Source: Thermoplasmata archaeon (GTDB lineage Archaea; Thermoplasmatota; Thermoplasmata; Thermoplasmatales; Thermoplasmataceae). From it: a stretch of 60,717 bases of DNA. Both the position numbers and the translations under genes were made by a program. The notes below the pieces were generated by a model that was not told the origin of the DNA, did not search any database, and was given only the letters and a program-made list of their open reading frames with translations. Below, in pieces: positions 1 to 60,717 of the stretch (positions are counted from its first letter, which is position 1; each line of letters opens with the position of its first letter). The stretch lies in the NCBI GenBank assembly GCA_021802055.1, contig JAKAAY010000002.1, forward strand, positions 31,478 through 92,194. The letters run 5' to 3'.

Positions 1-47
1 AGCCCGCAAAACGGTGGGTAAGGTTGGCGTCTTGGTTGTATGGCGGG

Positions 48-746
48 CTAAATCGTTTTGAGGATCTTTATTTCGGCCTCCTCATGCGCCTTTCTGTTGA
101 TGAGATCGATAATCTCGCCACGCATTCCTGCGGGCATTTCAAGAACACCAATCCAGGAGCCGTCTCTCCCCCATTCCTCCTTGACAATGAAACCTCCCTT
201 TACGAGGTCTCCGTAGACCTTTCCATAACCATTTCCAGTAAGCTTCACAGCAATGCGTGCCTTCTCGAAACGAATGGGCAGCAAAGGACGTATTGCCTTC
301 AATACAGTCTGCACCTGCTCTTCAGCCGCCTTGAAAGGATCGATGTGCACCTTTGCCTCTTCCATGGCCTGTTCAATCCTCGCTGGAGGGTTTGGTGTGT
401 TTGTCTGCGGGTTAATTGATTCCCTTGAAATGATTTCAATTACCTGCCTCCTTCTCTTCTGGAGCATCTCCTTGCGCTGTTCCGTGGTAAGCTGTATTTG
501 CCCCCGCTTGACAATCTCAATGGCTATCTGAGCGATGTCGATCGTGTTGAAGATCTCCATCAGCAGTTCTTCGCCAATCTTGTCTCCCTTTCTGGCGTCT
601 TTGAACACCTGGTCTAAGGCCAGATCCGTGTTGACATCAATCTCTCCATTCCTGATGCGTTCCGTTGCATCCGGATCCACCAAAATCTCAAACTTATGGC
701 CATGGGATTCCAGTCTCGCAACAATTGAATCCTCCACCTTGACCAT
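48..746 (-). CDS. Ribosome maturation protein SDO1/SBDS homologue
   Basis: This 232-residue protein matches the archaeal SBDS/SDO1 family over its full length. The N-terminal FYSH domain (about residues 1-90) carries the pattern EILVDPDATERIRNGE, and the middle helical domain has TTEQRKEMLQKRRRQVIEII. The C-terminal third is a ferredoxin-like domain containing LTGNGYGKVYGDLV. The family acts in late 60S/50S subunit maturation with EF-2-like GTPases. It starts at ATG 746, 86 nt downstream of psmA on the same strand, so the two are probably cotranscribed. In many archaea the SBDS and proteasome alpha genes precede the exosome genes directly; here the exosome operon lies about 10 kb away. Confidence 0.93.
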   Translation of the reverse strand: MVKVEDSIVARLESHGHKFEILVDPDATERIRNGEIDVNTDLALDQVFKDARKGDKIGEELLMEIFNTIDIAQIAIEIVKRGQIQLTTEQRKEMLQKRRRQVIEIISRESINPQTNTPNPPARIEQAMEEAKVHIDPFKAAEEQVQTVLKAIRPLLPIRFEKARIAVKLTGNGYGKVYGDLVKGGFIVKEEWGRDGSWIGVLEMPAGMRGEIIDLINRKAHEEAEIKILKTI

Positions 747-832
747 GCAGTAAGAATGGGGAGGGGCAATAAAACTTTTTAGTTTGAAAAAACCAGCGGA
801 GTCCGTATCTCACGCTGGTTGATGCAAGTAGC

Positions 833-1537
833 TTATGCGATCAGTTTCGCAGTCTCTTCCTTGGAGTACACATAGAACTTGTTTGCTCCAACTGCAGTGG
901 CAATTTCTACGCCCTTCAGTCCGCCCTCTTCCTCAAGGGCAGCTTTGAGAGCCTTAACGCCCAGAACCACTGCATCTTTTTCCTTCATGTCATCCTTGTA
1001 TTCTTTCTCCAGGAATGCCAGCACCTGATCCCTGCCAGATCCTATGGCCGCAGCCTTATATTCGTTTATGGTACCGGCCGGATCACAATCAAACAGGCGC
1101 GGGCCTATCTGGTCTATGCCTGCAAAGATCATGGAGACGCCGTATGGCCTTACTCCCCCATACTGTGTATACTGCTGCATCTGGTCTGCTACCCTCTTGA
1201 CCAGATTCTCTATATTTACCAGCTTTCCATATGTCACTTTTTCCTGCTGCGCGGCGACTCTTGAGAAGTCGATAAGAATCCTGGCGTCAGCAACAAGGCC
1301 GGAAGTGACTGCTGCGACCTGGTCGTCGACTATCTGTATCTTTTCCATGGAATTCTGCTCCACAAGCCTGCTTCTGATTTTCTTATCTGAAAGAAGCACA
1401 ACGCCGTCCTTGAATTTTATTCCCAGAGCTGTAGATCCCTTTTTAACAGCCTCTCTAGCGTACTCTACCTGGAAAAGCCTTCCATCAGGGGAAAATACAG
1501 TGATTGCTCTGTCATATGCCATCTGGCCCTGCTGCAT
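833..1537 (-). CDS. psmA: Proteasome subunit alpha
   Basis: At 234 residues this is a full-length archaeal 20S proteasome alpha subunit. The N-terminal gate and signature helix are visible as [20 protein letters not shown] (residues 8-27), followed by [15 protein letters not shown]. The protein forms the outer heptameric rings of the 20S particle; the beta subunit is not in this window. ATG 1537 follows a TATA-like stretch on the minus strand around 1562-1577. SBDS lies immediately downstream, the pairing typical of archaea. Confidence 0.96.
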
Positions 1538-1561
1538 TTAATTCACCGGGCTCTCCATAGT

Positions 1562-1577
1562 CTTTTAAATAATAAAC
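1562..1577 (-). promoter_or_regulatory. TATA-like promoter of psmA
   Basis: On the minus strand the bases read TTTATTATTTAAAAGA, about 25-40 nt before the psmA ATG. An AT-rich box at this distance from a start is the usual archaeal promoter arrangement. Inferred by eye only. Confidence 0.45.
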
Positions 1578-1716
1578 ATTCCCCTGCCGGCTCACCATGC
1601 CCCTAGAATCAAGCATGCACGTCAGGATTTGTTTGCCCCCGAGCTGCATACAGGTTCCTTCCAACACTGTGGAAAACTCAGCAGCAACGGGATATTTCCG
1701 GGTGATATTCTGCGAA

Positions 1717-2748
1717 CTACATCACCATCATACTGTCACCAAATTCATGCTGCAAAAGCCCCTTTTCACAGGCTACTTCCTGCACATATCCGGCTATCCT
1801 GGTTCCTGAAAACGCACCCACCATGCTCAGATGTGAACTTTCGGCGTCATGAATTCCGGTTATCAGGCCATCAACGACCTTCAGTTCATATCCCGGCTTT
1901 ATGAAAATGTCCGTCCAGCCGGAAGGCTTAACCCTGCCATGTTCTGCAAAGGCTGACTCTATAGCCCTGGTGACAGTGGTTCCAGCCGCGATGATCCTTC
2001 CACCTTTCTGCCGGGTGGACTCGATAATGTCAAGCGTTTTCCCGGGAATGTTGTAGTATTCCTCTATCAGGCCACCCGCGATCTCAAATTCCTGTGGCTC
2101 CAGTGATCCGAGATTGCAGTGTAGAGTGAGCGTTGCAATCCGTACTCCTTTACTGCGTAGATGCTCGATTATCTCTTGTGTAAACGGTCTTGATGCACAG
2201 GGGTATTCCACTGATCCTGGAACGCTTGAGAACAAACTGCTGTAGTAGTCTATTGGAATTTGGAACGGTATGTATCCGTACCTGATGGGCACTGCGTGCA
2301 TCCCTTCTGACAGCAGGCGGTCAACATCCTTACGTCCCTGTACCCACCAGTATCGTGGAAACTTTGAATGTCTGGCCATGACCGTGAATAATGCCGCGGA
2401 ACCAGCAATCGTGAACTGGTAGCCAGGTTTCAGGCGTGGGTTGAGGCTCCTTGGCCTTGGTTCTGCCAGGAACAGGTCTCTATTTCTGTTCGTCCCCAGG
2501 TTAATTCTTCCGAAACTTCCAACTTCTCTGAAATAAGCTGAGAATGAGGCGGAAATCATTCTGCTGTCGTTGAAAACCATAAGATCTCCTGCCTTCAGGA
2601 GCCTTCCTATGTCGTTCCTGAATGTTCCCAGGCTTACTGAGTTATCTTTTAAGTCCAGCGTAAGTAATGATACGGAGTCCCTGGCCAGGCCACGTAGTTC
2701 TGCAGGCAAGCTGGCAGCATTGACGTGACATATACTTTTACCTGACAT
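1717..2748 (-). CDS. QueA-like SAM:tRNA ribosyltransferase-isomerase homologue
   Basis: The reading frame is open to 2868, but ATG 2748 (residue 41 of the open frame) is the better start. It overlaps the end of the upstream dehydrogenase by only 11 nt and gives 343 residues, the usual QueA length. Family landmarks are visible: FRNDIGRLLKAGDLMVFNDSR near the N-terminus (bacterial DL..GDLLV.N.TR), GSVEYPCASRPFTQEIIEHL (GSVAAPTAGLHFT), TLHCNLGS (TLHVG.GTF), AAGTTVTRAIES (AVGTTVTRALES) and DIFIKPGYELKVVDGLIT. QueA makes epoxyqueuosine from preQ1-tRNA in bacteria. Archaea normally stop at archaeosine, so the substrate here is open. The TPTAGLHFT segment is altered (CASRPFT). Confidence 0.8.
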   Translation of the reverse strand: MSGKSICHVNAASLPAELRGLARDSVSLLTLDLKDNSVSLGTFRNDIGRLLKAGDLMVFNDSRMISASFSAYFREVGSFGRINLGTNRNRDLFLAEPRPRSLNPRLKPGYQFTIAGSAALFTVMARHSKFPRYWWVQGRKDVDRLLSEGMHAVPIRYGYIPFQIPIDYYSSLFSSVPGSVEYPCASRPFTQEIIEHLRSKGVRIATLTLHCNLGSLEPQEFEIAGGLIEEYYNIPGKTLDIIESTRQKGGRIIAAGTTVTRAIESAFAEHGRVKPSGWTDIFIKPGYELKVVDGLITGIHDAESSHLSMVGAFSGTRIAGYVQEVACEKGLLQHEFGDSMMVM

Positions 2749-3415
2749 TGAAACCACATCTCTTCCATATCTCTGCAAGCACCTCTCCAGCGGCATCTTC
2801 CGGCTTTTTAAGGCTGTCAGGGTTGTCCTCCGGAAGAGCACGCCTGTGCATTTCCGTATCCATGTCACCCGGATCCAGCGAAAACGCCGTCACCATGTTT
2901 ACTCTCTCTTCTGCCTGTATTATTCGAAGCAGATGATCCATTGCGATCTTTGAGGATGAATACGCACCCCATCCAGCATAAGCATTGGAAGCTGAATCAG
3001 ATGTGACGTGCACTATTGCAATTGGGCTCTTTCTGCCTCCCAGAACTTCTTTTATGAGCCACACATTGGAGAAGAAGTTTGTTTCAAATACGAGCCTGAA
3101 ATAAAGGATGCTGTTCTCCTTAACAGATTTCAGAGGTGTGGGACCCAGTTCCCCTGCATTGAGTATGATCAGATCTTGGGCTCCAAACGCTATCGTGGCC
3201 TTTCTGAGAAAAGACGATACCTGCTCCAGGTTAGTAAGATCACAGCTTTCAGCAAAGAGCGAAGCGTTTCCAACTTCCTCGATTAGGGTCCTGACGAGAT
3301 CTGGCCTTCTTCCGAAGGTCGCGACGTTACATCCATTTTTTAAAAGGGTTTTAACCAGAGCTTTTCCAAGCCCACACGTGCCTCCGGTAACAATTGCGTT
3401 TATTCTGCCTTCCAT
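2738..3415 (-). CDS. Short-chain dehydrogenase/reductase
   Basis: This is a 225-residue classical SDR. The N-terminal Rossmann motif is TGGTCGLGKA (residues 10-19), the structural motif LNAG lies near residue 86, a serine-containing strand reads HVTSDSA, and the catalytic pair is YSSSK. The sequence then runs through the substrate loop SLDPGDMDTEM. The substrate cannot be read from the sequence. It starts at ATG 3415 behind a TATA-like box and overlaps the QueA-like gene at its 3' end by 11 nt, implying translational coupling. Confidence 0.9.
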   Translation of the reverse strand: MEGRINAIVTGGTCGLGKALVKTLLKNGCNVATFGRRPDLVRTLIEEVGNASLFAESCDLTNLEQVSSFLRKATIAFGAQDLIILNAGELGPTPLKSVKENSILYFRLVFETNFFSNVWLIKEVLGGRKSPIAIVHVTSDSASNAYAGWGAYSSSKIAMDHLLRIIQAEERVNMVTAFSLDPGDMDTEMHRRALPEDNPDSLKKPEDAAGEVLAEIWKRCGFNVR

Positions 3416-3432
3416 AAATGAAGAGAGGGTGA

Positions 3433-3446
3433 TAATATATTAATAA
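3433..3446 (-). promoter_or_regulatory. TATA-like promoter of the SDR gene
   Basis: The minus strand reads TTATTAATATATTATC here, 18-31 nt before the SDR start codon. It lies in the 53-nt gap after the PEPCK stop, so the SDR/QueA-like pair can be transcribed separately from PEPCK. Confidence 0.4.
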
Positions 3447-3468
3447 AATGGTTAATAAAATGTAAAAA

Positions 3469-5337
3469 CTAGTACGTCTGAAGCCTTTGCCTGAGATTGA
3501 CGAATCTTTCCCAGAGCGCCTCCGGGAATCTCTCTCCAAAGCTCTTGAAAAATGGCTCGATTTCCTCCAGCTCAGCCAGAAATCCTTTCGGATCAACCCT
3601 GGTGAGGAGTTTTATGGTTTCCAGAGAGACGTTTTTTGGTCGAATGAACGTTTCAGGATCCGGAACGTACCCTATGGGTGTTTCAATTGCAGGGGTCTCT
3701 TTGACTTCGTTTCTATCGATGATCCATTTTAGCACATACATGTTGTTGGAATAACCTGGCCACATGAATTTGCCGTCATTATCTTTCCTGAACCAGTTTA
3801 CATTATACACCTTAGGCTTATGCCTGACCCTCGGGCCCATCTCCAGGTGGTGTTTGAAATAATCGGCCATGTTGTATCCAAGGAACGGCCGCATAGCCAT
3901 TGGATCGTTTCTCAGGACTCCTACCTTGCCTGCCGCGGCAGCAGTTGTTTCCACCCGTTGCATCGCACCAATAAGCACCCCGTCTTCCCATGTGAAAGCC
4001 TCGCAGACTAGAGGGATGAGATCTTTCCTCCGTCCACCGTATAGAATTGCTGAGATGGGAACGCCGTTGGGACTCTCATATTCTGGAGAAAGATATGGAT
4101 AGTTCTTCATGGGCGTTGTAAACCTGCTGTTTGGGTGTGCAGCATCTGTTCCCGGTTTGTAGGGGTTGCCCTTCCAGTCGGTGAGTTTCTCCGGGACAGG
4201 CAAAAGGCCTTCCCAGAAGGGGTTCATATCGCTGTCAATGGCAACATTGGTGAAGATGGTGTCCCTGTTGAAAGTTTTCATTGCGTTTGGATTGGTTTCG
4301 TAGCTTGTATGCGGCACCACGCCGAAGAATCCGTACTCGGGGTTTATTCCCATAAGATGTCCGTCTTCCTCATGCATCCAGGTGATATCGTCGCTTATGA
4401 GCTGTGATTTCCACCCCTGGCTTTTCAGGTCAGGCGGTGGTTCAATCATTGAAAGATTTGTCTTACCGCTGGAGCTTGGAAATGCGCCGGCAACATAGAA
4501 AGGATCCTTGCCCGGCCTGATTATGCCCGTAAGCATCATATGCTCTGCCAGCCAGTTCTCGCGCCTTGCAAGAATGGTTGAGATCCTGAGGGCGTGACAC
4601 TTCTTGCTTAGAAGCGCATTTCCGCCATAATTTGTGTTAACGCTGATTACGAGGCCATTTCCCTGATTTTCCTGAGGAAAATGAGCAATGTATCTGTTTT
4701 CAGGGTCCAGGGATGCTGTGGCATGAATCCCTATCACATATCTTCCGCTTTTCGCCATGGTTTCTGCTGCGCTGACGCCTGTTCGCGTGATGATGTTCAG
4801 ATTGGCCACAACATACCCGCTGTCTGTTATCTCAAACCCAGCGCTCCCATGTTTTGAATTAAGAGGGCCAAGCCAGTATGGCACAATGTACATGGTGCGG
4901 CCATTCATGGAGCCCTTAAGGATCTTCCAGAGCTTCCCAAGGGCTTCCCTTGAGTTCATCCAGTTGTTGGTTGGCCCAACATCGCCAGGACTGTTCTCAG
5001 TGCAAATATAAGTGTCCTTTTCGCTTCTTGCTACATCTGAAGGGGCACTCCTGTAGAGATATGAATTGGGATAGGTCTTTCCGTTGAGGGGCGTCAAGGT
5101 GCCATTTGATACAAGCTCCCTCCTCAGGGAGTCTACTTCTGCCTCCGTTCCATCAAAAAATTTCACTACAGAAGGGTGGGTCAGAGAGGCGATCAGGGAT
5201 ACATCCCTGACTATGGCCTCAGCCATTGCCTGATTCATGGTGCGAAGTGCAGCCATAAATTCAGACCGCCCTTCCCCCTCGGTCTCAATGCGAGTCGGGT
5301 TTCCGATTGCAAGTTTTGTTTCAGCGTATTCTATCAT
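3469..5337 (-). CDS. pckG: Phosphoenolpyruvate carboxykinase (GTP)
   Basis: The 622-residue protein matches GTP-dependent PEPCK throughout. It interconverts oxaloacetate plus GTP with PEP, CO2 and GDP, linking the TCA cycle to gluconeogenesis. Visible motifs: GAFPSSSGKTNLSM (P-loop kinase-1a, about residues 283-296), the kinase-2/metal region SDDITWM, INPEYGFFGV, HPNSRFTTP, YGGRR, MRPFLGYNMADY and VNWFRKD. Vertebrate enzymes carry a hyper-reactive Cys in the P-loop (SACGKT); here it is Ser. It starts at ATG 5337 and appears monocistronic, with 53 nt before the SDR gene downstream. Confidence 0.96.
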   Translation of the reverse strand: MIEYAETKLAIGNPTRIETEGEGRSEFMAALRTMNQAMAEAIVRDVSLIASLTHPSVVKFFDGTEAEVDSLRRELVSNGTLTPLNGKTYPNSYLYRSAPSDVARSEKDTYICTENSPGDVGPTNNWMNSREALGKLWKILKGSMNGRTMYIVPYWLGPLNSKHGSAGFEITDSGYVVANLNIITRTGVSAAETMAKSGRYVIGIHATASLDPENRYIAHFPQENQGNGLVISVNTNYGGNALLSKKCHALRISTILARRENWLAEHMMLTGIIRPGKDPFYVAGAFPSSSGKTNLSMIEPPPDLKSQGWKSQLISDDITWMHEEDGHLMGINPEYGFFGVVPHTSYETNPNAMKTFNRDTIFTNVAIDSDMNPFWEGLLPVPEKLTDWKGNPYKPGTDAAHPNSRFTTPMKNYPYLSPEYESPNGVPISAILYGGRRKDLIPLVCEAFTWEDGVLIGAMQRVETTAAAAGKVGVLRNDPMAMRPFLGYNMADYFKHHLEMGPRVRHKPKVYNVNWFRKDNDGKFMWPGYSNNMYVLKWIIDRNEVKETPAIETPIGYVPDPETFIRPKNVSLETIKLLTRVDPKGFLAELEEIEPFFKSFGERFPEALWERFVNLRQRLQTY

Positions 5338-5673
5338 GAATTACGACTCTCCATCTTTCGACACTTAAGAGCTGTGGATTAAGCTACAGATGTCGTTTTG
5401 TGTTCTGATTGGGCTTCTACTTATTAAGTTTTCAATCATGCAGTTCGACAATTTATTGGACCCCTCGTTAAGATGTTGGAAAGAGCACCGTCACATGACT
5501 GAAGTGTTGCATCGGTTGGCTTTGTAACACTTGATCCTTTTTACCTGGATAGGTGGTTTATTCTCCAATGGTTTCAATTGACAAGTCAGCCTTCATTGGC
5601 CAGAGCCTGAATTGAATGTAGGGTAAGGCCTGCTTTTGAGATAGTTATTATAGTTCAAATGGGATACCTATGC
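5338..5673. other. Divergent intergenic region pckG / SPFH gene
   Basis: About 330 nt lie between two divergent genes. No open frame here looks coding. The minus strand has AT-rich TATA-like DNA near 5420-5430 (CTTAATAAG), a possible PEPCK promoter with a leader of about 60 nt. The plus strand has TTATTATAG just before the SPFH gene. Nothing else was recognised. Confidence 0.4.
5643..5653 (+). promoter_or_regulatory. TATA-like promoter of the SPFH gene
   Basis: The sequence AGTTATTATAG lies 21-31 nt before ATG 5674 but only 6-16 nt before the upstream ATG 5659. Archaeal transcription starts about 25 nt after the TATA box, so this spacing favours a leaderless mRNA beginning at ATG 5674. Confidence 0.4.
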
Positions 5674-6513
5674 ATGGATACAGCGTTATACTACCTGCTT
5701 GGATTTGTCATATTCATCCTGATCATAATCCTACTGTCAGGCCTCCATGTACTGAAGGAGTGGGAGAGAGGGATTGTACTGACCCTGGGTAGATATGGTG
5801 GAATAAAGGGCCCTGGAATCATCTTCGTCATGCCGGTAATCAGCAGGGTGACAAAGGTGTCGACAAGAATACAGGCCGTGGCTTTCAAGACCGAAGCATC
5901 CTTTACCCGGGACAATGTCCCTGTCAACATAGATGCTGTCATGTACTACCAGATCATAGACCCACAGAAAGCAGTACTTAACATAGAGAACTTCATTGTG
6001 GCTACGAACCTGTCGGCGCAGACCACCATCAGAGAGGTTGTTGGAAAGAGTTCCTTCGATGAGATTCTGTCTGAGAGGGAAAAGATTGCAGAATCTGCCA
6101 GAGAAATCATAGACGTTAAGACCGAGCACTGGGGAATAAAGGTGTCCGCTGTTGAGATAAGAGATGTCGTGGTGCCACAGTCTCTTCAGGAAGCCATGTC
6201 GAGGCAGGCATCAGCCGAAAGAGAGAGGAGATCAAGGGTGACTCTGGCAATTGCCGAGGTGGAGGCCGCCCAGAAGATGGTTGAAGCTGCACAGCAGTAT
6301 TCAACAAACCCCACCGCGTTCCAGCTTAGGTGGATGAACATACTTTACGAAATTGGGCTAGAGGGAAAGGGGACACTCATGATGATCCCTATGAACGCTA
6401 TGTCTGCTGGAGATCTTCGGAACCCGGTTGCCATTGAAGGCCTGAAGTCCATGATGAGGGGAGTGGGCGTAAAGGATTCCTCAACGGAAGACTCGACAGA
6501 CAAGCCAAGCTAA
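5674..6513 (+). CDS. SPFH/slipin (stomatin-like) membrane protein
   Basis: One N-terminal membrane segment (residues 4-24, YYLLGFVIFILIIILLSGLH) is followed by an SPFH domain with the stomatin signature KEWERGIVLTLGRYGGIKGPG and RDNVPVNIDAVMYYQI. A helical coiled region rich in Ala/Glu follows (SRQASAERERRSRVTLAIAE). Slipins form membrane-associated oligomers and are often paired with an NfeD-type protein; none is adjacent here. ATG 5674 is chosen over 5659 because of the TATA-like box; the longer version adds five residues. The neighbouring ksgA converges on it and the two end regions overlap by 4 nt. Confidence 0.88.
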   Translation: MDTALYYLLGFVIFILIIILLSGLHVLKEWERGIVLTLGRYGGIKGPGIIFVMPVISRVTKVSTRIQAVAFKTEASFTRDNVPVNIDAVMYYQIIDPQKAVLNIENFIVATNLSAQTTIREVVGKSSFDEILSEREKIAESAREIIDVKTEHWGIKVSAVEIRDVVVPQSLQEAMSRQASAERERRSRVTLAIAEVEAAQKMVEAAQQYSTNPTAFQLRWMNILYEIGLEGKGTLMMIPMNAMSAGDLRNPVAIEGLKSMMRGVGVKDSSTEDSTDKPS

Positions 6514-7250
6514 TGGTTTAAGGTTCTGTGCAGTTCCATTATCTCGTCAGGGGAGAGCGAGTCTGCTCTCCTTTGTGAGAATTTTTCTGGACAGTTGTCC
6601 ACAATACCACGGATCATTTTCCGCCTTGCCGAAAACAGCTTTCTTATGAGGTCCTGCGCTTCGTTTACTTCGTACTGGTCGACGTCAGTTCTCACTGTCA
6701 GAAAGACTATGGCCGAATCCACTTCAGGCCTCGGGTTAAAGCAGGTTCTTGGGACCGTTCGGACAAGCCTGACATTGAACCTTAACCTGGAAGTGACGCT
6801 CAACCTTGAATATTCCCCTGAACCTGGCTTTGCGATCATCCTATTTGCAAATTCTTTCTGCAACATCAGCACGCACCTGGAAAACTGAAACTTTAGGAGC
6901 CTGAAGAGTATTTCTGAAGAGATCATGTAAGGGACATTTCCTATTATCCCACTTGCCTTCTCCGGTTCCATTTCCAGGAAATTCTCCTTTCTGAGAATCA
7001 GGGAACCATCCTCCACATTTTCGTTAAACTTTGACTGCAGGGATTCATAAAATCTGTGGTCTGGCTCCACTGCAATGATCCTTGCCTCCGTCCTCAAAAG
7101 GTGCTCTGTGAGGATGCCTGTGCCTGGACCTATCTCAATTATTGTGTCTCCAGGTTTTGGCTCGAGAGTTCTTACCTCCAGTTTTGCAATGTTGGGGTCC
7201 ACCAGAAGGACCTGACCATATTTTCTGGAAAACCCGCTGCCTGAGGTCAT
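6510..7250 (-). CDS. ksgA: 16S rRNA dimethyladenosine transferase
   Basis: This 246-residue Rossmann methyltransferase is of the KsgA/Dim1 family. SAM-binding motif I is DTIIEIGPGTGILTEHLL (residues 35-52), the acidic residue of motif II is in AVEPDHRFYE, and the catalytic motif IV is GNVPYMISSE (NxxY). The C-terminal helical domain follows. The enzyme dimethylates two adjacent adenosines near the 3' end of 16S rRNA. It is the last gene of the long operon beginning at rrp4, and its ATG 7250 overlaps the stop of the DUF655 gene by 4 nt. This DUF655-ksgA order is common in archaea. Confidence 0.95.
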   Translation of the reverse strand: MTSGSGFSRKYGQVLLVDPNIAKLEVRTLEPKPGDTIIEIGPGTGILTEHLLRTEARIIAVEPDHRFYESLQSKFNENVEDGSLILRKENFLEMEPEKASGIIGNVPYMISSEILFRLLKFQFSRCVLMLQKEFANRMIAKPGSGEYSRLSVTSRLRFNVRLVRTVPRTCFNPRPEVDSAIVFLTVRTDVDQYEVNEAQDLIRKLFSARRKMIRGIVDNCPEKFSQRRADSLSPDEIMELHRTLNH

Positions 7251-7795
7251 CTGGAAACAAAAAGCTTGTACTTCTCGTGCCTTTCCTCAAGTTCCTGAAT
7301 GATTCTTCCTGCAATCATCTTCTGTGGGTTATGCAGAGTTTTAACCCTTCCGGTAAGATCGGCAAAGGATTCGAAGGGTTTCTTTTTCCGTTCTTCGACA
7401 ATTGCCCACATGGTCTTGTTACCAAGGCCCGGAAGTAGTTCCAGAGAATGAAGACGAGCGTTGATTGGCTGAGCCGTGTTGAAGAAGCCTACAAATCTTT
7501 CCTCGTGATGGTTTACAATGCTTTCAAGTATAAACTGCAACTCGTTCATTGCGGCATTGGTGAGGTCCGAATATGAAATCCTCCTCTTGACTGAAAGAAT
7601 CTTTGTCCTGAGATCCAGGTTACTGCCAACGTATATCCGGTCTCCAACTGCGCATATTGCATTGGTCTTGGGAATCAGCTCAAGAAGCTTGAATTCGTTT
7701 TCTCCTATGGCAATGATAATCGGGGTCTTTCTATAACTGCGGTCGTCAGGTCTACCCTGCTGTAGATAATCCAGCACAAAAGCGTAGTCTTCCAA
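7247..7795 (-). CDS. DUF655 protein (OB-fold plus helix-hairpin-helix)
   Basis: The protein belongs to the archaeal DUF655 family (COG1491), predicted to bind RNA or DNA. The frame opens at TTG 7807, but TTG 7795 gives the family-typical start MEDYAFVLDYL and has GGGGAT five bases upstream, so 7795 is chosen (182 residues). The N-terminal half resembles an OB-fold region, and residues about 124-155 form a helix-hairpin-helix (LHSLELLPGLGNKTMWAIVE). It sits between rpoF and ksgA, the conserved archaeal order, which suggests a role in ribosome or transcript processing. The exact function is unknown. Confidence 0.85.
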   Translation of the reverse strand: MEDYAFVLDYLQQGRPDDRSYRKTPIIIAIGENEFKLLELIPKTNAICAVGDRIYVGSNLDLRTKILSVKRRISYSDLTNAAMNELQFILESIVNHHEERFVGFFNTAQPINARLHSLELLPGLGNKTMWAIVEERKKKPFESFADLTGRVKTLHNPQKMIAGRIIQELEERHEKYKLFVSR

Positions 7796-7810
7796 ATAAA
7801 TCCCCAAACC

Positions 7811-8122
7811 TTACTCGGCAAGTTCCTGCAAATAATCAAGAAGGTTATTTAAATCTTTTTCGCCAAGAAGAATTTTGTAAGTTGAAAGGATAGGGGTGAC
7901 CTCTTCCTTTGTCTTAGGAACCAGATCAAGAAGTTTTACTGCCACCTCTTCAGGGAGAGAGAATTTTTCCTGCAGTTCCTTCTTCATTCTGGAGACATCG
8001 CCCTTGATCTTGAGGAAGCGTTCAACATACCCCAGGTTTTCTGCCTCAGATTCCGAGAGATCCTTCTTCTCAGAAAGGATCTTGAAAACTTCCGGTATGG
8101 ATATATATTCTTTCTTGGTCAT
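7811..8122 (-). CDS. rpoF: DNA-directed RNA polymerase subunit F (Rpb4)
   Basis: ATG 8122 gives 103 residues beginning MTKKEYISIPEVFKILSEK, the usual length and start for archaeal RpoF. The longer open frame (to 8233) would run into rpl21e and is rejected. The helical HRDC-like C-terminal part, SLPEEVAVKLLDLVPKTKEE, matches the family signature. Together with RpoE it forms the stalk of RNA polymerase that binds nascent RNA. The gene lies between rpl21e and DUF655 in the conserved archaeal order. Confidence 0.92.
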   Translation of the reverse strand: MTKKEYISIPEVFKILSEKKDLSESEAENLGYVERFLKIKGDVSRMKKELQEKFSLPEEVAVKLLDLVPKTKEEVTPILSTYKILLGEKDLNNLLDYLQELAE

Positions 8123-8145
8123 ATCAGTCAACTTCTCCTGGATTC

Positions 8146-8445
8146 TCAGCTTGATGCAAGTTTCTTGAGATGTGCGGGACCTGCAACGATGTGCTTCTCC
8201 ACAGATCCAACCTTGAGCGAAATGACGTAGCACTCACCCTGTCTGTTAACAACAGTCCCCGTCAGCCCGTGGAAATTGTGGAACGGCATTCCGCTGTGGA
8301 TCGAGGGGTTGATAACTATCGCAGCCTTCTCTCCAATCTCGAAACTCTTCATCAGGTCATTGACCCTGGGCATGCCTTTTTCCTTTATTCCCTTGGTCAT
8401 CTTCATTCTTGACCCAGACCTGGGTCCGTGAGACATCTTAGCCAT
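8146..8445 (-). CDS. rpl21e: 50S ribosomal protein L21e
   Basis: This 99-residue basic protein has the L21e pattern: an N-terminal SHGPRSGSRMKMTK, then the SH3-like barrel with GEKAAIVINPSIHSGMP and FHGLTGTVVNRQG. ATG 8445 and an alternative ATG three codons later are both possible. Its 5' end overlaps the pus10 stop by 8 nt, indicating translational coupling within the operon. Confidence 0.95.
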   Translation of the reverse strand: MAKMSHGPRSGSRMKMTKGIKEKGMPRVNDLMKSFEIGEKAAIVINPSIHSGMPFHNFHGLTGTVVNRQGECYVISLKVGSVEKHIVAGPAHLKKLASS

Positions 8446-9610
8446 TGATTTCGCTCCTGTGTATTCTGATTACATCCAGTTCCCTCACAGTCAGTTCAGA
8501 CCCATAGAGGTGGGCCAGATTCGGTTCGGTTCTTCCATGGTCTCCGCTCACCAGCTCCTTTATGTAGGTTCCCGCCTGTGCAGTTATTTGGATCCTTGCA
8601 GTAAATCCATCCACACCCAAGACACTGGTTTCCCTTACTTCCCTGTGTCTCGTGAGGTCAGACCTTCTGCCGGAGACTCTTAATGGTGTCCTCTGATAAA
8701 TAACTTTTCCAGTTAGTTTTTGTGCGGCTCCCGTGAGCTTATGCCCGTCTATGGCGTCGGGAGATTGAACCAGGGCCTCATATGTCTTGTAGTAATCAGA
8801 GGCTTTGAGTTCCTGGACATGTCTCTTGCTGGTGAACTTCAGGTTGCTGATCTCGATTCCGCTTCCCGAAGAATTCACCATGGTTTTCAATTCTCCAAGG
8901 TCTATGGACCGTTTCTTTGGTTCCCACGCCTCGATAATGAATTCGCGTCCGTTGCCAAGCATCCTGACGTCCACGTCTTCCCTCCCTGCTCCATGCAGGA
9001 AATAGTTAGAGCACCCTGTCAGGCCGCTGAGCTTCTTTCCTATGATTTCTTCCAGAGAATCGCTCTTTTCCGGGCCACCATAGATCCACCTGGTCTGTGG
9101 TATGTCACGCCTGAACTTCCGGTATGTTCCGTAGATGAAGAGGCTCTTTACCTGCAGTTTGAGGGAGTCATACCTGGTATCCAGCTGGAATGCTATGTCC
9201 GGATCATCTTTATCAAACTCTCTATCAGAGAATGACTGCAAACGCTTTCCCAGTTCCCTGTTGAACTCCTTTTTTATGGACTCTGAATATGTCTCACTGT
9301 GGAATCTCTCCTCGTTCTGGATGATATCTGCATCAAACCTGGAGCCTATGAGAAAAGTCCTGAATTCGTACTCCCTCGATGCATCCATTATCATTTCGCG
9401 GTAGATATCCAGTCTTCCGAAAATTCCATGGCAAATTGCACAGCTATCCTCGTCCTGGAACTTCAGATCCTCTTTCCAGAGCAGGCTGAAAATGAATTGA
9501 ATGATGGAACCGCGCATGGCGTTGTCAATGCCCGTGCCCACTTTCCCATAGACGCGTCCAGCGCATCGCCTGCAAACGCCGGATCCGGAGATGTCGAAGA
9601 TCCGCCACAT
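8438..9610 (-). CDS. pus10: tRNA pseudouridine(54/55) synthase Pus10
   Basis: The 390-residue protein is archaeal Pus10 (COG1258). Two zinc-binding CxxC pairs are at residues 13-16 and 57-60, followed by a THUMP-like middle domain. The catalytic Asp lies in GAGREDVDVRMLGNGR (about residues 203-218). The pattern AGTYIKELVSGDHGRTEPNL near the C-terminus is the conserved active-site region. It makes pseudouridine at tRNA positions 54 and/or 55. ATG 9610 lies 10 nt after the rpoP stop. Confidence 0.94.
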   Translation of the reverse strand: MWRIFDISGSGVCRRCAGRVYGKVGTGIDNAMRGSIIQFIFSLLWKEDLKFQDEDSCAICHGIFGRLDIYREMIMDASREYEFRTFLIGSRFDADIIQNEERFHSETYSESIKKEFNRELGKRLQSFSDREFDKDDPDIAFQLDTRYDSLKLQVKSLFIYGTYRKFRRDIPQTRWIYGGPEKSDSLEEIIGKKLSGLTGCSNYFLHGAGREDVDVRMLGNGREFIIEAWEPKKRSIDLGELKTMVNSSGSGIEISNLKFTSKRHVQELKASDYYKTYEALVQSPDAIDGHKLTGAAQKLTGKVIYQRTPLRVSGRRSDLTRHREVRETSVLGVDGFTARIQITAQAGTYIKELVSGDHGRTEPNLAHLYGSELTVRELDVIRIHRSEING

Positions 9611-9620
9611 TTATAGCCGT

Positions 9621-9752
9621 CTATCTGGGGATAATGGTCTTCTCTATGTTGGGCCTCTCCTTGATGAAGACCCTGGAGCCGCATTCACATTCGATCTCAG
9701 CGGTCCCATAAGACTTCTCAAGTGGCCTTCCGCACCTGATGCACTTATACAT
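9621..9752 (-). CDS. rpoP: DNA-directed RNA polymerase subunit P (Rpb12)
   Basis: This 43-residue gene was found by translating the gap between pus10 and rpl37ae. It begins [16 protein letters not shown] and continues with the family signature [11 protein letters not shown]. The first zinc knuckle is the expected CxxC (residues 4-7). The second is C-E-C-G, one residue shorter than the usual CxxC. RpoP is a small zinc-binding subunit of archaeal RNA polymerase. Its ATG 9752 overlaps the rpl37ae stop by 8 nt, consistent with a coupled operon. Confidence 0.9.
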
Positions 9753-9999
9753 TTGTTGTTGCCTCTACAGTCGCCTGTGTGTACTCTGGGGTGTAAGCTC
9801 CGCCAGCAAACTTGTGATTGCAATAACCGCATTGCCAAATGCCTGACGCCACTCTCTTGACCCTTCTCTTCTTGCAAGACGGACAGACATAGACTGCAAT
9901 CTTCTGCCTGTATATCTCAGACCATGCCTTCCTTAGGGTCACACCATGCCTGGGTCCAAACCTTCCAGCAGGGCCCACTTTTAAAGTTCTTCTTGACAT
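9745..9999 (-). CDS. rpl37ae: 50S ribosomal protein L37Ae
   Basis: This 84-residue protein has the L37Ae zinc ribbon CPSCKKRR...[14 protein letters not shown] (C-x2-C-x14-C-x2-C, about residues 39-60) and the family N-terminus with [16 protein letters not shown] 9999 lies 6 nt after the rrp42 stop. The rrp42-rpl37ae-rpoP order is the classical archaeal exosome superoperon. Confidence 0.96.
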
Positions 10000-10005
10000 T
10001 ACGGA

Positions 10006-10788
10006 TCACCTGAAATATTTCTCTCTGACGGTTTTACCGACATTACTGGAAATACTAATAGCTTTCCTGACCTCTTCCAGCGTGAAAAATCCAGGCTCTC
10101 CCTTCTGCATTGCTCTCACATGGCCGTCTTCGGAAGTAGTTACGGTAAGCCTTCCGCTGGCAATCTGTTCCTCTTCCAGATCGGGGTCAACCACCAGATC
10201 GTCTCCGATCTTCACCATGGTAACAGATATGGGGGTCAGGTTGGTCGGGAGCGTGAAATCCTTGTCTCCTTCCGCAGCCCCTGGAACGATGGCTGTCTTG
10301 AGGGCGGCCACTGCGCCCAGAGAGCAAGCATCAATGAGATTTCCATCATAATCCAAGACATTGATGTCTATGAAAACGATCCACACTTTCTTGGATGGCT
10401 CAATGACCAGCTTCTGGAGGTCAATCATCTTGCTTTCCCGTATTCCCCTGTCGACAACTCTGGAAAGTTCAATGGCATCCTCGTTGGGAGGACCTGATTC
10501 GAATGTTGGGAAGGCAATAGGAAGCATTTCAACGTTAGTTGTGAGCACACCCTGGTTAGGCGTGTCTGGAAACGGCTCTCCGGTTTCAATCTTGATGCCA
10601 GCTAGTACCCTGGTTTTTCCCATGGTGACCATTGCTGACCCTGATGCCCGGGGAAGATAGTTCGTTATAATTGTAGCATCCCTTATCTGGTCCTTCGCCC
10701 TTCCATCAGCTCTCCTGCCTTCCTTGAGAAGGCGCATTATGTAGCCGCGCTTGATTTCTGACAATATTCCTAGTTCATCTCGTGGCAC
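10006..10788 (-). CDS. rrp42: Exosome complex component Rrp42
   Basis: This 260-residue RNase PH-fold protein starts at GTG 10788, preceded by a GGAG-type Shine-Dalgarno sequence. Rrp42 is the non-catalytic partner in the hexameric Rrp41/Rrp42 ring. Recognisable segments include GRRADGRAKDQIRDATI at the N-terminus, GSAMVTMGKTRVLAGI, ELSRVVDRGIRESKMIDL and IDINVLDYDGNLIDA. It follows rrp41 after 1 nt. Confidence 0.95.
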   Translation of the reverse strand: MPRDELGILSEIKRGYIMRLLKEGRRADGRAKDQIRDATIITNYLPRASGSAMVTMGKTRVLAGIKIETGEPFPDTPNQGVLTTNVEMLPIAFPTFESGPPNEDAIELSRVVDRGIRESKMIDLQKLVIEPSKKVWIVFIDINVLDYDGNLIDACSLGAVAALKTAIVPGAAEGDKDFTLPTNLTPISVTMVKIGDDLVVDPDLEEEQIASGRLTVTTSEDGHVRAMQKGEPGFFTLEEVRKAISISSNVGKTVREKYFR

Positions 10789-10789
10789 T

Positions 10790-11539
10790 TTACTCCCCCC
10801 CCTCAGTCTCTACAGCTGAAAACTTTGTCAGGAGAGCGTTTCTCTGGAGCTCCGCGATCTTCTTTATGGCACCCATTATCATGCCTGTGGCCTTTTCTAC
10901 CTCTTCGACGGTCAAGTCGCCATCCATCTGAAGCAATACGATTCTCCCACTTCTGGGCATTATGGCGATGGGGAGATCTGCCTGACCGAAGTTGTCCTCT
11001 TCCTTGCACAGGTCCAGGACTATCTGGCCGTCGACCTTTCCAGCAGTGCATCCCGCAACGAAATCGCGCATGGGTATGCCTGCCGCGGCCAGCGCCACCG
11101 AGGCGGCAGTCAGACCTGCTATTCTTGTACCGGCATCTGCCTGCATTACCTCTATGAAGACATCGATCTGGGCCCTTGGAAACTGCTCAACCATAATGGC
11201 CGTTTCAAGCGCCTCTGAGAGGACCTTTGAGATCTCCATTGACCTCCTGTCCGGACCAGGCCTCTTTCTCTCATCCACGGAGTAGGCTTCCATGTTGTAC
11301 CTTGCCTTCACTATGGCCTTGTTGATGTCCTGGTTATGCTTTGGGTATGCCTCCCTTGGCCCATAAACAGCGGCCAGTATCTTGTTGCCTCCCCATTCTA
11401 TGAGCGCTGATCCGTCAGCCCTGTTCAAAACGTCCACTTCGATCTTTATTGGCCTGAGCTCTTCTGGGCTCCTGCCGTCTATTCTTAGCCCTTTTTCGTC
11501 TATCAGCTTTATGTTGCTTTCAGTTCCCAACTGTCTCAC
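10790..11539 (-). CDS. rrp41: Exosome complex exonuclease Rrp41
   Basis: This 249-residue RNase PH-fold subunit carries the phosphorolytic active site of the archaeal exosome. Visible features are GLRIDGRSPEELRPIKIEV, the phosphate/RNA-binding arginines in RKRPGPDRRSMEISK, the ADAGTRIAGLTAASVALA segment and the catalytic acidic residue in FGQADLPIAIMP. GTG 11539 is the first start in frame, but TTG 11530 has an AGGTGA motif five bases before it and is an equal candidate. The 5' end overlaps rrp4 by 20 nt (or 11 nt). Confidence 0.95.
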   Translation of the reverse strand: MRQLGTESNIKLIDEKGLRIDGRSPEELRPIKIEVDVLNRADGSALIEWGGNKILAAVYGPREAYPKHNQDINKAIVKARYNMEAYSVDERKRPGPDRRSMEISKVLSEALETAIMVEQFPRAQIDVFIEVMQADAGTRIAGLTAASVALAAAGIPMRDFVAGCTAGKVDGQIVLDLCKEEDNFGQADLPIAIMPRSGRIVLLQMDGDLTVEEVEKATGMIMGAIKKIAELQRNALLTKFSAVETEGGE

Positions 11540-12203
11540 CTTTCTTGCTCTTGAGAAATTCCTCTATTCTGTCTGTTAGCCCAATGGTGTGTGCCTCGTT
11601 CTTCACCATCTCAATGGCCGAGATTGCAAGCATGACATTCTCGGGGGCTCCATCCAACCATATGAGTCCATTCTGGCCCACCATAATTCTGGTCTGGGTG
11701 GTATCCTTTATCAGGTTCACCATGTTGCCACCCTTCCCGATCACCCTTGGTACCTTCGGGGAAGGTATGGAGATGACTGATCCGCCTTCTAGTTTCCTTA
11801 GTCCCACATCTTTCAGCGTAAGCCAGCTCTCGTTGATTTCATTGGTGGAAAGAACCTTGGCATAGACAAATTCCCCAGTGTTCAGGGTTCTCTTGAGGTC
11901 GCCTGGACTGGATCTCCAGGGTACATCGTTCATGTGCAGCAGCGAGGCGTATGGGGCCCCGATGTCCGTTATCCACATTGAAGGTCCTATCTCGATGACC
12001 TTGCCTATGACCTTGTCTCCCCTTCTGGGCATGTATGTCCCGGTGAAGGGTACAACGTCCACCCACTGCTCTCCCCTCTGAATAACGCCAAAATAGCTGG
12101 AGCAGTATACGCCCTCAGCGTTCTTGTACAGACCGTTTCTTGCCTTTGCCCCCTTGAGATCTACCGGATCTCCCGGGAGAACTATTTCCCGTATCTTTGT
12201 CAT
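11520..12203 (-). CDS. rrp4: Exosome RNA-binding cap protein Rrp4
   Basis: Rrp4 forms the RNA-entry cap of the exosome. It has an N-terminal domain with IVLPGDPVD and GLYKNAEGVYCSSYFGVIQR, an S1 domain (GDKVIGKVIEIGPSMWITDIG) and a C-terminal KH domain with VIGKGGNMVNLI (GxxG). The frame opens at GTG 12212, but ATG 12203 (MTKIREIVLPG) has AGGTG six bases upstream and is preferred. It is the first gene of the ten-gene operon that runs to ksgA. Confidence 0.95.
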   Translation of the reverse strand: MTKIREIVLPGDPVDLKGAKARNGLYKNAEGVYCSSYFGVIQRGEQWVDVVPFTGTYMPRRGDKVIGKVIEIGPSMWITDIGAPYASLLHMNDVPWRSSPGDLKRTLNTGEFVYAKVLSTNEINESWLTLKDVGLRKLEGGSVISIPSPKVPRVIGKGGNMVNLIKDTTQTRIMVGQNGLIWLDGAPENVMLAISAIEMVKNEAHTIGLTDRIEEFLKSKKGETVGN

Positions 12204-12400
12204 TGATTGCACCTGACCTGGTTTGTAAAAGAGATTCTATCGCTCAAGGTCAGTTCTCAGTGCCTGCATAATCCAACCGTCGCATCGACAATCCCACTCT
12301 CAAACCGGGCATTTATATTCAATCGATATTTATTCTTTGCCCTCCCAAACCCAAAACATGATGATACCATGCCAGCTTAGGAATCTCATCCAATGTGTGA

Positions 12401-13318
12401 TCAGGCCTTTCTCCTCTTTAGACCCGGAATATTCGCGGGTTTCCAGGTACCGTCCGCCTGGAGTGAGTATCCGGAGTCGTAGTTCCTCATGCTGTCACCA
12501 ACCCCCTTTAAGGTCCTGTCTGGTATGGTTGCCCCCCACCCTTCACCAAAGAGATCGATTTCCCCATGATCCGGGTAGTGTACAACATCCTTGCTCCGCC
12601 TCTGAGTGTCCGGCCATATCTCGATGTCAAGTACCTTGACCATCTCTCCTCTGTCTGCCAGGATCTGTGTTGGGATGTCTGGGCCGGTGGGTTTGGAGAT
12701 CAGATCGCCCGGTTTTATACTTACGCTGTGACCTGAAATTCTTGCGGATCCAGCTCCATCAAGGATCAGGTAAAGTTCTTCGCGCGCAGTATGACTATGA
12801 AATCTGGCAAAGGTTTTACCCGGTGGAATCCAGTAAGTTCTGATATTGGTCTTTGAGACTCCGAAGGCTGGAGACAGCAGGGCGTGGAAAGCCTGATGAT
12901 GATCTCCTGCCATTTTAGATAGGAGTTTACTTTCGTCCTTGAACCCGCTGACGCTGATCACGGGCGGGACCCACAGGTTCGCTCCCCAGTCCAGAGATTC
13001 CAGTTCAGGGGCGGGGTTTCTCACCACATATACCTCATCTGACCAGTAGGAACATATCCTTAAGATAAACTCCAGGCCACCGTCTGTGAGTTCCGGAGTT
13101 ATCACATACATTACACCCTCAGGTTCTGGCCGCATATGGCCAAATCTGGCCGACAGTTCTTCCCAGATCCATCGTTTCATCTGATCGCATCTCTCACTCC
13201 ACCTCCCGGGGATGTCACCCATGGTCTCAGGGAGGAATAGCTTCCATGCTACATCTGCTCTCATTGCATCCTTAGGTCTTACCTCCTTTGGCGGGTCCAC
13301 GAGAATTCTAATAGTCAT
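12401..13318 (-). CDS. Cupin-domain protein, glucose-6-phosphate-isomerase-like
   Basis: The 305-residue protein has a clear cupin barrel in its middle part. The metal-binding motif is FHSHTAREELYLILDGAG (H-x-H...E), followed by the second cupin motif PGDLISKPTGPDIPTQIL. The N-terminal 150 residues are of unknown family and may be an extra domain. Function is not predictable; related cupins include sugar-phosphate isomerases, mannose-6-phosphate isomerase-like proteins and dioxygenases. It starts at ATG 13318, divergent from mqnD. Confidence 0.7.
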   Translation of the reverse strand: MTIRILVDPPKEVRPKDAMRADVAWKLFLPETMGDIPGRWSERCDQMKRWIWEELSARFGHMRPEPEGVMYVITPELTDGGLEFILRICSYWSDEVYVVRNPAPELESLDWGANLWVPPVISVSGFKDESKLLSKMAGDHHQAFHALLSPAFGVSKTNIRTYWIPPGKTFARFHSHTAREELYLILDGAGSARISGHSVSIKPGDLISKPTGPDIPTQILADRGEMVKVLDIEIWPDTQRRSKDVVHYPDHGEIDLFGEGWGATIPDRTLKGVGDSMRNYDSGYSLQADGTWKPANIPGLKRRKA

Positions 13319-13437
13319 GTATGTCCATATGATTCGTCCAGATAAAATGGTTGATCGCTCGTTCTTCAGTGCCTCATTATCGCTGCCTCTCAGGCTATGC
13401 CGCGAATGATTATACTCGATGCCGGCATGTCCCTTCT

Positions 13438-14253
13438 ATGAAAATTACCATTGCTCACACGCCTGACCCTGATGATTCCTTCATGTTCTATGCAATGCTT
13501 GAGAATAAGATAGAGACCAACTACGATTATTCCCAGGTGGTCAAGGACATCGAAACGTTGAACCTGGAAGCCCCTGCAGAAAAATACGATGTCACAGCCA
13601 TCTCGGCCAATGGTTTTTCCCATGTATCCGACAGGTATTATCTTCTTTCCTCAGGAGCCAGTTTCGGCATATCCTATGGCCCCCTGGTTGTCGCGAAGAA
13701 ACATGTGGATCTGGGCCATGCCGTGCTTGGCGTCCCAGGGCTGAAGACGTCAGCTTATCTTCTGTACAGGATGTTCGGTCCAACCCCGAATAAGTTTGTA
13801 GAGGTCAGGTTTGACGAGATACCGGAGCGTATCCTTTCTGGGCAGATCGATGCAGGGATACTTATCCACGACGAGCAGCTTGTTTTTCAGAACAAGGGAT
13901 TGGTGGAGGTTCTCAACCTTTACTCTAAATGGAGGGAGTACGCAGGCGACCTCCCTATACCTCTGGGCTTTAACGCCATACGCAAGAGTCTGGGCAAGGA
14001 GGTTGCTGCGAAATATAATGAAGATTTTGCAAATTCCATAAAATATGCAGTAGACCACGAGGATGAAGCGGTTGATTACGCTATGAGGTATGCAAGATAT
14101 TCGAACCATGATCTTGAGAAGAAGTTCATCAGGATGTACGTCAACGACCTGTCCGTGGACTTCGGTCCTGCCGGCAGGAAAGCCCTTGAAAAATACTATG
14201 GAAGAGCAGTCTCCATGGGGATTATAAAGGACTTCAGCTATGAGATAATTTAG
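13438..14253 (+). CDS. mqnD: 1,4-dihydroxy-6-naphthoate synthase (futalosine pathway)
   Basis: ATG 13438 begins MKITIAHTPDPDDSFMFYAM, which aligns with the MqnD start (LGFSPCPNDTFIFYAL). The open frame starts 29 codons earlier but those residues have no family resemblance. The catalytic-His region is DAGILIHDEQL, and GPLVVAKK, VPGLKTSAY and YVNDLSVDFGPAGRKAL also match. MqnD converts cyclic dehypoxanthinyl futalosine to 1,4-dihydroxy-6-naphthoate in menaquinone biosynthesis. The other mqn genes are not in this window. An aldehyde-dehydrogenase homologue follows after 16 nt and is probably cotranscribed. Confidence 0.88.
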   Translation: MKITIAHTPDPDDSFMFYAMLENKIETNYDYSQVVKDIETLNLEAPAEKYDVTAISANGFSHVSDRYYLLSSGASFGISYGPLVVAKKHVDLGHAVLGVPGLKTSAYLLYRMFGPTPNKFVEVRFDEIPERILSGQIDAGILIHDEQLVFQNKGLVEVLNLYSKWREYAGDLPIPLGFNAIRKSLGKEVAAKYNEDFANSIKYAVDHEDEAVDYAMRYARYSNHDLEKKFIRMYVNDLSVDFGPAGRKALEKYYGRAVSMGIIKDFSYEII

Positions 14254-14269
14254 TCAGGAGGGCCCTTGC

Positions 14270-15616
14270 ATGAAGATAGAGAACCTTTTCACAGGCGAAT
14301 CGCTTGGTGAAATAGGGGAAACTCAAGCGGGAGAAGTTGCTGGAATTTTTAAGCGGGCACAAAATTTTGCCTCTTTACACAGAAGAGGTGAAGATGTGCA
14401 GCCCATTGAAGTTCTTGCGAGGGTTGGCCATGCGCTTGATGCCGCTTCTGCGGAGATCATTGACCTTCTCTCCGCAGAAACCGGGATGCCCGCAAAGCTT
14501 GCCTCAGAGTCGTTCAGGAAGTTCATGTTTTCGCTCCGAAGGGCGTCTTCGTCTGAGCCCACACAATTAATGGAACATGCGGGCGAAGGTGGAACCGCCT
14601 ATTCTTTTACCCGTAAGTTTCCATTGGGTATCGCGGCGGCATTCACTTCTTTCTCAGACCCTCTTGGTTCCCTCTCCAGATCTCTTTTCCCTGCACTAAA
14701 GGCAAGGGTTCCGATGATCATAAAGCCATCTTCACTTGCAGCACTTCCCATACTCAGAATAGTTAAGATAGTTCAGGAGTCTGGATTCAGCGATGGGGAG
14801 GTACAGGCAATTGTCACAAGACATGCATCAAATGTGCTTGAGCCCATCGTGCATGAAGATCATGTTTCATACCTCTCTTGCTCTGGGTCACAGAATACCT
14901 GCTTGGGTTTCCAGGAAAGACATCCGCTCCTGCCCAAGACGTTTGAACTGTATTCCTGCTCGACCGCTGTTGTCATGCGCTCTGCAGACGTTGATCTGGC
15001 TGCATCGGCCATAGCCAGATCATTCACCAGGTTCCAGGGACAGGCTCCTGGCAGGATACAGCGAGTGCTTATTGATGCCGGGTCTTTCGATTATCTTGCC
15101 AACAGGATCGCTGAGGAGCTTACGAATATGGTAAGTGGAGATCCGTCAAATTCTGCAACTGATTTCTCAAAGCTCCGTGACAGGGCCAGCCAGGATGAAT
15201 TCGTGTCCATAACCCATGGAAATACAAGCAGCGCATCCGGTATTATGTACGGGGGAGGCATAAGAGACGGCATTCCAGTTCCACTTGTGCTCGAGCATTC
15301 TGAGCGGTGGAGCCATATGTGGGAGCGCGATCTCATGCTGCCTTTCCTTGTTATCAAACGCTTCTCCTCTGACGAAGAGGCCATAGCAGCGGCAAATTCA
15401 TCTCCATCAACCTGGACCTGCTTTGTCTACACTGATGATCTTAACGATCTGAACCTGCTCACCTCCAGGCTCGACAGCAGCAGGATTGTTGTCAACAGCC
15501 AGGATGCACAATGGGAAGGTGGGAAGGTTTTCTTTTCTGGCTACCCGAGTGCCTCATTCCGGTGGATCACGGAATCAGGCTTTTTTGCAGAAAAAGAAGT
15601 AAAGGTAAGCCGTTAG
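14270..15616 (+). CDS. Aldehyde-dehydrogenase-fold protein without the catalytic cysteine
   Basis: This 448-residue protein follows the ALDH fold along its length: an N-terminal NLFTGESLGEI segment, FPLGIAAAFTSFSDPL, MIIKPSSLAALPIL, and a C-terminal part WERDLMLPFLVIKRFSSDEEAIAAAN. The catalytic-Cys motif GQxC reads FQGQAPGRIQRV, so Cys is replaced by Pro. The general-base Glu is kept (TFELYSCS) but the following Gly-Gly is lost. It is therefore unlikely to be an ordinary aldehyde dehydrogenase. It could be a pseudoenzyme or have a different chemistry. It sits 16 nt behind mqnD. Confidence 0.75.
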   Translation: MKIENLFTGESLGEIGETQAGEVAGIFKRAQNFASLHRRGEDVQPIEVLARVGHALDAASAEIIDLLSAETGMPAKLASESFRKFMFSLRRASSSEPTQLMEHAGEGGTAYSFTRKFPLGIAAAFTSFSDPLGSLSRSLFPALKARVPMIIKPSSLAALPILRIVKIVQESGFSDGEVQAIVTRHASNVLEPIVHEDHVSYLSCSGSQNTCLGFQERHPLLPKTFELYSCSTAVVMRSADVDLAASAIARSFTRFQGQAPGRIQRVLIDAGSFDYLANRIAEELTNMVSGDPSNSATDFSKLRDRASQDEFVSITHGNTSSASGIMYGGGIRDGIPVPLVLEHSERWSHMWERDLMLPFLVIKRFSSDEEAIAAANSSPSTWTCFVYTDDLNDLNLLTSRLDSSRIVVNSQDAQWEGGKVFFSGYPSASFRWITESGFFAEKEVKVSR

Positions 15617-15618
15617 AG

Positions 15619-16833
15619 TTATGACTTTGCGATCATCCTCTTTATGACTTCCTCGCCGAATTCAGAGCACTTGAGAGGCTTAATGTTCATCTGCCTAGCC
15701 AGATCCTGCGTGACTTTCTGATCCTGATATGCCTCATGGATGGCCGCTTCGAGGATCTCTGCAGCCTCCTTGAAACCGATGTAGTTTAGCATCATTACCC
15801 CGGAGAGAGTCAGTGAAGTTGGATTTGCAACATCCATGCCTGCATATTTTGGTGCAGTTCCATGCACTGCCTCGAAGATGGCGTACACGTCCCCGATGTT
15901 GGCTCCTGGTGCAAGGCCAAGTCCCCCAACCTGCGCTGCAAGAGCATCGGAAAGGTAGTCACCGTTCAGGTTTGTGGTGGCTATGACATCATATTCCGAT
16001 GTTCTTGTGAGTACCTGCTGGAACATGTTGTCCGTTATACGATCCTTTAGCACGATCTTCCATGAAGCAGTTCCAGGTGACTTGAGATATTCATCCTCTG
16101 TTATTGTTGAGTCGGCAAATTCCTTCCTGGCTATTTCGTAACCCCATTCCTTGAATGCGCCCTCTGTGTACTTCATGATGTTGCCCTTGTGAACTAGGGT
16201 AACGCTCTTGCGCCTGTTGTTTATCGCGTACTGGATCGCCTTTCTTACCAGCCGCTGCGATTTATACCTGCTTATGGGTTTTATACCGATCCCGGTATCG
16301 TCCGTAAGTTTAACCCCAAAGCTCTCTTCAAGATAGTGCCTGAGCCTCTTGGCTTCGTCAGAGTCGTACTTCCACTCAATACCGGCATAAAGGTCTTCCG
16401 TATTTTCCCTGAAGACCACCATATCCATTTTCTCCGGTTCTTTGACAGGTGACGGGACGCCAGGGAAGTACTTGACCGGTCTCACATTGGCGTAAAGGTC
16501 AAAATACTGCCTTAGGGTAACATTGAGGCTACGGAACCCCTCTCCAACGGGAGTGGTCAGCGGCCCCTTGATTGCCACAACACATCGCTTGATCTCCTCC
16601 AAAGATTCCTGCGGAAGATGCTTACCTGTAGTTTCATAAGCCTCATCACCCGCCATCACCCTCTTCCATTCTATTACTTTCTGGCCATGGTATGCCATCT
16701 CCACCGAAGCATTGATCATGGCCATTGCTGCCTTGGAAATGTCCGGGCCTATACCATCCCCTTCTATGTAGGCGATTGTAGGATTCGTTGGTACCTGAAT
16801 CTCTGATGCGTCCTTAACCTGGATGTATGACAT
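15619..16833 (-). CDS. icd: Isocitrate dehydrogenase (NADP)
   Basis: The 404-residue enzyme of the isocitrate/isopropylmalate dehydrogenase superfamily has IAYIEGDGIGPDISKA, the substrate motif SLNVTLRQYFDLYANVRP, VFRENTEDLYAGIEW, VHKGNIMKYTEGAF and HGTAPKYAGMDVANPTS. The Lys-Tyr in APKYAG and an Arg near the C-terminus correspond to NADP determinants of the E. coli enzyme, although two other positions differ. It oxidises isocitrate to 2-oxoglutarate in the TCA cycle. ATG 16833 is preferred to GTG 16845 because of the TATA-like box at 16864. Confidence 0.93.
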   Translation of the reverse strand: MSYIQVKDASEIQVPTNPTIAYIEGDGIGPDISKAAMAMINASVEMAYHGQKVIEWKRVMAGDEAYETTGKHLPQESLEEIKRCVVAIKGPLTTPVGEGFRSLNVTLRQYFDLYANVRPVKYFPGVPSPVKEPEKMDMVVFRENTEDLYAGIEWKYDSDEAKRLRHYLEESFGVKLTDDTGIGIKPISRYKSQRLVRKAIQYAINNRRKSVTLVHKGNIMKYTEGAFKEWGYEIARKEFADSTITEDEYLKSPGTASWKIVLKDRITDNMFQQVLTRTSEYDVIATTNLNGDYLSDALAAQVGGLGLAPGANIGDVYAIFEAVHGTAPKYAGMDVANPTSLTLSGVMMLNYIGFKEAAEILEAAIHEAYQDQKVTQDLARQMNIKPLKCSEFGEEVIKRMIAKS

Positions 16834-16863
16834 AAGAATCTTCACGTAGATGGCTAGTAACAG

Positions 16864-16873
16864 TTTATATTTT
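16864..16873 (-). promoter_or_regulatory. TATA-like promoter of icd
   Basis: The minus strand reads AAAATATAAA, about 31-40 nt before ATG 16833, an acceptable distance for a very short leader. Confidence 0.4.
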
Positions 16874-17039
16874 CTGGCTCATGGCAATTATTCCAGCACT
16901 GGGGCATTGAACGTCCCTGCCCCTGTCACAGAGGTTGCATTTTTCCCGACATGTCCGTTGTGGGGTGGATTGAGTTTCGAAGGCCTGAACCTGGAGAAAA
17001 GTATTTTGCATTGGCAGTGAATGTTGAATCCCGAGGCTC

Positions 17040-17636
17040 ATGGTAGATTACGTGACCGATGATCTGATCAACTTCAGCACGGACCTGCATTCCAGGATCC
17101 TCTCCAGCGAAAGGACGGGCCGGATTTTTTACGCAATCTTCCTTGCCCTGCTTGTTTTTTACGGGTCAGTCCTCATCCTTATTACCGACGCACCGGGCGG
17201 GAGGTTCACATATTATTTCACGGCCCATGCCCCGGGTGAATATCTTCTGTTCACGCTGTCGGCGGCATTTGCCACAGGAGCTCTTGCTTACAGCCTGGCT
17301 GGTCGGAGATCCGGAAAATTTTCCCAGATGAACGACCTCGTATTGCATGCGTCGTATGGAGACCTGCCCAGAAAAGATATCTACATGGCACTCCTTGAAC
17401 TTGATTCTAAAGCACTCATGCAGATAAGGGATGACAAGGCCGGCAATGCGATCCTTGTCGGCTTCCTGTTTTTCCTCTTGTTTGTTTTCATATTTCCCTA
17501 CGGCTTTGTCATCGCGCTTATTGTGTGGTTTTATCTCAGGCAGGAGGCACTAAAAGAATATAATCGGGAATTTTCGCGTATCGAGGGCCTCAGGTCAAAG
17601 ATTCATGACTATAAGGGCATATGGTACGGGAACTGA
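17040..17636 (+). CDS. Uncharacterised membrane protein, four predicted TM segments
   Basis: I do not recognise the family. The 198 residues show two N-terminal hydrophobic segments (about 29-48, FYAIFLALLVFYGSVLILIT, and about 67-85) and a soluble middle part. A long C-terminal hydrophobic hairpin follows (AILVGFLFFLLFVFIFPYGF, then VIALIVWFYL). The last 40 residues are basic and charged. There is no signal cleavage site. It lies upstream of an AhpD-like gene on the same strand with 71 nt between, so cotranscription is possible but unproven. Confidence 0.6.
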   Translation: MVDYVTDDLINFSTDLHSRILSSERTGRIFYAIFLALLVFYGSVLILITDAPGGRFTYYFTAHAPGEYLLFTLSAAFATGALAYSLAGRRSGKFSQMNDLVLHASYGDLPRKDIYMALLELDSKALMQIRDDKAGNAILVGFLFFLLFVFIFPYGFVIALIVWFYLRQEALKEYNREFSRIEGLRSKIHDYKGIWYGN

Positions 17637-17707
17637 AAGGCAAGTCCCGTTCCGGGATTCGTTTGCACCTATGACAATAGATTTATTCAGACATAAATAG
17701 GGAAGCC

Positions 17708-18046
17708 ATGGATTCGAAACATGTTCTTGATCAGGTTATGGAGACCATGGGGTTTTCCGGCTCCGTCAAACCAGATATGCAGAAGGGGTTCATGGACTTC
17801 TACCAGGCCGTACTGAAGCCAGGATCTCTATCGGTGAAGACAAAGGAGCTCATAGCCATTGCACTTTCCCTCTCCAGCAGTTGCGAGTGGTGCATAACGT
17901 ACCATACCAAACTGGCGGTCGATAATGGAGCCACTGATGATGAAATCCTTGAGGCGGCATATGTTGCCGTCCTGATGGCAGGTTCCCCGGCTCTCATGCA
18001 TGTAAGCATACTGAAGAGCGCACTGGAAATATCCAGGCCAAAGTGA
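17708..18046 (+). CDS. Carboxymuconolactone decarboxylase / AhpD-like protein
   Basis: The 112-residue protein is a single CMD domain. The redox motif is CEWCITYHT (C-x2-C-x3-H, about residues 59-65), as in AhpD, preceded by LSVKTKELIAIALSLSSS. Members act as alkylhydroperoxidase-type disulfide reductants or decarboxylases; the CxxC/His pattern favours a redox role. A DUF302 gene lies downstream after 46 nt, again on the plus strand. Confidence 0.85.
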   Translation: MDSKHVLDQVMETMGFSGSVKPDMQKGFMDFYQAVLKPGSLSVKTKELIAIALSLSSSCEWCITYHTKLAVDNGATDDEILEAAYVAVLMAGSPALMHVSILKSALEISRPK

Positions 18047-18092
18047 CGGTCGTTTCCCAAGGTTTTTCTTCATCGGTTGGCTGAAGGTTTAT

Positions 18093-18470
18093 ATGTTCAA
18101 GCACCAGAGAACAGTCCAGATGGACGCGGAAAAGACCTTTTCGAAGCTCAGAAACCTCCTCAAGGAGAGAGGGTTCGTTATCCTCTCATTTGTCGATGTT
18201 CAGGAAATAATGAAGAGTGCCTTCTCTGAGAAATTCAACCCCTACTTCATTCTTGAGGTTTGCAACCCTGCCGCTGCACGAGAACTTATCGGCCTTGACC
18301 ATGATTTTGGCCTTCTGCTGCCATGCAAAGTGGTACTGGATCAGCAAGGGAGTGAGACCACGGTGAGTATGCTGAGGGTGTCTGAAATGGCAGGCGTGAC
18401 CATGGGAACGCACGCAAGCGAGCCTGTGAAGTACGAGGATGAGATAATCTCGGCAATCGACGCCCTGTAA
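18093..18470 (+). CDS. DUF302 domain protein
   Basis: This 125-residue protein shows the DUF302 fold: an N-terminal strand-helix with AEKTFSKLRNLLKERGFVIL, the segment YFILEVCNPAAARELIGLDHD and the conserved GLLLPCKVVL with a Cys. The biochemical role of the family is unknown; some members bind heme or small molecules. ATG 18093 is the start. It is adjacent to the AhpD-like gene. Confidence 0.8.
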   Translation: MFKHQRTVQMDAEKTFSKLRNLLKERGFVILSFVDVQEIMKSAFSEKFNPYFILEVCNPAAARELIGLDHDFGLLLPCKVVLDQQGSETTVSMLRVSEMAGVTMGTHASEPVKYEDEIISAIDAL

Positions 18471-18612
18471 TGCGAGTGGAACAGCGATTATATTGTTTTC
18501 ACTCTATTCGGAATAAGGATTATTTCCCTCAAGAGCATAGAGAAAAGAAACAAATGATGATTTCTCTGTGGGAGGAGACTTCTCAGTTTCCCTATACTGG
18601 GGGTTCTGGCGC

Positions 18613-19911
18613 ATGATAACTCTCATCCTGGGACTCCAGTTCGGCGATGAGGGAAAAGGGAAGATAGTGGATTACCTGAGCGGCTCGACTGATGCTGTCA
18701 TAAAGTTCAACGGTGGATCCAATGCAGGCCACACCGTTGTAAGTGATGAGGGCAAGTTCAAGTTTCATCTGGTTCCCTCTGGGGCACTGCGATCAAAGGA
18801 GGTTATCCTCGGAAACGGAATGACCATAGACCCGTTCCTGTTGGAGGAGGAGATCAGGGATCTCGAAAAAGTCAACAAAAAGCTCAATCTCAAGATCAGC
18901 AGCATTGCTCACGTTGTAACCCCAATGCACAGGTACCTGGACAAGGCTGAAGAGGAGATCAGGGGTGCAATGAAAATAGGCACCACCTTTCAGGGAATCG
19001 GCCCCACTTATGAGGACAAATATGCGAGGACCGGATTAAGAATGGCTGATCTTGCTGACCCTGAGCTTGTGAGCGATAAGATAGAGCTCATTTACGCCAT
19101 GAAAAGAACCATGCTGGAGAAGTCAGAGTTTGCCTCTCCGTCTGCAAGGAAAGAAATGGCTTCACGCCTTGTCGCCTCGGGAAAGAACCTGAGAAAATTT
19201 CTCAGCGATACGGAAGTCTACCTGAATGAACTGGCTTCTCAAGGCAAGAATCTGCTGTTCGAGGGATCTCATGGTTCCATGCTCGATGTCGACTTCGGAA
19301 CCTATCCATATGTTACGTCATCAAACACAACCTCCGGGGCTCTTACCACTGGATCAGGACTCAGCCTCAGGAAGGTTGATCGAATAATTGGGGTAGTCAA
19401 GTCATACATGTCCCGTGTCGGTGCCGGTCCATTTCCCACTGAGATCACTGGAGAAAAGGCAGACCGCCTGCGCACGTTGGGAAGCGAGTACGGAACCACG
19501 ACCGGAAGGCCAAGGCGCGTAGGCTGGCTTGACCTGGTGCTTCTCCGCTATACCCTGATGATAAGCGATGTGAATTCCATTGCTCTCACAAGACTGGACA
19601 CGCTGGGAAACTTTGAGGAGATAAAGGTTGGATACTCATACAAGGTTGATGGTAAGGAAACAAAACAACTCCCGAGAAATGAAGGCGACCTCCAGAAAGC
19701 AGAGGTGAACTACAGGAGCTTCAAGCCATGGGGATTCCTTTCCGATGCCAGGATTAGCCAGTTCATAAAAGATGGGAAAGACAGCCTGCCTGATGAGCTG
19801 AAGGAATTCATAAACTTCATATCTTCAGAGCTGGGAAAGGAAATTGACATACTATCCTTCGGTGACACGCGCAACAAGACCATGTTCTGTTCCAAACTAG
19901 CCACTGCTTGA
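18613..19911 (+). CDS. purA: Adenylosuccinate synthetase
   Basis: ATG 18613 begins MITLILGLQFGDEGKGKIVD with the GTP-binding signature GDEGKGK; the 15 codons upstream in frame have no family resemblance. The 432 residues also contain KFNGGSNAGHTVV (active-site His), GTTFQGIGPTYEDKYARTG, LFEGSHGSMLDVDFGTYPYVTSS split across the IMP site, and GRPRRVGWLD. It converts IMP and aspartate to adenylosuccinate with GTP in AMP synthesis. hutU follows on the same strand. Confidence 0.96.
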   Translation: MITLILGLQFGDEGKGKIVDYLSGSTDAVIKFNGGSNAGHTVVSDEGKFKFHLVPSGALRSKEVILGNGMTIDPFLLEEEIRDLEKVNKKLNLKISSIAHVVTPMHRYLDKAEEEIRGAMKIGTTFQGIGPTYEDKYARTGLRMADLADPELVSDKIELIYAMKRTMLEKSEFASPSARKEMASRLVASGKNLRKFLSDTEVYLNELASQGKNLLFEGSHGSMLDVDFGTYPYVTSSNTTSGALTTGSGLSLRKVDRIIGVVKSYMSRVGAGPFPTEITGEKADRLRTLGSEYGTTTGRPRRVGWLDLVLLRYTLMISDVNSIALTRLDTLGNFEEIKVGYSYKVDGKETKQLPRNEGDLQKAEVNYRSFKPWGFLSDARISQFIKDGKDSLPDELKEFINFISSELGKEIDILSFGDTRNKTMFCSKLATA

Positions 19912-19959
19912 GGTCTCTGATGCCAGGTGGAACCGTTATTATGGTTGTTTCCATGTTGC

Positions 19960-21630
19960 ATGGGTGATAGCTTGGCGCTGAAGGTCATTAGGGCTCCGCG
20001 TGGGAGCGGGCTTAACACCAAAGGATGGTCCCAGGAGGCTGCATTGAGGCTTCTTATGAATAACCTTGATCCGGAGGTGGCAATGGACCCCGACAGGCTC
20101 ATAGTATATGGGGGAAGGGGTAAGGCAGCCAGAAACTGGGAAGCGTTTGATAAGATAGTGGAGTCCCTGAAGAGTCTGGAGAGCGACGAGACGCTGCTCG
20201 TCCAGTCGGGGAAACCCGTGGGCATTTTCAGAACATCACCATCGGCCCCGCGGGTGCTGATCTCAAATGCCCAGATTGTTCCAAGATGGGCTACGGATGA
20301 GATATTCTGGGATCTTGAGGCTAGAGGGCTGACCATGTTCGGGCAGATGACTGCAGGAAGCTGGATATACATTGGCACCCAGGGAATAGTGCAGGGTACG
20401 TTCGAGACGCTATGGGCCATTGCCAGAAAGGAGTTTGGATCTGAAGATCTGTCTGGAAAATGGTTTCTTTCCTCCGGACTTGGAGAGATGGGAGGTGCAC
20501 AGCCTCTGGCTGCAACGATGAATGGTGCTGTTGCCGTCATCGTTGAGGTTGACAGGTCAAAGATCGATCGGAGAATAAGAGACGGATACCTTGACACCTG
20601 GACGGACTCGGTGGAAAAGGCGCTAAAGCTGAAGGATGAAGCCCTCATTAGCGGGAAGGCTCTTTCCATTGGACTTCTGGGCAATGCCGCCACTGTCTAC
20701 GATGATCTGATGCACAGAAACGTTGTACCGGACATAGTAAGTGATCAGACAGCGGCTCATGACATTAACATCGGGTACATACCCGAGGGATATACCCTGG
20801 AGGAAGCTGCGTCTCGCAGGGTCTCGGATCAAAAAAGATACATATCTGATGTTTACAGATCCATTGTAAAGGAAGCAAAGGCCATTCTGTGGTTTGGGGA
20901 CAGGGGAAGCAAGACCTTCGACTACGGAAACAACTTCAGAACCAGAGCCAGGGAGGGAGGGATTGAGAACGCTTTTGACATCCCCGGGTACGTTCCGCAC
21001 TATATCCGGGATCTTTTTGCCATTGGATCCGGCCCGTTCAGATGGGTCGCTCTTTCAGGCGATCCGGAGGATATATACACCATTGATCGAGCCATCCTTG
21101 AGCGCTTTTCCGACGATGCACACCTGACAAAGTGGATAAGACTCGCGACCGAGAAGATCCATTTCCAGGGTCTTCCTGCAAGGATCTGTTATGCTGAGTA
21201 CGGCAGGAGGGAAGAACTCGGTGTGATGATAAATAACCTTGTTGCACAGGGCAAGGTTTCCGCCCCGGTTGCCATCGGCAGAGATCATCACGATACAGGA
21301 TCCGTGGCATCTCCGTACAGAGAAACGGAATCCATGAAGGACGGAAGCGATGCAATTGCTGACTGGCCTGTGCTCAACTTTGCACTCAATGCCATTTCTG
21401 GCGCATCTTGGGTCTCGCTCCATCATGGCGGGGGAACCGGAATAGGAAATGCCATTCACGCCGGTTTTGTCATCGTCGCTGACGGCTCCAACGATGCTGA
21501 AGAGAGGATCAGGAGGGTTCTCAATGCCGATCCTGGCCTGGGCGTCATAAGGCATGCCGATGCGGGCTATGACTCATCAAGAAATCTGATAAGCGGTGGA
21601 GTCAGATTCAGGACGCCTTACTTCAGGTGA
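19960..21630 (+). CDS. hutU: Urocanate hydratase
   Basis: The enzyme converts urocanate to imidazolonepropionate, the second step of histidine degradation. ATG 19960 ([15 protein letters not shown]) is near the usual family start; the open frame begins 11 codons earlier. Landmarks: [31 protein letters not shown], the NAD-binding [57 protein letters not shown] and HHGGGTGIG near the C-terminus. It is 556 residues, the usual length. The formiminotransferase of the same pathway is at 31.4 kb. Confidence 0.95.
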
Positions 21631-21667
21631 AAGAAGAGCTGCAAAAGCAAGGAAAATGAATGTGTGA

Positions 21668-21857
21668 TCATACGGTATATTTCACAGCAGTACCCGGATC
21701 GGGCTTCTTTTCAAGGGCTGGCAGATAACCGTTATGTGCTCCATAGCCTGAAGATCCTGAAAGACAGGGTTGCGATGCTTGCATTAACCTGAGGCGTAAG
21801 CGTTTCAGGAAACGCAGTTAGCATGGCCATCTCCAGAAGGGTTCCATTCATGCACAT
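21668..21857 (-). pseudogene. Coding-like remnant, possibly a flippase-family C-terminus
   Basis: In the 253-nt gap after hutU the minus strand reads as protein in two frames. The first part, from ATG 21857 to a stop at 21732, ends TPQVNASIATLSFRIFRLW. A one-base shift continues it as AHNGYLPALEKKPDPGTAVK to a TGA at 21668. The pattern resembles the C-terminus of UPF0104/MprF-like membrane proteins, but the match is weak. It looks like a decayed gene fragment. Confidence 0.25.
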
Positions 21858-21883
21858 GTAGTTTTGAAAATGTGGACGCCTAT

Positions 21884-22864
21884 TTACTTTATCCTTTCCA
21901 GAGCCTGAATTCTCCTTGCCGGATGTGGGTGGTCGCTGAATATTGTTGAAAGCCTGGATATCTTCATGGCCTTCCACTCCTCTAGCAGTCTTTCATGGCT
22001 TTTTCTCTCCCCACTGGACGGGTCTGTGAACAACAGCATGTTGGAGAAGCTGGATCCTGAAGGGCGCCTTCTCCCTATCCCGGTAACAGGAGTGGAAGAA
22101 ACTATCTTGGCCAGTGCAGTCTGCAACTTTTCCGGGCCGCCAGGTATGGATTCAGAATTCATATCGGCACAGCTCTCCCTCATACGGTTCACTCCCAGAA
22201 TCATCAGGCTGAAGATGAAGCTCACAGCCATCAGAGCCAGTGCAACGAGGATGTTGTATCCATTCTGGTTCCTGCTGCTGCCTCCGGAAAACAGGAGCAT
22301 GTAACCAAGGTAGAAGATCACCGTAGGAACTATGCCTATGGCCATCAGCAACGCCACGTCGTGATGTTTCAAATGTCCGATCTCATGTGCTATGACTGCC
22401 TTGACCTCGTCCCTGTCCAGAATCTGTATAAGGCCCCTTGTGACTGCGAGCCTCCTCCCTGATATGGGCGTGCCGTATGCAAAGGCGTTCGGTATGGAAA
22501 CTTCGGCTATGTATACCGCGGGGACCTTTTCGTTGTTATAATGGCATACCTCCTCCACGGCCTGCAATATCCAGATGGTGCCCGGATCTTCTCCGTTTAT
22601 CCGCCTCGTCCTGAATGCCCGCCCCACAAGATATGGACCGGCAAGGAACTGGAAAATGTCCAGTAAGAGCACAAAGACCAGTATGAGGAGGATGAATGAT
22701 GTTGACATGGCATCGCCATATACATAGGATGCAACGCCCATTACAATAAATGTGAAGATCACTGCTATCATCACTCCAGCAAGAATGCTTGCAATGCGCA
22801 GTTTGACCGAGTAAACGTTCACGTGTCTGGTATTGAAACCTGCGATATAACCCTTGGAGTCCAT
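21884..22864 (-). CDS. htpX: M48-family membrane zinc protease (HtpX-like)
   Basis: ATG 22864 gives 326 residues; the longer open frame would run through the tRNA-Leu gene. Two N-terminal membrane segments (about 20-42 and 48-72) precede the catalytic motif VIAHEIGHLKHHD (HExxH). Two more hydrophobic segments follow, then the third zinc ligand region NRMRESCADM. The C-terminus has SDHPHPARRIQALERI, as in HtpX. HtpX proteases degrade misfolded membrane proteins. The tRNA-Leu gene ends 30 nt upstream on the same strand. Confidence 0.92.
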   Translation of the reverse strand: MDSKGYIAGFNTRHVNVYSVKLRIASILAGVMIAVIFTFIVMGVASYVYGDAMSTSFILLILVFVLLLDIFQFLAGPYLVGRAFRTRRINGEDPGTIWILQAVEEVCHYNNEKVPAVYIAEVSIPNAFAYGTPISGRRLAVTRGLIQILDRDEVKAVIAHEIGHLKHHDVALLMAIGIVPTVIFYLGYMLLFSGGSSRNQNGYNILVALALMAVSFIFSLMILGVNRMRESCADMNSESIPGGPEKLQTALAKIVSSTPVTGIGRRRPSGSSFSNMLLFTDPSSGERKSHERLLEEWKAMKISRLSTIFSDHPHPARRIQALERIK

Positions 22865-22894
22865 TCTGATATCGCGCCCTTGGAATAGGAAAAG

Positions 22895-22979
22895 TGCAGA
22901 GGGAGGGATTTGAACCCTCGCATCCCTACGGAACCAGACCCTCAATCTGGCGCCTTTGACCAAGCTCGACAACCTCTGC
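22895..22979 (-). tRNA. tRNA-Leu (anticodon GAG)
   Basis: The minus strand folds as a class II tRNA. The 7-bp acceptor stem is GCAGAGG/CCTCTGC, and the anticodon stem is CCAGA/TCTGG with loop TTGAGGG, giving anticodon GAG. A long variable arm of about 14 nt precedes the T arm GAGGG-TTCAAAT-CCCTC. The discriminator base is A and CCA is not encoded. There is no sign of an intron. Confidence 0.93.
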
Positions 22980-23000
22980 AGAGTCAAGTGCAATACCGGC

Positions 23001-23015
23001 ACAATATATTAAAAG
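23001..23015 (-). promoter_or_regulatory. TATA-like promoter of tRNA-Leu
   Basis: On the minus strand CTTTTAATATATTGT lies 22-36 nt before the tRNA 5' end, the expected TATA position for a tRNA gene. Confidence 0.55.
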
Positions 23016-23305
23016 TGCCATCGCCCGAACTGTCCACGTATGCTTTCCCCTCACCCCCACGAACTATTCTTACCCGCATAAATGGGTTCATTCCAAAGGG
23101 CAGGATGATGTATTTGTAAGCCAAATTATGAGAGTTAAGTGTATTTTACCGTAGCACAGGAGTTTTCTAGAGGGATGGTGCTGTCAATTGTCTTAGGTAC
23201 TCTGTGAATAACAGGAAAAACAATCTCTTCAAAATGCATGGGTGGCGAGGCCTCTCCCGGCCAGGGCCACCTTTCTGCCTCAGAGGGTGCAGAATGCTTT
23301 AAATC
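23016..23305. other. Intergenic region with a GC-rich hairpin
   Basis: No gene is recognised between the tRNA-Leu promoter and the stop of the membrane-protein gene at 23306. The region holds the strong hairpin at 23241-23271. No known RNA family could be matched by eye. Confidence 0.4.
23241..23271 (-). terminator. GC-rich hairpin downstream of the small membrane-protein gene
   Basis: GGTGGC at 23241-23246 pairs with GCCACC at 23266-23271. An inner GGCC/GGCC stem surrounds the loop TCTCCC. It lies 35-65 nt after the stop codon of the minus-strand gene 23306-23815. It could stabilise or end that transcript, or be part of a small RNA. There is no clear U-run on the minus strand. Confidence 0.35.
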
Positions 23306-23815
23306 TCACTGGCTGACCTGAGTCTGTGACTGTACGGGTTCCTTTGACCACTTTTCATAGAAAGTGCCCAGCAGGTATCCGTAAACAATGGCGCCAACGA
23401 AAGCTCCTGCCAAGTTGAATACGGTGTAAAGGATGCCATATTCTCCAACAGACAGTGCGCTGAAGGCAGCACTGATGAGCCACAGAATAATGCCGAAGAC
23501 CACTCCTTTGACCTTGTAATTCTCACCGGGTATCTTGTTGACTCCCCATCCATATATGGCTCCAAGTATCATTCCAACTATCAGCCCGACTATGATGTCT
23601 GCCACTGGCCCAATTACGAGCACAGTATTATAGAGGTCGTTTGCAGTCAGTCCCACCTGCTGAGCTGCTGAATTTCCAGATATATAGGAGTTCAGTGCGT
23701 TTATTATGTCCTGCTTGAGGGCAATTAGGGCCACGGCGGTGAAAATCGCTGAGATTATTCCCCAGACAAGTCCCGCAACAAGCCCGGATTTTGCTCCGGT
23801 TGATGCTCTTCCCAT
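23306..23815 (-). CDS. Uncharacterised small membrane protein
   Basis: I cannot assign a family. The 169 residues have about four hydrophobic segments rich in Gly, Ala and Ile: residues 10-32 (SGLVAGLVWGIISAIFTAVA), about 68-92 (VADIIVGLIVGMILGAIYGW), about 102-120 (VKGVVFGIILWLISAAFSAL) and about 128-150. The spacing of small residues suggests tightly packed helices. The C-terminus is short and polar, ending in a Gln/Ser-rich tail. It is a single-gene unit with its own TATA-like box. Confidence 0.65.
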   Translation of the reverse strand: MGRASTGAKSGLVAGLVWGIISAIFTAVALIALKQDIINALNSYISGNSAAQQVGLTANDLYNTVLVIGPVADIIVGLIVGMILGAIYGWGVNKIPGENYKVKGVVFGIILWLISAAFSALSVGEYGILYTVFNLAGAFVGAIVYGYLLGTFYEKWSKEPVQSQTQVSQ

Positions 23816-23834
23816 ACATACCGTAAAATCAATG

Positions 23835-23846
23835 AATATATAAAAA
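23835..23846 (-). promoter_or_regulatory. TATA-like promoter of the membrane-protein gene at 23306
   Basis: The minus strand reads TTTTTATATATTC here, 20-31 nt before ATG 23815. Confidence 0.5.
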
Positions 23847-23885
23847 TAATGAAAATGTTAAAAAAAAGGAACTAGGCAATCCATA

Positions 23886-26195
23886 CTATAGCGTGCACTT
23901 ACCATCCGGGCATGCCGGATCGAACGTCGAGTCAAGTTTGACCATGTTGTCTGATCCCGTGTTCAGGACAAGTTTTATAACTGCATCATTGGACTGCTCC
24001 CTCTTGGCGGACGATCCGTTGCCTGTGGTCAGAACCTGGACTCCCTTACTCTTGTCCCTGTAAACGGTGATCCCCTTGCAATTCAGATCCCATGCCATCC
24101 TGTAAGCATCCTCGATGTCCTTGACCGCGGCATCCTCGGGAAGGTTGATGGTCTTGGAAACTCCTGAGTCACAGAACCTCTGGAATGTGGCCTGCATCAT
24201 CACATGCCATTGAGGTTCTATCTCGTGTGCAGTTACGTAAACTCTCTTCATGTCCTCAGGGAGATCCAGGTCCGCGAGATTGCCTTTTTCTGCAATGGCT
24301 CTCACTAGCTCGTCTGAGTAAAGAGACCTCTTCTTCAACTCCTTCTCCAGCTCCCTGTTCACTTCCAGAAGTTCCTGGCCGTCAAGAACATGCCTGACGT
24401 ATGCCAGCGCATAAAACGGTTCTATGGATGAGGAGCAGTCTGCTATTATGGATATGGTGCCGGTCGGGGCGATGGTCGTCGTGGTGGAGTTTCTCATCAT
24501 CAGCCCCTGCCTTTCCCACAGTGAACCGTGCCATCCGGGGAAATTGCCTCTTTCCTTCGCAAGCCTGGAAGATTCGTTGTGTGAAGTCTCGTTCAGGAAT
24601 TTCATTACTTTTTCAGCAGTTTCCAGAGCTTCCCTGCTCTGGTAGCTGATGCCAAGCTGCGCAAGCATGTCCGCGAATCCCATATATCCCAGGCCGATTT
24701 TCCTGGTTGTCCTGGTTACCTTTCTGATCTCGTCTATTGGAAAATTGTTTGCATCGATGACGTCATCCAGGAACCTGGTGGACAGCCTTATTGTTTCCTC
24801 CAGAGAGTCGAAATCTATCTTCTGGTTCGAGACGAATTTTGCCAGGTTGACGGAGCCCAGGTTGCATGATTCATGCGGCAGCAGCGGCTGCTCTCCGCAT
24901 GGGTTTGTCGCCTCTATCTGGCCCAGATGAGGAACGGTATTCTTCTCATTCATCTTGTCCACAAAAATCAGTCCGGGATCGCCGGTCTTCCAGGCCTGGT
25001 TGATTATGGACTCCCATATGGCCATCGCCCTGATCCGCTTCATCACGCGCCCGTCTCTTGGATTCTTCAGGTCAACATAATCATCTGAATCGAGCCTGGA
25101 GAAGAAATCTGCATCCAGAGCCACAGAAATATTGAAATTCTTGAGTTTCGTGTTTGCTGAGTCCTTGCTCAGGATGAAGTCCATTATGTCAGGATGATCG
25201 TATCGAAGTATGCCCATGTTGGCCCCTCTCCTCTTGCCTCCCTGCTTGATTACATCCGTCGTTGTGTCGAATATGGTCATGAAAGAAAGAGGTCCTGATG
25301 CAACACCGCTTGTGGAACCAACGATATCCTCCTTTGGCCTTAGCCTTGAGAATGAAAAACCCGTTCCGCCGCCGGATTTGTGGATTATGGCTGTATCCTT
25401 CAGTGCGTTGAAGATGGAATCAATGCTGTCTTCCACAGGGAGGACAAAGCAAGCAGAAAGCTGTCCTATGGAAGTCCCTGCGTTCATGAGTGTGGGAGAG
25501 TTCGGTATGAACTTCAGATCCCTCATCAGGTTTTCGAATTTTTCCATATAGTCCCTGACAGATTTGCTTTCCGTGCTTATAAAATCCAGAACATCCTGAA
25601 AGTCGCCATCTATTGTGCCCTCTTCCTTCAGATAGGTGAAGGCCCTCCTGAGCATGCTAAGTTCCATCTGGGACATGGGGTGCACATTCTTCTTCCTGAA
25701 ATCGCCTGTGCCTTTCTGCCTGTATTCGTAAATGCCTTCAATGAGCGCTACCGTCCGTGCCACCCTGTGCAGCATCTGGCTGGGAGTCTCAATCACCCTT
25801 CCGTTTTGGTCCTTCAGGAGATATCTGGATTCCAGCACTTTCACTGAGTTGAGGGATAGTTTGAGGTCATCCTGTACTCCCATCCTCAACTTCTCCTGCC
25901 TTATGGTCTTCCTTCTATCCCTGTATAGAATGTATGCCCTTGCCACATCAGAGTAGTTTTCGCCGTCGATGATTGCCTTCATCAGGGCCTGCTCTACACT
26001 GTCCTGGATTTCCTCTATGTTTACCTGCTTTTTCTTAGTGGCGTTGGTGTCTGATACAACCATGTCAGTGATCTTCTCGGCTGCCTCCATAGAACCATGC
26101 TTCACGGAGAGCATGGCCTTGTAGATGGCCGTGGTGATTCTTTCCCGGTCAAATGCCTGTTTGCTTCCGTCTCTCTTGATAACGTATTCTGCCAT
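23886..26195 (-). CDS. nrdJ: Ribonucleotide reductase, class II (adenosylcobalamin-dependent)
   Basis: The 769-residue enzyme starts at ATG 26195 (TTG 26201 is two codons earlier). An N-terminal ATP cone (residues about 3-95, KRDGSKQAFDRERITTAIYK) precedes the catalytic barrel. Visible active-site elements: LSACFVLPVEDS (first redox Cys), NPCGEQPLLPHESCNLGSVN (Asn/Cys/Glu radical site plus redox Cys), APTGTISIIADCSSSIEP and the C-terminal redox pair CPDGKC. It reduces ribonucleotides without needing oxygen, using coenzyme B12. It lies 131 nt downstream of a complete class I system, an unusual juxtaposition. Confidence 0.94.
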   Translation of the reverse strand: MAEYVIKRDGSKQAFDRERITTAIYKAMLSVKHGSMEAAEKITDMVVSDTNATKKKQVNIEEIQDSVEQALMKAIIDGENYSDVARAYILYRDRRKTIRQEKLRMGVQDDLKLSLNSVKVLESRYLLKDQNGRVIETPSQMLHRVARTVALIEGIYEYRQKGTGDFRKKNVHPMSQMELSMLRRAFTYLKEEGTIDGDFQDVLDFISTESKSVRDYMEKFENLMRDLKFIPNSPTLMNAGTSIGQLSACFVLPVEDSIDSIFNALKDTAIIHKSGGGTGFSFSRLRPKEDIVGSTSGVASGPLSFMTIFDTTTDVIKQGGKRRGANMGILRYDHPDIMDFILSKDSANTKLKNFNISVALDADFFSRLDSDDYVDLKNPRDGRVMKRIRAMAIWESIINQAWKTGDPGLIFVDKMNEKNTVPHLGQIEATNPCGEQPLLPHESCNLGSVNLAKFVSNQKIDFDSLEETIRLSTRFLDDVIDANNFPIDEIRKVTRTTRKIGLGYMGFADMLAQLGISYQSREALETAEKVMKFLNETSHNESSRLAKERGNFPGWHGSLWERQGLMMRNSTTTTIAPTGTISIIADCSSSIEPFYALAYVRHVLDGQELLEVNRELEKELKKRSLYSDELVRAIAEKGNLADLDLPEDMKRVYVTAHEIEPQWHVMMQATFQRFCDSGVSKTINLPEDAAVKDIEDAYRMAWDLNCKGITVYRDKSKGVQVLTTGNGSSAKREQSNDAVIKLVLNTGSDNMVKLDSTFDPACPDGKCTL

Positions 26196-26325
26196 TGACA
26201 AGTATGTATAGGTCCGGGAATACTAAAGTTTTGCCTAATGGCTGATTTACTGGCTCCGCTGCTGTCTCTGGCTTCCGCTATGGTTTGCCAGAAGTGAATA
26301 TTGGCCCCCGGTGAACTTCACTGCT

Positions 26326-27378
26326 TCAGTTCTTGCCTGGTGGCTTGAGTCTGTTGAGGTTCATGATCCCCCCCAGCTTCTGGTAGTTGGTCACCTTCCT
26401 TTCAAAAAAGTCTGTCTTTGTGGAGTTCATTGAAGCAAACGAGTCCACCCACTGCATGGGATGAGCCGAAACCTCAGGGTAAGGCTTGGGAAGGCCGATT
26501 GCTTCGCACCTGCTGTTTGCCAGATATTTTATGTACTTATCGATGAGTGTGTCGTTCAGTCCCAGAATCTGATTCCTGGTGACGTACTGCCCCCACTGAA
26601 TCTCATGCGTTGTAGCAGTCCTGACCATGTCCAGAAGGTCCCGGTTCATTTCAGGCGTGAACCATCCCGGGTTCTCGTCCCGAAGCGCATTAATGATGTT
26701 GGTGAACAGGGCAAGGTGTGTATTCTCGTCTCTCTGTATAAGCCTGATCATGCTAACAGTGCCGCCCATTTTATCCTGTCTTCCCAGGGCATAGAAGAAC
26801 GCAAAGCCGCTGTAAAAATAAATTCCCTCCAAGAGGTAGTCAGCCATGCAGGAATAGACGAAGTTCACGTCGTTTGGCCTGTTGATGAACTCCTCGTAGA
26901 GATCAGTTATGAACCTGTTTCTCTTTGCGAGTATCTCGTCGTCCTTCCACATGGAGTAGACAGCGTCTCTTGTGACCTGATCTACCACTGAAGTGAGCAG
27001 GTAGTCGTAGCTCTGCGCGTGAATGGTCTCGAAGAATGCCTGCGCCTTCAGGCATGCAGTAACTTCCGGTGCCGTGATATATGATGCTATTGCCCCGAGA
27101 TTGTCAATCTGTATGCTGTCCAGAAAGATCAGGAAGGACAGGACTTTCTTGTATGCTTCCTGCTCGTACGGAGTCAGGGTGGGATACTGCTTTTTGTCCT
27201 CTCCCAGGGGGATCTCATCGGGGATCCAGAAGAAGCTGCGCATCTTCTTATATAGAGGTTCAGCCCATGCATATTTGCAGTGGTTGAATTCAAGGAGGTT
27301 AGTGGAAGGGCCTCCCACCATACGCTGCAAGGAAAGATCCCTTGTGCCTTCCGGATTGAACAGTTTCTTGACTTCCAT
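26326..27378 (-). CDS. nrdB: Class I ribonucleotide reductase beta subunit (R2)
   Basis: The protein is a complete radical-generating R2. All six metal ligands can be placed: Asp in LIFLDSIQID, Glu and His in FFETIHAQSY, Glu in YLLEGIYFYSG, and Glu and His in LIQRDENTHL. The radical Tyr follows the first His in AQSY, and the radical-transfer Trp is in SFFWIPDE. ATG 27378 has GAGG eight bases before it; ATG 27384 is two codons earlier. The upstream nrdA stop is 5-11 nt away, so both are cotranscribed. It is about 350 residues, the normal length. Confidence 0.94.
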   Translation of the reverse strand: MEVKKLFNPEGTRDLSLQRMVGGPSTNLLEFNHCKYAWAEPLYKKMRSFFWIPDEIPLGEDKKQYPTLTPYEQEAYKKVLSFLIFLDSIQIDNLGAIASYITAPEVTACLKAQAFFETIHAQSYDYLLTSVVDQVTRDAVYSMWKDDEILAKRNRFITDLYEEFINRPNDVNFVYSCMADYLLEGIYFYSGFAFFYALGRQDKMGGTVSMIRLIQRDENTHLALFTNIINALRDENPGWFTPEMNRDLLDMVRTATTHEIQWGQYVTRNQILGLNDTLIDKYIKYLANSRCEAIGLPKPYPEVSAHPMQWVDSFASMNSTKTDFFERKVTNYQKLGGIMNLNRLKPPGKN

Positions 27379-27388
27379 ACTCATCGCC

Positions 27389-30028
27389 TCACGCCTGGCA
27401 TGCCTCGCACGCAGGTTCTTCCTTCTCCTCTTCAATGGTGTAGTTCCTGAAGTAGTAGATGGTCTTGACGCCAAGCTTCCACGCAGCATGATACAACTCC
27501 AGGAACTTCTGCTCATCCATATCAGCCGTGGCATAGAGATTCATTGACTGTGACTGATCCAGGTGCCTCTGTCTGGCGGCCGCGGCCCTAATACTCCACA
27601 TCTGGTCGATTTTGTGGGCTCCCTTGTACAGGGAAATATTATTCTCCGTCAGTTCCGGAGCTACCTGCCTTATCACAAACCCCTTTTTCTCCTCGGTAAA
27701 GACAGGCTTGAAAATCGGGTCAATGCCAGCGGTTGAGCCCGCTATGACTGATGTAGACCCGGTTGGTGCAATGGCCATCAGGTATCCATTCCTGATTCCT
27801 CTCTCATGTACCTTTGCTGCGAGGTCTTTCCACCTCTGGCTGTTGTAGTCGCGCTTCTTGAAGTAACTTCCTGTGTCCCAGTCACTGCCCTTGAACAGTG
27901 GGTATGCCCCTCTTTCCCTTGCCAGTTCCATGCTAGTCTCTATTGCAAGGTAATTGATCTCCTCAAACAGCTTGTCAGCGTATTCCACATGCTCCTCTGA
28001 CTCCCAGTCAATCCCCTTCTTTACCAGATGCTGATGATAGCCTGATATGCCAATCCCTATTGCCCTGTACCTCTGGTTTGTCCTCTTTGCCTGCTCAAGA
28101 GGCAGGTTATTCATGATTATCACATCATCAAGCATCCTGACCTGAACGGGGATGACCTTCGCAAGTTTCTCAAAAGTATCCGTTCTGCCAAGGTTTATTG
28201 ACGAGAGATTGCAGACAACCAGATCACCGGCCCTGTACCGGCGAGTGATTCTGTCCTCCTCAATAGTCTCTGATATTTTGGTGGTGGGAGACTGGTTCTG
28301 GCAGATCTCCGTACACAGATTGGAGGAGTATATCACGCCTGCGTGACTGTTTGGGTTTGCCCGGTTAACCGTGTCCCTGTTGAATATAAACGGGCCCCCT
28401 GTCTCATAGAGGCTCTTCAACACGAGTCCCATGAGTTCAAGAGAATCAACCTCTTTCTTCTCTATGGCGGGGTCCTGCACGCATTCCATGTATTTCTTGG
28501 TGAATTCTTCGCCCCAGTGGTCTTCCAGTGACCATCCCTTCTTCAGGCGAACCTCGTTGGGATCGAACAGGTACCAGGTGTCCCCCTTTTCCATGGTCTC
28601 GTAGAATATGTCAGGAATACATATCCCCGGAAATATGTCGTGCGCCTTTCTCCGGTCATCTCCGTTGTTCGTTTTAAGATCCAGGAAATCCAGAATGTCC
28701 CTGTGCCAGATGTCAAGCCATATGCTTGCGGCTCCGGCTCTCTGGCCCAGCTGGTTCACTGAGACGGCTGTATCATTGAACAGTCTCACCCACGGCACTA
28801 TTCCGCTTCCGGCTCCCTTGTAACCCCTGATGGTGCTGCCAAGTGCCCTTAACTTGCCGATATATACGCCCATGCCCCCTCCGTTCTGGGATACCTTTGC
28901 GAAGGTCGTAATGCCATCAAATATTCCTTGAAGCGAGTCCTCAGGAGTGTCGATGAAGCACGAACTCAGCTGACCTCCTGGTTTTCTTGCATTTGCGAAG
29001 GTGGGTGTTGCCATTGTGATCATCAGGTTTGAAAGCACATCATAAAACTTCTTGGCCCAAGAAATCCGCTCCTCCGGTTTCTCTGCAAGTGCAAGATACG
29101 CTGCTATGCCCATGAAGACTTCCTGGGGAAGCTCCATCACCTCATTGTCTGGCCCCCTGATCGCGTATCTGTCACTCAGGTGTTTGAGACCCGGATAGTT
29201 AAGCAGAAGATCTCTCTCCGGCCTGATATATGAGCCCAGCTCCTCCATGTCTGGAGGTGAATATTCTTTCAGTAGTGCTCCATCCATGCGGCCTATTTCC
29301 ACCAGTCTCTTCACCAGGTCGTGGTAGCTGCCGTATTCCCTGTCAGAATAATGCCTGGACTTTCCGGCCTCCTGATAAAGATCATGAAGCAACAGCCTGG
29401 CCGCAGCATAAGTCCAGTTTGGCTGCTTGGTTGAAGTCTTCTCATTCGCAACCCTGATAAGTGTTTCCTGAATGGCGCGGGTAGATATTCCCTCGTAGAA
29501 ATGCAGCTGGGAGTCCAGTTCAAGTTCCACTGGATCGACTCCTTCAAGGTTCTGGCAGGCTTTCTCAACCACTTTCCTGATCTTGGTTATGTCGATGGGA
29601 ACGCGCTGCCCGTGCCTGTTAGTTACGGTGGAAGGCCGGAGCCTCAGTTCTATTGGAGGTTTCTCTTCCATCATATATCTCTGGTTACCAGAACCTGAGG
29701 ACTGGAGCGTTTCCTCGATTCTGCGCTTCTCCTCCCTTATCCTCTTCCTGTTGTCCCTATAGAGAATATAGGCTTCTGCGACGTCGTTGAAGCTTTTGCC
29801 CCCGAGCGTTTCGTTCATAAGAGTGTCTATGACGAGATCCTGAACCTGCTCTACACTGGGCCTTGTCCCAAAGGCCTCGAGTTTGTTAATGCATATTTCA
29901 CATATCTGTTCTGCGTCCTCAAGGTTGCCATTCTTCACGGCAAGCATCGCCTTGAATATGGCCTCTGTAATCTTCCTTTTCTGGAATGGTACTATGTTTC
30001 CATTGCGTTTGGTTATTTCTCTGATCAT
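27389..30028 (-). CDS. nrdA: Class I ribonucleotide reductase alpha subunit, two ATP cones
   Basis: This 879-residue alpha subunit carries the active site. Cys residues are in GGQLSSCFID, SSNLCTEICQN (the Asn-Cys-Glu site) and GDLVVCNLSSINL. The radical-transfer tyrosines are in VKTIYYFRN and the C-terminal redox pair is CEAC. Two ATP cones precede it. The inner one (about residues 133-225, VTNRHGQRVPIDITKIRKVV) aligns with the single cone of E. coli NrdA. The outer one (residues 1-100) instead resembles the cone of the neighbouring NrdJ (FNDVAEAYILYRDNRKRIRE against YSDVARAYILYRDRRKTIRQ). ATG 30028. Confidence 0.95.
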   Translation of the reverse strand: MIREITKRNGNIVPFQKRKITEAIFKAMLAVKNGNLEDAEQICEICINKLEAFGTRPSVEQVQDLVIDTLMNETLGGKSFNDVAEAYILYRDNRKRIREEKRRIEETLQSSGSGNQRYMMEEKPPIELRLRPSTVTNRHGQRVPIDITKIRKVVEKACQNLEGVDPVELELDSQLHFYEGISTRAIQETLIRVANEKTSTKQPNWTYAAARLLLHDLYQEAGKSRHYSDREYGSYHDLVKRLVEIGRMDGALLKEYSPPDMEELGSYIRPERDLLLNYPGLKHLSDRYAIRGPDNEVMELPQEVFMGIAAYLALAEKPEERISWAKKFYDVLSNLMITMATPTFANARKPGGQLSSCFIDTPEDSLQGIFDGITTFAKVSQNGGGMGVYIGKLRALGSTIRGYKGAGSGIVPWVRLFNDTAVSVNQLGQRAGAASIWLDIWHRDILDFLDLKTNNGDDRRKAHDIFPGICIPDIFYETMEKGDTWYLFDPNEVRLKKGWSLEDHWGEEFTKKYMECVQDPAIEKKEVDSLELMGLVLKSLYETGGPFIFNRDTVNRANPNSHAGVIYSSNLCTEICQNQSPTTKISETIEEDRITRRYRAGDLVVCNLSSINLGRTDTFEKLAKVIPVQVRMLDDVIIMNNLPLEQAKRTNQRYRAIGIGISGYHQHLVKKGIDWESEEHVEYADKLFEEINYLAIETSMELARERGAYPLFKGSDWDTGSYFKKRDYNSQRWKDLAAKVHERGIRNGYLMAIAPTGSTSVIAGSTAGIDPIFKPVFTEEKKGFVIRQVAPELTENNISLYKGAHKIDQMWSIRAAAARQRHLDQSQSMNLYATADMDEQKFLELYHAAWKLGVKTIYYFRNYTIEEEKEEPACEACQA

Positions 30029-30285
30029 TGTCTAATCCCTCCAGGCGAGCGTAACCCCATCATCTTCTATTTCAGTGATTAGGTTTTTTTGAACCCGGGT
30101 TTTAGCGGGGATATTCAAGGTATGGTAAGGGCCATAGTAACAATCATGGTAAAAATATTTGATCATGGGAAGTAACAATTCTATCTGGTATATAAGGAAT
30201 ATTTAGCAAGTCCCAACAAATAGGACATAAAAACAACGTACGATGTCTAAAAAAGCGGATCTTTTCAGAATAAGCTGTAAAGGAA

Positions 30286-31287
30286 TTACTTCCTTACCTC
30301 GGTGAATGTGTCAAACCAGGGGATGGGGCTCATGGTTATCCCCGGGAATATTGTGTCAAGGGCACACGTCTTGCTTATCCTGTTGCACAGGGACTGTGAG
30401 AACCGGGTAATCATGACTTCGGAGAGCCCAGGAATCATTGCTTCGGAAACGTAGTGGATAAAGTCCGTTTCCACCTTTACTAGTTCTCTTACCAGTTCCA
30501 CTGATTCTTTCTTCGCTTCTGGAGTACCAAGAGGTTGGTTTTCTATTACGAGGGCCTTTATCAGGCTCTGCAGAAATTCCGATTGGACGAACAGATCCCT
30601 CTGAATGAACTTGAGGGCGTTGGAGGTCCCCACAACCTTGGAGTGTCTTGCAAGTGCATATATTACGGTGAATTCTGTTGGTACAGTTGTGCCGGATATC
30701 GTGGCTGAGATCAAAAGGTTCCTGTACATTTCCCACAGCTGCTGGTCTTTCTGGAACTTGCCCAGTTGTTCGACATAAAGAGCGCTTTTCTGCTTGATCT
30801 GGTCAACAGATCTCCATGACTCTGAGACAGATTCCCTGCGACTTTCAGGAACCGCACTGTTAATAATCTGGGAATAGGTATCACAGTGCTCAACAAGCTG
30901 ATATTCCATTGTGGCCATTACGGCTGCGATATCCGGAGATGAAAAATAAGGTGCTATATCGTGTAAATTCGACTGGAGAATGCTCTCAAGGATCATTGAA
31001 GAAAGTATGGTCCTCTCGTACACTTTTCTCTCGACGTCGGAGAGAGATGCATAGTCCTTGTTTTCCTTTGTGAGGTTGAACTGCTGGGGGTTGAAGAAGT
31101 TTCCAGTCATTTTCCTATAATAATCCATGGCCCACGGGAAACCTCCCATGGTAAAGTTTAGTATACGTGTGGATATGCCGCCCACCAGCCTGGGTTTGGA
31201 AGATAGTTTCTCGCCCTCTGCGTTGAATAGCGTTGTTCTGGTAAGCCTGTTTCCTTTCTGTAGTCCCTGATTTCCAGCTTCGGTCAT
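30286..31287 (-). CDS. R2-like ribonucleotide reductase homologue lacking metal ligands
   Basis: The 333 residues (ATG 31287; GTG 31326 also in frame) align with NrdB from LFNAEGEKLSSKPRLVGG to the QRD region. The ligand positions are: Asp to Glu (ILESIL), first Glu to Leu and first His kept (QLVEHCDTY), second Glu to Ser, third Glu to Leu and second His to Gln (FIQRDLFVQSEF). The Tyr at the radical position is kept, but the radical-transfer Trp is Asn (NFFNPQQ) and there is no C-terminal Tyr. It cannot be a standard di-metal R2. It is the first gene of the cluster, 257 nt upstream of nrdA. A regulatory or structural role is inferred. Confidence 0.8.
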   Translation of the reverse strand: MTEAGNQGLQKGNRLTRTTLFNAEGEKLSSKPRLVGGISTRILNFTMGGFPWAMDYYRKMTGNFFNPQQFNLTKENKDYASLSDVERKVYERTILSSMILESILQSNLHDIAPYFSSPDIAAVMATMEYQLVEHCDTYSQIINSAVPESRRESVSESWRSVDQIKQKSALYVEQLGKFQKDQQLWEMYRNLLISATISGTTVPTEFTVIYALARHSKVVGTSNALKFIQRDLFVQSEFLQSLIKALVIENQPLGTPEAKKESVELVRELVKVETDFIHYVSEAMIPGLSEVMITRFSQSLCNRISKTCALDTIFPGITMSPIPWFDTFTEVRK

Positions 31288-31445
31288 TGTATCACGTTTG
31301 CAGCGATAAGCACTTTCTGCTTTCACCGCGATAGCCCATGGTTATTTAATAATTGATTGGGAGATATTACTGTTTGGGCTCATGCTCTCATTTGGGGCTT
31401 CAGCATTATGGAGTAAGATTATTACGCCACACAGAATCAGTGAAT

Positions 31446-32963
31446 ATGAAACTGGTGGAGTGCGTTCCCAATTTCAGCAACGGGCGCGACAGAAGCATCG
31501 TTGACAGCATAGTCCAGAGCATTGCATCCGTAAGTCAGGTCAGGATTCTGAACGTGGAGATGGACGCGAGCCATAACCGATCCGTGGTGTCCTTTGCGGC
31601 TCCTCCCGATTCTGCAGTGGAAGCTGCATTCGCTGGAATCAAAACTGCAACGGACCTGATTGACATGACAAGGCACACTGGTGAACACCCGAGATTTGGA
31701 TCTGCAGACGTAATACCGTTCATTCCGCTATCAGGCAGCACACTGGAGGAGTGCTCGGCGCTTGCACACAGACTTGGAAAAAGAGTGGGCGAGGAGTTGG
31801 GTGTACCCGTCTACATGTATGGTGAAGCCGCGGTTTCAGGCTCAAGAAAGAACCTGGAAGACATACGCAACAAGAATTTTCAGTTTGAACAGTTGCGAGA
31901 AAGCATTACTGCACCACAGTGGAAACCTGATTATGGACCTGCTTCACTGGGTCGCCAGGGAGCTTCCATTATAGGCTCCAGGGACTTTCTCATAGCCTAC
32001 AATGTGAACCTGAATACACAGGATCTGGCCATAGGCAAGAAAATTGCAAAGGCACTTAGGGCCAGGGACGGGGGACTAACCTTTGTCAAGGCCCTGGCGT
32101 TCTTTCTTGAGGACAAGAAATGCGTCCAGATCTCAATGAACCTTACCAACTACAGGAAGACTCCAATATACCGTGCCTTCGAGATGGTCTCTCTTGAGGC
32201 TTCCCGGTATGGACTTGTCCCCTTCGAATCAGAGATCGTGGGGCTGGTTCCCATGGAAGCAATGGAGGAAACCGGGAAATTTTACCTCAGGCTCAATGGA
32301 TTCTCCAGCGATCAGATTCTGGAAAACAAGCTTTTTGTGGGAACGCGTGGGACCGAAGATGACTTTATGGAAAGGCTTGCGAGCGCTTCTCCAACTCCCG
32401 GCGGAGGATCGGCCTCTGCGCATGTGGGTGCGATAGCTGCTGCCCTCGATTCAATGGTCGCTTCACTGACTGTGGGCAAGAAGAAATACATCGAGTATCA
32501 GGAGGAGATGACACACATCGCTGAGAGAAGCAGAAAAATACTTTCTACGTTAAGCAGATACTCCATTGAAGATGAGGAGGCCTTTTCCCAACTCGCAGCA
32601 GTTTGGAAAATGCCAAAGAATACGGAGGAAGAGATCAGGACCAGGGATGCTGCAATGGAACGTGCTCTAAACCGCAACATTGAGTCCCCCTGGAACATAG
32701 CTAGAGCGTCGTACGAGACCATAGAACTGGCCGAAAAACTGGTCAAGTACGGCAACAGGAACGCTATAACTGATGCTGCTTGTGCAACTCTTTTTGGGAT
32801 GGGTGCAATAAAAGGGGCACTTTTCAATGTGCTCATAAACCTGAAGTCCATGAAAGATAAGGTGCGCGTGGAACAGGAGAAGATAAAGATCAAATTATTT
32901 ATCGAGCAGGCGCAGACTGTGCACGACAGGACTCTAAAAATAATAAATGGGGAATTATGGTAA
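31446..32963 (+). CDS. Glutamate formiminotransferase / formiminotetrahydrofolate cyclodeaminase fusion
   Basis: This 505-residue fusion starts at ATG 31446 (MKLVECVPNFSNGRDRSIV); the open frame begins 31 codons earlier without family resemblance. Residues 1 to about 300 are the formiminotransferase, with DASHNRSVVSFAAPPD, HTGEHPRFGSADVIPF and ISMNLTNYRKTPIYRAFE. Residues about 310-500 are the cyclodeaminase, with ASASPTPGGGSASAHVGAI. It transfers the formimino group from formiminoglutamate to tetrahydrofolate and then releases ammonia. This is the end of histidine degradation started by HutU at 20 kb. Confidence 0.94.
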   Translation: MKLVECVPNFSNGRDRSIVDSIVQSIASVSQVRILNVEMDASHNRSVVSFAAPPDSAVEAAFAGIKTATDLIDMTRHTGEHPRFGSADVIPFIPLSGSTLEECSALAHRLGKRVGEELGVPVYMYGEAAVSGSRKNLEDIRNKNFQFEQLRESITAPQWKPDYGPASLGRQGASIIGSRDFLIAYNVNLNTQDLAIGKKIAKALRARDGGLTFVKALAFFLEDKKCVQISMNLTNYRKTPIYRAFEMVSLEASRYGLVPFESEIVGLVPMEAMEETGKFYLRLNGFSSDQILENKLFVGTRGTEDDFMERLASASPTPGGGSASAHVGAIAAALDSMVASLTVGKKKYIEYQEEMTHIAERSRKILSTLSRYSIEDEEAFSQLAAVWKMPKNTEEEIRTRDAAMERALNRNIESPWNIARASYETIELAEKLVKYGNRNAITDAACATLFGMGAIKGALFNVLINLKSMKDKVRVEQEKIKIKLFIEQAQTVHDRTLKIINGELW

Positions 32964-32966
32964 TAC

Positions 32967-33152
32967 TTAGAAGAGAGACTTCTTTATTGCTCCATCGACC
33001 TTCTTCTGGAGGTCCGGTGTAATCTCCTTTATGTCATGTGCGGTTTTCGCATGCTCCACAATCTTACCCAAAAGGGCTTCCTTGGTCTTTTCGGAGGCGT
33101 GGAAATCGCATTTCATCCCTATGTCCTCACACGCAAACTTGAATTTCGCCAT
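32967..33152 (-). CDS. DUF1059 small protein
   Basis: The 61-residue protein begins MAKFKFACEDIGMKCDFHAS and continues with KIVEHAKTAHDIKEITPDL. Two Cys and several His residues could form a metal site, as in the DUF1059 family (small, possibly metal-binding proteins of unknown function). Its stop lies 3 nt from the stop of the converging formiminotransferase gene. It starts at ATG 33152. Confidence 0.82.
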   Translation of the reverse strand: MAKFKFACEDIGMKCDFHASEKTKEALLGKIVEHAKTAHDIKEITPDLQKKVDGAIKKSLF

Positions 33153-33256
33153 ATTTATCTAACTCTAAAGTAGATATCGATATATTAATGTTTCTAATTT
33201 TATTTAAATAGAGGATGTCCCGCTTTGGGCTGGAGCATTAGTCGTTACCCTGATCT

Positions 33257-34225
33257 TCAAAGAGCCCCTATCTGGCTAATTGCTTCCGTTACAGCCACCT
33301 CAACTGCCTCGTCACTTGAATACCGGTTCTTCCAGCCCGCGGCTGAGAGCTTTTCGATGCCTAGCTGTGCAACTTTAACGTCCCCCTTCCACCCGCGGCC
33401 GTCAATCCCTCCGGCAAACCTGAAGTTCACGTTCCCAAGTTTGAGGCCAGTCGTGACGTATTCTGCTATCCTCCTGACAGAGGTCATGGATGTGTTACCC
33501 AGATTGTATATATCCGTCTGCTTTGATATGGCATTTACGTGGAACATAGCTCCAACGCAGTCGTTTACATGGAGGTAAGACTTCCGCTGCGTACCGTCCC
33601 CTAGGATCTCAAGTTCACTGTGATTTTTCTTCAGCTTGTTGATGAAATCGAATATGACTCCATGTGTTGAATTGGTGCCGACAATGTTTGCAAACCTGAA
33701 AATCAATCCCGTGAGGCCGTAATAGTGGGAGTAAGCAGATATGAAACCCTCGGCAGCCATCTTAGAAGCCCCATAGGTGGAGATGGGCAGATACGGTCCG
33801 TAGGTTTCTGGTGTGGGAATCGTCTTTGCCTCCCCATAGACCGTGGAGCTGGAGGCGAACATTATCCTGGGCACTCCCCGCTTTCTCATGTACTCCAGAA
33901 TGTTCACCGTGCCCTCAGAGTTAATCCTGAAGTCGGTGACCGGATCCTCTGAGCCTCCCCGGACGTCAGAATTTGCTGCGAGATGAACCACCAGATCATG
34001 TCCAGGGATCGATGCAATTGCTTCTCTGTCTGTTATATCCACCTTCAGGAATTTGAAGTTCCTGTTACCCATGAATTTCCTTATGAATCTCTCATCCACG
34101 TTCCTGAGATTGTCGACCACAGTAACCCTGTTGTCATTAAGGAGGAAATCGACGACGTTGGAGCCGATGAATCCTGCACCCCCTGTGACCAGGATGTCAA
34201 GGCCCGATGGTTTATGAGCGTTCAA
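33257..34225 (-). CDS. NAD-dependent sugar epimerase/dehydratase (GalE-like)
   Basis: This 322-residue extended SDR starts at TTG 34225, preceded by AGGA; no ATG gives a full protein. The Rossmann motif is ILVTGGAGFIGSNVVDFLL (residues 11-29), the catalytic segments are SSSTVYGEAKTIP and YGASKMAAE (YxxxK), and RFANIVG follows. Likely substrates are nucleotide sugars such as UDP-glucose, but the exact reaction cannot be read. The aminotransferase lies 101 nt downstream on the same strand. Confidence 0.88.
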   Translation of the reverse strand: MNAHKPSGLDILVTGGAGFIGSNVVDFLLNDNRVTVVDNLRNVDERFIRKFMGNRNFKFLKVDITDREAIASIPGHDLVVHLAANSDVRGGSEDPVTDFRINSEGTVNILEYMRKRGVPRIMFASSSTVYGEAKTIPTPETYGPYLPISTYGASKMAAEGFISAYSHYYGLTGLIFRFANIVGTNSTHGVIFDFINKLKKNHSELEILGDGTQRKSYLHVNDCVGAMFHVNAISKQTDIYNLGNTSMTSVRRIAEYVTTGLKLGNVNFRFAGGIDGRGWKGDVKVAQLGIEKLSAAGWKNRYSSDEAVEVAVTEAISQIGAL

Positions 34226-34326
34226 TCAGTTCCTGACCCAATCATGCGGACTGATTAAAACTTTTCAGGCTGCATACAGCAGAACATAGGATGAATTGAT
34301 GTGCCACGCAGCATTGACATCCCGGA

Positions 34327-35397
34327 TCACCACCCCAACCACAGGCTGAGCTTGATTGATTGCCTGCCAGTGAATTCCCTGATCCTCTCCAGTCCCTCGC
34401 TGAATGTCTTTGGGGAGGAAGTATAGCCAAGCCTGAAGTGCCTGTCCACGCCGAAATACTCACCGGGCATTGTAAGCACTCCCGTCTCCTTTACCATCCT
34501 TGCGCAGAATTCAGTGGAATTCTCAGAACCGCCATATCCCATGAACACAGAAGAGGAATTCATTGCGGCTTCATGCTGGCCTATACCGGTTTCGTACAAG
34601 AAATCCTTGAGAATCTTCCTGTTCTCTGAAATCCTTTTCCTGCACGTCTCCGCATAATGTTCACGGTCCCTAAGAACCCTCACGGCAGCGCTGAGGGAAA
34701 ATATGGAAACGTCAGGGGAAATGCAGTTTTTGATCTGCTGCAGCAATTCAATGTTTTCCTCATCCGTAAACATCCAGCCCAGCCTCAGAGGTGACATCCC
34801 GTAAAATTTGGTCAGAGTGTTGGAGCATATCATTTTCTTACCGGGCCGAAATATGGTCTCTGCCCTGTCTATGGAAATGAAGTCGCTATATGTTTCCGAT
34901 ATGTAAGCGTAAGTGCCGGAGCGCTCCCCCAATTTATGCTGCAAATCCTCATTGTACAGGATCATGCCTGATGGGTTGTTGGGAGAAGTCAGCATGACAC
35001 CATCCCCTTCTCCCACACCTATGTTCAGGACATTTCCTGGATATTCCATTACGTTCAGTCCAAGGTATCTGGGGACCTCCAGCATCGGTTCATATTCCGG
35101 TACAGGTACTAGCAGCCTTCTACACCTGCTACCCAGGAACCAGGTGGCAATAAGTATGGCTTCTGTTCCACCGTTGACGGGAATGATCTGGCTTTCCTTC
35201 ACTCCGTAAATCCCGGACAGAACTCTGGTAAACTGAGCAAGCGTTTCTTCGTAGTCAAGTGGGTCCCCACTCTCAGGTAAAAGGCCGTACATCGCATTTC
35301 TTCCCTGAGAAGGCATGCCGCTGGAAGCCAGGTCATATCTGGTGGTTGGAAGCTTTGTTTCCAGCCAGTGGAACATTTTCATCTCCCTGACCATCAT
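34327..35397 (-). CDS. Class I/II PLP-dependent aminotransferase
   Basis: This 356-residue fold-type I enzyme resembles histidinol-phosphate or aspartate aminotransferases. It has NGGTEAILIA, TSPNNPSGMI, the PLP-lysine motif TKFYGMSPLRLGW and the substrate-carboxylate Arg in FRLGYTS. The position normally held by the Asp that bonds the pyridine nitrogen (D-E-x-Y) reads AYISETYSDF, so Asp is replaced by Ser. Substrate and reaction are not identifiable. It starts at ATG 35397 or 35394. The epimerase follows, so a role in sugar or amino acid modification is possible. Confidence 0.82.
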   Translation of the reverse strand: MMVREMKMFHWLETKLPTTRYDLASSGMPSQGRNAMYGLLPESGDPLDYEETLAQFTRVLSGIYGVKESQIIPVNGGTEAILIATWFLGSRCRRLLVPVPEYEPMLEVPRYLGLNVMEYPGNVLNIGVGEGDGVMLTSPNNPSGMILYNEDLQHKLGERSGTYAYISETYSDFISIDRAETIFRPGKKMICSNTLTKFYGMSPLRLGWMFTDEENIELLQQIKNCISPDVSIFSLSAAVRVLRDREHYAETCRKRISENRKILKDFLYETGIGQHEAAMNSSSVFMGYGGSENSTEFCARMVKETGVLTMPGEYFGVDRHFRLGYTSSPKTFSEGLERIREFTGRQSIKLSLWLGW

Positions 35398-35523
35398 AAG
35401 GCAATATTGTCAGGCGTTCTATAAAACATTTACCCTAGGCATGAGTGGTTGGGGCATCCAGCCGTTCAATTTAATCCCCGGAACTGGTGAAGGTTATAAT
35501 CTAATGTCTCAATTGGAGTGGCC

Positions 35524-37536
35524 GTGAACTCAGAGAAGAAGTTAACAGGCGGAGAAGGCGCACGGGAAAACGCCTCAAGGGATCTCCCGGGTTTCTCATC
35601 AGTGCATATGGATATCTCTAAAGACCCGCTGAAGGACTTCGCATCATATGCGTTTGGTACATGGGTCAAGACTCATCCCATACCGTCTGATAAGGTAAGC
35701 TGGGGGACCTTCGAAGAACTGACGGAAAGGAACATGGAATCGCTGCATGGAATTTTGGAGTCCTGCCTGCACAGTGAAGTTTCCACGGACCAGATCAGCA
35801 CCCAGCTTGGAGATTTCTATGGTTCCGCTATGGACATGGAAAGGATAAGCTCATTGGGATTCACTCCGCTGGAACCGGTTTTGAAAGCGGTTGCTGAATG
35901 GACTGACCGGGCCGGGCTAATAGATGTCGTTGCAAACCTCCATCTAATGGGCATATTTCCCTTCTTCCAGATCGCGTCTGAACCTGACGAGAAGAACAGC
36001 GCTGTTTATGCCCTCAGAGTTGAGCAGGGTGGACTATCGCTGCCTGACCGTGATTATTACATTGAGTCATCGTTTTCAGATATCAGAGAAGCCTATGTTC
36101 CCCATATCTCGAGGATGTTTACAATGTTGGGGCATGATATGCAGACTCCAGAAAAAGTCCCCGGCAGAATCCTTGCACTTGAGACTGCAATGGCTGAGGT
36201 CAGCCGCAGCAGAACTGATCTGAGGGATGCTGAAAGGAACTACAACAGGGTGGAGATCCGGGATCTCGAAAACCGTTTCCCTGGCCTTCTTTTGAACAGG
36301 TATCTCGGTAAGATCGGCATCTCCGGAGTGGATTATATCGTGGCAGGACAGCCGGAGTATCTTTCAGCGCTCGACGGGGTACTTTCCCGCTTTACCTCGG
36401 ACGACATCAGGAGTTACCTCAAGTGGAAGGTTATCTGCGCCTTTGCCCCATATCTATTCGCAGAGGCGGAGGATGAGAACTTCGATTTCTTCAGCAGAAA
36501 GTTGATGGGTAGGGAGGAACAGGAACCGCGCTGGAGGAGGGCTGTAAAAACCATAGATATATGCCTTGGGGAGGCCTTGGGAAAGCTGTATGTCGAGAGA
36601 TATTTCGGCCCTGATGCCAGAAGGGAGATGGGCACTGTCGTTGACGACATCAGGGACGTCTTCCTTGAAAGGCTGAAATCGCTAACGTGGATGAGCAATG
36701 AAACCAGGCAGAGGGCAATGGCCAAGTTCAGCCGTTTCAGGGCAAAGATAGGCCATCCCGAGAAATTCAGGGATTATTCATCGATCAAGATTGACCGTTC
36801 TGATTACGCAGGCAATGTTTCCAGATCGCTTGAGTTTGAAATGAGGAGACAGATCTCGAGAGTGGGAAAGCCCGTTGACAGGGACGAGTGGTACATGACG
36901 CCTTCTAGGGTAAACGCATATTTCTCACCCCAGGAAAATGAGATCGTATTTCCCGCCGGCATACTGCAGCCACCATTCTTTGACGTCAGGGGAGACGTTG
37001 CAGTCAATTATGGGGCCATTGGAGCTGTGATATCACATGAAATTACGCATGGATATGACGATCAGGGCCGCAAGTACGATGAAAATGGAAACCTCAATGA
37101 CTGGTGGACTCCTGTGGATGCAAAAAATTTCAGGGACCTTTCGTCCCAGATTGTAGCACAATACTCTGCCCTTGAAGTACTTCCGGGGTTGCATGTCAAT
37201 GGGGAGTTGACTCTGGGAGAGAACATAGCTGACTTTGGAGGTGTGAGCATTGCATTCGAGGCTCTTCAGAGAAGACTTTCCAGGAACCCTGGGCTCAGAA
37301 CCATTGTCGAAGGGTTCACGGCAGAACAGAGGTTTTTTATCTCTTGGGCTCAGGTGTGGAAGTCCAGCCTGAAAGAGCAGTACCTCAGGATGCTTGTGAC
37401 AGTGGATCCCCATTCACCAGCAAAGTTCAGGGCAGAGATTCCCGTATACAATCATCCTGCCTTTGTAGATGCATTCAAAGGGTCTTCCTCCGTGAACGGA
37501 ACTGCCTGGAACTGGAAGAGGGTGACAATCTGGTAG
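35524..37536 (+). CDS. M13-family zinc metallopeptidase (neprilysin/PepO-like)
   Basis: This full-length protease of about 670 residues has the catalytic motif VISHEITHGYDDQGRKYDEN (HExxH) and the third ligand in LGENIADFGG (ExxxD). Other M13 signatures are EIVFPAGILQPP and MRRQISRVGKPVDRDEW. There is no signal peptide or membrane anchor, so it is probably cytoplasmic, as for PepO. It cleaves peptides rather than folded proteins in known members. GTG 35524 has GGAG five bases before it and is preferred to GTG 35518. The upstream aminotransferase gene is divergent. Confidence 0.93.
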   Translation: MNSEKKLTGGEGARENASRDLPGFSSVHMDISKDPLKDFASYAFGTWVKTHPIPSDKVSWGTFEELTERNMESLHGILESCLHSEVSTDQISTQLGDFYGSAMDMERISSLGFTPLEPVLKAVAEWTDRAGLIDVVANLHLMGIFPFFQIASEPDEKNSAVYALRVEQGGLSLPDRDYYIESSFSDIREAYVPHISRMFTMLGHDMQTPEKVPGRILALETAMAEVSRSRTDLRDAERNYNRVEIRDLENRFPGLLLNRYLGKIGISGVDYIVAGQPEYLSALDGVLSRFTSDDIRSYLKWKVICAFAPYLFAEAEDENFDFFSRKLMGREEQEPRWRRAVKTIDICLGEALGKLYVERYFGPDARREMGTVVDDIRDVFLERLKSLTWMSNETRQRAMAKFSRFRAKIGHPEKFRDYSSIKIDRSDYAGNVSRSLEFEMRRQISRVGKPVDRDEWYMTPSRVNAYFSPQENEIVFPAGILQPPFFDVRGDVAVNYGAIGAVISHEITHGYDDQGRKYDENGNLNDWWTPVDAKNFRDLSSQIVAQYSALEVLPGLHVNGELTLGENIADFGGVSIAFEALQRRLSRNPGLRTIVEGFTAEQRFFISWAQVWKSSLKEQYLRMLVTVDPHSPAKFRAEIPVYNHPAFVDAFKGSSSVNGTAWNWKRVTIW

Positions 37537-37665
37537 GTGGAAGCTGTGTTTATAGGAAATAGAGCCCAAAGTCCATATCGCTCCTCCAGCCCCGTAAACT
37601 TGTAGACTTTAGCAGGTTTTTTTCCATAGCAACTATTATTTACACCTTAATACATTGTATCTATC

Positions 37666-37953
37666 ATGTCAGAATGGAGAAAGGAATACGATACCGTGAT
37701 TGGAAGGCATGTCTATCATTGTGATGAACATAAGTTCCATTCCCATGACCCTGCCATAATAGAGACCCATCTTGATAAGCACGGAAAGAAAGCTGCCGGA
37801 TTCTGGGAAAAGAAGTACCTGGAGGAGCAGAAAACGACTGTCTATCACTGCAAAGACCATAAGTTCAGGACATCTGATCCAATGGAGATAGAGGAGCACG
37901 AGAGAGTGCACATGGCTCAGAACGGGGTTGCATACCCTGGCTGGGGCCTCTAA
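37666..37953 (+). CDS. Small protein with two CHHH zinc-finger-like repeats
   Basis: No family is recognised. The 95 residues contain two repeats with identical spacing. Repeat 1 has Cys19, His22, His35 and His39 (YHCDEHKFHSHDPAIIETH). Repeat 2 has Cys62, His65, His78 and His82 (YHCKDHKFRTSDPMEIEEH). The pattern C-x2-H-x12-H-x3-H equals the classical C2H2 finger with the second Cys changed to His in both copies. The fold and zinc binding are inferred. The C-terminus ends PGWGL. ATG 37666 follows an AT-rich stretch (37620-37650). Confidence 0.75.
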   Translation: MSEWRKEYDTVIGRHVYHCDEHKFHSHDPAIIETHLDKHGKKAAGFWEKKYLEEQKTTVYHCKDHKFRTSDPMEIEEHERVHMAQNGVAYPGWGL

Positions 37954-38299
37954 TACGAACGCAGCAGTAAGCCTAAGCTGATCTCTTCGTGCGGAATCTT
38001 TTCGCACAGCAAGGGTTCGAGAATTTCACGGAAGGCCTTTGGCCACTGGTTCTTGAATGGTGTCTGAGAACTGTTTCATTTAAAGGTCCAGCTTTGAAGT
38101 TATCGTCTTGACCGCGGCCGTGCTTCTGAGTGGCAAGTTTTTCCATTCCGCTTAATCCGGGCATCCTGCCGGTGTCAGGCTGGTTCCCCTGTGCTGAAAA
38201 TTGAACCGGTGGATTTAACGCCCAAACACTGGATATAGGTTACCGTTCAACACGCTTTTGAAATTAGTTCTCCTAGGGTGTATGTACTGACTCAAATAA
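37954..38299. other. Gene-free stretch between the zinc-finger gene and tRNA-Thr
   Basis: About 345 nt without a convincing gene. A minus-strand open frame of 63 codons (37973-38164) is basic and looks like a decayed fragment, but I cannot assign it. No RNA or repeat was recognised. Confidence 0.3.
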
Positions 38300-38372
38300 A
38301 GCCACTGGAGGGTTTCGATCCCCCGACCTACTGATTACAAATCAGTTGCTCTGCCAGCTGAGCTACAGTGGC
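38300..38372 (-). tRNA. tRNA-Thr (anticodon UGU)
   Basis: The minus strand folds as a 73-nt tRNA. It has the acceptor GCCACUG/CAGUGGC and a D arm with UAGCUCAGCUGGCAGAGC. The anticodon stem is ACUGA/UCAGU with loop UUUGUAA, anticodon UGU, and the T arm is in GGGGGAUCGAAACCCUC. The discriminator is U. No intron or encoded CCA is seen. Confidence 0.93.
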
Positions 38373-38399
38373 ACCTGGTCTCCCCATATAACAGGAGCA

Positions 38400-38410
38400 G
38401 ATATAAAAAA
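38400..38410 (-). promoter_or_regulatory. TATA-like promoter of tRNA-Thr
   Basis: The minus strand reads TTTTTTATATC, 28-38 nt before the tRNA 5' end. Confidence 0.45.
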
Positions 38411-38800
38411 TGGTCTGCAGTGCCCTACCCTATCACCTCCTTTAATACATGCAAAAGTGATGATTTACCAGGTTTTCCAATGAATAATCTGAGGAGTCCC
38501 TGAACAACCTGTTGGGCATGCCGAATGATGCCTGCATGGGCATGACCTTCATAATTTAAGGCAGTTCCATAATTAATTTGCCCCGCCTATGTTAAGAGCG
38601 ATACCGTTTTATATGCCTCAATGAATTGATGCCTCTTTAACCTTTTCTTAACAACCTCCTCTGTTCCCCCGGATCGTGATCCGTTCATGCCATGGAAATG
38701 TAATCAGTTATCCACCTATCCGAGGCTATTGCCCTCACTGTGGATAGTCCAGCCATTCCCCAACAGATTGCCTCAATAAAAGTCCATATGGTCTCAAAAT
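38411..38800. other. Gene-free stretch between tRNA-Thr and the TM protein at 38.8 kb
   Basis: About 390 nt without a confident gene. The minus strand at 38685-38810 reads like a protein end (ETIWTFIEAICWGMAGLSTV) and may be a decayed transposase or other fragment. It is not assigned. Confidence 0.3.
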
Positions 38801-38810
38801 CTATATAATA
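38801..38810 (+). promoter_or_regulatory. TATA-like promoter of the TM protein at 38836
   Basis: CTATATAATA lies 26-35 nt before ATG 38836, a typical archaeal position for a leaderless or short-leader transcript. Confidence 0.5.
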
Positions 38811-38835
38811 GCATGATGTAAGACCCACATTGAAT

Positions 38836-39189
38836 ATGAATAAACCTGAAGGGCAGAGTGCGTCCACCGTTGATCCAGAAAAGGATAGGGTCAAGCGACA
38901 GCTTGAGCAGCACTGGAAGCTCAGGAATATGGAAACTAAGGAAAATATAACCCCTGCTGCGTGGGCTAAATTTTTCCTGGAGCTTGTGTTGCCGCTTGTT
39001 GTGGTAGTGACGCTCATGATACATTATATTCACCTGAGTATACTGATCACCTGGGGAACCTATATGTTGCTCATTGGGGCAGTGACACTTGGGTTCATGA
39101 AATTCTTCTTCGGCTTCAGCGTGAGCGAAAATGTCGTGAGAGATTTAAGGAAAAAAGGATTCATAAAATACAAGAAAAAGAAGTATTGA
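38836..39189 (+). CDS. Uncharacterised protein with two membrane segments
   Basis: I do not recognise a family. ATG 38836 gives 117 residues; TTG 38830 two codons earlier is also in frame. A polar, charged N-terminal 45 residues is followed by two adjacent hydrophobic segments (about 51-68, FFLELVLPLVVVVTLMIH, and about 73-95, ILITWGTYMLLIGAVTLGF). The C-terminal tail is very basic (KKGFIKYKKKKY). It is oriented away from tRNA-Thr and convergent with the phosphate transporter gene. Confidence 0.6.
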   Translation: MNKPEGQSASTVDPEKDRVKRQLEQHWKLRNMETKENITPAAWAKFFLELVLPLVVVVTLMIHYIHLSILITWGTYMLLIGAVTLGFMKFFFGFSVSENVVRDLRKKGFIKYKKKKY

Positions 39190-39237
39190 CATACTATTAG
39201 AAGGATTTCAGGCAACTTTGCGCGATCATTGTGTTTT

Positions 39238-40140
39238 TCAGTATGCAAGACCAAGCGTGAATCCAAGCAGCGGAGAAATTACCCATGTGGCAGCAACCAC
39301 CAAAAAAGGTCTCAGGTAGAGAGCCTTGTACCGATAAGATAAACCACTGCCCAGAACGCTCGATGTTAGGGTCTGCGTGCTGGAGAGCGGTATGCCAAAG
39401 AGCGTTCCAAATTCAACTGCTAGGGCCGAAAGAACCTGAGAAACCAGGGCATTAGAATACCTCATGGAAAACATCTCCTCTCCCACTCTCTTGATGGTTC
39501 CGTTCGCAAGCAGAAGGCCACCTCCTGCAATTGCCACGACCATCACAGGTATGGTGTATGTCCCGTACCCCGAGACAGCACCTACAAGCCCCAGCGTATT
39601 TGCCCCCAGTGCAAAGGCAGTTATGAAGGAGGTAATGAGCAGTAAGACCCTTGAAAGGGCAGTTATTCTCCATGGGTTTTTGAAGTCGACTGCATGCATA
39701 ACTCTCAGTATTACACCGGAGAGAACCATAAGAAATACCGGAGAAATTAGCCACACAAGGACGAGGAACAGGATATAGGAGTTATCAATGGAGAATCCTA
39801 CTCTCACGGATACTCCAATCGCAGCGCCTACAATGGCCATTGAAAGCGATAGCGGAGATCTCATGAACGTGGCTATGGCAAATATGATCAGTGAAACCCC
39901 CATGACATATATGATAAGATCCGGAGTTCTGGGCATGAGGGAGTCTGCAGCCTTTGTCATCAGGCCCCCCTGCAGTATAAGCCCTGATATGAATCCTAGC
40001 ACGCCGATTATTTCACCGGTGAGCCTTGATACAGTTCTTGAACCCACCAGCGTACCGACTGCGGCCGAGAGATTGTTTCCCGATACCAGTGCTGTGAGCA
40101 GAAACGTGACGGCCAGGATCAGTATTCCCAGTTCTGTCAT
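39238..40140 (-). CDS. Inorganic phosphate transporter, PiT family
   Basis: The 300-residue protein has about ten hydrophobic segments and both PiT repeats. The first is VSGNNLSAAVGTLVGSRT (residues 19-36) and the second is FALGANTLGLVGAVSGYG (about residues 176-193). The family takes up phosphate with H+ or Na+. ATG 40140 overlaps the stop of the upstream PhoU-like gene by 4 nt, the usual arrangement where the PhoU/DUF47 protein controls the transporter. Confidence 0.92.
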   Translation of the reverse strand: MTELGILILAVTFLLTALVSGNNLSAAVGTLVGSRTVSRLTGEIIGVLGFISGLILQGGLMTKAADSLMPRTPDLIIYVMGVSLIIFAIATFMRSPLSLSMAIVGAAIGVSVRVGFSIDNSYILFLVLVWLISPVFLMVLSGVILRVMHAVDFKNPWRITALSRVLLLITSFITAFALGANTLGLVGAVSGYGTYTIPVMVVAIAGGGLLLANGTIKRVGEEMFSMRYSNALVSQVLSALAVEFGTLFGIPLSSTQTLTSSVLGSGLSYRYKALYLRPFLVVAATWVISPLLGFTLGLAY

Positions 40141-40820
40141 TTGGTCAGCGAAGTTATAATGGTGAACACCGTGTCGGCTATGTCCTCACAGTCATCGAGA
40201 AGGTCGTCTATCTTGTGGACCATATCAGTCAGATGCGAAAAGGTGAGGTAACCGATGCTGGCTGAGTTTCTGTAAAGCTCGTCGATTATCTCATCCTTAA
40301 GTTCGTCCACCCGCTCCTCCTTATCCTCTATCTGCCTCCGGTAGACTCTCATCTGCTCCGTGCTTTCGGAAATTAGCATGTTTCTGAGGGATTTGAGCGC
40401 ATCCTGATTTATGTCAAGCATACGCGCAAATTTACCATACTCCCGGAAGATGAAGGATCTCTCAGATTCCTTGAACCCTCCGAATGGTGCCATCATTCGC
40501 TTCATCTCCCTGATTGCGAAATAGGAAAGATCCAGAAGGGTGTCACAATTTTCCACAAGGGTGAAAAGGCTGTTCATCAGCGTCGAACTGATGGCTCCGT
40601 TCGTAATTTCGTGCTTGAGCGACATGGTGGTCTCATCGGCCTGCTTTTCAAGCGCCCTTATTTCAGTATTGGCTTTCTCAATATTTCCGCTGGAGCCATC
40701 CATGGCAGGAATCAGGAGTGAATTTGCCTTCTCCGCAAGGTCAACGTACTTAACTACTTCCCTCAGAAGTTGCCGCTCTCCCACCACCATCAATTTCTTG
40801 AGGAACCCGTAGTTAACCAT
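40137..40820 (-). CDS. PhoU-like DUF47 phosphate-transport regulator
   Basis: ATG 40820 (MVNYGFLKKLMVVGERQLL) gives 227 residues and has a TATA-like box 19-30 nt upstream; the longer open frame has no family resemblance. The protein is mostly long alpha helices. It has the acidic signatures LEKQADETTMSLKHEI and MVHKIDDLLDDCEDIADTV at the C-terminus, typical of DUF47 (Pit accessory) proteins. It overlaps the PiT gene by 4 nt, which supports a role in phosphate transport. Confidence 0.9.
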   Translation of the reverse strand: MVNYGFLKKLMVVGERQLLREVVKYVDLAEKANSLLIPAMDGSSGNIEKANTEIRALEKQADETTMSLKHEITNGAISSTLMNSLFTLVENCDTLLDLSYFAIREMKRMMAPFGGFKESERSFIFREYGKFARMLDINQDALKSLRNMLISESTEQMRVYRRQIEDKEERVDELKDEIIDELYRNSASIGYLTFSHLTDMVHKIDDLLDDCEDIADTVFTIITSLTK

Positions 40821-40838
40821 CTTACTCAATGCTATACG

Positions 40839-40850
40839 CTTATAAATCTT
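40839..40850 (-). promoter_or_regulatory. TATA-like promoter of the DUF47-PiT operon
   Basis: The minus strand reads AAGATTTATAAG, 19-30 nt before ATG 40820. Confidence 0.5.
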
Positions 40851-40922
40851 CTTTGAGAGAGGGTTACTTCGTAAAAACGTCCTCCAAAGCATTCCTGATA
40901 TACGAATCGAAAACATTTTCTA

Positions 40923-41579
40923 TTGCCGCGAGGGTCACGGATTCCATTGGACTACCTCATCTTCTTCCTGACTGTTTTTGCAGCCATTTTCTCGATACTC
41001 AATCCAGTAGGGGCAGTTCCCATACTTGTATCTCTGACAGAAGGGTATACTGTCAAAGAAAGGGATGCGGTAATCAGGATCAGTGTGGCCGTGGCCGGAG
41101 GGATGATCCTGGGCTTCATGTTTCTTGGAACCTACATTTTCCAGATTTTTGGCATAGACATCTATGATTTCCAGATTGCAGGAGGAGTGCTGGTTTTCAA
41201 GGTTGCATTCGACATGCTCCAGGGTAAGACCTCGAATACAAAAATAACAACCGCAGAACAGGAAGAGTCAAGACAGAGGAGCGCTATTGGCGTAGCTCCT
41301 ATTGGGACCCCACTACTAGCAGGGCCGGGATCAATAACAACCGCAATTATCTACTTCAATGAAAGGAGTGGATTCCTGACGGATAAGTTACTGGTTATTG
41401 TAGCAATCCTCCTGGTGCTATTCCTCAGCTTTCTGGTGCTCCGGTACTCCCTCGGTATATTCAAGCGCATAGGAAACACTGGCTCCCTCATAATCAGCAG
41501 GATAATGGGCTTACTCATTGCATCCGTTGGCGTAGGATTTATCGTGGAAGGAATAGCCGGTGTTATCACTCTCCTTTAA
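40923..41579 (+). CDS. MarC-family integral membrane protein
   Basis: The 218-residue protein has six predicted membrane segments and the MarC patterns FAAIFSILNPVGAVPILVSL near the N-terminus and GVAPIGTPLLAGPGSITTAI in the middle. MarC proteins are membrane proteins of uncertain transport function. No ATG is in a suitable place: TTG 40923 is the first start and TTG 40947 (MDYLIFFLTVF) the alternative. It is divergent from the DUF47 gene and converges with the dehydroquinase gene, whose stop overlaps its end by 4 nt. Confidence 0.88.
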   Translation: MPRGSRIPLDYLIFFLTVFAAIFSILNPVGAVPILVSLTEGYTVKERDAVIRISVAVAGGMILGFMFLGTYIFQIFGIDIYDFQIAGGVLVFKVAFDMLQGKTSNTKITTAEQEESRQRSAIGVAPIGTPLLAGPGSITTAIIYFNERSGFLTDKLLVIVAILLVLFLSFLVLRYSLGIFKRIGNTGSLIISRIMGLLIASVGVGFIVEGIAGVITLL

Positions 41580-42283
41580 TTTCTGATGCAAAACCTCTCA
41601 ATTTCACTCCGAAATTTATCTAACTCTGGCTGTCCTTCTGCTGTGGGCTTCCCGTCATGCACGTAGTTTAGGTCAGAAACAAGACAGGCAGCCACAAGCC
41701 TCAGGAATTCTGCACCTCTACCCATGGGTATGAATGCCAGAGGTCTGCCTGTTTTAGCCTTGAATTCGATAATGTTAGCAAGGTCTGTTACAAATGTATC
41801 GCTTTCCTCATATCTGACTGCAATTTTTACAAGGCCTGCCCGGGTAGACTGGAGTTTTTCCAGTATCTGCCCAATTGGTGCTTTGTCAAAGACATGTACA
41901 GAAGCAATTGTGGTGACTCCAGGTGGTATCTTCAGCCCCGATCCCAGCAGTTCATAATCCAGATCAACTGCCACGCAGCCAGCTTCCAGGGCTGCACCAT
42001 AATATTCCAGGGCTTCGTTTACATCGCGTGTTCTGTACGTGAAGACAAAGTCGACTCCCATCTCGGTCAGTTTGGTAACGGTTTTCTTCACTGCTTCGGG
42101 GCTCTTCTTTGTGAAAAGGTCATACCTGAGTTCATATAGCAGGCCTTCTTTTCCCTGGCCGGGTGAGAATCTCTTCAATAAGGAATCACCGTCTTCATCG
42201 AACACTGAAACGATGAGGGATGGTCTTCCCGCTTTTATCACCGCTTTGCCAATTGATACGCTTTGCCCGAATAAGATAACCAC
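41576..42283 (-). CDS. aroD: 3-dehydroquinate dehydratase, type I
   Basis: The 235-residue TIM barrel matches type I dehydroquinase: ELRYDLF (substrate Glu/Arg), VFTYRTRDV, ASVHVFDK (catalytic His), VKIAVRY (Schiff-base Lys), FIPMGRGAEFLRLVA and the loop TAEGQP near the C-terminus. It removes water from 3-dehydroquinate in the shikimate pathway. The start is GTG 42283, only a few bases after GGAGA, so it is not certain. Other shikimate genes are not adjacent. Confidence 0.92.
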   Translation of the reverse strand: MVILFGQSVSIGKAVIKAGRPSLIVSVFDEDGDSLLKRFSPGQGKEGLLYELRYDLFTKKSPEAVKKTVTKLTEMGVDFVFTYRTRDVNEALEYYGAALEAGCVAVDLDYELLGSGLKIPPGVTTIASVHVFDKAPIGQILEKLQSTRAGLVKIAVRYEESDTFVTDLANIIEFKAKTGRPLAFIPMGRGAEFLRLVAACLVSDLNYVHDGKPTAEGQPELDKFRSEIERFCIRN

Positions 42284-42303
42284 TCTCCATGAGAAAATAC
42301 CGA

Positions 42304-42319
42304 CTTAAATTTATATTCC
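42304..42319 (+). promoter_or_regulatory. TATA-like promoter of the wHTH regulator
   Basis: CTTAAATTTATATTCC lies 27-42 nt before ATG 42346, in the 62-nt divergent gap shared with aroD. Confidence 0.5.
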
Positions 42320-42345
42320 ATCGCAGTCATTACAGTTGGAACCCC

Positions 42346-42783
42346 ATGTTCAAGATGACTGTAGTTGCCTCGCCAACAAGAGTGATATCGGAAGACCTGG
42401 ACCGCAACATCGCTTATTTTCTTTCCGACATAGGATATATCCCACGGCTGAGGCCGGACACAGACATGAGTTCCATTGTATCGTCTGCATATTTCAGGCT
42501 TTTTAAGGATTGTTTCCTGATGAATGCAGAGAGGCGATGGAGCGGAGAAGAGCTAATGGCTTATCTCAGGACCAGCAGAACGACGCTTTACAGACACTTG
42601 AACAAGCTGAAGTCCCTTGACATCCTGGAGGAAACCCAGGAAGGTAAGACAAAGAGATACAGGCTCAGGTCTGGAGACATACTAAGGGCGTGGGGCTGGG
42701 TAGAGGTTAATCTTAAGATAGCTCTTGAGGCATACCGTAAAAACGTGGAAAGAATTGCCTCTCTGCTTCCAGGCGCAAGATAG
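42346..42783 (+). CDS. Winged-helix DNA-binding regulator
   Basis: ATG 42346 (MFKMTVVASPTRVISED) gives 145 residues and lies about 30 nt behind a TATA-like box; the earlier in-frame start is rejected. Residues about 63-112 form a winged helix: ERRWSGEELMAYLRTSRTTLYRHLNKLKSLDILEE split over helices 2-3, with a wing ending QEGKTKRYRLR. The last 30 residues form an amphipathic helix. The target is unknown; it is divergent from aroD and convergent with the MFS gene. Confidence 0.78.
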   Translation: MFKMTVVASPTRVISEDLDRNIAYFLSDIGYIPRLRPDTDMSSIVSSAYFRLFKDCFLMNAERRWSGEELMAYLRTSRTTLYRHLNKLKSLDILEETQEGKTKRYRLRSGDILRAWGWVEVNLKIALEAYRKNVERIASLLPGAR

Positions 42784-42801
42784 TGCCCAAACCATAATAG
42801 G

Positions 42802-44256
42802 TCAGGCCCCTTGGGTGCCGGAAGAAAGTTTTTCCTGTTCCTTGTCCCCGGCAGTCTCTCTTTTGCCGCTTCTGGCGAAAGAAAGCATCCCAGCCACAAT
42901 GAGTAGTGCAATGCTCATCAGCAAAGCGGAGTGGATTCCAACCATGAACTTTGAAGCAATGGATCCTGTCAGGCTGGTGCCCGTTCCAAGAAATACCTCA
43001 AATGCAACATATCTCGGTATTGACAGAGAGGCGATGGAAATCGTGAGCACGTAGCTCATGAGCGTGCCAATGCTTGATAGGGTTCTCAGTAAGCCGGAAA
43101 TGGAACCATAAAGATCCCTTGGAGCTGCTGACATCACTGAACTGTTGTTGGAGGGCCAGAACATAGAACCGCCGACGCCAGAAACCAGTGAGCCCGTAAC
43201 CACGATGTATATTGAACTCTCTACTCCAAGAGCGAGATAGACCACTACACCGACCGCCATAAGGAAAATGCCTGCAGTAGCAATCTTTCCGGCACCTATT
43301 CGATCAGAGAATTTCCCCATCTTTGGTGCAAGGAAGCTGGCCACGACATAACCGGGAACCAGGATGAGTGATGATGTCAGGGGATCAAAGCCCTTGATTC
43401 CCTGTAGATACATTATAAGAATGAATATGATGGAAAGGTACCCCATAGCCTGCAGAAATGCCGCCAGAAGCGAATATGTCAGCAGACGGTTCCTGAATGC
43501 CCTGAGGTTGATGACGGCATGTTCACTCCTCATTTCCACCATTATGAATGGAATTATGAGAACCGCTCCTGCTGCGGCCAATATAAGGTTGAAGTCGGTA
43601 ATGCCGTTTCCAGCTATGTGTGTGGCGCTATATGTTATCAGAGACAGGATGGCAAGGAGCAACAGCATGCCGGGATAGTCTATCCTGGCTTCGGTCACCT
43701 TGTTATCCTTGATATAAGTCAGTGCCATTATGAATCCAATTATTCCTATTGGAACATTTATGTAAAAGATGTACTGCCAGCCAATGAGTGTAGTAATTAT
43801 TCCTCCAAGCACTATTCCAAGGGTTCCGCCAATATTCCATCCGCTAGATGTGATTCCGAAAGCCCTCCCCCTTTCGCTCGGAGGGAAGTAATCGGCTACT
43901 ATTGCGCTGCTGTTGGCCTGAAGCAGAGCGGCCCCAACTCCCTGGATTGCTCTTGATACGATGAGCATTGTTATGTTGACTGACGCACCACAGGCGGCTG
44001 AACCTGCTATGAAGATCAGAAATCCGGCGTTGAACATCCTGCCTCTTCCAAAGATATCCCCAAGTTTTCCCAGCTGTGTGGTGAAAACAGCCAGCACCAG
44101 CAGATATATCAGGATCACCCAGATTGTCCCGACAAGGGTGGATTTCAGGCTATCGTTGATATTCACAATTGCAAGTATGACTATGGTTGTATCCACTGCA
44201 GACATCAGTGTGCCAATCAGCACGCTTGCAAGGATCATGTTCTTCCTGTCAGTCAT
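42802..44256 (-). CDS. MFS transporter, DHA2 (14-TM drug efflux) type
   Basis: The 484-residue protein has about 14 hydrophobic segments, the DHA2 size and layout. Motif A is GKLGDIFGRGRMF between the second and third segments, and motif C-like glycine-rich DNA follows (SRAIQGVGAALLQANSSAIV and GWNIGGTLGIVLGGIITTLIG). Members usually export drugs or toxic compounds by proton exchange. The substrate cannot be predicted. It starts at ATG 44256; a divergent small open frame begins at 44357. Confidence 0.9.
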   Translation of the reverse strand: MTDRKNMILASVLIGTLMSAVDTTIVILAIVNINDSLKSTLVGTIWVILIYLLVLAVFTTQLGKLGDIFGRGRMFNAGFLIFIAGSAACGASVNITMLIVSRAIQGVGAALLQANSSAIVADYFPPSERGRAFGITSSGWNIGGTLGIVLGGIITTLIGWQYIFYINVPIGIIGFIMALTYIKDNKVTEARIDYPGMLLLLAILSLITYSATHIAGNGITDFNLILAAAGAVLIIPFIMVEMRSEHAVINLRAFRNRLLTYSLLAAFLQAMGYLSIIFILIMYLQGIKGFDPLTSSLILVPGYVVASFLAPKMGKFSDRIGAGKIATAGIFLMAVGVVVYLALGVESSIYIVVTGSLVSGVGGSMFWPSNNSSVMSAAPRDLYGSISGLLRTLSSIGTLMSYVLTISIASLSIPRYVAFEVFLGTGTSLTGSIASKFMVGIHSALLMSIALLIVAGMLSFARSGKRETAGDKEQEKLSSGTQGA

Positions 44257-44356
44257 GTGGCACCGTGAGGGCTTTCCTGGGTGCAGATGTCATAGAAGCC
44301 CGGATAACTGCGATTTTGAAATGGTATTTAACCTTGACCTGGGGAGTCCACCGGCC
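44257..44356. other. Divergent gap between the MFS gene and the small ORF at 44357
   Basis: About 100 nt. GGTATTTAACC near 44320-44330 is TATA-like and sits about 30 nt before ATG 44357. Confidence 0.3.
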
Positions 44357-44692
44357 ATGTTGGGCAGGGAAGCGCTGGGGAGTTGCAGGAGCGGATTGCT
44401 TGTGGTGAACAGAGAGGTGACCCATGCATATAACGCAGAGCTGCCGGAGCCCAGGAGCCACGTGCCATATCGAAGGCGGTGCTGGGTGTACTTTGCAGCT
44501 TTCGAGGTTGAAGCGTTTGTTATGCTGAAGTGTCCCTGTTACCTGGATTGGATGGGAAGCACAAGGACACTGTGGAAAACCCAAAATGTGCAAGATAAGC
44601 CGGGTTTTCTAAAGGAACTGCAACAACGAGGACAATTACAAGTTGTTAATCCTGCTTGCCGGAAACTTCATGAATTACCGACCTTATGTTGA
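44357..44692 (+). CDS. Hypothetical small protein, uncertain gene
   Basis: This 111-codon frame is of unknown family. In favour of a gene are the TATA-like box about 30 nt upstream, purine-first codons, and a protein-like composition with a Cys pair (VMLKCPCYLDWMG) and a helix GFLKELQQRGQLQVV. Against it are the lack of a recognised family and rather many aromatic and Cys/Pro residues. If real, it is divergent from the DHA2 transporter. Confidence 0.35.
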   Translation: MLGREALGSCRSGLLVVNREVTHAYNAELPEPRSHVPYRRRCWVYFAAFEVEAFVMLKCPCYLDWMGSTRTLWKTQNVQDKPGFLKELQQRGQLQVVNPACRKLHELPTLC

Positions 44693-44804
44693 ATAACTAA
44701 TTTCCTTTGAAGAGCGGCTCATTAAAATGGGGCACTCCGGCCCTGGTGTTTACAAGTGGAGTCAACTTGTTAAAATTTAATAGGGATTATCCTCTCATAG
44801 TAAC

Positions 44805-45284
44805 ATGGCTGAAGAAGGCAAAAGATTGGGAACTGGTGCCATCGTCATGGCCTCTATGCTTACGCTGAGCTTTTTGGTCACGCTTGCTATCCTCTTCACC
44901 GACAAGAACCTGCAGAATGACTTTGGGATCTACACCGGGTCGGGTTATTTCATACACTGGTATGGTCTTCTCATTACAGGTATAGTCGATGTTATAGGTG
45001 CGGGGCTAATATTTGTGAAACCGTCAAGACTCTTCCTGAGGCTTGGAACTGTCTGGACGGGGTTCATGACGGCGTTCACCATCGGAGATGTGTTTCTGTA
45101 CAGTGAAGTGGGATTTACTGGCTCTAATGGACTGTCACAGTTCGCCAGCTATCTGTTCGGCCTGTCAAAGTTCCCGGGGAGTGAGAGTTATATCCCAGGC
45201 CTCTACGACGTGCTTGTTGCAATCTATGCACTGACATTTGTCCTCTCCATTGTCTCTATGGCTGTGCACAGGAACAAAAGCTGA
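44805..45284 (+). CDS. Uncharacterised four-TM membrane protein
   Basis: I do not recognise the family. The 159 residues have four hydrophobic segments: about 12-30 (AIVMASMLTLSFLVTLAIL), 51-71 (WYGLLITGIVDVIGAGLIFV), 83-102 and 134-152 (DVLVAIYALTFVLSIVSMA). A TATA-like stretch (TTAAAATTTAATAG, 44770-44783) precedes ATG 44805 by about 25 nt. It lies in a region otherwise rich in decayed DNA. Confidence 0.65.
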   Translation: MAEEGKRLGTGAIVMASMLTLSFLVTLAILFTDKNLQNDFGIYTGSGYFIHWYGLLITGIVDVIGAGLIFVKPSRLFLRLGTVWTGFMTAFTIGDVFLYSEVGFTGSNGLSQFASYLFGLSKFPGSESYIPGLYDVLVAIYALTFVLSIVSMAVHRNKS

Positions 45285-45395
45285 ACGGAAACGGGCCTCC
45301 TGCAGAAATCTATTGAAGAATCCCAGGATCCGGCTTGTTCTGGAGTACTCTCACGGATAGAAAGGGAGATCATGCTTGAATATCTCCATTCTTGG

Positions 45396-45874
45396 TTAGA
45401 GTATTACCTCTATGACAACTGCTGCCAGGGCCCTTATCTGTGGCTGAGAGTACAATGTTGCATTGGGAATGGAAAGCTTGCCCATCCCCATCTGTAATGG
45501 CGTTTGTGCAACTCCGGCACAGATATTCAGGATGGCGGAGCTGTTTTTTGGCGGGTTGTTGACCGGGAATGTTGAAGTACCAGAAGAAACATATGATGTG
45601 TTTGTCACCAGACCTGGACTGCCAAGGTCCAGAGAATTGCTACCAAGATAGGTTTCATTGGCAACTGGCAGAGTGAAATTCTCTCCCTGAGTCAGGTGCG
45701 GAAAACGCATCTGGGCTCGGAGACTTTACCATGAATACTGAAAGTGTGCTCTTGCTGTTCATCGTCATTTATTTCGACGCGAGACATGGGAAGTAACCTT
45801 AAAGATGATGGCTCCCTAAATATAGGGTCCCGGTGGTGATCGAGAATCGGGCGGGAAATAGGTTCCCATGGCAT
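45396..45874 (-). pseudogene. Frameshifted cupredoxin (sulfocyanin/blue-copper-like) remnant
   Basis: Two overlapping minus-strand frames together resemble a cupredoxin. The first (45692-45874) contains INDDEQQEHTFSIHGKV, with the N-terminal copper His. After a one-base shift near 45710 the second (45396-45710) continues RFPHLTQGENFTLPV and ends ILNICAGVAQTPLQMGMGKL. The C-x4-H-x4-M copper loop of sulfocyanins reads C-x4-Q-x4-M, so one His ligand is lost. The start region is broken too. It is judged a decayed gene; a sequencing error could explain the shift but not the lost His. Confidence 0.5.
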
Positions 45875-46006
45875 GTCCGTGATTGCTGTCTTCCGTTGGA
45901 ATCGTTGATGCTCCTGCGAAGTCTGGAAAGATTTTTATCCGGTAGCACATAGGCGAGATTGGAGCTTTGAAACTCTCCATGGTTTTGAAGTGAAATTCAG
46001 GGTCAG

Positions 46007-46288
46007 ATGAATCTTATGGACATGATTGAGATAAAAAAAGGTGCGGTATATACGGTTTATTCCAACAGCGGAACTGAAGAGCCGCAAAAAACGGAAGGCG
46101 AGTTTGTAGGCTATACCATCCTGGGGGAGGAAGGGGCCATAGTATTCCGGGTTAAGGAAAAGGGGAACAAGTCATTCCTGAGGCTAATACCTGTTTCAGG
46201 GTTGTTTTCCATTGAATTCAGCGAAGAAAACATCTCGAAGGAAAAGGAAGAGCAAAAACCTCATGACAGGGCATACTACATAAGCTGA
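46007..46288 (+). CDS. Hypothetical small protein
   Basis: The 93 residues have no recognised family. The middle part looks like a small beta barrel: VYTVYSN, GEFVGYTILGEEGAIVFRV, SFLRLIPVSGLFSIEF. The C-terminus is highly charged (SEENISKEKEEQKPHD). Three Met codons (46007, 46016 and 46022) are possible starts. It overlaps the converging thpR gene by 13 nt. Its beta-rich look could mean an RNA- or ligand-binding barrel, but this is a guess. Confidence 0.55.
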   Translation: MNLMDMIEIKKGAVYTVYSNSGTEEPQKTEGEFVGYTILGEEGAIVFRVKEKGNKSFLRLIPVSGLFSIEFSEENISKEKEEQKPHDRAYYIS

Positions 46289-46794
46289 AAGGAGCAAATC
46301 CGTTCATAGACTGGCCCCATGCTGGTAAGGTTACTCCTGAAGAGTGTCAGCCTGTTGAATAGTATTCTGGACTCGAACCTGTGCTCCATCAGCGCACTGT
46401 ACGATTCTGGAGGGATCGGTGCTCTGTTCCTTGCGACGGTCATGTGTGCACGTAAGCCATGGTGGGAAGTATCTTTCACAATTTTGCCTGTGATCTGCCT
46501 GTAAATCTCATGTGGTTCGGGTGAAGCACATTCCACCACAACCACCCGGCATTTCTTCCCGGTGGGGAAGCAGGCCAGTCTGTCAAAATCGCAGGAGAAA
46601 GCCTGAAACTTCAGGGGGGAAAGCCCTTCACAGATCTGCGAGGCTTTCTTCTCTGGAAGATCCTCAAAGAAGATCAGTGTCATGTGGATGTTTTCTTTCC
46701 TGGGCACCCTGAGGAAGGGAAATCCCTCCAGGTATGAAACCAGAGGTGCAATGGGCTCGAGGCTGTCTGGCTCAATGGCAAGAAAGGCTCTCAC
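46276..46794 (-). CDS. thpR: RNA 2',3'-cyclic phosphodiesterase (2'-5' RNA ligase family)
   Basis: The 172-residue protein starts at GTG 46794 (MRAFLAIEPDSLEPIAPLV). Two HxTx motifs of the 2H phosphoesterase superfamily are present: NIHMTLIFF (about residues 36-44) and RAHMTVARN. ThpR hydrolyses 2',3'-cyclic phosphates on RNA ends and can ligate tRNA halves in vitro. It is divergent from gcvH with only 47 nt between starts. Confidence 0.9.
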   Translation of the reverse strand: MRAFLAIEPDSLEPIAPLVSYLEGFPFLRVPRKENIHMTLIFFEDLPEKKASQICEGLSPLKFQAFSCDFDRLACFPTGKKCRVVVVECASPEPHEIYRQITGKIVKDTSHHGLRAHMTVARNRAPIPPESYSALMEHRFESRILFNRLTLFRSNLTSMGPVYERICSFQLM

Positions 46795-46810
46795 ATGTAC
46801 CCCATTGAAG

Positions 46811-46823
46811 CCTATATATAATA
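46811..46823. promoter_or_regulatory. Shared TATA region between thpR and gcvH
   Basis: CCTATATATAATA lies 19-31 nt before the gcvH ATG and 17-29 nt before the thpR GTG. The AT box is nearly symmetric, so a single site might direct transcription both ways. Confidence 0.5.
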
Positions 46824-46841
46824 ACCTGACATTACAAGGTT

Positions 46842-47219
46842 ATGTCTCTAATCCCTGATGGCCTCATGTATACAAAAACCCACGAGTGGTTCAAAGTCTC
46901 TGGAACCGAAGTTATTGTTGGCATAACCGACTACGCTCAGCACCAGCTCACGGACATTGTTTATGTGGACCTCCCTAAAGCTGGAACCGTTAAGAAAGCC
47001 GGTGAGGTGCTTCTTACCGTTGAGTCGGTCAAATCTGCTGAAGACGTCTATTCTCCTGTAGATGGTACTGTGAAGGAATCAAATCCTGCCCTGGCAGACA
47101 AACCTGAGCAACTGAACCAGGATCCCTATGCCAGCTGGATGGTGAAGATCAGGGTGTCCGAGGGATATAAGCCGAAGGGAATGACTCCGGCGGAATACAG
47201 AAAACACATTGGCGAATAA
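46842..47219 (+). CDS. gcvH: Glycine cleavage system H protein
   Basis: The 125-residue lipoyl carrier begins LIPDGLMYTKTHEWFKV. The lipoylated Lys is in LLTVESVKSAEDVYSPVDG (about residue 64), surrounded by the usual hybrid barrel (GITDYAQHQLTDIVYVDLP). The H protein shuttles the methylamine group between the P, T and L proteins. Those subunits are not in this window. It overlaps or abuts the rlmE gene, with a start at 47209 or 47227. Confidence 0.94.
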   Translation: MSLIPDGLMYTKTHEWFKVSGTEVIVGITDYAQHQLTDIVYVDLPKAGTVKKAGEVLLTVESVKSAEDVYSPVDGTVKESNPALADKPEQLNQDPYASWMVKIRVSEGYKPKGMTPAEYRKHIGE

Positions 47220-47226
47220 ATCGGGA

Positions 47227-47814
47227 ATGCCCAGGAGAGAAGACCATTATTACCGCCTTGCCAAACGGGAAAATTTCAGGAGCAGGGCAGCTTACAAGCT
47301 CCAGGAAATTGATCGAAAATTCGGGCTCATTGCGGAAGTTGACGACGTCCTTGAATTCGGCGCGGCACCCGGAGGATGGACGCAATATGTCCTCTCCATC
47401 ACAAGCGGAATCGTGCTGAGTGTTGACCGTTCCCCGGTGGTACCACTTGAAAGGATGCATTTCCTCAAGGGAGACATAATGTCACCCTTGCTCCCGGGAA
47501 AAATCGCTTCACTTATGGTTTCACTGGGGATCGCTGAGTTTGACTGCATGATCTCGGACGCTATGGTGCACACGAGCGGTGACAGGAGCAGGGATCACTC
47601 GTCCTCCTACCTCCTGGACGAAAGAATAATGGAGATCGGGCTCCCTATGCTGAAAAGAGGAGGAAACGCTCTGGTGAAGCAGTTTAATGGCGACCTTACC
47701 AGAGATTTCGTGGGGAGATGGGGGAGACGGTTTTCAGAAAGCCATATAACTACGCCTGCTGCGTCGAGAAAGCACAGCAGTGAAATCTATGTGGCATTCC
47801 TTGGAAAGCTCTGA
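47227..47814 (+). CDS. rlmE: 23S rRNA 2'-O-ribose methyltransferase (RlmE/FtsJ)
   Basis: The protein of about 195 residues has YYRLAKRENFRSRAAYKLQE, the SAM motif VLEFGAAPGGWTQYVL, the catalytic Asp in CMISDAMVHTSG, the catalytic Lys in GNALVKQFNG and the Glu in SSEIYVAF (K-D-K-E tetrad). It methylates a conserved uridine of 23S rRNA or tRNA. The open frame begins at TTG 47209, overlapping gcvH by 11 nt; ATG 47227 (MPRREDHYYRLA) is 8 nt beyond the gcvH stop. The two starts cannot be separated by Shine-Dalgarno spacing. Confidence 0.92.
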   Translation: MPRREDHYYRLAKRENFRSRAAYKLQEIDRKFGLIAEVDDVLEFGAAPGGWTQYVLSITSGIVLSVDRSPVVPLERMHFLKGDIMSPLLPGKIASLMVSLGIAEFDCMISDAMVHTSGDRSRDHSSSYLLDERIMEIGLPMLKRGGNALVKQFNGDLTRDFVGRWGRRFSESHITTPAASRKHSSEIYVAFLGKL

Positions 47815-47821
47815 GTCACCT

Positions 47822-48454
47822 TCATGCCCTTGAGTTCAGAAAATCAGCCATGCCGGAAAATTTTTCATACTCCACCACCACTACAAATTTCCTGTCGCCG
47901 GAACTCCTGACCCTCGACAAGAGATTTTTCTGCATTGACTCGAGGCGTGCCTGCTCTATGGCCCGGAACCCTTTTATCCTTTCAATATACTGGTTCCATT
48001 TGTCCACAAAACCCTCGGGCGTATCTGCCCTGAATTCCTTTTTCATGAGCCTCCGCTTCCGCACAGAATGGCGGATCATGTCCCATACCCCGATCTGGTT
48101 TGTATATATGTCACCAAATTCTGTCTCTTCAATGTCCAGAGCGTAAATGGCAGTATTCCTTTCCCCAGCATAGATAACGGCTTCGGTATAGATTGGCGGA
48201 GGGGTCATAACTTCTCCGTATATTGAAAGGAGAACACCATACATCATTTCGTATTCTGAGAGGCCCATTTCAAACGGTTCTTTTACGAACTCCTGCAGTC
48301 CCGTGAGTTCCTCTGGCGAAATGCCTATGAGTATTTCTTCGGGTTCTTCTCTGAGAAGAAGGTTTCTCAACTCATCCCCGTCTCTTATGAGTCCTTTTAT
48401 CCCCCCAAACAGGATCACTCGGTTTTGTTCAGGCAGGTCAAATTCCCTGATCAT
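47822..48454 (-). CDS. TraB-like protein with degenerate active site
   Basis: The 210 residues resemble a TraB/PrgY-family protein. The N-terminus VILFGGIKGLIRDGDELRNL corresponds to the GTxHxS strand, and EEPEEILIGISPEELTGL to the following VVAVEL strand. The C-terminal FRAIEQARLESMQKNLLSRV and KFVVVVEYEKFSGM correspond to ERDxxMA and VVGAGHxxGI. The His and Gly residues of those motifs are absent, so catalysis is doubtful. ATG 48454 overlaps the upstream COG1395 gene stop by 4 nt. Confidence 0.5.
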   Translation of the reverse strand: MIREFDLPEQNRVILFGGIKGLIRDGDELRNLLLREEPEEILIGISPEELTGLQEFVKEPFEMGLSEYEMMYGVLLSIYGEVMTPPPIYTEAVIYAGERNTAIYALDIEETEFGDIYTNQIGVWDMIRHSVRKRRLMKKEFRADTPEGFVDKWNQYIERIKGFRAIEQARLESMQKNLLSRVRSSGDRKFVVVVEYEKFSGMADFLNSRA

Positions 48455-49404
48455 GCAAGGCTCTTCTTCTTTTCAATCAGGGATAGTAGTTCTCCTTTTT
48501 CGCAGAACTCTATGAACTCGTTGATATTGCTGACGGCACATCCTGCGATCATTTCCTTGTCTGTAACGCTTCTTGATACAAGGAGCGCCTCTTCCTCCAT
48601 GAACTCAGCAATCTTCATTATGGTTCGTGCCCTCAACGCATCCGCCTCGGCTGACTGTGGGAATGCCATAAATATGAGCGATCTCAATGCATCTCTGGCC
48701 ATCGCCTCAAATGGAGACTTTCTCAGCAGAGTTGCATCATATCCTGCTGACCCCATGAGACTGAGGACAGACTCGAGAAAGCGATCGTTCATGCGATCTA
48801 TCTTCGGGTGATTTGAATAGCTTGACGAAAGGGCGTGAATATCTATCTCCTTTCTCAGGTCTCCAGCCAGCAGGTCCTGCAACTTGAGAAATATATCGAT
48901 TGTAACCGCACTCCCGCTTTCATACAATGAGACCGATCTCCTTGAAATTCTAACCGATGATGACACCTGACCTATGGAAAGTCCCATTTTTTCCCTGACT
49001 TTCTTCATTTCATGCCCGTCAATGGAGACATAATATCCTCCTGGACCAGAAAAGACAAATGGTTTGATTCCCCGCACATAGTCCTCGAAGGTCTGCAGAG
49101 TCATTATGGGAACCCCGTGCCTGAAGTAGACCAGGCCATCCTCTAAGTTTCCGCTGGATGACTTCTCTCCTATTACTATTGCCGCAGAATTGCTGAAGTG
49201 CCCTATGCTCAGGAGTTCCTCGGAAGCATCACCCCTCAGGGTGTCCACATTGTACAGAACCTTGATTACGTAACTGTCCTCATCTCTCCTGGCAATAAGG
49301 TCGAAACTCACCAGGCCCTTCAGTTCATGATCTGAGATCCTAAAGCCCTCTTTCTCCATCATGACGGAGAGTCTGGCTGAAAGGGCTCTCCGGTTATCTT
49401 CCAC
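48451..49404 (-). CDS. COG1395-type archaeal HTH regulator
   Basis: The 317-residue protein starts at GTG 49404. The N-terminal part (about residues 20-120) resembles the nuclease-like fold of these regulators (EDSYVIKVLYNVDTLRGDAS). The HTH of the XRE type lies at about residues 132-185 (EMKKVREKMGLSIGQVSSSV, then ISRRSVSLYESGSAV). The C-terminal part is helical. It matches the putative archaeal HTH-type transcriptional regulators of COG1395, whose targets are unknown. It overlaps the TraB-like gene by 4 nt, so both are coexpressed. Confidence 0.85.
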   Translation of the reverse strand: MEDNRRALSARLSVMMEKEGFRISDHELKGLVSFDLIARRDEDSYVIKVLYNVDTLRGDASEELLSIGHFSNSAAIVIGEKSSSGNLEDGLVYFRHGVPIMTLQTFEDYVRGIKPFVFSGPGGYYVSIDGHEMKKVREKMGLSIGQVSSSVRISRRSVSLYESGSAVTIDIFLKLQDLLAGDLRKEIDIHALSSSYSNHPKIDRMNDRFLESVLSLMGSAGYDATLLRKSPFEAMARDALRSLIFMAFPQSAEADALRARTIMKIAEFMEEEALLVSRSVTDKEMIAGCAVSNINEFIEFCEKGELLSLIEKKKSLA

Positions 49405-49725
49405 AGAACCAATTATTAAACCTCGTATTTAAACATTTGCGTTATGTCTATGACGGCTATTTAGTGATATAAAATCAGCAGTTTGATCGTCAGTTTTCTC
49501 TTTGTTTTACCGGATAGCGTACAGATTTCATCCATGTTATATATCATCAATACAACATGACCTTAATTCCAAGAAAATGCAGGGGGGAACATGAAGAATA
49601 CTGGGAAACTCATGGACGAGAAGAGGGTCTGCAGGAAAGTTGTGCAGAACTATGTTGGGTATCTCTGGAAATTACCAAAGTCAAAGGTCTGGAAAGTGAA
49701 TATGCAGACTCTGGGGCTTTGAATG
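49405..49725. other. Gene-free stretch upstream of the COG1395 regulator
   Basis: About 320 nt. AT-rich DNA at 49410-49435 probably holds the regulator's promoter. A plus-strand frame of 43 codons at 49591-49722, behind AGGGGGGAAC, reads MKNTGKLMDEKRVCRKVVQN and may be a fragment of a mobile-element or host gene; it is not assigned. Confidence 0.3.
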
Positions 49726-49881
49726 CTATTCATGCTTCAGGGGTGCCTTCTTTGCGAATTCGGCGTATCATTCCTTATTCATCAGGAGGTTAAACCCTTC
49801 CTTTATTTCACCTTCGGGTGCAATATAGGTTGCACTGCTTTCTTTCTCCCCAGGGTCTATTCCAGCAACGAAGCTGTTCAT
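49726..49881 (-). mobile_element. Possible IS110-type transposase N-terminal remnant
   Basis: The minus strand reads MNSFVAGIDPGEKESSATYI (the start of an IS110-like DEDD transposase, GID...K), then EGFNLLMNKE. After a one-base shift it continues YAEFAKKAPLKHE before a stop. IS110 transposases have GIDxxK at the N-terminus and a GYxEFAxxxP stretch after about 40 residues. The rest of the element is missing. It is a short, frameshifted fragment; the match is by eye. Confidence 0.4.
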
Positions 49882-50142
49882 GTGATCAATACGCTCCGTC
49901 CGCTTATCCATTTTATCGCTCCACAGCAGGCCATTATGACTTACTGAGGGCACCCCACACGGGGAAGGGCATCGGGAGAATTTGCCATTCAGTCACTTAT
50001 GAGAGAGACTATCACCGGTTCCCAGGACCTGTTGGATAGAGGAAAAACTGCATTAGGGTTTGGCCCGTCAAGCCTCGGGAAATCTGTAACAGCCAAATGA
50101 CACGGGGTCTAGGTTGGTTATCCGTAGGGTGATCAGAACCAT
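49882..50142. other. Gene-free stretch beside the IS110-like fragment
   Basis: About 260 nt between the transposase-like fragment and the DUF2079 stop. No gene, RNA or repeat was recognised; no inverted-repeat ends of an element could be found by eye. Confidence 0.3.
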
Positions 50143-51891
50143 TCAGGTTTTGTACACTACTGCTGGTCCAGCATAACCAAGCTCATACAGGTAAATGTTG
50201 CCTGGATACGAAATGTTGGTTTGGACTGTTCCACGGAGGCCATAAACAGAGGCATTTAAGATCGCCGAAAGTATAAACTGAGGCACACTCCCCATTTCCC
50301 ATTGATCTATGAAGATGAAATGCGGTAGGCTTGTCGCGTTAAACGGAAGGCCATAGTAGTGCTGTTCACTTGGAGTGCCTTGACTCGCAAGAGAATATGC
50401 ATAATTGTCTTCTGCAACAAGGGGAAATAGGTTCTCCGATGCAAGCACCTGCCCGTTATGACCAACCGCCGAAGCCAGTTCTGATGCGTATTGGAACTCG
50501 GCGTTTGTCCAGTAGCCAAAAGCGTACCCCCCGCTGTACTGTTCAGCCCCTATAGAGGCATGTCCCACCGGGGAAATTAGGACGTTTGCCATTATCAACA
50601 TAACCATCAAGGCCGTTACCAGTGTTGGCTTGTCGGCTGTAATTCTGACACGCATGGGGGAGAGAAGGTCGATATTCAGTTTTCTCTTCACATAAACGAA
50701 CGCAGCAACGAGGACTGTGAGCGCACCCAAGGACACAAAATAAAAACCTCCGATGACTGCAGTGACTACCACAAGCGAAGCCCCCACAGCAAGTATTCCA
50801 AGAGAAAAGTACCTCAGGATTCTCGTAAGCGTTACATCTCGCACTGCAAGCAACTTGTTAATTCCGAAGATGAAACCAATCACCAGTGGAGGGACGCCGA
50901 TGAAAGCATACTGGTTTCCGAGCCCGGAATAATTAGGCAACACAAAGACAGTCTCATAAATCCACGGAGCAGCCATAATAAAGTGCTTCTTGTGAAAGAA
51001 AGGGAGGAACGCAAAACTCCCGTACAGGAAAATCCAGTAAACCAGTCCATTGCCAAGGGAGTTTATGGAAGGTAGCGGGTTATAGAATGGATCAAAGGAG
51101 TTTTTTAGGTAGGGAACTGCTATCTGATTGTTGAATACAGTTGGAAAATACACGGTTTGCAGATACCTGAGGAACAGGAAGGAAACACCGCATAGAATAA
51201 GGTAACCCAGATAAAGCAACCATTCTCTTTCCCTGATCCTCCTATGGATGGCGAACATCCCCATGCTCCATCGCGAGAACGCGAAATAGAGGATAATGGA
51301 AGCAGCGAGAATGGGGAAAACCTCCTCGGTAAAGATTCCTGCGACAAAAGGAATAAGAGATATCGCTGGTTTCTTCTGCCAGAGAAAGTAAAAGAAGAAA
51401 AGATACTCAACAGGAATGAGTGTCATCCAGTGAAAATCATCCAGAAGGGAAGAGATGATGCCTACGGAGAAGAGATAAACCAGCATAGTACCATAGATGA
51501 GCCTTCCGTCATCCGTTATCCTGGAGGTTATGAGATAGATGGGGATTATTGCAGAGGCCGTAAATAACGACTCCATTACGAACAATGTCGCGGGAGTGGG
51601 AAAAATCGCGTAGAGGTATGCAAAAGGGATTGCGATAAGAGTGGTGTGGATCTCAAGGTGCGTTGTTGTAAAATAATTCTCGTAGTCTCCCGCCTCGTAC
51701 ATCAGCATTCCATGAGTGGTTGACCACATTTCCTGTATGTTGATGCCGAGGTCCCAGTTTCCGGTGTAAAAATCTACGTATCTGAGGTAAGAAAAGACGG
51801 TGAACAGTGCAACATAAGTAATGATGACTAAAATCATGGCAGAATGGCTGCGTATGATTCTTCCGGCAGTTGAAAGTCGTTCCGCTGTCAC
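50143..51891 (-). CDS. DUF2079 polytopic membrane protein
   Basis: The 582-residue protein has about 11-12 hydrophobic segments. The N-terminal part has the DUF2079 signature YVDFYTGNWDLGINIQEMWS and FTTTHLEIHTTLIAIPFAYL, including the acidic residues placed like the catalytic Asp of GT-C glycosyltransferases. The last third is a soluble domain facing outside (NAEFQYASELASAVGHNGQV). GT-C enzymes use lipid-linked sugars; an activity in cell-surface glycosylation is a family-based guess. The start is GTG 51891. Confidence 0.82.
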   Translation of the reverse strand: MTAERLSTAGRIIRSHSAMILVIITYVALFTVFSYLRYVDFYTGNWDLGINIQEMWSTTHGMLMYEAGDYENYFTTTHLEIHTTLIAIPFAYLYAIFPTPATLFVMESLFTASAIIPIYLITSRITDDGRLIYGTMLVYLFSVGIISSLLDDFHWMTLIPVEYLFFFYFLWQKKPAISLIPFVAGIFTEEVFPILAASIILYFAFSRWSMGMFAIHRRIREREWLLYLGYLILCGVSFLFLRYLQTVYFPTVFNNQIAVPYLKNSFDPFYNPLPSINSLGNGLVYWIFLYGSFAFLPFFHKKHFIMAAPWIYETVFVLPNYSGLGNQYAFIGVPPLVIGFIFGINKLLAVRDVTLTRILRYFSLGILAVGASLVVVTAVIGGFYFVSLGALTVLVAAFVYVKRKLNIDLLSPMRVRITADKPTLVTALMVMLIMANVLISPVGHASIGAEQYSGGYAFGYWTNAEFQYASELASAVGHNGQVLASENLFPLVAEDNYAYSLASQGTPSEQHYYGLPFNATSLPHFIFIDQWEMGSVPQFILSAILNASVYGLRGTVQTNISYPGNIYLYELGYAGPAVVYKT

Positions 51892-52130
51892 TTGCCCGCC
51901 GTAATGCCTGTTGAGTGATTAAGACTTTTTCTAAAAGACTATGGCAGAAACAAACGGTTAGATCCCACTAGTGTCATGACTTGACTGGCGCCTGGTCTTA
52001 CCGATTACAGGAACCAAGATATAGATTGGTGGAACTCGACGGTCTTGATGTATTTATTAATGAACTGAACCGGCGCGAAGAAGAGCGTGATCTGAAGAGC
52101 CTCGAATTAATCCGGTCAGACACGTAACCT
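51892..52130. other. Gap between DUF2079 and MFS genes, with a coding-like fragment
   Basis: A plus-strand frame at 52029-52127 begins at GTG and reads VELDGLDVFINELNRREEER, ending LKSLELIRSDT. It is only 32 codons but its composition looks like protein. It could be a small gene or a fragment; no family is recognised. Confidence 0.3.
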
Positions 52131-53342
52131 TCAGGATTCACCTCGTGATGCATTTTGGGAAGTTTCTTCCGGATCCTTTATTCTCATGAGCCGTGGAATA
52201 GCAAAAAAACCAAAAAGAGCTACAGGGAGCATTACGAGCCCGCTTCCAATTATCACCAGGTTTATGGGTAAAAGAAGGGCAAAGACCGAGAATATCGAGG
52301 CCATTATTGGGGTTGAGCCTGCGATGAAAATTCTGAGGATGGAAAAGGTCTTTCCAAATATCCTCCTTGGGACTATCCTGTAAAGTTTATCGGTCATGGG
52401 TATGTTGATCAGAGGAAGAAGAAGTCCAATGAGAAGTGCACAGACTATATCGATATATGCTGACCTGCTGACGCCTATGATCGCAAGCAGAGGGGCGAAG
52501 AACATGATCATCGTGGCTATGGCCGAGGAACCGCCCAGCACCCTGAATTTCCTTGAGGCTATGGCTGAACCTGCGATCATGCCTATGGGAAGTCCGGCTA
52601 TAAATGCAGTGTAATAGCCTGCACCTACGCCAAGATAAATGTGGAAAATGCCGGAAGAGTACACGGTGAGAGACACGAATAGGCCATTTATTATGAATCC
52701 CAGTATGAGAAAGCTTGAAATTTTTTTCATAAACACAAGCACTTCCCGCGTCTCGTGGGCGATTCCTTCGTCTGAATGAAAGATCTCTTCCCTGATGGGA
52801 GTTGCCAGGATGCCGGAAAGTGCCGGGAGCAAGACAAGAAGATAGAACAGATAGTCCTTCAGGATAATTATGGATATTCCGCCCATGATTATACCTGTGA
52901 GACCAGATGTGCTCGTAACTGTCTGGTTATAGGAGAGCATCCTGGATGTGGATTCCCTTGATACGTGCCTCTGAATCATTGCCGAAAAAGAGTCGCCCTT
53001 CATTGTGGTTCCTGCGCTGCCAATGACCACAGCAGCGAATATCCCGCCGATTCCAAAGCCAAGAAATGAAACAAGAAAACCTCCCGCAACCAAAAAGGAG
53101 GAGAGAGAATTCACAGCTGAACTGTTCGTCCGATCGATTATATGGCCTCCCGGAAATGATATGGTTAGGTCAGTTACCAGGTATGCGGTAGCGACCATTC
53201 CTGCAAGGAAGATTGAGTTGTACTCCGCAACAAAATACCATACATAGTAGACAACAAAGACTTCGAACGCCATTGAGGTGATGAATCTGGAAGCAAGAAA
53301 CCTCCCTAATGGACGGTTTTTTTGGTCCTCAACTGCATTCAT
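52131..53342 (-). CDS. MFS transporter
   Basis: The 403-residue protein has about 12 hydrophobic segments and an MFS layout, with FPGGHIIDRTNSSAVN (motif A-like, between segments 2 and 3) and GSAGTTMKGDSFSAMIQRHV. The second half has GAGYYTAFIAGLPIGMIAGSA. The sequence most resembles the drug or sugar efflux branch with a large central loop; the substrate is unknown. It starts at ATG 53342. Confidence 0.85.
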   Translation of the reverse strand: MNAVEDQKNRPLGRFLASRFITSMAFEVFVVYYVWYFVAEYNSIFLAGMVATAYLVTDLTISFPGGHIIDRTNSSAVNSLSSFLVAGGFLVSFLGFGIGGIFAAVVIGSAGTTMKGDSFSAMIQRHVSRESTSRMLSYNQTVTSTSGLTGIIMGGISIIILKDYLFYLLVLLPALSGILATPIREEIFHSDEGIAHETREVLVFMKKISSFLILGFIINGLFVSLTVYSSGIFHIYLGVGAGYYTAFIAGLPIGMIAGSAIASRKFRVLGGSSAIATMIMFFAPLLAIIGVSRSAYIDIVCALLIGLLLPLINIPMTDKLYRIVPRRIFGKTFSILRIFIAGSTPIMASIFSVFALLLPINLVIIGSGLVMLPVALFGFFAIPRLMRIKDPEETSQNASRGES

Positions 53343-53467
53343 AAAACTACTTCCGGCGCCTCAGCTGCGTCACATGGCTTCTGTCTCTTAGTATAGACAT
53401 GCGAATATAAAAATTATGGGGTTTTCTCAAAGAACAACAAAAGGCTGTCTGGAGGTTCTTTTCCCTG

Positions 53468-54094
53468 TTACGGCTTCCCTGTCGGGACTGGTACGTTTGA
53501 CCCCTTAAGTAATTGAGCCCCGTATCTCATTCCCAGATCCAGGGCCTTATGGTTCAAAGCTAGAATTTTTCCGGAAAACCTGCGCGATAGAGCGGAATTT
53601 ACGTTGTTCTCGCTGACTGGAATTTCATGCATAGCCAGGGCTGCGCCCAGGAGTGCGGTACCTGCAGCCCTTTCACTGCCGGCCTCCCTGGCAAGATTTT
53701 CCCCATCAATGAAGAGGATCCTGACGGTGCCCCCTACCGCCTTCGCCATCTCCTTTAGGTCTGGATATTCCTTTCCCCTTATGCCCAGATAGACTGGCGT
53801 CATGCGTCTCGAGTTCACAAGAAGCAGCGTGTCGGCATTGGCCTTGCCCAGCATTCTGAATCCCTCCATTCCTTCAAGCCCAATGATGAGATTGGCTGAT
53901 CCGTCGGGAGTGATGGGGCTCCTCACGTCTCCAATCCTGACGTCCACAGAGACTGACCCTCCCCTCTGTGAGAGACCATGAATCTCTGACATTACAACGT
54001 TAAGCCCTGCATCCATGGTGGCTTCAGCTATCAAGCTGCCAAGCGTTACGACTCCCTGTCCCCCTACCCCTGCTATGATGATGTTATATTCCAT
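53468..54094 (-). CDS. iorB: Indolepyruvate:ferredoxin oxidoreductase, beta subunit
   Basis: ATG 54094 (MEYNIIIAGVGGQGVVTLGS) has GGTGA five bases before it and gives 208 residues; GTG 54103 is three codons earlier. The Rossmann-like start IAGVGGQGVVTLGSLIAEA and the segment SEIHGLSQRGGSVSVDVRIG are typical of the gamma domain of 2-oxoacid:ferredoxin oxidoreductases. With IorA it converts arylpyruvates to aryl-CoA, reducing ferredoxin. It overlaps iorA by about 10 nt. Confidence 0.93.
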   Translation of the reverse strand: MEYNIIIAGVGGQGVVTLGSLIAEATMDAGLNVVMSEIHGLSQRGGSVSVDVRIGDVRSPITPDGSANLIIGLEGMEGFRMLGKANADTLLLVNSRRMTPVYLGIRGKEYPDLKEMAKAVGGTVRILFIDGENLAREAGSERAAGTALLGAALAMHEIPVSENNVNSALSRRFSGKILALNHKALDLGMRYGAQLLKGSNVPVPTGKP

Positions 54095-55967
54095 TTCTTT
54101 CACCCGAAACTATGGCCCTGAAGGGGCAAACCATAGGTTCTGCGCACACACCACATCCATCACAGAGATCAGGATCAATGGCGATCTGTCCACCCTTGAT
54201 GTCAATGGCAGGGCATGAGAAGTTGGTAACACAGTTCATACAGAGGGCACACTTTTTAGTATCGACCACATAGACCGGCATCTGCCCTTTCTTCCTTATT
54301 TCCCTGTCCCTTAGAATGGCGCATTCCCTTCTTGCCACAACTGCCGAAACGCCTTCTGATTTCAGTGAACGAAGAACTGCAGGGAGAAATGTCTTGAGAT
54401 CGTACGGGTCAGCTGTTTCCAAGCTCCCGACACCCGTACTCCTGATAATTTCCTCGATGGACATCTGCGCTGACGGATTGCCCATGCCATCATAGGCAAG
54501 GCCAGGATTCGTCTGCTGCCCGGTCATGGCCGTTGTGGAGTTGTCCATGACCACCAGTGTCATCCTGGATCCTGTACGAACTGCATTTATGAGAGCGGGT
54601 ATGCCTGCGTGAAAGAATGTCGAGTCCCCGACAAACGCCACAACCCGGCTGTCTGTCAGCTTCCCAAGTCCTGAGCCTGCGCCAAGCGATGACCCCATCT
54701 CAAGGAGCACGTCAGCCATCTCGAATGGCTCATACGCTCCCAGTGAGTAACAACCTATATCTGACGAGTATGTTACATTGTTCAATCCACTCATCCTCAC
54801 TGCGCGCTTGACGGCATAGTATGTGGCCCGGTGCGGACAGCCTGGACAAAGTGCAGGCGGCCTTGGGGGAATCTGCTGTAAAACCGCTGGGGCGGTCCTG
54901 GGTTTGATGTTTAGCTTCAGGGGTGCTGCAAGTGCCTTCTCTATGACGTCTGCACTGTACTCGTATTCCTCGGGAAATGTTCCATCCAGCTTGCCATGAA
55001 TGAGCGCGGGGATACCCTCCCTCTGGGCGATGACCCGGACCTTCTGTTCCAGATAAGGATCCAGTTCTTCCACCACAAACATGTATTCATGGCTCATTAG
55101 AAAAGATGCAATTCGATTCTCAGGAATGGGATTGCTCATGCCTACCTTGAGGACCTCTGCCCCAATTGAATTACTTTTTATGACATCCACCAGAGAGTTA
55201 TAGGCTGATCCAGACGTAATAAAGCCATATTCTCCGTCTCCGTAGACTTCGAGCCTGTTGAGGTCTGTCTGCTGGCTGATGACTTCGGCATGGCTGATTC
55301 TCATGGAAAGCGCCTTTCTTGACTTTATGGAATATGATGGTAGAGTCACATGGGCCAGGTGCCCCGGGTACGTCCCCATGAGTGCCAGCCTGTCCTCTTT
55401 GGGGCCCATTACGACGGGAGCCCGCATGTGGCTGACCCGTGTCGTGGTCCTGAAAAGTACCGGCATTGCCAGTTTCTCCGAGATCTCGAAGGCCCGGATA
55501 AGGTAATCTTTTGCCTCCTGGGGTGTTGATGGCTCGATCATAGGCAAGTGAGAAAGTTCGGCGTAGTGCCTGTTGTCCTGCTCGTTTTGGGAGGAAAACA
55601 TGGAGGGATCGTCAGCTGTCATAACCACCATTCCTGCCCTTACCCCGGAATAGGCAGTTGACATCAGTGCATCTGCCGCTACGTTAAGACCCACGTGCTT
55701 CATGAATGCGAAAGACCTTATGCCCGAAATTGCGGCCGAATATGCGACTTCCAGAGCCACCTTCTCGTTTACAGAAATTTCGAAGTAAAATCCGCCTCTG
55801 GCAGCAATCTCTGAAAGAGTGTCCCCAACCTCACTCGACGGTGTTCCGGGATATGTCGCTGCAACGCCTCCAGCCGCCTCAACAAAGCCCCGTGCTATGG
55901 CCTCGTTGCCCAGAAGAAGAGTCTTTTCCCCGGGGAGACCGTCAAGAACCCGATCGTAAATTTTCAC
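54084..55967 (-). CDS. iorA: Indolepyruvate:ferredoxin oxidoreductase, alpha subunit
   Basis: This 627-residue protein starts at GTG 55967. The N-terminal pyrimidine-binding domain has GNEAIARGFVEAAGGVAATYPG. The TPP-binding domain has GDSTFFHAGIPALINA and VVMDNSTTAMTGQQTNPG. At the C-terminus two 4Fe-4S motifs are visible: CALCMNCVTNFSCP and CDGCGVCAEPMVCP. It decarboxylates indole- or phenylpyruvate in aromatic amino acid breakdown. A COG2150-type regulator gene lies 86 nt upstream on the same strand. Confidence 0.95.
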   Translation of the reverse strand: MKIYDRVLDGLPGEKTLLLGNEAIARGFVEAAGGVAATYPGTPSSEVGDTLSEIAARGGFYFEISVNEKVALEVAYSAAISGIRSFAFMKHVGLNVAADALMSTAYSGVRAGMVVMTADDPSMFSSQNEQDNRHYAELSHLPMIEPSTPQEAKDYLIRAFEISEKLAMPVLFRTTTRVSHMRAPVVMGPKEDRLALMGTYPGHLAHVTLPSYSIKSRKALSMRISHAEVISQQTDLNRLEVYGDGEYGFITSGSAYNSLVDVIKSNSIGAEVLKVGMSNPIPENRIASFLMSHEYMFVVEELDPYLEQKVRVIAQREGIPALIHGKLDGTFPEEYEYSADVIEKALAAPLKLNIKPRTAPAVLQQIPPRPPALCPGCPHRATYYAVKRAVRMSGLNNVTYSSDIGCYSLGAYEPFEMADVLLEMGSSLGAGSGLGKLTDSRVVAFVGDSTFFHAGIPALINAVRTGSRMTLVVMDNSTTAMTGQQTNPGLAYDGMGNPSAQMSIEEIIRSTGVGSLETADPYDLKTFLPAVLRSLKSEGVSAVVARRECAILRDREIRKKGQMPVYVVDTKKCALCMNCVTNFSCPAIDIKGGQIAIDPDLCDGCGVCAEPMVCPFRAIVSGERNGI

Positions 55968-56053
55968 ATCTATCTGAATATTTCATTGATAGTAGCTATT
56001 ATAATGATGCACCTAAAGCTGTGCTACAGGCTGTCACACAGAGTCTTAAATAT

Positions 56054-56659
56054 TCAGTCGGCCAGTGCGTCCTGTCTGATCTCCAGTGTGGAAGACAGTT
56101 TGCTTGGACAGTCTTTCACTTCACATGCATTGCATACAACGTGATCAGAGTCAAGATCTGGCGTAGTGACATTAAATTTTTCCATTCCACCCATGGTCGA
56201 AAGCTGATCCACTATACCCTCAGGAAGCGGCCTGGTGAAAATTATCCTGATCTCCTGCTCCTTTTTCCCGGAGTTTTTGCCGGAGATTTCCACTGCATTG
56301 CAGAGATATGGGCCAAGAACTTCCAGAGACTTCTTAAGGACAAACGAAAAGCATCCAATCCGGGGTGTTATCCAGATGATCTGATTGCCTACCAGAGGAG
56401 AAATGTTGCTGCGGTCAAGGGCCGGGTTCAGTGACTCCATGATTTTCCTGACCTCTCTGTTTTCCTCGATGGCCTTCACAGTTTCATAGACTGTACGCCT
56501 GTTTACCCTGAAAACCTTGGCGATTTCACTTATGGGAATCTCCATTTCGTCTGCGTAAAACTTCCCGTTCCTTACGGCAATGCCGCGTCTATACAAACCC
56601 TCAAGTATTCTGAGCCTCACAGGGTAATCCTTGAAGTATTCCTCCAGTATGAGCAGCAT
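56054..56659 (-). CDS. Predicted regulator of amino acid metabolism (COG2150, ACT-like)
   Basis: ATG 56659 (MLLILEEYFKDYPVRLRI) lies about 25 nt behind a TATA-like box; GTG 56665 is two codons earlier. The 201 residues have an N-terminal HTH (ISEIAKVFRVNRRTVYETVK, about residues 44-63), then an ACT-like domain (SLEVLGPYLCNAVEISGKNS). The C-terminus carries a Cys cluster CNACEVKDCPSK. The family is predicted to sense amino acids. Being directly upstream of iorA/iorB on the same strand, it may regulate aromatic amino acid use (inference). Confidence 0.82.
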   Translation of the reverse strand: MLLILEEYFKDYPVRLRILEGLYRRGIAVRNGKFYADEMEIPISEIAKVFRVNRRTVYETVKAIEENREVRKIMESLNPALDRSNISPLVGNQIIWITPRIGCFSFVLKKSLEVLGPYLCNAVEISGKNSGKKEQEIRIIFTRPLPEGIVDQLSTMGGMEKFNVTTPDLDSDHVVCNACEVKDCPSKLSSTLEIRQDALAD

Positions 56660-56682
56660 GTTCACTATACCGAGTTAATCTG

Positions 56683-56692
56683 CCTATATAAC
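56683..56692 (-). promoter_or_regulatory. TATA-like promoter of the COG2150 regulator
   Basis: The minus strand reads GTTATATAGGCA, 24-33 nt before ATG 56659. Confidence 0.5.
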
Positions 56693-56702
56693 TGTGATAC
56701 TG

Positions 56703-58454
56703 TCATAATCCCAGGACTCTGTCCCTTATCCTGGTCTGTGCTTCAGTAACGTCCGTCGCCTCCGTTATGGAGAGTTCCGGGTTTACCTCCTTCAATTCTT
56801 CGACGGCTGCGGAGAGAAGGAATCCTTTCCTGAAGAAAGTGAGAGTTATGCCTGAGTTTCCCGGGAAGGGCGATGTGTCAAGCGTGATCGGGTGATCCTC
56901 AAAGGGTCTGAATGTGAACTGGTCTCCCATCCTTATGCCGTTTATGGCAACTATCTCGTCGCCCGCATTGATGCCTGACTCGAACCCGGGAAAGTTTTCA
57001 AGTACACCGCCAACCAGGTACTTTTCCCCCTCCTTTTTGATTATGATGCCGGCGGACTTCCGTGGGATCGCACCAGGTTTCGACTGCTCAAGTTTGAGTC
57101 CTGCCTTTGCGAAATCCATTTGGAAATCTGGTTCCTCATGTCCCCTGATATATTTCCTGAAAAACTCGGAATAATCCTGCCCCGTGATTTCCTTCAGTAT
57201 GGTCAGGATGTCCTTTTCGGTGAATCCTTTTCCGTCCTTCCTGAATTTTTCGGCAAGGTTGTGGAGAAGGTCGTCGATGCATCGTGCACCTCTGGTCTGA
57301 TCGGCTATGTGAATACTCATAAGAAAGCCTATAAGCTCTCCCTTCGTGTAGTACGACACATACGTATTGTAGTCGTCCGGGGATGGTTTGTAGCGTCTGA
57401 TCCACGAGTCAAATGAGGACTCAGCGAGGGAGGTTGCCCATGACCCGGGTTCGAGCGACATTTCATTCACTATGCCTGAGATCTTCTTGTAGAACTGCTG
57501 CCTTGTCATAAGGCCTGCTCGCAACACAGCAAGCTCGCCAAAAAACTCTGTCAACCCCTCACAGAACCATAACCACTGGGAGTAGTTCTCCTCCCTGTAG
57601 TTGAAAGGCCCCAGTTCGACCGGTCTTATTCTCTTGGCGTTCCAGGAGTGGAAATATTCATGGGAGATCAATTCCAGGAACTCCACATATGTCTTATCCT
57701 CAGAGAATAATGTGGAGCCGAACATTACCGAACAGGAGTTGAGGTGTTCAAGACCACCATAGCCGGAGCCATTGTTCACCAGGTGAACGATGAACTGGTA
57801 CTTACGGTATAGCGGCTGCCCCATGACCTTTGCATGCGCTTCTACTATCCTTGCCACGTCTGCCTTGAGTTTCTCCTCACTGCAGTTGCATGCGCCGTCG
57901 ACGATTATCTCGTGATCCTTTCCGGCAGCGCGGAATTCCAGCACCCTGTGCTGACCAATTTCTATGGGGGAATCCACCAGTAGATCGTAATTTATTGCCC
58001 TGTACCTGGTTTCGGCAATCTTATCAAGCGTTGTGAAGATCCTCCAGTTTTCAATGGGTGTTATCTGGAGCTCAACCGCCTGATCCTTGTAGCCTTCGAT
58101 GTACATGAAAACGCTTGTCCCAGTTATGAAAACATGATGCGAGTCTGCGTGGCTGGTCCTGACCGTGAGATCTGCTGCATAAACCTCATAGTTTACAGTC
58201 ATGGAGTTCAGGCCTCTTGTGCTGACCTTCCAGGTGCTTTTGTCCTTCTTGGAGAATTCCGCCGGAAAACCGTCCTGAGTTCTGGCATCGAATTTACGGA
58301 CATGTTTAGAAAAATCCCGCACAAGATAGGACCCGGGGGTCCAGACAGGCATGGTGAAAAGAAGGGACTCTTCTGAAAACTCCTCAAGGAGGATGCTGAT
58401 GGAAATAACCTGGGTGGCTGGGTTTGGCACCCTGAGAGAGTAGGTAATCTTCAT
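56703..58454 (-). CDS. M61-family aminopeptidase with PDZ domain
   Basis: The 583-residue protease has the glycyl-aminopeptidase architecture. An N-terminal beta domain (1-170) is followed by the catalytic domain with LISHEYFHSWNAKRIRP (HExxH, about residue 255), GFNYREENYSQWLWFCEGLTE-type sequence, and the C-terminal PDZ domain (about 455-545, ENFPGFESGINAGDEIVAIN). M61 enzymes release N-terminal amino acids from peptides. No signal peptide is visible. It starts at ATG 58454. Confidence 0.93.
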   Translation of the reverse strand: MKITYSLRVPNPATQVISISILLEEFSEESLLFTMPVWTPGSYLVRDFSKHVRKFDARTQDGFPAEFSKKDKSTWKVSTRGLNSMTVNYEVYAADLTVRTSHADSHHVFITGTSVFMYIEGYKDQAVELQITPIENWRIFTTLDKIAETRYRAINYDLLVDSPIEIGQHRVLEFRAAGKDHEIIVDGACNCSEEKLKADVARIVEAHAKVMGQPLYRKYQFIVHLVNNGSGYGGLEHLNSCSVMFGSTLFSEDKTYVEFLELISHEYFHSWNAKRIRPVELGPFNYREENYSQWLWFCEGLTEFFGELAVLRAGLMTRQQFYKKISGIVNEMSLEPGSWATSLAESSFDSWIRRYKPSPDDYNTYVSYYTKGELIGFLMSIHIADQTRGARCIDDLLHNLAEKFRKDGKGFTEKDILTILKEITGQDYSEFFRKYIRGHEEPDFQMDFAKAGLKLEQSKPGAIPRKSAGIIIKKEGEKYLVGGVLENFPGFESGINAGDEIVAINGIRMGDQFTFRPFEDHPITLDTSPFPGNSGITLTFFRKGFLLSAAVEELKEVNPELSITEATDVTEAQTRIRDRVLGL

Positions 58455-58768
58455 CTCAATTGGAGATCACCCCCTTTGATTTAGATTCTCTTACGGAGAG
58501 TGTTTGGGCATGCTGCATTTCTTCCAGACATCCTTGGAAGTGGCCTCCGTGCTGTCCCTGTGGAACTATCGAAGTAATAGTCGCGGACAAGTGAAGGTCG
58601 CATGTTTTGGACAATAATGTCCCCCTCCCCCTGGACAAGTGAGATTTCAACGCATAAATTTCCAGAGATATGACAAAAAATTTTATACCATATTTCGGTT
58701 GGTTCCCGGGGATACAAAACATTTGCTTCTCCCGTCGGAGGGGAGGGAAGGTATTGGGTGGAACTTAC
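58455..58768. promoter_or_regulatory. Intergenic region with three GGACAA motifs, 24 nt apart
   Basis: GGACAA occurs at 58585, 58609 and 58633, each exactly 24 nt apart. The outer two extend to GGACAAGTGA. The middle one is part of the palindrome GGACA-ATAA-TGTCC (58609-58622). A TATA-like box AAATTTTATACC is at about 58679-58690, and a purine-rich stretch (GGAGGGGAGGG) precedes ATG 58769. The arrangement is like a set of phased binding sites upstream of the promoter of the downstream gene. No coding sequence was recognised. Confidence 0.5.
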
Positions 58769-59428
58769 ATGCAGACGGTAGTGCTGGCAAAACCGGGGGA
58801 AGTCCCCGAGAGTGTGCGCGTTGCAAAGATGAACGATGCCAGGAAGTTTTCTTCAATTCTTTACTCCCCGTCAGTTCTGTTCGCTGGCATAACAGGTTCC
58901 GTTTCCTATGTCCCAAGGGAGAATGATGACGTAGATATGTTCATAATATCAAGGGAAAACCAGCTCTGGCGTTGCATGTTCAGGGCATATCTTGCCAGGT
59001 TTCTCACAAGGACCAGGGAGGTGTGCCTCTCTCTCAATATGGATATAGGCTATGCAAAGAGCATGTTTGTCTCCATGGAAGACCCGCTTGCTGCGTCTGA
59101 TTCAGTTCATGTGATCCCCGTGTTCGGCGAGGAGTTTTACCAGATGCTTCTGAACAGTTCGGGTTTCATCTCTGAAAGATATCCTGAAGTGGTCCGCAAA
59201 AATTCAGCACCTGCATACAGGAAGAAGGCTGGTCCCATGGAATTGCTGTTGGAGTTAGGAGCATTTCTAATTCTTGCTCCGGTTGTCCTGATGAAAGCCA
59301 TGGTGGTTAACTGGAAGAGGGGCCGTTCCAATTCACTGATGACATATCGCATAGTTCTGGGTCGCCACTGCCTTTACTTCGATAACATGAGGTACAATGC
59401 CATCAGGGAGCAGTATTACCGGAAGTGA
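58769..59428 (+). CDS. Nucleotidyltransferase-like protein with a C-terminal membrane segment
   Basis: ATG 58769 (MQTVVLAKPGEVPESVRVAK) gives 219 residues; the open frame begins 33 codons earlier. Residues about 40-64, GITGSVSYVPRENDDVDMFI, carry the GS...DxD pattern of the nucleotidyltransferase fold (G-S-V-S then D-D-V-D). A hydrophobic segment ELGAFLILAPVVLMKAMVV is at about residues 160-178. The function is unknown; a minimal nucleotidyltransferase of an uncharacterised group is likely. It is divergent from the M61 protease and convergent with the broken MFS gene. Confidence 0.6.
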   Translation: MQTVVLAKPGEVPESVRVAKMNDARKFSSILYSPSVLFAGITGSVSYVPRENDDVDMFIISRENQLWRCMFRAYLARFLTRTREVCLSLNMDIGYAKSMFVSMEDPLAASDSVHVIPVFGEEFYQMLLNSSGFISERYPEVVRKNSAPAYRKKAGPMELLLELGAFLILAPVVLMKAMVVNWKRGRSNSLMTYRIVLGRHCLYFDNMRYNAIREQYYRK

Positions 59429-59458
59429 GCCTCTGTACATGGAATAAGGGGCACAAGG

Positions 59459-60717
59459 CTAATCCCTGTGGTTCTTGGCCGCGAGAGGGCTCTTTAGCCT
59501 CCCGTCAAGCCTCATCAGTTCCCTCCTGGAACCAAATATGAGGGCAGATCCGGCCATCATGGCCCTGGCAATTACGAACGTTTCAGTAACTCCGATTGCC
59601 GAAACCAGAACTGCTCCTACCGCTATTGCCGGAGGGCCGCCTATGAAACTCAGGACGCCGTCTATGGCGAAGTATCTTCCCCGCATCCCTGCAGGCACCA
59701 TGTTCTGCGCTGTGGTAAGCCACACGTTTCCTGCCAGTCCCGCACAGACTCCGATGAAAAGGCTAAACCCGATGGTAACTGAGACCTGGGGAACAGCGCC
59801 CATTAAGAAAAGACTAAGTCCTACTGCAAGACCATATACTAAGACCCAAATTTTTCCTGCATGAGCCAGAGGGTGGATGTAGGCAGGCAGTAGCGAGCCG
59901 GCAACGTCGCCTGCTGCATATACCCCCCAGCACCGCTCCATAAACTATGGAATCTGCGTCAAGAGCAGATGCCGCATAGACCACAAGAAAAGAGAAGCAC
60001 AGCGAAAAGAAGAAATTGAATACTGTTGCAGAAATGGTTAGCTGCAGAAGGCCCTTCTCACCGAGGAGCCATTCAAAACCCTCCCTGATTTCGGCTCCCA
60101 TACGCCTTCTGGCCGTCCTGCTTTCTGAATGCCGTGAACTCTTTTGCCTGGTGCCCGGAAGTATGAAGAAGGCTGCAGCCAGTGCCGAGACCGCGAACAT
60201 CATGGAGCTTCCTGTGAATGCTTCTGCAACGCCCACGCCAAGAGTCGGGCCTCCAGCGGTGGCGTTTGCAATGGAGCCCGTCGTGGAAGATATTGCCCTG
60301 TTCACGCCGTTGGTTCTTGAAAGCCTTCCGGATTCAACAATATCCGGGAGAATTGAGTTTGAGGATGATCTGAACAGCTCCATGCCTATGGACCAGGCGG
60401 ACGCAGCTGCAATGAGCAAGTACAGGTTGAAGCCGTAATAGACAGCAAACCAGGCAAGCAGGCCCACTGAAATTGCCCCCAGGAGCATAGAAAAAACGAT
60501 GAGGGATGCTCTGTTGAACCGGTCAACCACGGTTCCGGCAGGCATAGCCCCTGCCGTAGCGGCAATCGATTCGGCAATGGCACTATCCCCACTGCGATCG
60601 CAGAATGGGTGGATATGAATACATACCAGGTAACACAGACTGCAGCCGTATTGGAAGCCAGCCTTGAAAGGCTGCTTGATCCGTAAAAGCCGTAAAGTAC
60701 AGTCATGCTGTGCTGAT
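59459..60717 (-). pseudogene. MFS transporter broken by two frameshifts (partial)
   Basis: Three minus-strand frames make one MFS protein. The N-terminal part (to about 60580) reads SRLASNTAAVCVTWYVFIST. The middle (59940-60580) begins AIAESIAATAGAMPAGTVVD and ends VYGAVLGG. The C-terminal part (59459-59930) reads VYAAGDVAGSLLPAYIHPLA. The first shift is near 60579, where one base seems missing. The second lies in a run of six G (59931-59936 region), where one extra base would explain it. The 5' end may lie beyond the window. Confidence 0.75.

Follow-up and report, generated by a model that had tools for sequence, protein, structure and literature searches.

Within the 60,717-nucleotide stretch of Thermoplasmata archaeon DNA analysed here (hereafter, the window), one gene of a class I reductase cluster encodes R2L (R2-like paralogue), which we find to be a conserved, tail-less and catalytically dead R2 paralogue that had been under-described in an earlier first-pass annotation. 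R2L is a 333-residue open reading frame on the reverse strand (30286-31287), with its ATG at 31287 and a start methionine that is invariant in the family alignment. Its description as an R2 paralogue without the canonical metal site and C-terminal tail rests on its match to Pfam PF00268, its predicted fold, its ligand positions and its dN/dS values.

Fold, metal ligands and radical path of R2L

R2L aligns with the neighbouring NrdB without gaps over 312 residues (27% identity, E 8e-46) and matches the Pfam family PF00268 (Ribonuc_red_sm) with 138 bits, compared to 267 bits for NrdB. The AlphaFold model of R2L (pLDDT 84.8, pTM 0.88) adopts the R2 fold, and its top matches in the PDB are the R2 proteins of Aquifex (7ail), which is the nearest, and Clostridium botulinum (6zjk); the TM-score against 7ail is 0.86-0.90, as expected of the class I R2 fold. 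The AlphaFold model of NrdB was left out, as it was too poor (pLDDT 58.8). Thus the gene does encode a second R2-like protein, as that first-pass annotation, made from the sequence, had claimed, and it is full-length; the structure prediction that the annotation had proposed as a check supports this at the level of the fold.

The same ungapped alignment was used to number equivalent positions in NrdB, R2L and the Escherichia coli protein (given in brackets). All six ligand readings of the first-pass annotation proved correct: Asp89 is replaced by Glu101 (D84; 30985-30987, reverse strand, as are all codons given here), Glu119 by Leu131 (E115, a bridging ligand; 30895-30897), Glu186 by Ser198 (E204; 30694-30696), Glu220 by Leu232 (E238) and His223 by Gln235 (H241), while His122 is kept as His134 (H118; 30886-30888). 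Asp219 is likewise kept, as Asp231 (D237), and lies with Leu232 and Gln235 at 30583-30597. Window R2L is therefore identical to class I R2 proteins at only one of the six ligand positions, His118; the D84 position holds a Glu, and E115, E204, E238 and H241 are all replaced. The annotation had also called for a search for homologues with matching substitutions, and the losses do recur across 18 copies of R2L: the E238 ligand is gone in all of them, E204 in 17 and E115 in 14, with a Glu at the latter position only in the four copies of genus g8. The D84 position is Glu in 17 of the 18 copies and Thr in the remaining one (genome G050), and the H241 position is variously Gln, His or Asn. The equivalents of H118 and D237 are invariant in all 18 copies, the His also in NrdB. 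Because purifying selection acts on the 18 homologues that share these losses (see below), chance is excluded as their explanation.

The radical path was examined in the same way. The radical-site Tyr (Tyr126 in NrdB, E. coli Y122) does remain in window R2L as Tyr138, as had been noted, but it is not a conserved remnant, since the position is Leu in all six g18 copies. The radical-transfer Trp had been read as Asn, which is incorrect: Trp53 of NrdB (E. coli W48) aligns with Phe65, and Asn66 is the next residue. Among the 17 R2L sequences that cover this position, 16 have Phe, Tyr or Trp and one has Ser, showing that an aromatic residue is usually kept there. The reported absence of the C-terminal Tyr was borne out, although it understated the loss: R2L stops where the NrdB tail STKTDFFERKVTNYQK starts, so that the whole tail is gone in 18 of 18 homologues, and with it the relay Tyr and the peptide for NrdA docking that class I R2 proteins carry there. 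The tail Tyr is kept by every characterised class I R2 (PMC8463856), and R2L therefore cannot supply a radical by the known route. Taken together, R2L has neither a canonical dimetal site nor a radical relay, in agreement with the original claim that its metal site and radical pathway had been lost.

Distribution of R2L and its association with class I reductase

Searching the window's Thermoplasmata family (77 genomes) identified 18 copies of R2L in 17 genomes and five genera, the other copies being 31-77% identical to that of the window, and a single-sequence query of genome contigs returned one close relative in a Thermoplasmata archaeon metagenome-assembled genome (contig JAKAFX010000009.1). 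No R2L outside the window's family emerged when profiles were run against 117 genomes from the order and a sample of 390 from across the phylum. The remaining profile hits resembled NrdB; of these, the ones inspected (L076, and L083 onward) mostly carried ordinary ligand motifs, with two cut short or differing at the searched motif. Because L076, assigned to a genome of another family of the order (G115), and G069 encode identical NrdB proteins, the L076 contig is probably a contaminant and does not represent a class I reductase of that other family. A scan of viral contigs recovered no R2L relative; phage and plasmid matches to R2L reached at most about 27% identity, and the matches listed were annotated as ordinary R2 or as hypothetical, or were unannotated. 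Two nearly identical R2L genes (L036 in G038, contig C31; L035 in G045, contig C56) come from bins of two genera; one is therefore probably a binning contaminant, which casts doubt on the second R2L copy of G038.

NrdB is present in 15 of the 17 genomes with R2L, and both exceptions are bins of 76-77% completeness; the co-occurrence is significant (p = 5e-10, Fisher's exact test, uncorrected for kinship). Conversely, R2L is found in 15 of the 20 NrdB-bearing genomes of the family and is absent from the four of genus g6 and from G056; it is also absent in genus g14. The five NrdAB genomes without R2L show that it is accessory, not obligatory, and that NrdB can do without it in g6 and G056. The occurrence of R2L is thus linked to that of class I reductase, without being obligatory.

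In 16 of the 18 copies, R2L lies directly upstream of nrdA, usually followed by nrdB and, in some genera, by nrdJ. The contig of G045 ends just beyond R2L, while in G075 the 2.2 kb downstream of R2L contain no nrdA, and the bin as a whole (76% complete) yielded no nrdA match at all. The window itself holds the full cluster on the reverse strand: NrdA, the class I catalytic subunit, with ATP-cone matches, the catalytic Cys and the YY pair (27389-30028); NrdB, a canonical R2 with the six ligands, radical Tyr, Trp and C-terminal tail all present (26326-27384); and NrdJ, a class II B12-dependent reductase (23886-26201). On the forward strand, a divergent gene encodes an FtcD/FchA-like folate enzyme (31353-32963); such a gene adjoins R2L in several, indeed most, genera, usually divergently, and adjoins nrdA in G056, where R2L is absent. 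A possible TATA-like element, CCTTATATACC (30187-30197, reverse strand), was tentatively identified by eye between R2L and nrdA. It suggests that nrdA may have its own promoter, and R2L and nrdA may thus have separate ones.

The cluster varies in several further respects. A conserved leader precedes nrdA in genus g18 (L045-L048, L050), reading AACTTATAT... and then AACATTGAAAA[CA]GTTACAAACATTTGC, and is a possible promoter or regulatory element. The NrdA proteins of this genus (L045-L050) are about 750 residues long, compared to 879 in the window, and may therefore be missing an N-terminal ATP cone. The nrdJ gene of G046 (L034:6467-9781), a congener of the window's archaeon, encodes 1105 residues, compared to 771 in the window, and contains an intein with a LAGLIDADG domain (matches to Intein_splicing and LAGLIDADG_3); that of G020, a frame of 1138 residues, may also carry one. 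Finally, in G050 an IS605 OrfB/TnpB-like gene (L039:5413-6684) lies between R2L and nrdA.

Comparison with other R2 proteins and rival explanations

In a tree, R2L and NrdB form separate, well-supported groups, the R2L branch being long, and R2L scores best against NrdBh-type R2 proteins, not eukaryotic ones. The NrdBh-type R2 proteins of C. botulinum (6zjk) and Aquifex aeolicus (7ail) are nearest to R2L by both sequence and fold; the C. botulinum protein provided the first structure of an NrdBh, and the reductase of Aquifex belongs to the matching NrdAh subclass (PMC8772380). In contrast to R2L, NrdBh-type proteins have kept the dimetal site and the tail. R2 proteins that resemble R2L in missing radical-centre residues are known from eukaryotes. 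Saccharomyces cerevisiae Rnr4 (Y4, the class Ia beta-prime) is, like R2L, an R2 paralogue without diiron-centre residues that occurs alongside a canonical R2 (PMC3824934). Similarly, Plasmodium PfR4, one of the apicomplexan R2_e2 proteins, belongs to a clade-specific, long-branch R2 group that, as with R2L, seems to lack the radical-producing residues; it interacts with PfR2 and R1, and both yeast Rnr4 and PfR4 join alpha2-beta-beta-prime complexes (PMC3824934). There are also differences. R2L lacks the whole C-terminal tail and is non-obligatory across its family, and the alpha2-beta-beta-prime pairing is a property of Rnr4 that we only infer for R2L; in R2_e2 proteins most functional residues remain, as does a C-terminal motif that is strongly conserved, whereas R2L has neither the tail nor most of the ligand carboxylates. 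By sequence, the nearest relatives of R2L appear to be NrdBh-type R2 proteins, and its origin is apparently independent of that of Rnr4. By analogy, R2L plausibly works like Rnr4 and PfR4.

Several other explanations were weighed. The idea of R2L as a decaying nrdB duplicate has almost nothing to recommend it: its amino acids do evolve faster (in close pairs, dN is several-fold higher for R2L than for NrdB) and it is absent in g6 and g14, but all copies are open, with one (G072) cut by a contig end, dN/dS in close pairs is only 0.02-0.06, and the copies share their length, their end point and 30 invariant columns over five genera. The low dN/dS and the 18 intact copies rule out a pseudogene. 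An active radical R2, whether of the metal-free class Ie or of some other unusual cofactor type, is also very improbable. In its favour, window R2L retains the radical-site Tyr and, as in class Ie, has other residues in place of metal-ligand Glu. However, class Ie proteins are derived from class Ib, have three ligand Glu residues changed to QSK or VPK, need NrdI and form a DOPA radical (PMC11846895), whereas the corresponding residues are Leu, Ser and Leu in window R2L and varied in its relatives, with no Lys, and no match to NrdI (PF07972) was found in the window's genome (96% complete, 42 contigs). Furthermore, the radical-site Tyr is lost in g18, as described above, and the relay Tyr and tail found in all characterised class I R2 proteins (PMC8463856) are missing from every R2L. 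R2L thus shows none of the sequence marks of class Ie and has neither the relay Tyr nor the tail, which rules out this class and upholds the distinction from class Ie that the first-pass annotation had drawn. R2lox proteins also have the R2 fold without the radical-relay tail. They differ from R2L in keeping the full set of metal ligands, and this assignment was rejected, as no NCBIfam R2lox model was among the R2L matches.

Two other readings are less easily set aside, though both are unlikely. R2L might regulate NrdA or the NrdAB holoenzyme from outside the R2 dimer, for example as a homodimeric decoy in inhibited alpha-beta rings. Its position next to nrdA, the strong conservation of residues 282-331 and of the N-terminal arm, which are the best-conserved parts of R2L, and the dATP-inhibited alpha4-beta4 complexes formed by reductases of its nearest subclass (PMC8772380) all speak for such a role. 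Against this, the tail that docks on NrdA is absent in every copy, making the usual tail-mediated grip on NrdA impossible, so that the usual direct docking by R2L is improbable and NrdB is the likelier partner. It is similarly doubtful that R2L is an independent R2-fold sensor or enzyme, in which a rebuilt site of Glu101, His134, Asp231 and Glu205 would bind a single metal or small ligand. Glu205 (30673-30675) is an acid specific to this family, Glu or Asp in 18 of 18 copies and Gly in NrdB, and its helical phase places it on the inner face of helix E, a face that is the most remodelled part of R2L (cross-family identity 8%). The other three residues of the putative site are shared by 17 or all 18 copies, even though E238 is lost throughout. 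However, Glu101 is Thr in G050, the His134-Asp231 pair may be structural, as ordinary R2 proteins do not use D237 to bind metal, and the position beside nrdA points to ribonucleotide reductase. A composite of these ideas seems more speculative still, namely that the core rebuilt on Glu or Asp205 with Glu101, His134 and Asp231 might bind a single metal or small ligand and use it in signal sensing to control the class I reductase encoded alongside.

A possible beta-prime subunit of class I reductase

The regulatory, scaffold or new function originally suggested for R2L can be narrowed, in that a protein that is dead, selected and linked to nrdA is best read as a scaffold or regulator. In particular, by analogy to Rnr4 and PfR4, the leading candidate role for R2L is that of a catalytically dead beta-prime that would pair with NrdB as a scaffold, chaperone or brake. 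It would then act as the second R2 subunit of the class I reductase encoded alongside it, dimerising, as other R2 subunits do, via the helix B/C surface and joining NrdB in a heterodimer with a single tail, that of NrdB. As a scaffold or chaperone, R2L could aid the folding and metal loading of NrdB, as has been proposed for yeast Rnr4. As a brake, it could leave less of the fully active NrdB dimer, which has two tails, at times when little class I activity is wanted, such as when the B12-dependent NrdJ is operating.

The dimer interface of a class Id R2 is formed by helices B and C (PMC6754362). R2L and NrdB have residues in common in the N-terminal arm and the B-C turn (LFN..G, S102, N107, Y114 and P118), while on the outward faces of helices B and C, a helical-face proxy for the interface, their conservation is no better than elsewhere. 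Additionally, the NrdB proteins of genomes with and without R2L show no marked change, with five columns distinguishing g6 compared to 1 to 11 in control clades, giving no signal of NrdB changes tied to the absence of R2L.

In the open-licence papers searched, we found no description of a dead R2 partner in archaea or bacteria. Yeast and apicomplexans have such partners; what precisely they do there is still debated or untested. R2L constitutes a stable archaeal family that accompanies a normal NrdAB, is naturally missing from some relatives and has a form with no tail, and would thereby offer a simple comparative system for the function of beta-prime subunits.
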